In this document: one piece after another, positions 1 through 29,232 of the stretch | How positions within the stretch are numbered: position 1 is the stretch's first letter | Layout: the number at the start of each line of letters is the position of its first letter | DNA from: a virus | IMG/VR virus record: IMGVR_UViG_3300044731_001095 | Location: 1 to 29,232 of that record | DNA: 29,232 bases | Reading direction: 5' to 3' (one strand) | Position numbers and translations under genes: made by a program | The notes under the pieces: model-generated | What the model was told of the DNA's origin: nothing | What the model saw: the letters and a program-made list of their open reading frames with translations, nothing else | Databases searched by the model: none

Positions 1-962
1 GAGCGAGGGTCGCTGACCCCCGTCACGTTCGTCGCGTAGGCCGCCCCCGAGTCGGCATAATCTTCCTCGTCTGAGGCTGACCCGAATTTATTAAATGCCG
101 CCCTCGCTAAAAACCCTACGTCGATCCCGTCCTCTGAGTTGTCCGAATGCAGGCAATATGGAACAGCTCGGCTAATGGTTGCCGTGTCGACCGATATTGC
201 TGCGTGCTCAGTAAACTGCGTCCCTATTTGTGGGTAGCGCACCATGAGCGTGGCTTGCGTCGCGTTGCGAAACTCCACAAAACCAAACCACTGGTAATCG
301 CCGGAAACGCCGTCCTTGCCGTCTTCCGCCGTCGTTGGAAAATTTGGGTAAGGCAAAGGGTACCCATCAATATACCTCCCCCCCGGATACGGTGTGCCAG
401 GCTTAGGTATAAGCGAGTAATACGCGAAATAGTTTGGGTACGAGGTGGGGATGCCGTCCATTGGGTCGGGATCCTCAATGTATGGCGACGGATACCCCGG
501 CAAAGTCCCCGCTTTTTCCTCCTCTGTTACAAAAAAACTAAAGTTGCGATTAGTATCGTCCATCAGGACGTCATCTGTGCGCCGGTACAACTCAGTTGCA
601 ACAAACTCATACTGGTTATTTTCAGTACGGGCTGTTGGCGCTGGGTAGCTGGTTTCTACGTAACTGGCTAGGGGCCAAACTGGGAACGGGCTATCGTAGA
701 GCCGTTTAACATACCAACTCTGCACGAAATGACAGCGTATGGCGTTAACCTCGCTCAACGCAATCGAGCCGTGTATCGCTCTCGGCGTCATCCTGCGCGA
801 GCGCGTCCATTTGTAAGCGTCCGTGTCAGGCTCATCCTCCCCCGGCGCCTGCCCGTTTAGCGTCGCGTCGTACAGCGGATTTTCGACGGAGTGCGTTTCA
901 ACCTCGTTGAGCGCGTCACCGTAGCACTCGACTGGGGTGGCTGGGAAAAAGGTCAGGCTCAC
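1..962 (-). CDS. Distal tail-region protein, partial (C-terminus beyond left edge)
   Basis: An open frame enters from base 962 and runs off the left edge with no stop, giving about 320 visible residues starting MSLTFFPATPVECYG. I chose the GTG at 962-960 because it overlaps the TGA of the upstream gene as GTGA, the coupling seen throughout this phage. The visible part is rich in Tyr, Pro and Asp/Glu (for example YPNYFAYYSLIPKPGTPYPG) with no transmembrane segment or motif I recognise. It is the third gene after the tape measure, so it probably belongs to the tail tip or baseplate-like end, but that is inferred from position only. The plus-strand frame across 147-671 is its shadow. Confidence 0.7.
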   Translation of the reverse strand, partial: MSLTFFPATPVECYGDALNEVETHSVENPLYDATLNGQAPGEDEPDTDAYKWTRSRRMTPRAIHGSIALSEVNAIRCHFVQSWYVKRLYDSPFPVWPLASYVETSYPAPTARTENNQYEFVATELYRRTDDVLMDDTNRNFSFFVTEEEKAGTLPGYPSPYIEDPDPMDGIPTSYPNYFAYYSLIPKPGTPYPGGRYIDGYPLPYPNFPTTAEDGKDGVSGDYQWFGFVEFRNATQATLMVRYPQIGTQFTEHAAISVDTATISRAVPYCLHSDNSEDGIDVGFLARAAFNKFGSASDEEDYADSGAAYATNVTGVSDPR

Positions 963-1618
963 GATAGCGCACCGCGTTGCGGCCAAGGCATCGCGACACA
1001 TGCGGCCCGCCCGTTTATGGCTGTTATGAAAAGACAGAGCCCAGTGTTCACCAACTGACACACCTTTTTTGTCCCGTACACTTTACCCGGCAGAGTGGAG
1101 CTTGTTGCGACAATCACGGCCAAAGCGACCTTGAGCGACACCTGTTTGCCTGCATCTCCTCCTGTTCCCAGTACAATGGGGTTAGGGTAGCCCGACCACG
1201 CCGCCCCGCTGCCGATTGCGGCGGCGGTCGCGGCCAACGTGCCGGGGTCAAGCGTCACGGTCAGTGTTACCACCGAGCCGATTGCTGGAATTGAGAAGTT
1301 TGCAGGGTAAGAGATAGTGACAGCCTCACCAAGGACTGAGCTAATCAGCGTCCCCGTTTTTACGGTCAGCACCTCCGAGCCCGATGTCGTTTCAACAACC
1401 TCGAAGGGTAGCGGCAACGCCTCTTCCGCAACTGCCCCCCGCTTGCCGCCTTTTGCGAGGGCGCTTAGGCTTACCTTTGTTTGTGACCCGTGGCTTACGA
1501 GGATCCCATTTCCTCCGATAACTTGTTGCCGTGCCACCACGTCAGCGAGCGCGTTTACTGCCCTCGATATTGGCCCAGTCCCAGACAAACGGCGAAACCC
1601 TGAGAGTCCTTGGGGCAT
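959..1618 (-). CDS. Probable distal tail protein, unknown function
   Basis: A 219-residue protein starting MPQGLSGFRRLSG. The middle part is rich in beta-forming Val/Thr/Ser/Gly stretches (TLISSVLGEAVTISYP, VVTLTVTLDPG), as in virion surface or tail-tip proteins. The C-terminal part has four cysteines in the last third (VCQLVNTGLCLF, AACVAM). There is no SD; the sequence before the ATG is AT-rich. It starts 4 nt after the previous gene's stop and its TGA overlaps the next GTG start. Membership of the tail operon is clear; the function is not. Confidence 0.65.
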   Translation of the reverse strand: MPQGLSGFRRLSGTGPISRAVNALADVVARQQVIGGNGILVSHGSQTKVSLSALAKGGKRGAVAEEALPLPFEVVETTSGSEVLTVKTGTLISSVLGEAVTISYPANFSIPAIGSVVTLTVTLDPGTLAATAAAIGSGAAWSGYPNPIVLGTGGDAGKQVSLKVALAVIVATSSTLPGKVYGTKKVCQLVNTGLCLFITAINGRAACVAMPWPQRGALS

Positions 1619-1621
1619 AAA

Positions 1622-2350
1622 TTAAGACGCTGCGTAAATGGCCCCGTTCCAAGGCACCGCGCCCGCCTTCCGATACCGACGAGTGCGCCGGTACGCCGCG
1701 CCGTGTTTCTCGACCGATGGGCTTTCAAAAAGGTACGTCCCCGGAAACGTCCAGCCCGCGACGCTCGGAATCCCAATGGTCGCAGCGTCAGGGAATGAAT
1801 GCCCGTTTGTTAAGAGGTCGGTGATCTGGATGGTGTACGAGCCGACCAGGTACGATTCCACGCCGGACATTGAAAATGTCCCCGCGCCTCCGGTGACGGT
1901 CGCCCCTTCTTTGAACCCGGCAAACTTGTAAATCGTGGACTTTACGGAAGGGTCTGCATCTTCCCCTTGTTCGAGTTTGTCCCAAAAAGACTTCGAGAAA
2001 ATCGGAGCCGCTGGCGTCCCTGCCCATGAAGCGAAATCCGGGTGGGAAGAAATCGGCTCATCCGAGGTTCCTCCGTCTACGGAGACCAAGACCACATCCT
2101 GCCCGATGCCCTTGTACGTGAGCGACAATTCAAAGCCGCCATCCGCTTTTGCGATTTCAAGGTTTGTCAGGTCGTACAACGTGACCCCCGCCAGCCGGTC
2201 GGTCGTAATAACCTCAGCCGGTGCGCTACCAATGGCGGGGAGGGTCGGTTCAGTCTCATAGAACAGAGCTACTGTGTACGTTCCTATCCCGTCTTCCGCT
2301 ATAACGTGCCGTTGCCTTAACGGGACTTCCGATGCGCCGTGATACTCCAT
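1622..2350 (-). CDS. Probable distal tail protein, unknown function
   Basis: A 242-residue protein directly downstream of the tape measure, a position typical of distal tail or tail-tip proteins in siphophages. An SD-like AGGAGGGG overlaps the last codons of the tape measure gene and lies about 9 nt before the ATG at 2350. The sequence looks beta-rich with a Gly/Ser/Thr-rich centre (residues about 150-175, GATVTGGAGTFSMSG) and an Arg-rich stretch near the C-terminus (YRRTRRYRKAG). I do not recognise the family. Its stop is 4 nt from the next start. Confidence 0.7.
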   Translation of the reverse strand: MEYHGASEVPLRQRHVIAEDGIGTYTVALFYETEPTLPAIGSAPAEVITTDRLAGVTLYDLTNLEIAKADGGFELSLTYKGIGQDVVLVSVDGGTSDEPISSHPDFASWAGTPAAPIFSKSFWDKLEQGEDADPSVKSTIYKFAGFKEGATVTGGAGTFSMSGVESYLVGSYTIQITDLLTNGHSFPDAATIGIPSVAGWTFPGTYLFESPSVEKHGAAYRRTRRYRKAGAVPWNGAIYAAS

Positions 2351-2353
2351 AAA

Positions 2354-4336
2354 TTACATCCCCTCCTCTGCTGACTCAGCTTTCCAGCCCCCGCCTTTGT
2401 TGAGGATTTTCGTAAGCAGCACGTTCGTCTCTTGGAGCTGCTTTACGGCCTTCTCACTGGCAATGTCCGCCGACTGTTGCCTCGTCTTGCCTGGTATGAG
2501 CTTCACCGCGCTGTCCATCCCAAGCGCCCACGGATTCTTGCTGGTGCCCCCGGTGTTGAGTGCACGCGAATTCACCATTGGCGAGTCCATGGGCTGAGTA
2601 TCGGCAATCGACGAGCGAACCGCTGACATTCGCTTGTTAAGCTCAAACTCGGAAGAGCTTGGCCCTTGTAGCGTCCCGCCCCCGCCTCCGCTGCCAATCT
2701 TCCCTAGTGCGTCCACCAACTTGGACGCGCTTCCGGCAGAAACCGCTGAAAGCTTCCCGCTCAATTCCTTTACTGAGTCGCGCAAGGATGGCCCCTCGCT
2801 CACCGCGCCGCCTTTCGGTGTATTGGCTCCAATGGCTCCATCGAGTGTGACCTGAGCCCCGCCGCCGATTCCCATCTTTTCGGCCACCCACGGCATTTTT
2901 GAGCGAATAGCTGCCGCTGCCTCTTGTACTGCGTATTGTAACCCCCCGGTGATCGCCGGAATAATGCTGTTTTGGAAGATCGCCTTGAGCTTATTTGCAG
3001 CCGATTCCATTGCCGAACTAAGGAAACTCGCCGCCGTGTCGAATACAGCCAAAAGCGAAGCCCCAATTCGTTGGAATTGGCCCGGATCCGTCAGGAAGTC
3101 CATTGCGTAGCCGACTGCCGCCTTGAGCGTCTCCCGAGCGCCGGACATAGCCGCCGAAACCTTGGCTGAAAGCGCCTCCGTGGCTAAATCGAACGCAATA
3201 CGGAGCTTTAGCCCAGCAATCTCCCAGAGTGTCCCTTGCTGGAACGCCGTAGCGAGGAAATCAACCGCATTGGCGAGCCCTTTCCCAAATTCCGCAGCGT
3301 AGCCGGGAAGCTTTTGCAGGAACTCCAAAGATCCAACGCCAGTCTTCAGCCGCCCGGCGATCTCGTCCGCCATTGATACACCACCGGCCAGACCAGCGAG
3401 CAAAACGCGGAACCGATTTGCCATTGAGTCGATAGAAGGCTGCAGCGCCTGCACGGTGGAGAGCACGATCTCCGCAACTGGCTTCAATGCCTCCTTGATC
3501 TTGGCAAGTGGGGTGGTGGCTTTGTCGATGGCTTCACCCGCGCCCACGAAGGGCCGGATAATCGCAACTGCCATGTCTGAGAGTGTCGATCGGATCTTAT
3601 TGATCCGGCCTTCAAACGTGTCCAGTGCCGCCGCTGATGCGCCCGCATAAATCGACATCATGCCGGAATTGTTTCCGGTGTTCGTCCCCATGTTTTGCAG
3701 CGCCTTGAAGAAGTCCGCCGCTGAAATCTTCCCCTTCGACGCCATTGATTCAACGCTGCCGAAACTTTCGTGCATCTGCCGCGCAAGCTGCTGTTGAAGC
3801 GGTATCCCCGCCGCTGTCATGGCGTTTAGCTCTGCCGTGGAGAGGAACCCACGCTTGTACACGTCCGAATAAGTCTTCCCGAGCGACTCCAGAGACTGCC
3901 CGGATCCTGCGGAAATGTTCGAGAGCACACCAACAGCCAAGACAAGCTGATTCGCCTTCACGCCAGCTTCAGCGAGCTGTTTTGCAATCCCTGTCCCGCT
4001 TTGGCTGGACGTATTGAGCAGGTCGGTGATCTTCGCCACGCCACGAAGCGCGCCTTCAGCCTGGCTAGAGCTTTTATAGATCGCCTCGAAGTTTTTCGAT
4101 ACAGCGTTGAGCCCCTCGGCCCGTGCTGACGCTTCTTTGAGCCCAGCCACCGCCTTTTGTAATCCGGCCTGCATCAAGGTTGCCGCCGTATCCACGGCCC
4201 GAGAAACAACCGCTTGGACAGCCGCGAACTTCGCCGCCGCGAACGTTGAAACATCGCTAATTGTGGATGTCGCTTTTGCTGCCCCTTGCTCAAAGGGGCG
4301 CGTATCCATGCCTAACCGTACAGATGCTTCAGCCAT
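2354..4336 (-). CDS. Tail tape measure protein
   Basis: A 660-residue protein that sets tail length and usually helps DNA pass into the host. The N-terminal 300 residues match the tape-measure N-terminal domain in style: an Ala-rich helical start, then STAELNAMTAAGIPLQQQLA, then GKISAADFFKALQNM, then TFEGRINKIRSTLSDMAVAI before the central region. The middle contains long helical and moderately hydrophobic stretches (about residues 300-470), followed by a Gly/Ser-rich linker and a C-terminal coiled-coil-like tail. It is short for the family; at about 1.5 angstrom per residue the tail would be near 100 nm. It follows the tail chaperone genes, as in lambda (G/GT then H). There is no SD before the ATG, which lies 3 nt after the previous stop. 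Confidence 0.93.
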   Translation of the reverse strand: MAEASVRLGMDTRPFEQGAAKATSTISDVSTFAAAKFAAVQAVVSRAVDTAATLMQAGLQKAVAGLKEASARAEGLNAVSKNFEAIYKSSSQAEGALRGVAKITDLLNTSSQSGTGIAKQLAEAGVKANQLVLAVGVLSNISAGSGQSLESLGKTYSDVYKRGFLSTAELNAMTAAGIPLQQQLARQMHESFGSVESMASKGKISAADFFKALQNMGTNTGNNSGMMSIYAGASAAALDTFEGRINKIRSTLSDMAVAIIRPFVGAGEAIDKATTPLAKIKEALKPVAEIVLSTVQALQPSIDSMANRFRVLLAGLAGGVSMADEIAGRLKTGVGSLEFLQKLPGYAAEFGKGLANAVDFLATAFQQGTLWEIAGLKLRIAFDLATEALSAKVSAAMSGARETLKAAVGYAMDFLTDPGQFQRIGASLLAVFDTAASFLSSAMESAANKLKAIFQNSIIPAITGGLQYAVQEAAAAIRSKMPWVAEKMGIGGGAQVTLDGAIGANTPKGGAVSEGPSLRDSVKELSGKLSAVSAGSASKLVDALGKIGSGGGGGTLQGPSSSEFELNKRMSAVRSSIADTQPMDSPMVNSRALNTGGTSKNPWALGMDSAVKLIPGKTRQQSADIASEKAVKQLQETNVLLTKILNKGGGWKAESAEEGM

Positions 4337-4339
4337 GTC

Positions 4340-4891
4340 TTAAAACTGTTGAGCGCGTTCCCTCGTCTTGCGTTCCACGTATGCCAGCATGTCAATTTCT
4401 CGGTTTTTGATAGCCCTCTCCAAGTACCCCGACGCCTGCGCGAATTCCGCCGCCCGAGCCTGCCGGTTCGTTATCTCAATAAACATCTCATTGCCTTCCA
4501 GCCGTTGGTTCACCTGCCCTTGTGGATTCTCAATCAATCGCAACTTGCGAATCCCGCCGATGGATGACGCCCGACCGTACCGATGCGTTAGCCAGCCAGC
4601 CGCTTGGATCGCCGCCGCGTATTTTAGACGCATGGCGAGCTCGGCTTGCCAGCTCCGGCCCTTGGGTCGCTTCAACGGCCCAGAAGCTGCCGCTTGCCGG
4701 ATTGCTGCCTGCACGTTCGCCTTCTCGTCGAGCGCCTCACGAAACAAGCCCTTTGGCCCTTTCTTGCCGAGCGAGTTCACAAGCGCGTTTGCCTGCCGCT
4801 GGAGCAGTTCCGCAGTGTCGCGCCGGTTGACCGCAACGTACTGGCGAAACGCCTCCGCTAATCGCTGAGAATCGAAATCGAATGTGACCAT
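4340..4891 (-). CDS. Tail-assembly-region protein, unknown function
   Basis: A 183-residue, mostly helical, basic protein (MVTFDFDSQRLAEAFRQYVAVNRRDT at its start) between the tail chaperones and the tape measure. An SD (GGAGGAG) lies about 9 nt before the ATG, inside the frameshifted T frame, so its first 34 nt overlap the end of the GT product. Features are a KKGPKGLFREAL stretch and an Ala-rich helix (AMRLKYAAAIQAAGWLTHRYG). A gene between GT and the tape measure is not part of the minimal lambda order, so this may be an additional tail morphogenesis factor. Family unknown to me. Confidence 0.8.
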   Translation of the reverse strand: MVTFDFDSQRLAEAFRQYVAVNRRDTAELLQRQANALVNSLGKKGPKGLFREALDEKANVQAAIRQAAASGPLKRPKGRSWQAELAMRLKYAAAIQAAGWLTHRYGRASSIGGIRKLRLIENPQGQVNQRLEGNEMFIEITNRQARAAEFAQASGYLERAIKNREIDMLAYVERKTRERAQQF

Positions 4892-5465
4892 TTTTCAATC
4901 TCCTCCAGTTGTTTCTCGATGCTGCTGTTTGACGTTTCGGAATCCCTCAGGCATTCGTGGCCGTTCGCTACAAGGATGGCGTGTTCGTACTCAAAAAGCC
5001 GCTCAAGTGGGAGGCGTTCGATATGCGCTTCACTCCATCCAGTCTCGCGAGCGACGCTTAGAATCAGGCTGGCGAGCCAGTCGGGGGAGTCTCCTTTCCC
5101 GGCTCACCCCCTTCTCCTGTCCCTGTCACCGAAACTCGCGTCTTAAATCCGTTTTCGAGCATCGTTGCGGCCAGCGTCCCCGCTTCCACTCCGGCAAGCG
5201 CCCCGAGTCCTTGGAACATCCCCGCCGACCAGTCTAGAACAGCCTCTACCCACGGCTCCATGTTTTGAGTGACGTACACCTTCGACGCCAGCTTGTTGAC
5301 CGTCTTCCAGTCCCCAAAATGCACGAACAGGAAAGACGAAATATCCAAATCAGAGGTCGCGCCTTCTTTCATCAGCGGATTGCCAACAATGCGGAGCACC
5401 GCCAGTGACGCCGCATCCATTGGCCGACCTTCTTTTCCGTTCAGTTCGTAGTATGGTTCAATCAT
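4858..5465 (-). CDS. Tail assembly chaperone GT (programmed -1 frameshift fusion)
   Basis: If ribosomes slip back one base at the heptamer at 5094-5100, translation leaves the G frame after Lys (AAG/AAA) and continues 78 residues in the -1 frame to a TAG at 4858-4860. The product is about 202 residues when started at 5465. The extension begins GDSPDWLASLILSVARETG and continues with a Leu/Glu-rich helical part (ERLPLERLFEYEHAILVANG), which looks like the tail-chaperone T domain. This frame has no usable start of its own near its beginning, as expected for a frameshift-only domain. In lambda, gpG and gpGT coat the tape measure protein and recruit tail tube subunits; the same role is inferred here from order and signal. 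Confidence 0.85.
5064..5465 (-). CDS. Tail assembly chaperone G-like protein
   Basis: A 133-residue acidic protein starting MIEPYYELNGKEGRP. I chose the ATG at 5465 because it overlaps the upstream stop as ATGA; an ATG two codons earlier (5471) is also possible. It sits between tail tube and tape measure genes, the position of lambda gpG, and carries the slippery site ten codons before its own stop. The C-terminus after the main domain is Gly/Pro/Thr-rich (TGTGEGGEPGKETPPTG), a typical linker before the T domain. The 0-frame stop is TGA at 5064-5066. Confidence 0.85.
   Translation of the reverse strand: MIEPYYELNGKEGRPMDAASLAVLRIVGNPLMKEGATSDLDISSFLFVHFGDWKTVNKLASKVYVTQNMEPWVEAVLDWSAGMFQGLGALAGVEAGTLAATMLENGFKTRVSVTGTGEGGEPGKETPPTGSPA
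5094..5100 (-). promoter_or_regulatory. -1 ribosomal frameshift site GGGAAAG
   Basis: On the minus strand the heptamer reads G GGA AAG in the G frame, fitting X XXY YYZ, and is the same heptamer lambda uses between G and T. The -1 frame is open from here for 78 codons; the 0 frame ends ten codons later. Confidence 0.88.
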
Positions 5466-5968
5466 AAGCATTTAATTCCAAAAGCCTTCTCTGCGTCTCG
5501 AAAGTGATCCCGTGCATGAAATGACGGCACAAACAGCCGTCCCGCTCGGGTTTTTAGCTGTGCAAGCGACCCCTCCATCATGATGCGCTGCATGATGTTT
5601 ATGTTTTCGCGAATCGCCTCGCCCACATAACGCACGTCCATGTTTTGCGCCTTCGCCGCCTGCTGTAAAAGCGCCCGATTCTCAAGCGCCCGCTTCATAA
5701 GGAGCAACTCAGCCCTCGGCCCCGCCTGTAATGGCCCCGCATTGGGTGCCCCCCACGCAATGCCGATGTGCTCCGTCCGAACAATGCACGTCTCGCCGGA
5801 GAGCATGTTCCGCCAGACTCCATCCAGCTTGAAACGCCAAGTGGTTTGCAATCCATCCGCCTCCTGTACCGAAGTGCAAGGGGCGGCGGGATTATGAAAA
5901 GGGACTTCGAGTGTGGCGATTGCCACGGCCAGCTTCGTGTCCCGAGTTTGGTAGTATTTGTCGAGCAC
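5462..5968 (-). CDS. Tail-region protein, unknown function
   Basis: A 168-residue protein between the putative tail tube gene and the tail chaperones. The open frame extends upstream to 6262, but that part overlaps the tail tube gene and is full of Arg/His/Cys, a shadow composition. I chose the GTG at 5968 because AGGCAGG lies just before it and follows the upstream TAG by 8 nt. Visible features are VPFHNPAAPC and TTWRFKLDGVWRNML in the N-terminal half and an Ala/Leu-rich helical region (ELLLMKRALENRALLQQAAKA) in the C-terminal half. No family recognised. It ends with ATGA coupling to the chaperone gene. Confidence 0.72.
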   Translation of the reverse strand: MLDKYYQTRDTKLAVAIATLEVPFHNPAAPCTSVQEADGLQTTWRFKLDGVWRNMLSGETCIVRTEHIGIAWGAPNAGPLQAGPRAELLLMKRALENRALLQQAAKAQNMDVRYVGEAIRENINIMQRIMMEGSLAQLKTRAGRLFVPSFHARDHFRDAEKAFGIKCL

Positions 5969-5976
5969 GGGCCTGC

Positions 5977-6342
5977 CTAGTCGATGGCGTCGTAAGCAGA
6001 GCCGGAAATGCTCAACTTCGTTGCGTCCGAGTTTGAAGCGGAAGCGTCCACGGAATCCAAAAAGCAAAGCCCGGTGGAAGTGATCCCGCCGATAGTCAGC
6101 GCAGCAAGTGGAGCCTGGCTGATACCAATCCCCAAATCTTGGGTGGTGATGGCGTACCCGTCCACCTGCACGGTGTTCTTTTTCTGAAAGTAAACAATGG
6201 CGGCAAACTCGCCTTCGTGGTCGGCAATTTCCTTTTTGCCGGAACTCTTTTTGATCGAACAATTCTGGACGAGAAGCCCAGTGTAGTCAGGTGCCCCAAA
6301 GGTGATTCCGGAGTTTGAAGGGTGGATGACAGCAGCGCACAT
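5977..6342 (-). CDS. Putative major tail tube protein
   Basis: A 121-residue protein, beta-rich (EGEFAAIVYFQKKNTVQVDGYA, LAALTIGGITSTGLCFLDSV), lying just downstream of the tail terminator-like gene and upstream of the chaperones, where lambda has its tail tube gene V. It is short for a tube protein. I start at the ATG at 6342: the longer frame to 6444 runs inside the previous gene and is Arg/Cys-rich. There is no SD, but AAGTTGACA ends 14 nt before this ATG. The assignment is from position and fold style; another small tail protein is possible. Confidence 0.6.
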   Translation of the reverse strand: MCAAVIHPSNSGITFGAPDYTGLLVQNCSIKKSSGKKEIADHEGEFAAIVYFQKKNTVQVDGYAITTQDLGIGISQAPLAALTIGGITSTGLCFLDSVDASASNSDATKLSISGSAYDAID

Positions 6343-6356
6343 ACAAGCGCGCCAAC

Positions 6357-6365
6357 TGTCAACTT
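6357..6365 (-). repeat. AAGTTGACA start-proximal motif, copy 1
   Basis: Exact AAGTTGACA on the minus strand, 14 nt before the ATG of the putative tail tube gene. It contains the TGA stop of the gene upstream. No -10 element follows. Confidence 0.75.
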
Positions 6366-6757
6366 GCCTGCTGAGCGTGGCACCGCACCTTGACCGACTG
6401 CACCGAGACATCCTGCGCCCACTGGCTCGACGTCCCTTGAACATACCACGAAAACAGCGTGACCTTTGCCGGGTCGCAGAGGTCTTCTTTGTCCGTGTTA
6501 CAGACTAAGGCGAACATGTCTTGGAACGTGTCCTTTGCGACATCGGCGTCGTGTTCCATCCGGTTCACCCGCAAGGCGACCTCGATCTCCACTTCCCAGA
6601 TTCGCGAGCCAGGGGAAAACTCCTTAACGACCTCCGCCTTTACCACAACCGCCTTTGATTCTCGGATCTCGTCCGTCTCACGCTCTAAAATCTGAACGCC
6701 GGTCAACCCCGCAAGCGCCTCAGCGATCCCCGTTTCGATGTCAGAGAGGAAATCCAT
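6359..6757 (-). CDS. Probable tail terminator / tail completion protein
   Basis: A 132-residue acidic protein starting MDFLSDIETGIAEALAGLTG. A short N-terminal helix then strands (VVVKAEVVKEF, IWEVEIEVALRV), followed by a helix ending in CNTDKEDL, resemble the gpU or minor tail completion type of fold. It follows the connector gene by 1 nt and precedes the putative tube gene, which is the lambda Z/U-like position. There is no SD (CTCGTAAAATG). Function inferred from position and general layout. Confidence 0.6.
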   Translation of the reverse strand: MDFLSDIETGIAEALAGLTGVQILERETDEIRESKAVVVKAEVVKEFSPGSRIWEVEIEVALRVNRMEHDADVAKDTFQDMFALVCNTDKEDLCDPAKVTLFSWYVQGTSSQWAQDVSVQSVKVRCHAQQAS

Positions 6758-6758
6758 T

Positions 6759-7082
6759 TTACGAGTTCGGCTTTTCGAGCGTGAGTTTCACTGTCGGGAA
6801 ATTCGGAAGAACCTGCACAGGAAGAACGCGGAACGTAGTTCCCCCGAGCACCATGACATTGGAGCTGGCCCGAGTTGTTTTGTGTTTGAGCCACTGCGCC
6901 GTGGAAATAATCACGCCCATCGTTTGCGTCTCGATCATCCCACCGTCCCCGATCGGGAACGATTCCGCTTCCGTCTCTGGGATTACCTGCACCGTTTTAC
7001 CGTTCAATGTCGCGTCCGTTGCGTACATGCGAATGTTCTCGGTCGCGGCCCCGGCAATCGCCGCCTTAAAATATGGATCCAT
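6759..7082 (-). CDS. Probable head-tail connector protein
   Basis: A 107-residue protein starting MDPYFKAAIAGAATENIRMY. The C-terminal half (VMVLGGTTFRVLPVQVLPNF) resembles small beta-rich head-tail joining proteins of the gpFII type. It is the first gene after the capsid gene and its terminator. The ATG at 7082 follows the terminator's U tract directly, so readthrough or processing must supply its mRNA. No SD. Confidence 0.55.
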   Translation of the reverse strand: MDPYFKAAIAGAATENIRMYATDATLNGKTVQVIPETEAESFPIGDGGMIETQTMGVIISTAQWLKHKTTRASSNVMVLGGTTFRVLPVQVLPNFPTVKLTLEKPNS

Positions 7083-7118
7083 AAAAGAAAAGGGCGCTCC
7101 CCTTTCGAGAAGCGCCCT
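7083..7118 (-). terminator. Intrinsic terminator after the major capsid gene
   Basis: On the minus strand an 8-bp perfect stem (AGGGCGCT with AGCGCCCT, at 7111-7118 and 7091-7098) is followed by TTTTCTTTT at 7083-7090. It ends exactly at the next gene's ATG. It would uncouple high capsid expression from the connector and tail genes. Confidence 0.82.
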
Positions 7119-7133
7119 GTCAACCGCTTACGC

Positions 7134-8084
7134 TTAGACCTGTGTCGCGATCAACTGCCCAGCAGTCTCGTCTATGATCTTTTCCACACAGTTTTGACGA
7201 ACCCGAACCATGTCACCGCGCCGACCTTCCTCGCGGTAGGTTTCGGTGGTGTACAGGTCGGAGTCTTCGCTCCAAACCAGTGTGCGGCCAGCGCCACCGG
7301 CTGCGAAGTCCCCGCTCTGGACATTTCCAAGCCAGACGTGGGAGTCAGGCCAGATGAACGACAAGGAAGCGGTTTGCCCCTTCTTGGCGGCGTCCTTGGT
7401 GCCAGCGGCAACAATGACATTCAAGCCGAACTCGTCGCCCACATCCTGTGGCTTAACGGTGCGGGAAATACCGCTCGGGAGGTTCCCGAACAGGTAAGCC
7501 TGGAACTTCGTCGAGCGACGGATGCGATTCCACATCTTCAGATTCAGTACCAGGGTGTTTGCGACTTGGCCATACATCGCAAGCCGCTCCTGAGCTGCCG
7601 ACAAGTCAGCGGCAAAATCGATGGTCGCAATGTTTCCTTCCGAGTAAGCAACGCTTCCGTTGGTCGTCGTGAAAACTCCCGTGTCCATAACTTTCGCAGC
7701 GCAACGAACCTCAGCCGCCAACATGATATTACGGAGCAACATCTGCGCGGTGATCTTTTCGTTATCGAAGAACCGATCCATGTCGCGTGTGAACGCGTCG
7801 TCGATCCGCTCTTCAAGCCCGCGATCCAAACAGTCGTAACTGTCAGATTCGTAGGAGCGAGAAATCTCGTTGTACGATCCGTTTGCGCCGCGAAGCGTGT
7901 CTGCCGCCGCCTTCAAGAGTTCCCCTTTGGAAACCTTGATCTTGGGATAGATTGCCGCACGGGAGGAAACTGACAGCGCGGGAAGAACCTTCTGCGCCAC
8001 CAGTGTGGTTTCAACGCTCGCCGCCTGTAGGACGTAAGAATTTATGTCATGGCGAATGATCGCCCCAGCATTAGAGTAAGCCAT
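7134..8084 (-). CDS. Major capsid protein (HK97-like fold likely)
   Basis: A 316-residue protein starting MAYSNAGAIIRHDINSYVL. It follows protease-scaffold and decoration genes and precedes connectors, the standard place for the coat gene. Recognisable coat features are an N-terminal segment about a multi-subunit surface (KVLPALSVSSRAAIYPKI), the long spine-like helix after the Arg/Asp-rich loop (FTRDMDRFFDNEKITAQMLL), and a mid-protein YGQVANTLVLNLKMWNRI followed by FGLNVIVAAGTKDAAKKG. The C-terminus carries TYREEGRRGDMVRVRQNCVEKI, usual in this class. The gene ends in its own terminator, fitting high expression. No SD; a T-rich run precedes the ATG. Confidence 0.9.
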   Translation of the reverse strand: MAYSNAGAIIRHDINSYVLQAASVETTLVAQKVLPALSVSSRAAIYPKIKVSKGELLKAAADTLRGANGSYNEISRSYESDSYDCLDRGLEERIDDAFTRDMDRFFDNEKITAQMLLRNIMLAAEVRCAAKVMDTGVFTTTNGSVAYSEGNIATIDFAADLSAAQERLAMYGQVANTLVLNLKMWNRIRRSTKFQAYLFGNLPSGISRTVKPQDVGDEFGLNVIVAAGTKDAAKKGQTASLSFIWPDSHVWLGNVQSGDFAAGGAGRTLVWSEDSDLYTTETYREEGRRGDMVRVRQNCVEKIIDETAGQLIATQV

Positions 8085-8104
8085 AAAAAGTGCTCAGTGG
8101 TGGG

Positions 8105-8470
8105 TTAGTTGCCGGGAAGGAGCGGGATAACCTCGATGAGGTCTCCGTCCGCTGTGGCTGCTTCGATTGCTCGGAAGCTTGCCGTGTTGGAGCTGACAGA
8201 GGTGGGCGACAGCTTGCCGCTTGCGCCTCCGTAACAAACGGCACCTGCCGTAATTGCTCCATTAGCCGTCACCTCGAAGGTTCCGGGTGCCGTGAGCAAC
8301 TTAACCGTGACAGAATCGCCGCTTGCGCAGTCCTGTGTCACAACGCCGATTGTCACGCCATTAACGGCGGTCGCGAGATCAACCCCGCCCGAGCTGTTCA
8401 ACATTACTCGCTGGCCTTTTACGGCGGCGAACGACGCGATGAAGGATCGAAATCCAGTGTTGTTTTCCAT
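8105..8470 (-). CDS. Head decoration / capsid-stabilising protein (DUF2190-like)
   Basis: A 121-residue Gly/Ala/Val/Thr-rich protein with the pattern of small capsid-stabilising proteins: RVMLNSSGGVDLATAVNGVT, then IGVVTQDCASGDSVTVKLL, then ANGAITAGAVCYGGASGKL. It lies between scaffold and major capsid genes, like lambda D between Nu3 and E. It probably binds the outside of the expanded capsid. The stop of the previous gene is 1 nt upstream and there is no SD. Confidence 0.8.
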   Translation of the reverse strand: MENNTGFRSFIASFAAVKGQRVMLNSSGGVDLATAVNGVTIGVVTQDCASGDSVTVKLLTAPGTFEVTANGAITAGAVCYGGASGKLSPTSVSSNTASFRAIEAATADGDLIEVIPLLPGN

Positions 8471-8471
8471 T

Positions 8472-8930
8472 TTAGAGCTTTGTGAAGATCCCAGAGGCGC
8501 TAAGTTCAGCGCGGTGAAGGTCAGGGTGTTTTTCTATGGCGAGGCGTGTTGCCTCTGCTCGGGTTTTTCCGGTTGCCATGTACTCGGAAACCTTTTCCGA
8601 GAAGTTGGTTGTCTTGGCTTTACCAGCGGCAGAAGAAGCCGAGACGGAGACGGAAGATGTATTCTTGAGAAGCTCGGCCATCGCCTCTTGCTTCGCGGAG
8701 AACTCGGTGAGCTTCGCGAGGATCGCAGACATCGCCGTTGGCTCGTCGTCCGCTTCCAGCTTGGTCTTTTCCTGCCCTGCGCCTTCGGCTTCGATTGCTG
8801 CCTTAATCAGCTTTTCGAGCGCCTCAACGCGGGCGGTAAGTGCGTCGATACCGGCAGCGTCTGCCAGCTCAGTTGTCTCCTCGTCTTTGGGAGACTTTTC
8901 CTTTTCGAGGGTGGGGTCGGGTTTGGACAT
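8472..8930 (-). CDS. Scaffold protein from an internal start
   Basis: The ATG at 8930 (Met161 of the protease gene) would give a 152-residue scaffold alone, starting MSKPDPTLEKEKSP. Support comes from three facts: the protease domain ends just before it, AAGTTGACA ends 14 nt before it as it does before the full-length ATG, and nested scaffold genes of this kind are well known in lambda-like phages. An AGGG lies 3 nt before the ATG. The motif here also encodes in-frame Glu-Val-Asp-Lys, so it must satisfy both roles. Confidence 0.65.
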   Translation of the reverse strand: MSKPDPTLEKEKSPKDEETTELADAAGIDALTARVEALEKLIKAAIEAEGAGQEKTKLEADDEPTAMSAILAKLTEFSAKQEAMAELLKNTSSVSVSASSAAGKAKTTNFSEKVSEYMATGKTRAEATRLAIEKHPDLHRAELSASGIFTKL

Positions 8931-9410
8931 ATCCCTGTCCGCCTTGTCAACTTCCTCGAATAAGCCACCGGGGTTCGCTGCCGGATCTGCCACTAAGTCA
9001 ACTGATCGGATTTTCGTGCAACGCGCTTTATTCCCCTCCGGCTCACCCTGGAACGAAACGGAAAGCCCGAACGTGTCTGGCATTTTCTCGGCCAGCTCCA
9101 AAACGTGCTCTCGTCCCTGAGCTGTCGAAAGAAGATGGAAGTCCCCAATGAGCTTCTTCCCTTCAACCCGAAAATCTTTAATTACCCCGAGGATTTCAGA
9201 GACTCCGCCCTTATGTTCCGCTTTTACCTTAACCCCGCTGGAAAACGTAGTGGAAGAAGCCTTTAGCTGCGCGAGTGTCTTTGCGTCAACGATGAGATCG
9301 TGACCGAGAGCCGGGCCTTCAGTGATGACAGAAACACCAAAGATAACGCCCGCCTCACGGTCAATGTGACTGGAAGCGAGAGTCTCAGAAAAGCAGGTAA
9401 CACGGCCCAT
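8472..9410 (-). CDS. Prohead protease with C-terminal scaffold domain
   Basis: A 312-residue protein. The first 150 residues look like a prohead serine protease: GVSVITEGPALGHDLIVD, then AEHKGG (His66 as likely catalytic His), then GLSVSF (Ser117 as likely nucleophile), then RSVDLVADPAANPGG, the usual end of the protease domain. From Met161 the protein becomes acidic and coiled-coil (LTARVEALEKLIKAAIEAEG) and ends in a basic helical tail (KTRAEATRLAIEKHP), as expected of an internal scaffold with a capsid-binding C-terminus. This mirrors lambda C/Nu3. The ATG at 9410 lacks an SD but AAGTTGACA ends 14 nt before it. The capsid genes follow. Confidence 0.86.
   Translation of the reverse strand: MGRVTCFSETLASSHIDREAGVIFGVSVITEGPALGHDLIVDAKTLAQLKASSTTFSSGVKVKAEHKGGVSEILGVIKDFRVEGKKLIGDFHLLSTAQGREHVLELAEKMPDTFGLSVSFQGEPEGNKARCTKIRSVDLVADPAANPGGLFEEVDKADRDMSKPDPTLEKEKSPKDEETTELADAAGIDALTARVEALEKLIKAAIEAEGAGQEKTKLEADDEPTAMSAILAKLTEFSAKQEAMAELLKNTSSVSVSASSAAGKAKTTNFSEKVSEYMATGKTRAEATRLAIEKHPDLHRAELSASGIFTKL
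8945..8953 (-). repeat. AAGTTGACA start-proximal motif, copy 2 (inside protease gene)
   Basis: Exact copy inside the protease-scaffold coding sequence, 14 nt before the in-frame internal ATG of the scaffold. Confidence 0.75.
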
Positions 9411-9424
9411 GCGTAGGGCCGGAC

Positions 9425-9433
9425 TGTCAACTT
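9425..9433 (-). repeat. AAGTTGACA start-proximal motif, copy 3
   Basis: Exact copy in the 28-nt gap between the minor head gene and the protease gene, 14 nt before the protease ATG. Confidence 0.78.
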
Positions 9434-9438
9434 AGGCG

Positions 9439-11037
9439 CTAAATCCAAACGGGCGGACTTACCCTCTCTTGATCTGCTTTGCGCGCTGTATTTCTTTCGT
9501 TGATCGCTCGCATTGTTTTGTCTGGGTTTGCAATAAGGTAAGCCATTGCCAGCCTCTGCGCTGTCGCGGTTTTTGCAGGGTGGGGGGCCCGCTCTGCGTG
9601 GTACGCGGCGATAGCCGCCGCCTTATAGTCGGCATCCCCATTTGCGGGGATGCTGTTAAGTATCATAACGGCATCAGCTTGCGTGGCCACCATCGCGCGG
9701 CGAATCCCGTCGGGCGTGGTGTCGCTTATCTCCTGCTTTAATGAGTCATTGTGAGCGGTAACCTCGGCCCGTGCCGCCTCAAGCGCAGCCTCGATCTCGG
9801 GGAGAACTTGCGGAGGAATAGCCAACCGCCCAGCATTTGCAACGAATCCGGCTGGTAGCCCTTTTGTCCCGTAGGCGATATTGCCTACAGGTGTACGAAT
9901 CCCATTGATAACTGAATGCACATAAACCTGCTTAGGCCCATCTGTGCGCATATTGCCGTTGCGCATGATTTCATAATCCACCTCCACCTCTACCGCCACG
10001 GGGGTTCCGTTCGTCGATTTCCATTCTGTTTTTTTACTTCTTGGCATCGCCGCTATAACTGGAGCCTCAGGAGCCTTCACTTCCGAAACCTTGGCCCTCG
10101 CTTCCTGTAGTCTTGCGATGGCAGAATCAATACGGGATTCCTTGCGCTCAATCTTCTTTGTGTGCGCTCGAAGAATTTGAAACAAAGACCGCTCTTTTTT
10201 TACTAAAGGAGAACCGTCTCTTGGCGCAAATTTGCCACCTTCCCGCCTTGCGTTGGGATCAAGGGGCCTCGCCTTGGCTGTTTGTTTGGCTGGCTTTGGC
10301 CCGCGCCCGGACAGGTCTTTTTTTGCTCCTGTGATGGCCTGTTTGTAGTGGGCCGAAACGGCTTCAGCTTGCCCCTTGCTTGCAAACCTCCCTGCCTTGC
10401 GAGACACCTTCGATTCGTCCCAAGTTGTGAAATTTGTTACCTTGGCGGCATTCCGCAGCGCGGTGATTCGCAATTGGCTCATAAGGTCTTTCCTCTGGTC
10501 GATGGTGATTGTACTCGGCTTGAACCAGCCGTCCTCGGTCTCTACGTGAACACGGCTCAGCCGGTCTTTCAGAAACCCGAGCGCCCCTGATCCCAGCGTG
10601 TTCCGTTGGACGGCCCCCGCTAAAACTTTACCCGCTGCTGTGCCTGCCGCTTTCTGTGCTGCTGTTGCCCCAGCTTTCTGCGCGACAACGCCAAGGACTT
10701 TGCTTCCGACTGCTGTCGCTGCCTTCGCTGCAATTTTCTGGAAGAATCCGCCGAGGATAACCCCAGCCGCGCCCACGGCCACCTCTGGCAACGCGGCCAC
10801 CGCCGCCGCTCCGACTGCCGTTTCCGCTGCGACTTTCCCAAGCCATGAAACTTTGAGAACCGTTTTCCCGCCGCCCGTCGTCACGCTACCAAGCCCAGGA
10901 ATGGAGCGGGGTTTAGACTCCCCACTGCCAGCTTTGGCTGGTGCTTTGGGTGCTTCCCCACCGCCGCCTTTCGGCGCGAATTTGCCCCCGACGCGCCGGT
11001 GCTTCGATTCATCCCACTCTAAATTCGTAAACCTCAT
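9439..11037 (-). CDS. Unusual minor head protein with repeated KFAP motifs
   Basis: A 532-residue basic protein between portal and protease, where other phages keep minor head or internal virion proteins. It starts FTNLEWDESKHRRVGGKFAPKG (residues 3-24, shown here as WDESKHRRVGGKFAP). Two related copies follow: WDESKVSRKAGRFASKG at about 206-222 and PNARREGGKFAPRDG at about 261-275. Residues about 65-145 form a long Ala/Gly/Val-rich stretch (GAAAVAALPEVAVGAAGVIL) that could be membrane-active. The C-terminal half is a mixed region I do not recognise. WDESKHxRxxGGKFA motifs are known in several phage head proteins near portal/MuF genes. Possibly an internal head or ejection protein. ATGA overlap with portal. 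Confidence 0.75.
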   Translation of the reverse strand: MRFTNLEWDESKHRRVGGKFAPKGGGGEAPKAPAKAGSGESKPRSIPGLGSVTTGGGKTVLKVSWLGKVAAETAVGAAAVAALPEVAVGAAGVILGGFFQKIAAKAATAVGSKVLGVVAQKAGATAAQKAAGTAAGKVLAGAVQRNTLGSGALGFLKDRLSRVHVETEDGWFKPSTITIDQRKDLMSQLRITALRNAAKVTNFTTWDESKVSRKAGRFASKGQAEAVSAHYKQAITGAKKDLSGRGPKPAKQTAKARPLDPNARREGGKFAPRDGSPLVKKERSLFQILRAHTKKIERKESRIDSAIARLQEARAKVSEVKAPEAPVIAAMPRSKKTEWKSTNGTPVAVEVEVDYEIMRNGNMRTDGPKQVYVHSVINGIRTPVGNIAYGTKGLPAGFVANAGRLAIPPQVLPEIEAALEAARAEVTAHNDSLKQEISDTTPDGIRRAMVATQADAVMILNSIPANGDADYKAAAIAAYHAERAPHPAKTATAQRLAMAYLIANPDKTMRAINERNTARKADQERVSPPVWI

Positions 11038-12497
11038 ACGCTCGGTGGTTGCCCTGGTTGCGGAGCCCCTGCTTGCTGGTTTGGGAACCGCTGACTGATT
11101 TCCTCGATTGGAACGCCCATTTCCTCAGCAATTTCCTTAATGCGTTTCCGTTCGCGTCCGAGTTGGAGAAGCTGCTCTTCCCAGTCTTCATTCCGCTCTG
11201 CGTAAATGTCCGACATCGTTCGCGCTCCGGCCTTCCACTCTTCAAGGTTCGATGCCGACTCACGCCCGAGGTCACTGCTAGGCCATGCTGGGAACTGCCA
11301 TTTGCCAGCCTTCCAGTCGGGGCACGAAGGGAGACCGTCGAACGAAATCCCGAACGCTATGACAGCGTTTTTCACACGGTTCAAAAACTTGGAAACGAAT
11401 ATCCGTTGGTAGCGATTGCAAACCCGATTGGCTTGTTGGGAGTCCAGCCGACCAGCAGCACCACCCAGCGCGGAGGAGTCCACGAAGAACCCATAGGAAA
11501 CCCCAAGCGAGAGACACACGTCCCGCTGTAACGCCTGCATGAATCCCGAGAACGTGACAGATGGCCGCTCACTGCGGAACGTCTCCATAGACTCACCGGG
11601 CCGGAGGTAATTCACTTGGCCGAACTGGATCTTTTCCAACGGCAAACCGTCTGCGCCTTTCGGAGAATCCCACGCGGAACCTTCCCCCGCTTCGTTTTTC
11701 ACAACGCCGGTTTGAGCCGCCGCCCATCGAGCCGCGAACCGCTCCGACTGCATCACGTCGCAAATATCGCGAGCGGTATCTATCGCGGAAGCAAAGTGTG
11801 TCGTCCCCCGCGCCTGATCCAATCGCTTAGGGTCAAAGAGGTGGATAAACTGACTGGCGGGAACCTCCACGGGGTCGATATACATCCCCTCCCGCGTCCG
11901 ATTGAATACGCGATATTGGATCGGCGCGCCCGTCTCTTCGTCCGTGGTAATGCCCGCGAGATACGTCTCCCCAATCGAACCTTCGCCGGGTCTCCCAATG
12001 CGGTCAGCCTCAACGTATTGCAGCTTCCACCCTTCCGGAGTTAGGCGCATATTGATTCCGATGTCCCCGTCCCGAATCATCGAGGTGAACGCGAGCGAAA
12101 CGATCGTGTTGAAATCGTGCCTGCCGGTCGAATCTGCGCCCTCACTCCACTCTTCAAAGTACGCCTCATACTTTGCGTTTATGTCCTTATCCGCAGTGCG
12201 AGCCTGATATTTCAGCGACCCGAACGTGTACAGTGCCAGCTTGCCGAGAAGGCCGGTGAGTAGCGGGAAATTCTCTTCAAGCTCGCGAGCCTCCCAAATG
12301 AGCTGCACCCGGTCGCGATTATTCGCGGAAGAGTCTGGAGACTGATTGCCGGAACTCGGCGCAAGTTTCCGCTCCCGTCCGGGTCGTGCTGCGCGGTGGC
12401 TTAACTCGGTCAGCACTTCGCGTGCATGGAGCCGCTTGACTGCCATTCGAGGCGCGACAACCGCCAGCGCGGAGTCAAAAAGATTGGATAGCTTCAT
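11034..12497 (-). CDS. Portal protein (lambda family)
   Basis: A 487-residue protein forming the ring through which DNA enters the head. It follows terminase and a gpW-like gene, as in lambda B. Typical features are the N-terminal ELEENFPLLTGLLGKLALY region, then GDIGINMRLTPEGWKLQYVE with a strand-rich core, the VPASQFIHLFDPKRLDQARG segment before helices with QSERFAARWAAAQTGVVKN, and LSLGVSYGFFVDSSALGG ahead of the long C-terminal helix with ANRVCNRYQRIFVSKFLNRV. The C-terminus ends in Pro/Gln-rich sequence. No SD; the ATG lies 3 nt after the previous stop. Confidence 0.92.
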   Translation of the reverse strand: MKLSNLFDSALAVVAPRMAVKRLHAREVLTELSHRAARPGRERKLAPSSGNQSPDSSANNRDRVQLIWEARELEENFPLLTGLLGKLALYTFGSLKYQARTADKDINAKYEAYFEEWSEGADSTGRHDFNTIVSLAFTSMIRDGDIGINMRLTPEGWKLQYVEADRIGRPGEGSIGETYLAGITTDEETGAPIQYRVFNRTREGMYIDPVEVPASQFIHLFDPKRLDQARGTTHFASAIDTARDICDVMQSERFAARWAAAQTGVVKNEAGEGSAWDSPKGADGLPLEKIQFGQVNYLRPGESMETFRSERPSVTFSGFMQALQRDVCLSLGVSYGFFVDSSALGGAAGRLDSQQANRVCNRYQRIFVSKFLNRVKNAVIAFGISFDGLPSCPDWKAGKWQFPAWPSSDLGRESASNLEEWKAGARTMSDIYAERNEDWEEQLLQLGRERKRIKEIAEEMGVPIEEISQRFPNQQAGAPQPGQPPSV

Positions 12498-12500
12498 GGG

Positions 12501-12731
12501 TTAGCAGGTCGCAAAGGTTCTCCGCCGCACATTCCCCCGCCGTTCGTTCATCGCTTGCGTTGCGCCGTCGAGCTGCGCCGTCAAAAGCGCCATGTCACGC
12601 GACGCGGAAGCGCCACCGGCCCCTGTGGAGCTGAACGGATTGGCGACCTGCTCCTTTAGCCGGGTCAACTCACCTTGCAGTTCGGGCGTGGTGTACGCTC
12701 GGTAGATCGTTAGCCAGCTCGGGTTCGCCAT
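12501..12731 (-). CDS. gpW-like head-tail joining protein candidate
   Basis: A 76-residue protein between large terminase and portal, the exact place of lambda gene W. It starts MANPSWLTIYRAYTTPELQGELTRL, has a helical Leu/Glu/Lys part, a Gly/Ala/Ser loop, then QAMNERRGNVRRRTFATC, like the Arg-rich end of gpW-type proteins. It overlaps the terminase 3' end by 62 nt in another frame, which is long for this compact genome. No later start would preserve the conserved-looking N-terminus. AAGTTGACA ends 16 nt before its ATG, supporting the chosen start. Confidence 0.7.
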   Translation of the reverse strand: MANPSWLTIYRAYTTPELQGELTRLKEQVANPFSSTGAGGASASRDMALLTAQLDGATQAMNERRGNVRRRTFATC

Positions 12732-14460
12732 TTGCTGCTGTGCGCGGTGTCAACTTTGGAGCCTCTACCTCTGGGAACATGATCCCGGACGCGAGCGCGC
12801 AAACCACCTGCATACATTCCAAGTCCCAAGCGTGGTTATCCTTTCGGATAGGCTCCCAGAGACCTTTCTCGGTCTTCCTCTCCGCGGTCACTTGATCCAT
12901 GTACTCAGGGGGAGCGTCCTCAGCGATCTCCCACGGAGCCGCATCCCCTCGAACGTGAAGCGCAAGGATGTCCTTCACCATCGGATTCGAGTACAGGAAC
13001 AACCGGAGCTTTCGCCGCCCCTGTTCGCGTGTGCCGATACCAGGGTCAACCATCGTATCGACCCACGCCCGGCGAGTCCCTTTCACGTTGTAGTACGGCG
13101 CTCGGTCTCCCTTGAAAGGTTTCCACTTGTACCCAGAGCCGACACAAGCCCGATACACGGCGGGCGCGTCATAGCCCGAATCAATAGCGACATCCTCGTC
13201 GCTGACCCTGAGCGATTCGGCCAATCCTGCGATTTCGTCAAACGATCGGAATTTGCCGAACGCAATCAATCGAGACGCGCCACCCCGAGCCCACGCCCTG
13301 CACACATACCAGAAGTGATCCGCCTGCACGTCAACCGTTAGGAAGCGCCGTTGCTCAATATCCCACGTGGTTTCCAGTGCGAACGATCCTTTGCGTTCTC
13401 CAATCACTGACCAGTCACGTCGGCCTTTCTCCTCGTCCTTCCAGACCTCGGCGCACCGCTTTTGCACGAACTGTTTCAGCGGTTCGAGGTTCCCATTCTT
13501 CGCCTCGGCTTTCGCGTGGAGGAATAGCGTCACCTCCTCAGCCCACGGACACCACCAGACACCAAACGCGGTATAGGTTCGCGAGCGTTTCCCAGAAACA
13601 AAGTTGCCTTCCTCCGCCCGGTACTCGCCACGCAGGGACATTTCGCGCCGGGCTGCTGTGGTGTCGGGCGTGACGTGTCCGCAGTGTGGGCACTCATGCC
13701 GGACGGAGTCCGCGATCCTCGGCCAATCATGCGTGCCGTCCTCCGTCTCCGCCGCATCCCATTTGATATTTGCCCAGAGGTACGGATGCCATTTGCTGCA
13801 CCCTTCGCAGGTTGTCCCCCAGGTGAACTTCTCCCCCGACTCCCACTCCCCATCCATGTCGTGCCCTTGATCCCAGCCTTGCGAGACCAACAGAAGCTTC
13901 TGGTTCCACCTCGAATGAAATCGAGCCCGAGCCTCTGTGATTTTCCCAGTATCCCACCGCCAGACCTCATCACAGAAAACGTAACGAACGCTCTTCTCCT
14001 GCAAGCTGCTCATATTCGCCCCCACCGCGAAAAGCGGCATGTGTGGGAAAATGATCTCAGCCTTTCGTTTCTTGTGCCGGTCTTCCGGGAATAGCTTTGC
14101 CACTGGCACACACGCCTCCAAGACTGGCTTTAGTCGCGTCTCCATCCATTGAGCCGCCGTCTTATCGGTCTGCCCAACGCTCAGCACCGGCCCGCTCTGG
14201 TTCGCCACGATCCACAACAGCGAAAGCTCCAACAGTGTCGTCTTCCCTCCCCCGGTTGGAGACCGTAACACCACCTGTTTCACTGAGTCGTCGCAAATAT
14301 CCTCAATGATGGCGTTAAGCCAAGGCGCTTGGTCGCGATCAAACAGCGTTGACCGGCAGCTATGCGGAAGCCGGGCGTGTTCCTCCAGCCAATCCAATGG
14401 ACTGCCAGCATACGGGGGAGTAACCCCAATGCTCAACCCCTCAAAAACGGGGTGGCTCAT
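12670..14460 (-). CDS. terL: Terminase large subunit (lambda GpA family)
   Basis: A 596-residue DNA packaging motor and nuclease. Walker A is RSPTGGGKTT at about residues 66-75; the Walker B/catalytic Glu is YVFCDEV at about 160-166 (Asp164, Glu165). Two CxxC pairs (CEGC near 218 and CPHC near 256) could bind zinc. The nuclease domain shows LTVDVQAD, then VAIDSGYDA, then NHAWDLE near residue 560, giving the acidic residues. The family (GpA) normally cuts at cos sites, so cos packaging is inferred. ATG overlaps the small subunit stop as ATGA, with GAGGT as a close SD. Confidence 0.95.
   Translation of the reverse strand: MSHPVFEGLSIGVTPPYAGSPLDWLEEHARLPHSCRSTLFDRDQAPWLNAIIEDICDDSVKQVVLRSPTGGGKTTLLELSLLWIVANQSGPVLSVGQTDKTAAQWMETRLKPVLEACVPVAKLFPEDRHKKRKAEIIFPHMPLFAVGANMSSLQEKSVRYVFCDEVWRWDTGKITEARARFHSRWNQKLLLVSQGWDQGHDMDGEWESGEKFTWGTTCEGCSKWHPYLWANIKWDAAETEDGTHDWPRIADSVRHECPHCGHVTPDTTAARREMSLRGEYRAEEGNFVSGKRSRTYTAFGVWWCPWAEEVTLFLHAKAEAKNGNLEPLKQFVQKRCAEVWKDEEKGRRDWSVIGERKGSFALETTWDIEQRRFLTVDVQADHFWYVCRAWARGGASRLIAFGKFRSFDEIAGLAESLRVSDEDVAIDSGYDAPAVYRACVGSGYKWKPFKGDRAPYYNVKGTRRAWVDTMVDPGIGTREQGRRKLRLFLYSNPMVKDILALHVRGDAAPWEIAEDAPPEYMDQVTAERKTEKGLWEPIRKDNHAWDLECMQVVCALASGIMFPEVEAPKLTPRTAANGEPELANDLPSVHHARTAR
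12748..12756 (-). repeat. AAGTTGACA start-proximal motif, copy 4 (inside terminase gene)
   Basis: Exact copy within the terminase large coding sequence (encoding Lys-Leu-Thr), 16 nt before the gpW-like ATG. Confidence 0.72.
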
Positions 14461-15011
14461 ACCTCAGCCAACTCCTTTAGCCTCGAATTCAGCGACAGGA
14501 GCAGCGCAACAATGCGCGCCTTCAGCCTCGATTTCACCCCCGCCTCATCCAGTCCCGCCAGTTGACCGGGCATATCTCCGAGCATTGCCTCCAGCTCAGT
14601 GGAAAACAGCGAACCAACCACTTGGTGAGACTCTCGAACCTCTGCCCGAGAAATCAGCGCGCCTTGAGCCTGCTCCAACTCCAGCGCCTTCAGTTTAATT
14701 TCCAGCCGGAGTTTGTAGAGCTTAGCCGTTTCGAGGTCGCGAGCCTCTCCATCGGGCGCGTCCACCGGTGCAGTCTCAGGCTCCATTGGCCCGACCTCGC
14801 CAGTGATAACTCGAAGCAAACTCAGAAGGTCTTTGTCTCGGAGTTTCTTCCGAACGGACGGGCTTCGGGACGGCTGTTGGTTCTTAAACCACTGCACCAA
14901 CCCCACCGATGAATTGAGCGGAGCCTTCTTCGTTACCCACTCCCGGACATTCCGCTCAGCTACCCCCCAGAACTTTGCGTGTTGTAGTATAAGTTCCCGC
15001 GCATAGGCCAT
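14457..15011 (-). CDS. terS: Terminase small subunit (Nu1-like)
   Basis: A 184-residue DNA-recognition subunit for packaging. The N-terminus contains a short HTH-like segment (FWGVAERNVREWVTKK, about residues 14-29), the style of Nu1 family proteins that read the cos region. The middle is a long charged coiled coil (TAKLYKLRLEIKLKALELEQ, near 95-115) used for oligomerisation and contact with the large subunit. It directly precedes the large subunit with ATGA coupling. The ATG at 15011 has GGGGGA just before it and AAGTTGACA ending 13 nt before it. Confidence 0.88.
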   Translation of the reverse strand: MAYARELILQHAKFWGVAERNVREWVTKKAPLNSSVGLVQWFKNQQPSRSPSVRKKLRDKDLLSLLRVITGEVGPMEPETAPVDAPDGEARDLETAKLYKLRLEIKLKALELEQAQGALISRAEVRESHQVVGSLFSTELEAMLGDMPGQLAGLDEAGVKSRLKARIVALLLSLNSRLKELAEV

Positions 15012-15154
15012 TCCCCCAGCGGTTTGTCAACTTAGCGTCCAGTTTGGATGCTATTGCCCGAAAATTGGCCCATAAGGACTGATCGGCCCCTAGCGGCACC
15101 TGCACTAAGTGCCTGTCGTTAAGGAGACTTCCTGACCGGGGTATCCTCTACCCC
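15012..15154 (-). other. Intergenic region before terminase; candidate cos/pac region
   Basis: A 143-nt stretch without a gene, unusual in this packed genome, directly upstream of terS. It holds a perfect inverted repeat GGGGTA-N5-TACCCC (15138-15154), a short palindrome GCACTTAGTGC near 15103-15113, and AAGTTGACA. In lambda the cos site lies just before Nu1, so this is the natural candidate for the packaging site. I cannot identify a nicking site by eye. Confidence 0.4.
15025..15033 (-). repeat. AAGTTGACA start-proximal motif, copy 5
   Basis: Exact copy in the intergenic region, 13 nt before the terminase small subunit ATG. Confidence 0.78.
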
Positions 15155-15388
15155 TCACGCCTTGTCCGTCTGCCTCCAGCCCGCTGCCTTCTCTTCCTTC
15201 TCGATAGCCCGGTCGAGATACCACCTCGCCTTCTTCATGTCTTCGAGCTTCTTACCCTTGGCGCCACATCGCCAAAGGTACTTGAAAACATTCCCTGTTA
15301 GGAAATCCATGTGCTCAGTGATTGTTATACATTCAATGCCGCTAGGATGCGCCGTGTAGTGGGCTGGATGCTGGACTGGATCGCTCAT
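15155..15388 (-). CDS. DUF3310 family protein
   Basis: A 77-residue protein with the typical pattern: VQHPAHYTAHPSGIECITI near the start, then LTGNVFKYLWRCGAKGK, then DMKKARWYLDRAI. These HPxHY, GNxxKYxxR and ARWYLD elements define DUF3310, common in phage genomes; a T7 relative (gp1.7) is a nucleotide kinase that contains related sequence, so a nucleotide-linked role is possible but not shown. Its ATG overlaps the stop of the upstream HTH protein. It is the last gene before the putative cos region. Confidence 0.85.
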   Translation of the reverse strand: MSDPVQHPAHYTAHPSGIECITITEHMDFLTGNVFKYLWRCGAKGKKLEDMKKARWYLDRAIEKEEKAAGWRQTDKA

Positions 15389-16029
15389 GCCCCCACCTCC
15401 ACCAGTTCAATCCCATTATCCCGCTCAATACAGTTATACGTTTGTTTATTAACAATAACCCGCATCGGTTGCTTATTCCTTAACACCCTGCGCACTGTAG
15501 CGCATTCGCTTGGCAGATTATTTATTGGCATAAACATGTATTTAATATCATTCCCCTCGATTAGCGGCGGGCCTTCCTTGAGTGCCTTACGCCAGTGATT
15601 GCGTTTGTTAAGCTCGGCATACGTCGCGCACGCCTCAGCGGACTTGCTGTGCATATTATCCGGCAAGCTGAGTTTCCTGCGTGCTGCCGTGCTGTGTTTG
15701 CTTATTGCCTGCTTAGTCACACCAGCGGCCCGAGCAGCTTGCGTTATCGAATTGAACCCTATGCGCCCGTGTAAGCCTGACGCGAAAAGCGCACCTAACG
15801 CTTGCGTCTGAAGTGGCCCTTTAATCTCAGCGAGACGGGTGATCGCCTCCGCTGCTATCTCCGACGCTATGGCGTGCGCCTCAGCGTCTACTCGCTGGAG
15901 ATGCCACTCGGCTATCTTGCGCGTCAGCATGGGTTGGAGACTTAGCTCCCCCAGTTCTTCGCGGAGTTTATCGCCAATGGTGTCTAGCTCCTGAGCAATA
16001 TCCGGCCAGCACGAAGGTTCACGGGTCAT
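15385..16029 (-). CDS. Helix-turn-helix protein, possible late regulator
   Basis: A 214-residue protein with an HTH near residues 94-119 (SITQAARAAGVTKQAISKHS, then TAARRKL), similar in style to sigma-70 region 4 or resolvase-type HTHs. Before it lies a helical region (AHAIASEIAAEAITRLAEIK). The C-terminal 70 residues (IEGNDIKYMFMPINNLPSEC, then VNKQTYNCIERDNGIELVEV) are coded by AT-richer DNA than the neighbours. It has its own upstream gap with a promoter-like sequence and comes just before terminase, a good position for a late-gene activator. An alternative is a packaging-related DNA-binding protein. Overlaps DUF3310 gene as ATGA. Confidence 0.75.
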   Translation of the reverse strand: MTREPSCWPDIAQELDTIGDKLREELGELSLQPMLTRKIAEWHLQRVDAEAHAIASEIAAEAITRLAEIKGPLQTQALGALFASGLHGRIGFNSITQAARAAGVTKQAISKHSTAARRKLSLPDNMHSKSAEACATYAELNKRNHWRKALKEGPPLIEGNDIKYMFMPINNLPSECATVRRVLRNKQPMRVIVNKQTYNCIERDNGIELVEVGA

Positions 16030-16156
16030 GTCCGAATTGTGTATATTTCCGGCAGGAAGTACAGAATCAAGACACGATCTGCGGGTTTTTTGTCAACTTT
16101 TCGACAACTTGGGAGAGGTGAGTGAGAGGAACGCTGAGAATGGTGAAATTTGGGCC
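16030..16156 (-). promoter_or_regulatory. Intergenic region with possible promoter for the HTH/late operon
   Basis: A 127-nt gap. It holds AAGTTGTCG (16102-16110) and AAGTTGACA (16091-16099), two AAGTTG units 11 bp apart, about one helical turn. A weak promoter candidate is TTGATT (16065-16070) with TATACA (16040-16045), spacing 19; its -10 ends 10 nt before the ATG, so the leader would be only a few nucleotides. Promoter assignment is tentative. Confidence 0.4.
16091..16099 (-). repeat. AAGTTGACA motif, copy 6 (distant from start)
   Basis: Exact copy 61 nt before the HTH gene ATG, unlike the other five. It is paired with a related AAGTTGTCG 11 bp upstream. Confidence 0.7.
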
Positions 16157-16984
16157 TCAATGCCCCTCTCCGCTGTCGTGACCCTCGGCTTCCGTGAAAC
16201 TCCCACTGTCGCCATCCTGAGCACGCGGCTGGGATCTTTGCTTGTGTAGCCACTCGTCATATTCGAGTTCTTCCCAAGTCTTCACTCGGCGCACGATGGG
16301 TAAGCACATGGAGCCGTCTGGGAGTCGTAGCCCTTCCGCAAAGACTTGGCTCGTGCTCTTGGGCTGCTCTGCTTCGTTTTCTGCGCTGCCCTCGAACCCC
16401 TTTGAGCCCTTCGGCTCAAGGTGGGGTTCGTTGGGTGCTGCGCTGGGAGGTATATTACCTCCTTCTTTTCTACCCCCTTTCTTAGAAAGGGGAAAAGAGG
16501 TTCTTTCAGAATGCAGCAAACGAGACGTGTTTGATTTGCTAGGCTGATTGTCGCATTCTGACACTTTTATCTCACCCTTTTTTTGCACAAAATCAGGTGA
16601 AGTTGGCATGATTCGGAACTTCGATGGCTCGGCTTTGCCTGGTGTATTGTTGCCGGAAACCCGCTCCACAAGCCGCCCGTCGATGAGCTTATTGAGCACC
16701 GTCTGCACGCACCGCACCGACAGATGGGAAGATCCTGCGATTGCTGGGAGGTGTGCCGGGAAGCTCGCCTTATACTTCCCCTCTTTTGACTCTAGGACGC
16801 AAAGCGCCGTGTAAACCGCTACGCCATTAGCCCCCGCGATATTGCCGGCCTTTTCTAGGGCAGCATGGGTGAGCCAAAGCCACTTGCAGTCCTTTGGTAC
16901 ACTGACACCCCTGTGCCGCTTCTTGAACCACTCCGGGCGCTGCTCTTCTGTTGCTGCCTCTTTTGTCTGTTGTTCGTTTTCCAT
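16157..16984 (-). CDS. Replication initiator-like winged-helix protein
   Basis: A 275-residue protein. Residues about 25-125 form a winged-helix domain like those in phage replication proteins (WLWLTHAALEKAGNIAGANG, then VYTALCVLESKEGKYKASFP, then SHLSVRCVQTVLNKLIDGRL). The C-terminal half is low-complexity, rich in Pro/Glu/Ser/Lys, as in lambda O-like proteins that carry a helicase-loading tail; the end is His/Gly/Asp-rich. It lies just after the primase-helicase terminator and has no SD. Origin binding is plausible; no clear iterons were seen inside the gene. Confidence 0.6.
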   Translation of the reverse strand: MENEQQTKEAATEEQRPEWFKKRHRGVSVPKDCKWLWLTHAALEKAGNIAGANGVAVYTALCVLESKEGKYKASFPAHLPAIAGSSHLSVRCVQTVLNKLIDGRLVERVSGNNTPGKAEPSKFRIMPTSPDFVQKKGEIKVSECDNQPSKSNTSRLLHSERTSFPLSKKGGRKEGGNIPPSAAPNEPHLEPKGSKGFEGSAENEAEQPKSTSQVFAEGLRLPDGSMCLPIVRRVKTWEELEYDEWLHKQRSQPRAQDGDSGSFTEAEGHDSGEGH

Positions 16985-16986
16985 AT

Positions 16987-17019
16987 AAAAAAAGCCGCCT
17001 CCCCAATCGGAGAGACGGC
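16987..17019 (-). terminator. Strong intrinsic terminator after primase-helicase
   Basis: On the minus strand an 11-bp stem with two or three G-T pairs (17009-17019 with 16994-17004), a GATT loop, then seven T (16987-16993). It ends 2 nt before the ATG of the next gene. It marks the end of the early transcript or a regulated readthrough point. Confidence 0.88.
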
Positions 17020-17034
17020 CATGAGATTATCTGA

Positions 17035-18939
17035 CTACTTCTTGGTTGAATAATTACTGCCCTGTTTCTTCCAGCCGCCCTTCGGTTTCTCCTCGGCTTC
17101 TGGAGCCGGAGGGGCTGGACACTGAAGCCAGCAAATACCGCCGTCTCTTTTGGGGTTGTGGCAAATGGTTATGCGATCCGTTGGAGTGGCGTCTAACCGC
17201 TTTAAGCCCGCACGGTATCCACGCTTGGTCATAGTCAGCTCGAAGGTACGCGGCCACCCGTCCGGGGCTGGGATGCGAGCCAGGCTCACCACCTCCCTTG
17301 CCCAGTTTGTGAGTACCGACGACCCGAGCCCTGAGTATGCGAGATCGGACGTGGTTCGAGCTGCGTCAGTCTTCGGCTTACCTGTGTGATGCACCACTGA
17401 TAAAATACAACCGGTCTCGATACCGATTGCGTTCATCTTGTTGGTGAATCCGGTGCAAACCCGCTGTTCACTTATATCGTCTCCGATGTAATTAAGAAGC
17501 GGATCTATCCACGCGACATCCGGCTTATGTATGCGGATAAGGCTCTCAAGCACTGCAAGGAACTCGTCGCCTGAGTGTGTTGCATCCCTGTAAATAATCA
17601 GGTTTTCCGATAGTGCTGCAATGTCCTTGGCGGTTAAGCCAAGTGCCTTAACTACGCCTTGCACCATCTCTGCCATGTCTCCTCGGTCGTTTTCGGCCTG
17701 GATGATTAGGATCTTGAGCGGCCGGCCGGCGTTGATACCGAAGCTGATTGTCGGCTCATTGAGCGCCCACCCGATGCTGAGTTGCATATTCAGTGAACTC
17801 TTGCCGGTGCCGGCCTGCCCGACGAACATAACCGTCCCGCCCTTACAGAGCCACCGCTTGCCGAGGACGCTGTTCGGATCATTCTCCACGTCGTACTCGA
17901 TAAGCTCCGAGATCGAGACGGCATCGCCAACCATCGCCACCTGTTGCTGTGCTTGATACTCGGCCCAATTCTTTGGCCCGAGCTGAGTCGCAAGTAGGTG
18001 CTGAACCCGAATGTCGCCGTTTATGTCCCGCAATCCTCCAGGACAACGGGAGAGCCGGCTTGGGTTTTTATTGGCCTTATCCACGCCATACTCGGCAAAC
18101 ATAGCGTAGACCTGCTCAGCCCGCTCCTTGTATTCGGTCGCGTCTCGGGCATCCACCCGCACCCAGGCATGGAGCGACTTGTTAGCCGAGTCGGTGATGG
18201 TCGTTATCGGCAGGCCGGAACGGGTCAGGATGCCAAACTGGACTTCTTTGGGAATAACAGCGCCCGACAGGTCTTTATCGAACTCGACAAGCAAGTGCCG
18301 GAAGACTGTGACGTCTTCGTTCTTGGATCCACCCCGCTTGACTGGATTAACCCTGATATACAGGCCGTCTTGGTTGCCTTTACAGGAAATCACACGGTAG
18401 TTCTGCCCCTCCTTCTCCCTGAGAGCCTGCTCCCAAACTGACCTAGTGCGAGCGATGCCGGCGGTGGGGTGGAGCTGCATGTCATCCCCGAGCTCGTTTT
18501 GAGCGATTGCAACAAACTCATCCGGCAAGAATGCCAGTGATAACATTGTCGCAAACCCGTTCGGGAGCGGAGCCGGCAACGGGATGGGCTGTGTGTTTAA
18601 TGCCACCTGTCCAGCGACCGGCTTAACTCGAGCTTGTGGCTGCTGTGGGACTGGATGCCCGCCTGAGCGTTTGCCGAGGGCGCTCCGTAGTGTGAAGTTG
18701 GCCGCCGATACCGCATCTGAACAGGAACTATGTACGCAATGGATTGTGGGGACTTGATCGAGCGTCACCCGGCAATCCTTCTTGCCGTTTGGGGTCGTGT
18801 GTAAGTGCCCCCCTGGACACTGGAGATACCCTGTATCATCCTCCCACTGGATAGCCCAGTGAGAGTTTGCCACTGCCCGCATCTCATCTTCTGTGAGGGG
18901 GGCTTGGATAGACTGCGCTTGTGGTGTGTATTGTGCCAT
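17035..18939 (-). CDS. Primase-helicase (AEP-like primase fused to RecA-like ATPase)
   Basis: A 634-residue replication protein. Residues 41-73 have a zinc-finger-like set (Cys41, Cys56, Cys68, Cys73 with nearby His). Residues about 130-310 resemble an archaeo-eukaryotic primase: LLVEFDKD (Glu219, Asp221 as metal ligands), SLHAWVRVDA (His257), then NPSRLSRCPGG near 292-301. Residues about 360-560 are a RecA-like ATPase of the AAA_25 type: Walker A VGQAGTGKSS (373-382), Walker B VAWIDP (Asp479), and SVVHHTGK. The last 40 residues are Pro/Lys-rich. It would prime and unwind DNA at the phage fork. AAGGG lies 8 nt before the ATG. Confidence 0.85.
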   Translation of the reverse strand: MAQYTPQAQSIQAPLTEDEMRAVANSHWAIQWEDDTGYLQCPGGHLHTTPNGKKDCRVTLDQVPTIHCVHSSCSDAVSAANFTLRSALGKRSGGHPVPQQPQARVKPVAGQVALNTQPIPLPAPLPNGFATMLSLAFLPDEFVAIAQNELGDDMQLHPTAGIARTRSVWEQALREKEGQNYRVISCKGNQDGLYIRVNPVKRGGSKNEDVTVFRHLLVEFDKDLSGAVIPKEVQFGILTRSGLPITTITDSANKSLHAWVRVDARDATEYKERAEQVYAMFAEYGVDKANKNPSRLSRCPGGLRDINGDIRVQHLLATQLGPKNWAEYQAQQQVAMVGDAVSISELIEYDVENDPNSVLGKRWLCKGGTVMFVGQAGTGKSSLNMQLSIGWALNEPTISFGINAGRPLKILIIQAENDRGDMAEMVQGVVKALGLTAKDIAALSENLIIYRDATHSGDEFLAVLESLIRIHKPDVAWIDPLLNYIGDDISEQRVCTGFTNKMNAIGIETGCILSVVHHTGKPKTDAARTTSDLAYSGLGSSVLTNWAREVVSLARIPAPDGWPRTFELTMTKRGYRAGLKRLDATPTDRITICHNPKRDGGICWLQCPAPPAPEAEEKPKGGWKKQGSNYSTKK

Positions 18940-18942
18940 TAT

Positions 18943-19338
18943 TTAGCCCTTTTTATTCGCGTAAAACCGCCGTTGCTGCTCTGCGAGTTTGGCTTTATAA
19001 GCCGCTTGCTCTTCTGGTGTGCGCTTAGCTGCCCTTGCTGGGTCCAACGCTTTGGCTTTCGCTCGCTTCTCAGCCCGTTGTTCGGGTGTTAGCGCTGCGG
19101 CCCGTGCTGCCTGGTATTCGCGTGCTTTCTTGCGGCGGTCTTCGAGTTGTTCTGGCGTTAGTTTCTCCCGGTATTTTCGACAGATTTCCGCAACTGTTTT
19201 TGCTGGTTGTTTTGCTGCCGGTTTATGTCTCCGGTTCTGTTCGCGCCAGTCGCCGACATTTGTTTCGCCGTTACGAAGCTGCCATTTGCGAAACTCGATA
19301 TTCACTAGCCGCTGGAATGCGGTGAGGGAGTCTTTCAT
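18943..19338 (-). CDS. Small basic coiled-coil protein with LTPEQ repeats
   Basis: A 131-residue, highly charged, Ala/Lys/Arg/Glu-rich protein starting MKDSLTAFQRLVNIEFRKW. Residues about 60-125 contain three related units: KLTPEQLEDRRKKAREYQ, then ALTPEQRAEKRAKAKALD, then RTPEEQAAYKAKLAEQQ. I chose the ATG at 19338 because GAGGA lies about 8 nt before it and the longer frame to 19440 overlaps the upstream gene. It may bind DNA or RNA, but no fold is recognised. It precedes the primase-helicase by 3 nt. Confidence 0.72.
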   Translation of the reverse strand: MKDSLTAFQRLVNIEFRKWQLRNGETNVGDWREQNRRHKPAAKQPAKTVAEICRKYREKLTPEQLEDRRKKAREYQAARAAALTPEQRAEKRAKAKALDPARAAKRTPEEQAAYKAKLAEQQRRFYANKKG

Positions 19339-19342
19339 TGTG

Positions 19343-19600
19343 CTAGTCCTCGTAAAACTCATGCGGTCTCCCACAGCAATCACACCCCTTACTATTGGCG
19401 TCTTGCCCTGTAATTGACTCAAACTCCTTAATAGCATCATCTATGCTGGCGAATTCCTTAGACGCTGTTTTCGCTACCGCACCCAACCAACGCCTTTTTT
19501 CCCATTCAACTTCCCACCCAGCATCATGGAGCGCATTCCAGTCTTCATCTTTAAGCCACCAAACGCCGCCGCTGTTGTTTGATTCGTAGGTAATTTTCAT
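19343..19600 (-). CDS. Small acidic protein, unknown function
   Basis: An 85-residue protein starting MKITYESNNSGGVWWLKDED. It is Trp-rich (five Trp in the first 40 residues), has a helical acidic part (FASIDDAIKEFESITGQ) and a C-terminal CDCCGRPHEF cluster that might bind zinc. Its ATG overlaps the previous stop as ATGA. Part of the coupled small-gene run; function unknown. Confidence 0.75.
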   Translation of the reverse strand: MKITYESNNSGGVWWLKDEDWNALHDAGWEVEWEKRRWLGAVAKTASKEFASIDDAIKEFESITGQDANSKGCDCCGRPHEFYED

Positions 19601-19767
19601 TTCTTCACTCGCTTTTTTCTTTCCTTAGGCACCACCAGCACAAGATCCTGTGTTTTCGGATCAATGATGTATTCGCGGCCTTGCAGTTTTATCCCGCCGA
19701 AATAGCGGGCGATACTTAACTGGCTATTGATCCAGCTATCGAATGGGATGCGGTCGGGGATGGTCAT
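19597..19767 (-). CDS. Small protein, unknown function
   Basis: A 56-residue protein. I chose the ATG at 19767, giving MTIPDRIPFDSWINSQLSIA, because AGGAGG precedes it by 5 nt and it overlaps the upstream stop as ATGA; the longer frame from 19791 is unlikely. It ends in a basic tail (VVPKERKKRVKK), suggesting nucleic-acid contact. Unknown family. Confidence 0.72.
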   Translation of the reverse strand: MTIPDRIPFDSWINSQLSIARYFGGIKLQGREYIIDPKTQDLVLVVPKERKKRVKK

Positions 19768-20039
19768 TGTGCCCTCCTGAATATATGCCAAACCAATCTC
19801 CCCCCGTGCATTTGTACCGTGGAGATAAACTTGCGGGCGCCAACGTATTCTGGAATAGGGCTTCCTGTTGCGAGTATTTCAATTTCAACCACCTCATCTT
19901 CCTTTGCGAACTTATCCACTAATGCCCAAAGAAAAAGGTCATTGTATTGCATTTGAGCGCTAACGATTTCGTATCCTTTGGGCAGGGTTACTGTCTGAAG
20001 GTCTAGTGGTTCTAGTTTGTATTTGTATATCACTTTCAT
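19764..20039 (-). CDS. Small protein, unknown function
   Basis: A 91-residue protein starting MKVIYKYKLEPLDLQTVTLP. It reads like a small beta-rich protein (ATGSPIPEYVGARKFISTVQ, then HGGRLVWHIF). The pattern of short strands with a final VWHIF-like strand is seen in a small family of phage proteins (DUF7352-like), but I cannot confirm that. ATGA overlap at its start with GGGGGA as SD. Confidence 0.72.
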   Translation of the reverse strand: MKVIYKYKLEPLDLQTVTLPKGYEIVSAQMQYNDLFLWALVDKFAKEDEVVEIEILATGSPIPEYVGARKFISTVQMHGGRLVWHIFRRAQ

Positions 20040-20392
20040 TTCCCATCCCCCTTATGCTCCATCCACCACGCGATGGCTTTTAGTTGGAGTGCGGTGAATG
20101 CGCCACGAGTTAGGCAAACATTCCGACTATTTGGCATCCATGTTAAACGAGGCGCATCAGATATAAGCGTGTTACCCGCGCTTATGGCTACCCCCAAAAT
20201 TTCCCGCGCCTTCTCCTCGGTCATCTGGGCGGCGAGGAGCGCATCGCGTTCGGCTGTGATTCTATCCAACTCAAACTGCACCCACCTTAAATGTTGCGCG
20301 ACCTCCGCAGAAGAGCAGCACCCGCAACTCTCTGCACTATTGCACGCTTGCTCGGTATCCCATTTTTCATGGGGGTTTGGTGTATCGCTCAT
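20036..20392 (-). CDS. Small protein, unknown function
   Basis: A 118-residue protein starting MSDTPNPHEKWDTEQACNSA. It has an early Cys cluster (ESCGCCSS), a helix (EVAQHLRWVQFELDRITAER), and a C-terminal segment (FTALQLKAIAWWMEHKG). SD AAGGAG lies 5 nt before the ATG, which overlaps the previous stop as ATGA. No known family. Confidence 0.75.
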   Translation of the reverse strand: MSDTPNPHEKWDTEQACNSAESCGCCSSAEVAQHLRWVQFELDRITAERDALLAAQMTEEKAREILGVAISAGNTLISDAPRLTWMPNSRNVCLTRGAFTALQLKAIAWWMEHKGDGK

Positions 20393-21138
20393 TTGGTCTC
20401 CTTCTCTTTCATCAATTCTGCTTCCAGCTTAATAAACTCCTCAAGCCCTTGGTCCCATAATTTCACGCAATTAAAAACATTCATCGGCACTGAGATTATT
20501 CGGTGCGCTTTGAGTAGAGCAAACGCCCTATCCCGTTGCTCTGTTGCGCTGGCGAGCTTTGTATTAAGCACACCTATCGTAAATGCGTCGGCATCGGCTC
20601 CCGCTAGCGTCATGGCCAATTCCTCCCGCATGGCGGTTAGCTGTCCTTGCAATGTCGCATTCAGCTCGTTTGCGGCGGCGAGCTGTTCGCGGAGTTCTCC
20701 AGTCCACATTTCAGACTCTGCGGCATTCCATAGTGCCCGCTGGTTATCCCTGTCTTTCGTCATCGCCTCCAATGCGGCCCGTGCGTTGTCACGTTCGCGG
20801 GTTAGGGTGTGGTTCTCCCTAGCAAGAGCGGCGCATCTCTGGAGAGTTTTAGTTTTCTCTTTTAGCTCTAATTCCCATTCCTTATGCACCAACATCATCC
20901 CGTCATTAACGATTACAGGGTGTCCCCCTCTATCTTCACACTTAGTCGCTGGAGTGAATGCCAAAGAGGACTGTCTAATTAACTCCCGAAACGCCTGTAC
21001 CGTGCGCTGGGCGTTTAATAGGTCGGCTTCTAGTTGGGCTAGGTCTTCAACCAATACAACAACTGCGGGGAACCATGTGCCGGTCTCCTCATTATATTGC
21101 TGAAAATTGCCCCTATATCGCTTCACAGGAAGGCTCAT
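20389..21138 (-). CDS. Long coiled-coil protein, unknown function
   Basis: A 249-residue protein starting MSLPVKRYRGNFQQYNEETG. After a short N-terminal beta-like part (GTWFPAVVVLVEDLAQLEAD), most of it (residues about 75-240) is charged heptad-like helix (EWELELKEKTKTLQRCAALA, LREQLAAANELNATLQGQL). It is the largest member of the coupled small-gene run and may be a structural organiser or adaptor. SD AAGGAG with ATGA coupling sits at one of the repeated junctions. Confidence 0.78.
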   Translation of the reverse strand: MSLPVKRYRGNFQQYNEETGTWFPAVVVLVEDLAQLEADLLNAQRTVQAFRELIRQSSLAFTPATKCEDRGGHPVIVNDGMMLVHKEWELELKEKTKTLQRCAALARENHTLTRERDNARAALEAMTKDRDNQRALWNAAESEMWTGELREQLAAANELNATLQGQLTAMREELAMTLAGADADAFTIGVLNTKLASATEQRDRAFALLKAHRIISVPMNVFNCVKLWDQGLEEFIKLEAELMKEKETK

Positions 21139-21152
21139 GGCTGGGCTCCTTC
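21135..21152 (-). repeat. Gene-junction repeat, copy 1
   Basis: AAGGAGCCCAGCCATGA: SD, end of upstream gene (Ala-Gln-Pro-stop) and ATG of the next in one element. It lacks two bases compared with the other copies. Confidence 0.7.
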
Positions 21153-21437
21153 TGGGCGTTGAATGTTATCTAGTGCCTGCTCTGCTTTGAGTAGGTCATC
21201 CCTCATACGATTGGCCCACAATCTATTCTTTAGGGTCGTCTCGCCTAGATTCGCTTCGTGTGTTGCTTGGCATTCCTTTATGTACTCAATCGCATTCACC
21301 AAAGCGGCTTGCGCGGCGTAGATGTAATCCTTGCGGATTGTCCACAGCTCTGGAGTGTAATGCGTCGAGTATAGTTTCTCTCCTTCTTTTATCTCACGCA
21401 TAGATGCTCCATTTACTGTTTGATTTAGATGGCTCAT
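21135..21437 (-). CDS. Small helical protein, unknown function
   Basis: A 100-residue protein starting MSHLNQTVNGASMREIKEGE. It is mainly helical (DYIYAAQAALVNAIEYIKEC, RDDLLKAEQALDNIQR) and ends PEGAQP. It starts with ATGA coupling behind AGGAGG. Its C-terminal codons are part of the junction repeat that also carries the next gene's SD. Confidence 0.72.
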   Translation of the reverse strand: MSHLNQTVNGASMREIKEGEKLYSTHYTPELWTIRKDYIYAAQAALVNAIEYIKECQATHEANLGETTLKNRLWANRMRDDLLKAEQALDNIQRPEGAQP

Positions 21438-21451
21438 GGCTGGGCCTCCTT
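21434..21451 (-). repeat. Gene-junction repeat, copy 2
   Basis: AAGGAGGCCCAGCCATGA: encodes Glu-Ala-Gln-Pro-stop of the upstream gene and supplies SD plus ATG for the downstream gene. Confidence 0.75.
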
Positions 21452-21580
21452 CTTGCTTTTGTTGGCCTTATACTCTTCAACCTGCCGCCGCTCAAACTCT
21501 GATGCAGGCCCACTTATGACGAGGCATTCCGCCGCACCGATAACAAACAAGACAAGCGTCATTATTATTAGCTCCATCAT
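21434..21580 (-). CDS. Single-span membrane protein, 48 residues
   Basis: A 48-residue protein starting MMELIIMTLVLFVIGAAECL, one hydrophobic transmembrane helix (about residues 4-23) followed by a charged tail ending KKEAQP. The start at 21580 is set by AGGAGG 7 nt upstream and ATGA overlap; a longer frame to 21616 is inside the upstream gene. A tiny membrane protein in the early operon could be a host-takeover or superinfection factor, or a lysis-related protein, but this is speculative. Confidence 0.72.
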   Translation of the reverse strand: MMELIIMTLVLFVIGAAECLVISGPASEFERRQVEEYKANKSKKEAQP

Positions 21581-21594
21581 GGCTGGGCCTCCTC
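21577..21594 (-). repeat. Gene-junction repeat, copy 3
   Basis: GAGGAGGCCCAGCCATGA: encodes Glu-Ala-Gln-Pro-stop upstream and provides SD and ATG for the membrane protein. Confidence 0.75.
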
Positions 21595-21846
21595 TCTTAG
21601 TTTTGCTATCTTGCACAATAGCTCTGCGTGCTCCATTGCTATGCGCCGGTAGTTCGCTTTATGTGACTGCGCTCGGCTTGTCCATTGTGTAAGCTGGCGA
21701 GATAGCATGGCGACGGTTGTCTCAGCGTCATCTTTAGGTGCCGCATCTATCGCTGACTTCAGCTCGACAAGCGACGCGAACACTTCGCTTTTGCCATTAC
21801 ATGCAGCGGCGTTTATCCGCTGATTGATTAGTTTGAGGATGTGCAC
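21577..21846 (-). CDS. Small helical protein, unknown function
   Basis: An 89-residue protein starting MHILKLINQRINAAACNGKS from a GTG at 21846. AGGAGG lies 7 nt before the GTG. It is helical (FASLVELKSAIDAAPKD, VAMLSRQLTQWTSRAQSHK, MEHAELLCKIAKLREEAQP) and its first 19 nt overlap the upstream gene. Function unknown. Confidence 0.7.
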   Translation of the reverse strand: MHILKLINQRINAAACNGKSEVFASLVELKSAIDAAPKDDAETTVAMLSRQLTQWTSRAQSHKANYRRIAMEHAELLCKIAKLREEAQP

Positions 21847-22076
21847 GCGGTCGCCTCCTGTTTGAATTTCTCCACCATGCCCATAAATACGGCGTAGTTA
21901 TCCGCCGCGATCATCTGCCCGATGGGGTCATTCGTCCGCATTGCGCGGTGATGGGCGTGGGCTGCGTCGAGCAACGTGATCGCTTTCGTTAAATGAAGCC
22001 GGAGCGTCTCGTTTTGCTTCTCCAATGAGCAGCACTCGTCTAGTAGTTCGCGGCTGTTTTTGTTTTGTGTTTCCAT
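21828..22076 (-). CDS. Small coiled-coil protein, unknown function
   Basis: An 82-residue protein starting METQNKNSRELLDECCSLEK. It is helical and heptad-like (QNETLRLHLTKAITLLDAAH), with DNYAVFMGMVEKFKQEA near the end. I chose the ATG at 22076, 2 nt after the helicase stop; a TTG at 22082 would also be in frame. Unknown family. Confidence 0.68.
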   Translation of the reverse strand: METQNKNSRELLDECCSLEKQNETLRLHLTKAITLLDAAHAHHRAMRTNDPIGQMIAADNYAVFMGMVEKFKQEATACTSSN

Positions 22077-22078
22077 AA

Positions 22079-23578
22079 TCAATTCTTTCGTCCTCCAATT
22101 TTCTCACCAATTATTGCGCCGGCCTTTGCAAAGCTGACTTGGTGCGGTTTCTCTACTCCCCATTTCTTGAGCAATGCCACCTGTTTTGGGCTTGCTAGTT
22201 TCAACTCTCTGCGCCGGAAAATTAGATCGAGCAGCTTACTTGCGTGCCCTTTCCCCTTAATGGATTCCAACGCGATACCCGACTTGGATAATATCTCCTT
22301 TTGCTTATCTGTAAGCGGTTCTGACTCCCACCGGAACTCCGGCCTGTAATCAGCCAGGGCGATCTCTTCCATGTTCAGGAAGAACTCCATTGCATCTATT
22401 GTCCGGGAACTCTTCCGAGCCTTTGCCTTTAATTCCGCTTCCAGCCGAGACGCCCTTTTCTCGACGGCCTGCTCTTCAGCTTCAAACAGGTCAATCTCCT
22501 CGCCTGACTCCAGCAGCTCTTGGAGGTCTTCCGCCTCTGCCTCCGTCTTCGCAATCAACCTGGCCGACTTAACCAAAGAGTGATCTTCAGTCAGGAACAG
22601 TGGATCCAAGAGCAGAAGGTTTTCCTTCCCCGGTGAGAGCCTAGTCCCACGCCCCACCATCTGCTGGAACAGTGAAAGGCTCTTGGTCGGCCGGAGTGGG
22701 AACACGCAATCCACCTGCGGACAATCCCAGCCCGTAGTCAGGAGACTCGAACACGCAATGATGTCGAACCGGCCGGCCGTGAACTGCTCCACCCCGGTGC
22801 GGTCGGTTCCATCAACGTGTACCGCACGGAGTCCGATTGACCTGCACGCCTCCACAAACGCTTTCGATGTCTCAATCAACGGAAGGAACACCACCGTCTT
22901 TCGGTGCAATGCGTGATCCCGAAGCAGGCAAGCGCCTTCGAGCAAATGAGGAATCAGCTCACCATGAAGATCGTTTGCGCTATACTCACCGGCGACACTC
23001 CGAACCTTATCAAGGCTCACTTGTAACGGTACGGCCTTAATAACGATCGGGGACAGATAGCCTTCGCTGATAAGTCGCTGGAGCCCGACCTCTATGCTGA
23101 TTTTCTCATAAAAGCTCCCGAGCTGCTTCCGGTCGGATCGAAACGGGGTTGCCGTCAGGCCAAGCACTTTTGCCGAACTGAAATACGAGAGCACCTTTTC
23201 GGCGTAGGATCCGAGCGTGTTCCGGTGCGCTTCATCGACAATCAGCCGGCTGAAATGATCGGGCCGGTATTTGTTGAGCCGGCCGACGATTGACTGGGTT
23301 GTGGCGATCACCACCCGGTCTCCGGGGGAAGCCTGTTGGTCTGCCATCTCAACCCCTGCCACCTCTCCAGTGTGCCGGAAATACTTGTCAGCATTCTGGC
23401 GAACCAGCTCGATGGCGTCGGCCAGAAACAAGCACCGGCCCGAAGTCCGGCGCATGTGTTCCGCTGCGAGGATTGTCTTTCCGCAGCCCGTGGCACCAAC
23501 CCCCAGCAGTCTGTTGAACTGCTGGAAGTCGGCTTCCACCGCCGTGAGGAACTCCTCCTGGTATGGGCGGAGCTCCAT
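22079..23578 (-). CDS. DEAH-box superfamily 2 helicase
   Basis: A 499-residue ATP-dependent nucleic acid translocase of the type III restriction/UvrB-like SF2 style found in many phages. Motifs: Q-like LRPYQEEFL at the start, Walker A GVGATGCGKT (26-35), motif II VDEAH (114-118), motif III LTATP (141-145), motif IV-like KTVVFLPLIETSKAF (227-241), motif V LLTTGWDCPQVD (279-290), motif VI QQMVGRGTR (305-313). The C-terminal tail (ASPKQVALLKKWGVEKP, about 460-475) is a small helical module common in these phage helicases. It sits with recombination genes, suggesting a replication/recombination role. Confidence 0.92.
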   Translation of the reverse strand: MELRPYQEEFLTAVEADFQQFNRLLGVGATGCGKTILAAEHMRRTSGRCLFLADAIELVRQNADKYFRHTGEVAGVEMADQQASPGDRVVIATTQSIVGRLNKYRPDHFSRLIVDEAHRNTLGSYAEKVLSYFSSAKVLGLTATPFRSDRKQLGSFYEKISIEVGLQRLISEGYLSPIVIKAVPLQVSLDKVRSVAGEYSANDLHGELIPHLLEGACLLRDHALHRKTVVFLPLIETSKAFVEACRSIGLRAVHVDGTDRTGVEQFTAGRFDIIACSSLLTTGWDCPQVDCVFPLRPTKSLSLFQQMVGRGTRLSPGKENLLLLDPLFLTEDHSLVKSARLIAKTEAEAEDLQELLESGEEIDLFEAEEQAVEKRASRLEAELKAKARKSSRTIDAMEFFLNMEEIALADYRPEFRWESEPLTDKQKEILSKSGIALESIKGKGHASKLLDLIFRRRELKLASPKQVALLKKWGVEKPHQVSFAKAGAIIGEKIGGRKN

Positions 23579-23580
23579 GC

Positions 23581-24030
23581 TTAGAAGGGCTCTTCGCCGG
23601 CTTTAGGTTTCAGCCACTTGAAATCCGCGTACGTCGTCCCGTTCCCACCAGTGCGGTGGGTGACTTTTACGTGTGCGGTTTTCCCAACGAAGTCGTCCTT
23701 TTCAAGGATGATATTGGCTCCCTCCTTATCCTTGAACCCTAACACCTCCCGAACGGCCCCCATCTTCCAGCCGAACTTCGGCGTTAGAGTGAATGTTTCT
23801 TTCGCTTGGATTTCCTTCCCGTCCTCAGATTCAAGTGACATCCCAAGGGTCACTTTATCGAAGGTGATCTCCCCATCAGCGTCCGCGATGGCTTCGGCGG
23901 TGTATCCTTGAAAGATGAGCTTGGCGGAGTCCTTCAGTGTCTCGACTGACTCACTGAAGCTGGTGAAGGTTGCGATGTACGTCCCGACTGGGGCGAGTGA
24001 TTGCGATGGTTGTGGTATGTATGATGCCAT
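23581..24030 (-). CDS. Probable single-stranded DNA-binding protein
   Basis: A 149-residue protein starting MASYIPQPSQSLAPVGTYIA. The beta-rich body (KLIFQGYTAEAI, ITFDKVTLGMSLESEDG, FVGKTAHVKVTHRTG) with ADFKWLKPKAGEEPF at the acidic-aromatic end resembles DUF669-type and similar phage ssDNA-binding proteins that lie beside Sak4-type ATPases. The acidic C-terminus ending in Phe is the usual partner-binding tip of SSB-type proteins. The function comes from layout and neighbours; a decisive test is a fold search. Confidence 0.6.
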   Translation of the reverse strand: MASYIPQPSQSLAPVGTYIATFTSFSESVETLKDSAKLIFQGYTAEAIADADGEITFDKVTLGMSLESEDGKEIQAKETFTLTPKFGWKMGAVREVLGFKDKEGANIILEKDDFVGKTAHVKVTHRTGGNGTTYADFKWLKPKAGEEPF

Positions 24031-24063
24031 AGTTTAGGGTGTAAAAACTGCGGTGAGTGATGG

Positions 24064-25074
24064 TTACAGTCCTGCTTTTTGCAGGAAGATTGCCTGTGAG
24101 TTTTTGCTCGCGAGGATGCGGCTCGCGTAGCTAGCGGATACGTTGCGGTACGTTTGACCGGCTTGGATCTCTCCCCATTTCACAAGGAAGTCCGTCAACT
24201 TGCCCTGATCTTTGCCGCCCAAGAGCTCATCAAGGGCGTGGGGCGCATCCCCTGGCTCAACCGGCACCGGGTGATCCATTGGGATGTCATCCTGTGGCTC
24301 AACCGCCGAAGGCTGGGTAGGAGCGATAGGAGCGGCGAAGGTGGATGTGCCGAACACTGAGGCGACGGCCTCGAAGGTCATCGGGATCCGGTCAGGCAAT
24401 CCCGCTCGGCTCTTGCCGTCCCATGCAGACGTGTGGGATGTGAACAGCAGACGCTCCTTGCCGCCGGCGGCCAGCGTCTTCTTGCCTCGCTCCTCGACGA
24501 GCACCGTCTTGTAGTTGCCGAACCACAACTCATCACACCACCCCTTAGTGAGCGGCCCGCCCTTCTTACTCATCTTGAGCTCGTACCGATCGTATGGGAT
24601 GTTCTGCCCCGGTTCCGTGAACGCCTTGGCTTGAGCGTGAACCAGAAGAACTACGTGTTTCCCGCCGGCGATAAGCTTCTCAAGCGGGCCACGTAGGAAC
24701 TCGTCCCACTTGTCAGCGAGTCGGGTGTAGCCCTTACCGAAGCCACCATCGACGAGCTCGATAGACGCAACGCCTTCCGTGTCGCAGATATTGTCAGCCA
24801 ACATGGTTTCCATGCCGTCGGCCGTATCCAACACCACCGTGCGGAACTCTGCCGACGTGGCAGCGAGAGCCACCGCCTTCTGTACATCCCGCCAATTGCT
24901 CACTTTAAGCCGAGCCACGTCGAGCCCATCGCTTCCAGCCTCGGCGTCGATGAATAGCGGCTTGGGAAACTGACTGGCGAGAGTCGTCTTGCCTAGTCCT
25001 TCGATTGCGTAAAACACTACGCGCTGAGGTCTTGCGACCTTTCCTCTGATGATTTCCATTTTATGTTTGGGCAC
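24064..25074 (-). CDS. Sak4-like RecA-fold ATPase (AAA_24 type)
   Basis: A 336-residue P-loop ATPase. Walker A is IEGLGKTT (24-31), followed by FIDAEAGSDGLDV (41-53) and a Walker B-like TVVLDTADGME (about 78-88). Then HVVLLVHAQAKAFTEPG and DRYELKMSKKGGPL follow, the usual AAA_24 continuation. Such proteins (Sak4) promote single-strand annealing with an SSB, which lies next door. I chose the GTG at 25074 because it sits at the same distance from the leader repeat as the ATG at 26064 does; an ATG at 25059 is possible. The C-terminal 80 residues after a Pro-rich linker look like a separate small domain. Confidence 0.86.
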   Translation of the reverse strand: MPKHKMEIIRGKVARPQRVVFYAIEGLGKTTLASQFPKPLFIDAEAGSDGLDVARLKVSNWRDVQKAVALAATSAEFRTVVLDTADGMETMLADNICDTEGVASIELVDGGFGKGYTRLADKWDEFLRGPLEKLIAGGKHVVLLVHAQAKAFTEPGQNIPYDRYELKMSKKGGPLTKGWCDELWFGNYKTVLVEERGKKTLAAGGKERLLFTSHTSAWDGKSRAGLPDRIPMTFEAVASVFGTSTFAAPIAPTQPSAVEPQDDIPMDHPVPVEPGDAPHALDELLGGKDQGKLTDFLVKWGEIQAGQTYRNVSASYASRILASKNSQAIFLQKAGL

Positions 25075-25127
25075 ACTTCGTGCCTTGTTGGCTTTCGCCG
25101 TTTTGTTTTTTGCCCCGCTTAGAAGCG
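25075..25127 (-). promoter_or_regulatory. Structured leader element B before the Sak4-like gene
   Basis: Minus strand: hairpin CCGCTTCTAAGCGG (includes the upstream TAA), then GGCAAAAAACAAAA, then hairpin GGCGAAAGCC, then CAACAAGGCACGAA ending 2 nt before GTG. It matches element A at 26065-26120. AAGG could act as SD. Read on the plus strand, the second hairpin is followed by a T-rich run and could stop antisense transcription. Confidence 0.6.
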
Positions 25128-25568
25128 GAAGAGGTTTCTGCCGGCCACCAGAATTAGGAGGGCGTCGGCGGTTTTGAGTGTGACTTTGAGATTCGGGAAA
25201 AGGTTCTGCGCTTTCCCTTTAAGGTGGGCCTTCCACCGGTCGCCATGTGTCGCTTTGGTTCCGAGTCCGTGGTGCGCTTGCCACTTCTTCGGCGGCATGG
25301 CGATTAACTGGCACCGGTACGACACCAGAAGCCCCCGTATCAACCCATAGGACTGGAACATGGTCGCCATCGACGAGCCTGACATTTTGCCAGTGAATCG
25401 CGGGAGCTCCTCAAGGAAGCAAGCGGAGCTGTTGTATTTAATCAGCGGCTCCAGCAAGTCCCGGAGATCCGTCTCGGTCTCAGGCATTGGAACGGCTTGG
25501 ACTAATCCAACCTCATTTACCCATGCGACACCCCCGCTAACACCAGGGTCTATTGCGAGGTACATCAT
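25119..25568 (-). CDS. RuvC-like Holliday junction resolvase
   Basis: A 149-residue RNase H-fold nuclease. It starts MMYLAIDPGVSGGVAWVNEV, with Asp7 as the first catalytic acid in the usual DPGxxG. FLEELPRF gives Glu53/Glu54, and KTADALLILVAGRN near 132-145 gives Asp135 in the typical final helix. GLIRGLLVSYRCQLIAMPPKKWQ is the standard middle section of phage RuvC-like proteins. It would cut recombination or replication junctions before packaging. Starts with ATGA overlap of the upstream coiled-coil gene. Confidence 0.9.
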   Translation of the reverse strand: MMYLAIDPGVSGGVAWVNEVGLVQAVPMPETETDLRDLLEPLIKYNSSACFLEELPRFTGKMSGSSMATMFQSYGLIRGLLVSYRCQLIAMPPKKWQAHHGLGTKATHGDRWKAHLKGKAQNLFPNLKVTLKTADALLILVAGRNLFRF

Positions 25569-25762
25569 ACAAGAGCGAGCCTCCGATAAAATTCCTCCAC
25601 ATCACCCCGTGACGTGGACATTCCGCCTATAAGCTGCTTGGCGACGTCGATAACATCATCCCGTACTTGCTGCTCTAGTTCGAGCCGACGGATCTGTTGT
25701 TGCAATCGGATGTTCTCGTCGGTGACGAGTTTTATCGTAAGCTCTTTGGAATCCACGCTCAT
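25565..25762 (-). CDS. Small coiled-coil protein, unknown function
   Basis: A 65-residue protein, mainly one heptad-like helix (LVTDENIRLQQQIRRLELEQ), with GDVEEFYRRLALV at the end. The ATG at 25762 overlaps the previous stop as TAATG, and it overlaps the resolvase start as ATGA. Could be a partner of the resolvase or a phage-specific adaptor; unknown. Confidence 0.72.
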   Translation of the reverse strand: MSVDSKELTIKLVTDENIRLQQQIRRLELEQQVRDDVIDVAKQLIGGMSTSRGDVEEFYRRLALV

Positions 25763-26064
25763 TACTCAGCGCCCTCCAGGTTGAGCGGTACTTGGTCAGG
25801 GTCTTCTCCCCAAATGTCCGCCTTATCCTTAATGGCAGGCTGAGGCCCATTGATCGAAATGCTCGCATGGTGAGCTTTGCCCCGCTCATCCAGCTCGTAA
25901 TGGTGTGCAAAGCGGGACACTCGCGTTTCCCTGTTCGCTCGCCGGATTTCGTTGAGGTGACAAAGAAGTTGATTAACCGTGAGCCGGACTAAATCCTGCA
26001 TAGGGACATCCGCTTGTAGTTGCGCCTCTAACTCTGGAGGTATGGTCTGTATATTTTTCGACAT
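25762..26064 (-). CDS. Small protein, unknown function
   Basis: A 100-residue protein starting MSKNIQTIPPELEAQLQADV. Helices LVRLTVNQLLCHLNEIRRAN are followed by beta-like sequence (SRFAHHYELDERGKAHHASI) and an acidic tail (DQVPLNLEGAE). Preceded by leader element A, which ends 2 nt before the ATG. No family recognised. Confidence 0.72.
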   Translation of the reverse strand: MSKNIQTIPPELEAQLQADVPMQDLVRLTVNQLLCHLNEIRRANRETRVSRFAHHYELDERGKAHHASISINGPQPAIKDKADIWGEDPDQVPLNLEGAE

Positions 26065-26120
26065 AGTTCGTGCCTTGTTGCCCGTGGGCGGTTTTTGTTT
26101 TTTGCCTCGTTGTGAGGCGG
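26065..26120 (-). promoter_or_regulatory. Structured leader element A
   Basis: Minus strand: hairpin GCCTCACAACGAGGC, then GGCAAAAAACAAAA, then hairpin GCCCACGGGC, then CAACAAGGCACGAA, 2 nt before ATG. Blocks and order match element B at 25075-25127, while the hairpin stems differ in sequence but keep pairing. Confidence 0.6.
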
Positions 26121-26312
26121 TTACTTGACTGGCTCTCCGGCCAGCTTATCTATCAGCTTATTTATATCGGATACCCGATACATACCGCGCCCAATATCTA
26201 GCCGCCTAATGATCTGCGGATATTCCCATTGCAGCGTAGACGCGAGATCCGTACTTATCCCGAGCATTTCCGCCATGCCTTTGAGCGTGACGAGTAGAGG
26301 TTTTGCGCTCAT
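26121..26312 (-). CDS. AlpA/MerR-like small HTH protein
   Basis: A 63-residue protein starting MSAKPLLVTLKGMAEMLGIS. The sequence LKGMAEMLGISTDLASTLQ, then RRLDIGRGMYRVSDINKLID, fits the winged-helix pattern of excisionase or AlpA-type regulators, where the last part (YRVSDINKLI) is the usual end. I chose the ATG at 26312 (1 nt after the upstream stop) instead of the longer frame to 26357, which lies over the small membrane gene. It could be Xis or a replication/early regulator. Confidence 0.7.
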   Translation of the reverse strand: MSAKPLLVTLKGMAEMLGISTDLASTLQWEYPQIIRRLDIGRGMYRVSDINKLIDKLAGEPVK

Positions 26313-26313
26313 C

Positions 26314-26454
26314 TCAGAGGCGTTTTTGAGCGACCCGGATGTTTGAGTGCGCCTCATTCCGGCCTTCCTCCTTGCCGACGTTGCGCCCGTGGCTGTATCC
26401 CAGCCAGACGGATGCGAGGATGATCGCCGCTACGATTAGGCCCACCTCGATCAT
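26314..26454 (-). CDS. Small membrane protein, 46 residues
   Basis: A short frame not obvious from length alone: MIEVGLIVAAIILASVWLGY, one transmembrane helix at residues 4-20, then a charged tail (NVGKEEGRNEAHSN). AGGAGG lies 7 nt before its ATG and it overlaps the upstream stop as ATGA, and its TGA is 1 nt before the next ATG. These signals make it real. Function unknown; could be a superinfection or host-takeover protein. Confidence 0.72.
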   Translation of the reverse strand: MIEVGLIVAAIILASVWLGYSHGRNVGKEEGRNEAHSNIRVAQKRL

Positions 26455-26609
26455 GCGGATGCCTCCTCTCCGAAATAAGCTGCCAACGCTTCACGGATAA
26501 TCAGCGCCGCTGACACATCCCGACTTGCCGCTCTCTTTATGATTTTTCGCTTAACATTAGCGGCGAGCCGGATGTTCAGCGTTTCCTTGGGTTTATGTTT
26601 CGTTGCCAT
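26451..26609 (-). CDS. Ribbon-helix-helix (RHH) regulator, leftward operon
   Basis: A 52-residue protein starting MATKHKPKETLNIRLAANVK. It fits the RHH pattern: a basic beta strand (TLNIRLA), helix A (VKRKIIKRAASRD), helix B (SAALIIREALAAYFG). I chose the ATG at 26609 because AGGAG lies 5 nt before it. Two tandem operator-like repeats lie just upstream. As the first gene of the leftward early operon it is likely an autoregulated repressor. Confidence 0.82.
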   Translation of the reverse strand: MATKHKPKETLNIRLAANVKRKIIKRAASRDVSAALIIREALAAYFGEEASA

Positions 26610-26624
26610 TGCGACTCCTGTTGT

Positions 26625-26663
26625 AGCTAACTGTGATCGCACCGCAAGCTAACTGTGATCGCA
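26625..26663. promoter_or_regulatory. Tandem 17-bp operator-like repeats
   Basis: The sequence AGCTAACTGTGATCGCA occurs exactly at 26625-26641 and at 26647-26663, a 22-bp period, about two helical turns. They sit between the divergent RHH genes and just upstream of the leftward one, as expected of RHH operators. Confidence 0.72.
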
Positions 26664-26694
26664 GTGACCCAGAAAAGCGGCCACAAATCACCCT

Positions 26695-26722
26695 TTGATT
26701 CCCATTTTATCGGGGTTAGACT
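26695..26722 (+). promoter_or_regulatory. Candidate promoter for the plus-strand RHH gene
   Basis: TTGATT (26695-26700), 16-nt spacer, TAGACT (26717-26722); both four of six to consensus. It would lie 15 nt before the ATG. Confidence 0.35.
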
Positions 26723-26737
26723 GGATCTGAAAAAAAC

Positions 26738-26950
26738 ATGAAAAACACGCAACCTCCAGTGATTCGGAATCGGCCACTCATGCACCTAACGATGGAGGCA
26801 AAACTAAAAGAAGCGCTGGCAAATGAAGCCAAGCGCCTCGGAATCAGCGTTTCGCGCCTTGTTGAAGATGCCTGTGTTAGGCACTTAAATTTCCTTGAGG
26901 CCGAAGAGCGTGCGACTCGGCGGAATTTTGACCGGCAATCACCTCAGTGA
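26738..26950 (+). CDS. Second RHH-like protein, divergent
   Basis: A 70-residue protein starting MKNTQPPVIRNRPLMHLTME. It has a strand-like LMHLTME, helix EAKLKEALANEAKRLG, then SVSRLVEDACVRHLNFLEAE, which is the RHH helix A/B layout with a short turn (LGISVSR). It is read away from the first RHH gene across shared operators, so the pair could be a lysis-lysogeny type switch or an antagonist pair. No SD before the ATG. Its last 74 nt overlap the small minus-strand gene that comes from the right. Confidence 0.75.
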   Translation: MKNTQPPVIRNRPLMHLTMEAKLKEALANEAKRLGISVSRLVEDACVRHLNFLEAEERATRRNFDRQSPQ

Positions 26951-27086
26951 TAACCCCTGCAAACAACTCAGGGTCAACCTTAATTTGCTCCAACACACTC
27001 CCCGCGATCCTCTCTATCGCCTCCTGAGGCGTAACATTAGCGAGCCGAGCGATTTCCAACAATAGGGGATGCAGTGGGGTGTTCAT
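26877..27086 (-). CDS. Small protein, possible gene converging on the RHH gene
   Basis: A 69-residue frame (if started at MNTPLHPLLLEIARLANVTP) with helical, protein-like sequence (TPQEAIERIAGSVLEQIKVD, LFAGVITEVIAGQ). An ATG at 27095 is 3 codons longer. It overlaps the plus-strand RHH gene by 74 nt tail to tail, so one of the two might be untranslated. It lies divergent to the secreted protein with an inverted repeat between them. I keep it with modest confidence. Confidence 0.42.
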   Translation of the reverse strand: MNTPLHPLLLEIARLANVTPQEAIERIAGSVLEQIKVDPELFAGVITEVIAGQNSAESHALRPQGNLSA

Positions 27087-27106
27087 TGTTCGCATAAAAT
27101 ACGCAC

Positions 27107-27137
27107 AGGGGGTAGGACATTCGCGGGTGTACCCCCT
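27107..27137. promoter_or_regulatory. Operator-like inverted repeat
   Basis: AGGGGGTA (27107-27114) and its exact inverse TACCCCCT (27130-27137) with a 15-nt spacer, between a minus-strand gene and the secreted-protein gene. The half-sites are one strand turn apart on the same face. Confidence 0.5.
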
Positions 27138-27151
27138 AAAATGCCGGTTGT

Positions 27152-27181
27152 TTTACATCTGCCACGCCCGTCTGCTACGAT
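27152..27181 (+). promoter_or_regulatory. Candidate promoter of the secreted-protein gene
   Basis: TTTACA (27152-27157), 18-nt spacer, TACGAT (27176-27181). The -10 ends 8 nt before the ATG, so the transcript would have almost no leader. Confidence 0.45.
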
Positions 27182-27189
27182 CCCAACAA

Positions 27190-27699
27190 ATGAAGCGATA
27201 CATTCTCACCGCACTTTTTGCTGTAACCTGCTCATCACAAGCGAGACTGGGAGAGACCACCGACGGACTTGTTGCCCGCTATGGTGCAGTGAAAGCCTCC
27301 CGACTTGGCAACCCAGACCAATTCGCGTTTGCCTCCCCAGATGCCCACGTTGTCGCCACCGTTTACAAAGGGAAATGCGTGAAGCTGTCGTACTTTAAGC
27401 ACAACGCCGAAACGTGGAGCCAAAGCGAGATTGAGAACATTACGCGCGCCGCTGTGCCACCAGATTTTCAAGCATGGAAGCCCGCGCCAGACGGCGGTTT
27501 CTGCGCCAGCTTCAAGGGGGATACCGTAAAGCTGCTGATCGTCCCAACACGCCCCTCTCTAAAGCCAGACAAGTTCGCTCCCCTTGGTCAGTCACTAGAG
27601 TTCTCCCTTGAGCCAACAGCCCCGGCACTACCCAACGCACTCGCCGCCCCTGCGCAAAAGCGGCCAGCAATAGCGGCAAGAGAGCAGCGCCCGCGCTAA
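27190..27699 (+). CDS. Secreted cargo (moron) protein
   Basis: A 169-residue protein starting MKRYILTALFAVTCSSQARL, with a signal peptide (positive n-region, hydrophobic core, cleavage near SSQA). I chose this ATG because the longer frame from 27079 covers the upstream control region and has no signal. The body begins ETTDGLVARYGAVKASRLGN, a pattern seen in small bacterial secreted proteins (GETxxxxxxRYG), then a mixed beta region (HVVATVYKGKCVKLSYFKHN). The tail is Pro/Ala-rich. It has its own promoter and lies between immunity genes and attP, the standard place for a lysogenic conversion gene. Confidence 0.7.
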   Translation: MKRYILTALFAVTCSSQARLGETTDGLVARYGAVKASRLGNPDQFAFASPDAHVVATVYKGKCVKLSYFKHNAETWSQSEIENITRAAVPPDFQAWKPAPDGGFCASFKGDTVKLLIVPTRPSLKPDKFAPLGQSLEFSLEPTAPALPNALAAPAQKRPAIAAREQRPR

Positions 27700-27715
27700 A
27701 GCAAAAGGTGTGCCC

Positions 27716-27756
27716 ACGTCCCACGAGACGTCCCACGACCCACGGACGCCCCACGA
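27716..27756 (+). repeat. Left arm-type repeats of attP
   Basis: ACGTCCCACGA at 27716-27726 and 27728-27738, and ACGCCCCACGA at 27746-27756 (one change). The last two are 18 bp apart, the same spacing as the right pair. Likely integrase arm-binding sites. Confidence 0.68.
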
Positions 27757-27802
27757 CCACAGGTGCCATTGATCCCGTGCAGGTTACGCAATAACGCTCA
27801 CC

Positions 27803-27848
27803 ATTCGTAATCAGTAGGTCGCGGGTTCGATTCCCGCCACTGGCTCCA
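27803..27848 (+). other. att core: 3' half of tRNA-Thr(CGT)
   Basis: From an anticodon loop TTCGTAA (anticodon CGT) through TCAGT, variable loop AGGTC, T arm GCGGG-TTCGATT-CCCGC, 3' acceptor CACTGGC, T73 and CCA. The 5' half is absent: the bases before the loop cannot pair with TCAGT. It restores the host tRNA 3' end on integration. Confidence 0.8.
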
Positions 27849-27913
27849 GTTTAACTCTCTGGAGATGGGGCAGTTAACAGCAAAACAGGCACCGAGCAGC
27901 GAATGCCAGATAC

Positions 27914-27943
27914 CCGCTAAAAGCCGCTAAAAGCCGCTAAAAA
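27914..27943 (+). repeat. Three tandem 10-bp repeats near attP
   Basis: Unit CCGCTAAAAG three times, the last ending in A. A 10-bp period puts all copies on one DNA face; a possible excisionase or host-factor bending site. Confidence 0.6.
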
Positions 27944-27953
27944 CAGGTCTAAA

Positions 27954-27982
27954 ACGTCCCACGTTTGACCCACGTCCCACGC
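27954..27982 (+). repeat. Right arm-type repeats of attP
   Basis: ACGTCCCACG at 27954-27963 and 27972-27981, 18 bp apart, matching the left group. The second copy lies in the integrase promoter spacer. Confidence 0.68.
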
Positions 27983-27993
27983 TCACTTACAGT
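27965..27993 (+). promoter_or_regulatory. Integrase promoter, probably leaderless
   Basis: TTGACC (27965-27970), exactly 17-nt spacer, TACAGT (27988-27993). The ATG at 27999 is 5 nt after the -10, so transcription would start at about the ATG. The spacer holds an arm-type repeat, so integrase could repress itself. Confidence 0.55.
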
Positions 27994-27998
27994 GGGGT

Positions 27999-29162
27999 AT
28001 GCGTATCGAGCGGAGAGTAACCCCAGCCGGGACGGTATCATGGAGACTGGATCTCGGGCTGGTGGGTGGCACCAGACTACGCCGCACGTATGCAACTGAG
28101 GCTGAGGCAAAAGGAGCAATGGCCATTGCCAAGGCTGAGGCAAAAACACACGGCTTAAAGGCTCTGGAAGTATCCCACGCTGACCGGATCCGGTGGCAAA
28201 GCTGGGGGGAGAAGCTCCCGTCAGGGGTCAGCATAGACGCTGTTTTCAAATTCTACTTCGACCACCACCCCACTTTGCGCCCGGAGACCTCCGCCGCTGA
28301 GTTAATGGCAGAATATCGAGCCGAGTTGCATAGGCTGGGCCGGTCTCCTCGGTACATAAAAGAGACAATAGCCCTGCTGAAAGCGTCCCCTGTAGGCGAC
28401 CCACAGACACGGCCCACGCGAGACGCTGTCCTCCCTTGGATTACTCAAACCAACCTCGCTCCTGCCAGCCAGACCATGCGTCGAGCTGTATTGCGGGCGT
28501 TCTTCGAGTGGCAGGTGGCAAACCGTTATCTGTTGGCGAATCCACTGGCCGGAGCCGTGAACCGCATTCGGATTGCTCGAATCAAGCAGACGGAAATCAT
28601 GAGCTTCGGCGCTGTTTGTGCAGAAAAACTGCTTAAAACAGCCTCAAGCCCCGAGTTTTCCCCGCTCTTGGGATACGTAGTGGTCGCTATGTTTGCCGGA
28701 CTCAGGCCCGACGAGATCAAACGCACCACTCTGGCTTTGCTTGATCTTGAGGGTGGAACGATCCGGGTATCAGCCAAAGCGGCGAAAACTGGACAAACTC
28801 GGGTCATTGAGTTGGCACCAGCCGCAATTAAGTGGCTCACACATTGGAGAGAGATCAACCCGAGCGCACAAACGTTTTGCCCCTCGAATTTCCGGAAGCG
28901 GTGGGATTCACTCAGGGATGCCGCTGGACTGCTCAGTGAGTGGGTGCCGGATATTCTCCGCCACACATTCGCGTCGATGCACTACGCCATGCACCAGAAC
29001 GCCAGCCAGCTAAAGGCCATCATGGGCCATTCACAGGGGGAGAACACACTCTTCCAGCATTACCGAGCAGTCCAGACCATCTCCGGGGAGACCATCTCCA
29101 AGCGGATGGCGGAAGAGTTTTGGGCGCTCACCCCGTCAATGGGGGGTAAAAACAATCTTTAG
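27999..29162 (+). CDS. int: Tyrosine recombinase, phage integrase
   Basis: A 387-residue site-specific recombinase. The N-terminal part (RRTYATEAEAKGAMAIAKAE) is an arm-binding-like domain, residues about 95-190 a core-binding domain (SPRYIKETIALLKASPVG, RAVLRAFFEWQVANRYLLA). The catalytic domain has Arg236 (GLRPDEI), Lys263 (AAKTGQTR), the DILRHT box (Asp318 where the family usually has His, Arg321), His344 (MGHSQGENT) and the Tyr355 nucleophile (FQHYRAV). It integrates at the tRNA-Thr 3' half next to it. Downstream only 70 bp remain in the window. Confidence 0.95.
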   Translation: MRIERRVTPAGTVSWRLDLGLVGGTRLRRTYATEAEAKGAMAIAKAEAKTHGLKALEVSHADRIRWQSWGEKLPSGVSIDAVFKFYFDHHPTLRPETSAAELMAEYRAELHRLGRSPRYIKETIALLKASPVGDPQTRPTRDAVLPWITQTNLAPASQTMRRAVLRAFFEWQVANRYLLANPLAGAVNRIRIARIKQTEIMSFGAVCAEKLLKTASSPEFSPLLGYVVVAMFAGLRPDEIKRTTLALLDLEGGTIRVSAKAAKTGQTRVIELAPAAIKWLTHWREINPSAQTFCPSNFRKRWDSLRDAAGLLSEWVPDILRHTFASMHYAMHQNASQLKAIMGHSQGENTLFQHYRAVQTISGETISKRMAEEFWALTPSMGGKNNL

Positions 29163-29232
29163 CCCCCAATTTTCAGCGCTCGCAATCCACTCATTGTGAG
29201 CTAGTTGCAAAAAATCGTACGCCTCCCTTCAT
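29163..29232. other. Right edge, no clear gene
   Basis: Seventy bases after integrase without a terminator or gene. A minus-strand frame (GGVRFFATSSQ, ending TGA at 29191-29193) could be the C-terminus of a gene entering from the right. CTCA-TTG-TGAG at 29190-29200 is a short palindrome. Too short to judge. Confidence 0.25.

Follow-up and report, generated by a model that had tools for sequence, protein, structure and literature searches.

Start-Associated Sequences (SAS), described in Cluster K mycobacteriophages (PMC3203893) and in Cluster EF Microbacterium phages (PMC7302621), are short asymmetric repeats that occur in one orientation at many gene starts of the phage and not of the host. 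They lie 3–7 bp before the starts of non-structural genes and contain an AGGAG that pairs with 16S rRNA. The Cluster EC phage Quhwah carries a motif whose repeats lie 22–30 bp upstream of starts, too far away for a Shine–Dalgarno sequence (PMC7302621). The stoperators of Cluster A mycobacteriophages are asymmetric genome-wide repeats read by a phage DNA-binding protein; they are repressor sites that halt elongation, and a fixed spacing to the start codon is not part of their definition (PMC9283540, PMC6550527). On the bacterial side, Akkermansia is poor in Shine–Dalgarno sequences with its CCUCC intact (PMC10783764), 10% of its mapped transcription start sites are leaderless, and a pyrimidine–purine (Y-R) step occupies −1/+1 in all mapped species (PMC4782308).

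Here we describe a box, AAGTTGACA, that accompanies late-gene starts in a 29,232-nt stretch of viral DNA (IMG/VR record IMGVR_UViG_3300044731_001095), referred to below as the window. Its relevant features are as follows.

16091–16099, minus strand: AAGTTGACA, 61 nt upstream of the HTH gene; kept in the relative L007.
15385–16029, minus strand: gene for the HTH protein (214 aa), the candidate reader of the box.
15025–15033, minus strand: AAGTTGACA, 13 nt before the ATG (15009–15011) of the terminase small subunit.
14457–15011, minus strand: terminase small subunit gene, assigned by a PHROG match.
12748–12756, minus strand: AAGTTGACA, within the 3′ end of the large terminase gene, 16 nt before the ATG (12729–12731) of the gpW-like gene.
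12501–12731, minus strand: gpW-like head–tail gene, named from its position and with no family match.
9425–9433, minus strand: AAGTTGACA, 14 nt before the ATG (9408–9410) of the protease gene; C-A step at the ATG.
8945–8953, minus strand: AAGTTGACA, within the protease gene; the scaffold ATG (8928–8930), nested in frame, follows after 14 nt; T-A step at the ATG.
8472–8930, minus strand: nested scaffold frame, in frame within the protease gene (8472–9410).
7118–7123, minus strand: TTGACA core, at the gene 7082 start; next come a 26-nt hairpin (7092–7117), TTTTCTTTT (7083–7091) and the ATG.
6357–6365, minus strand: AAGTTGACA, 14 nt before the ATG (6340–6342) of the tail tube gene; T-A step at the ATG.
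5977–6342, minus strand: tail tube gene.

All six exact copies of AAGTTGACA lie on the minus strand, precisely where the sequence-only reading had placed them, and the plus strand has none. The linkage of five copies to starts, which that reading had also reported, holds as well, with gaps of 13, 16, 14, 14 and 14 nt to the ATGs at 15011, 12731, 9410, 8930 and 6342, and the two copies within coding sequence (12748 and 8945) are spaced like the others, as it had remarked. Dinucleotide shuffles give an expectation of 0.23 copies on both strands, and 0 of 100 shuffles reached six. Synonymous-codon shuffles of the minus-strand genes, a background that keeps codon usage, likewise leave the 9-mer far above chance (mean 0.31 and maximum 3, against 6). 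The start-linked arrangement in the window is real; the chance that at least five of six random sites would be so placed is about 3e-11. Only the sixth copy (16091), 61 nt upstream of the HTH gene ATG, has no start-linkage. The functional core of AAGTTGACA is TTGACA, which occurs eight times on the minus strand of the window and zero times on the plus strand.

SAS are the closest described kind, and the box works in a comparable place without being a member of that group. Both are short, asymmetric, in one orientation, at many gene starts and in the phage rather than the host, but the box lies 13–17 nt from structural genes, contains no AGGAG and shows no 16S rRNA pairing, and it has an exact spacing to GTG starts and a Y-R initiator, both set out below. 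Like the Quhwah motif it is too far from the start to act as a Shine–Dalgarno sequence, although the spacing of the two differs. With the stoperators it shares an asymmetric repeat that a phage DNA-binding protein is proposed to read, and it departs from them in its fixed distance to the start codon. None of the papers searched describes a start-linked TTGACA element of this kind.

The phage contig L008 is ~92% identical to the window and keeps all four copies in its covered part; it also has an additional AGTTGACA, separated from the ATG of a tail gene by 15 nt. L008 and the window become homologous again 3 nt upstream of the 9425 box (protease), and L007 is homologous to the window from 2 nt upstream of the 16091 box onwards; because these edges fall 2–3 nt upstream of boxes, the box travels with the gene behind it. 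The exact 9-mer is found at homologous places in L007 and L008 only. Among the 80 viral contigs and 37 genomic loci found by a terminase alignment, it is absent from nearly all and is not start-linked where present, with the exception of one copy at 20 nt in L075. Since the 9-mer is at chance level outside the close relatives, a core was sought de novo. For Akkermansia prophages this search for start-linked words returned TTTTGACA, and for L039 it returned AGTTGACA.

In the related viral contigs, TTGACA–ATG distances show a sharp peak at 13–16 nt over a baseline of ~1 per position, and no comparable peak at 13–16 nt was found for control hexamers or in Omnitrophota prophages. TTGACA is the most start-linked of all hexamers at 13–14 nt (20%, against a median of 1%). 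The same genes are boxed in diverged phages, namely those for the terminase small subunit, the gpW-like protein, the protease, the nested scaffold and the tail tube, and TTGACA-N13..17-ATG is common to Verrucomicrobiota phages and prophages at these late genes. The 12748 copy is kept in L008 and its orthologues in other phages have TTGACA, as do the tail tube orthologues of L016 and L095; in the window, the tail tube copy (6357) shares bases with the upstream gene's stop codon. A nested in-frame start inside the protease gene is the usual lambda-type scaffold arrangement, and the equivalent nested start in L039, which lies in another reading frame, also has TTGACA. In a sister clade, the scaffold and gpW-like starts carry an element made of a G-run, a T-run and CTTGTCC, with 16 nt between hexamer and ATG (TTGTCC-N16-ATG) in 47 of 50 distinct sites. 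The sequence-only reading had staked its case on related phages with the same genes having the motif at these distances: the exact 9-mer is missing in more distant phages, whereas the core TTGACA holds the distances at the same genes. These comparisons indicate that AAGTTGACA is the version, in this phage, of a late-gene element with the core TTGACA, or TTGTCC in the sister clade, and that the element is a real, phage-specific mark of late-gene starts extending far beyond one genome.

TTGACA is also the sigma-70 −35 consensus and is used as such by host promoters. In 200 kb of Akkermansia DNA it lies 25–36 nt before ATG, as the −35 of short-leader promoters of the form TTGACA-N17-TANNNT that end near the ATG. 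Judged as a sigma-70 promoter, the window box supplies the −35 hexamer, but no TANNNT −10 lies ~17 nt downstream; as had been observed from the sequence, the copies of AAGTTGACA are followed by no −10 and leave no room for one, the ATG being already reached at 13–17 nt. The two homology breaks 2–3 nt from a copy would suit a recombination linker at module boundaries, but an exact spacing conserved at the same genes in diverged phages is unexpected for a linker. The reading of the boxes as ordinary sigma-70 −35 boxes or as such linkers is thus largely refuted and keeps next to no probability.

A survey of 388 Verrucomicrobiota genomes found a related terminase in 25. The prophage stretches hold up to 6–7 boxes per 20 kb, and their TTGACA–ATG counts at 12–17 nt are 5, 24, 16, 6, 11 and 5. 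Host stretches from two of the 25 genomes (~279 kb) have none at 13 nt and three at 14 nt, and the Akkermansia genome G003 has 44 TTGACA sites at 13–14 nt, against ~39 estimated by chance. The box as the host's own element is not supported, host sequence showing little or none at these spacings. From the relatives of the phage, we infer that the host of the window is a member of the Verrucomicrobiota.

The sequence-only reading had considered a translation-initiation element that replaces Shine–Dalgarno sequences in a host that uses them little. On long mRNAs, UUGACA at −14 to −22 would then recruit the 30S via a protein. The premise about the host is supported, as Shine–Dalgarno-like words are not enriched in the 200 kb of Akkermansia DNA and their scarcity there is published. 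Such an element also fits the distance at which the box precedes start codons, and a scaffold start nested within a shared mRNA; coupled genes, too, are mostly without a box (boxes lie near 1 of 38 coupled and 12 of 69 uncoupled genes). However, host genes lack the pattern, as the G003 counts show, and pairing with host 16S rRNA, which that reading had proposed to check, is not supported: TGTCAA was not found in Akkermansia-like 16S genes, located by sequence pattern among 17 Verrucomicrobiota genomes that may not include the host of the window. The element would moreover leave the exact 13-nt GTG spacing and the box-anchored Y-R step unexplained. We consider it fairly unlikely that the box acts in this way.

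The spacing itself is most exact at GTG-start genes: of 25 distinct sites within an examined range of 11–18 nt, 24 have TTGACA at a distance of exactly 13 nt, several of these sites being orthologues of one gene and not all independent events. At ATG starts, the counts at 13, 14, 15, 16 and 17 nt are 36, 22, 9, 20 and 4. A pyrimidine immediately precedes the ATG in 91% of sites at 13 nt and 81% at 14 nt, against 54–60% in unboxed phage genes. Of 26 sites with the ATG at 15–17 nt, 22 have a Y-R step at 13/14 or 14/15 nt from the box, compared with 8–15 of 26 elsewhere. In the sister clade, all of 47 distinct sites have Y-R at 14/15, and the purine always stands 2 nt before the ATG. In the window, the 12748 copy with its longer spacing has a C-A step 14/15 nt after the box. 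The terminase-small copy (15025) is the sole window copy in which A stands in place of a pyrimidine ahead of the ATG or at the 14/15 step, and this counts against the promoter reading that follows.

Because the signal is anchored on the box and not on the ATG, and because GTG fits only one register, the box seems to fix the mRNA 5′ end on the start codon or 0–3 nt before it; with such a 5′ end the late mRNAs would be leaderless or near-leaderless. Y-R is the usual signature of a transcription start, and a promoter is favoured for that reason, with transcription as the presumed source of the 5′ end. We hold it just on the probable side that the element is a compact late promoter without a −10, making leaderless late mRNAs and probably read by the HTH protein. 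It would place the mRNA 5′ end at the purine 14–15 nt downstream of the box, and this purine would either open the start codon or precede it by up to 3 nt. The element would comprise one box, from about −19 to −14, and a Y-R initiator on the start codon, with no −10. The box would be read by the phage HTH protein acting with host RNA polymerase. Where a gene directly adjoins the one before it, a box is mostly absent and translation would be by coupling, and leaderless late mRNAs would suit Verrucomicrobiota hosts that are poor in Shine–Dalgarno sequences. No RNA polymerase is known to use a lone box at this position, which weighs against this reading. The leaderless promoters of Akkermansia (PMC4782308) resemble the proposed arrangement in having TTGACA, a Y-R step and a 5′ end on the start codon (for the box, a predicted one), but the host form is TTGACA-N17-TANNNT near the ATG, and the phage form is without the −10 and ~16 nt of spacing. 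More tentatively, and with somewhat less than an even chance in our estimation, these may be a new class of phage late promoter, in which a lone TTGACA-type box at −19 to −14 directs transcription exactly from the start codons of uncoupled structural genes, co-evolves with the HTH protein (TTGACA versus TTGTCC clades) and splits the late operon into leaderless mRNAs.

Phage late activators of the RinA/ArpU type are encoded before the terminase and are thought to switch on packaging and morphogenesis genes. The HTH gene of the window lies in the same place, although its protein has no match above cut-off: no NCBIfam profile matched up to E = 1, so that membership of RinA/ArpU was not found, and Pfam gave only weak generic HTH and Sigma70_r4 matches. 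A structural model of the protein (mean pLDDT 59) is confident only in the HTH region, roughly residues 61–120, and a PDB structure search with it returned generic HTH matches, none with E below 0.1. Homologues are encoded upstream of the terminase in L007, L041, L043 and part of the sister clade, and the family occupies this place in 16 of 16 box-bearing records checked, including all box-carrying prophages whose upstream DNA was examined. Across six loci compared, the DNA downstream of the HTH gene holds 14 boxes in 57 kb and the upstream DNA 2 in 63 kb, with 0 antisense. This association suggests that the HTH protein probably reads the box.

TTGACA also lies 30–63 nt upstream of the HTH gene in five records (among them L007, L236, L274 and L275), which could be autoregulation, and the 16091 copy is a possible autoregulatory site for the HTH gene of the window. 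Such sites, together with a short asymmetric word in one orientation, would be consistent with an operator for a phage repressor or regulator that forms a stoperator-like roadblock near late starts. A roadblock requires no fixed distance to the start codon, however, and few boxes lie ahead of the HTH gene and none antisense, making this function highly improbable.

A compact late promoter of the favoured kind is relevant to phage expression of long structural operons in Shine–Dalgarno-poor bacteria, Akkermansia included. If it is true, each uncoupled late gene would have its own leaderless mRNA from a minimal signal, the conserved phage HTH protein would be the likely master switch, and the arrangement would be a previously undescribed viral way of switching on late genes. 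The box also offers a handle for locating late genes, true start codons (GTG and nested ones included) and regulators in Verrucomicrobiota phages.

The spacer between box and ATG is GC-rich (64%), which is unlike a melting promoter region and speaks against a promoter. About 40% of spacers form a small hairpin, above controls, and spacers fold better than controls (z of −8 against shuffles and −4.6 against swapped halves, the sequences being related), an excess that hints at RNA. The hairpin was not taken as defining because its position-by-position covariation is weak.

These spacers raise the RNA-processing role that had been listed among the first possibilities. A nuclease would recognise UUGACA and a GC-rich mini-hairpin in one long late RNA and cut at the Y-R step 13–15 nt downstream, leaving leaderless mRNAs. 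A cut would also be in keeping with the Y-R step, the exact GTG spacing, the hairpin tendency and the GC-rich spacer. Many spacers nevertheless lack a stable hairpin, including those of the five canonical window copies, none of which folds better than −1.7 kcal/mol. The YG step of GTG starts suits a transcription start at least equally, no nuclease candidate was identified, and the sister-clade element runs upstream into G-runs and T-runs, which is more DNA-like. Cleavage is, on this evidence, quite unlikely as the general explanation, and the compact promoter stays the preferred one.

Two sites with longer spacings fit cleavage better. The core copy at 7118, between the capsid gene and gene 7082, stands 35 nt from its ATG, with the 26-nt hairpin and a T-run before the ATG, and is identical in L008; at 17530 in L247, 20 nt separate box and ATG and contain a 17-nt hairpin. 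Both spacings look hairpin-bridged and better explained at the RNA level.

At the scaffold and gpW-like starts of the sister clade of related phages (L040-L094), the start element reads GGGG-TTTTT-N-CTTGTCCC-N10-T-R-N-ATG, with near-invariant spacing. In two records TTGACA itself occurs at late gene positions, the gpW-like one among them, and is followed by a GTATCC...GGATAC-type dyad and, after 2-3 nt, by the ATG:

L014 (Verrucomicrobia phage P8625), 5448, 10772 and 15594: TTGACA plus dyad
L098, 2639 and 7962: TTGACA plus dyad

These sites may be either host-type leaderless promoters whose -10 is poor, or variants of the TTGACA start element in which a hairpin bridges the spacing. The prophage of a goat Akkermansia MAG (L100) carries a distinct start-linked word, (A)CTAAATAA, in about 12 copies; it is found at 7-8 genes, at a spacing of mostly 7-8 nt to the ATG.

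Comparison of the window with L008, a phage contig about 92% identical to it, shows that the 3′ end of ORF 9439-11037 has been swapped for unrelated sequence (9437-9731), and this replaced segment terminates adjoining the TTGACA box at 9425. Three further features accompany the late and early genes:

Window 7083-7117, minus strand: strong hairpin and T-run downstream of the major capsid gene
L240 1131-2404, also in L239 and L243: late accessory module, flanked by the HTH gene and terminase
Window, minus strand, 45 nt upstream of 26064 and of 25074: early-start element, GGCAAAAAACAAAA...GCAACAAGGCACGAA[C/G]T-start

The hairpin and T-run, fully conserved in L008, look like an intrinsic terminator. 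A methyltransferase-like gene within the accessory module has its own TTGACA box. The long element common to the two early gene starts is unrelated to TTGACA.
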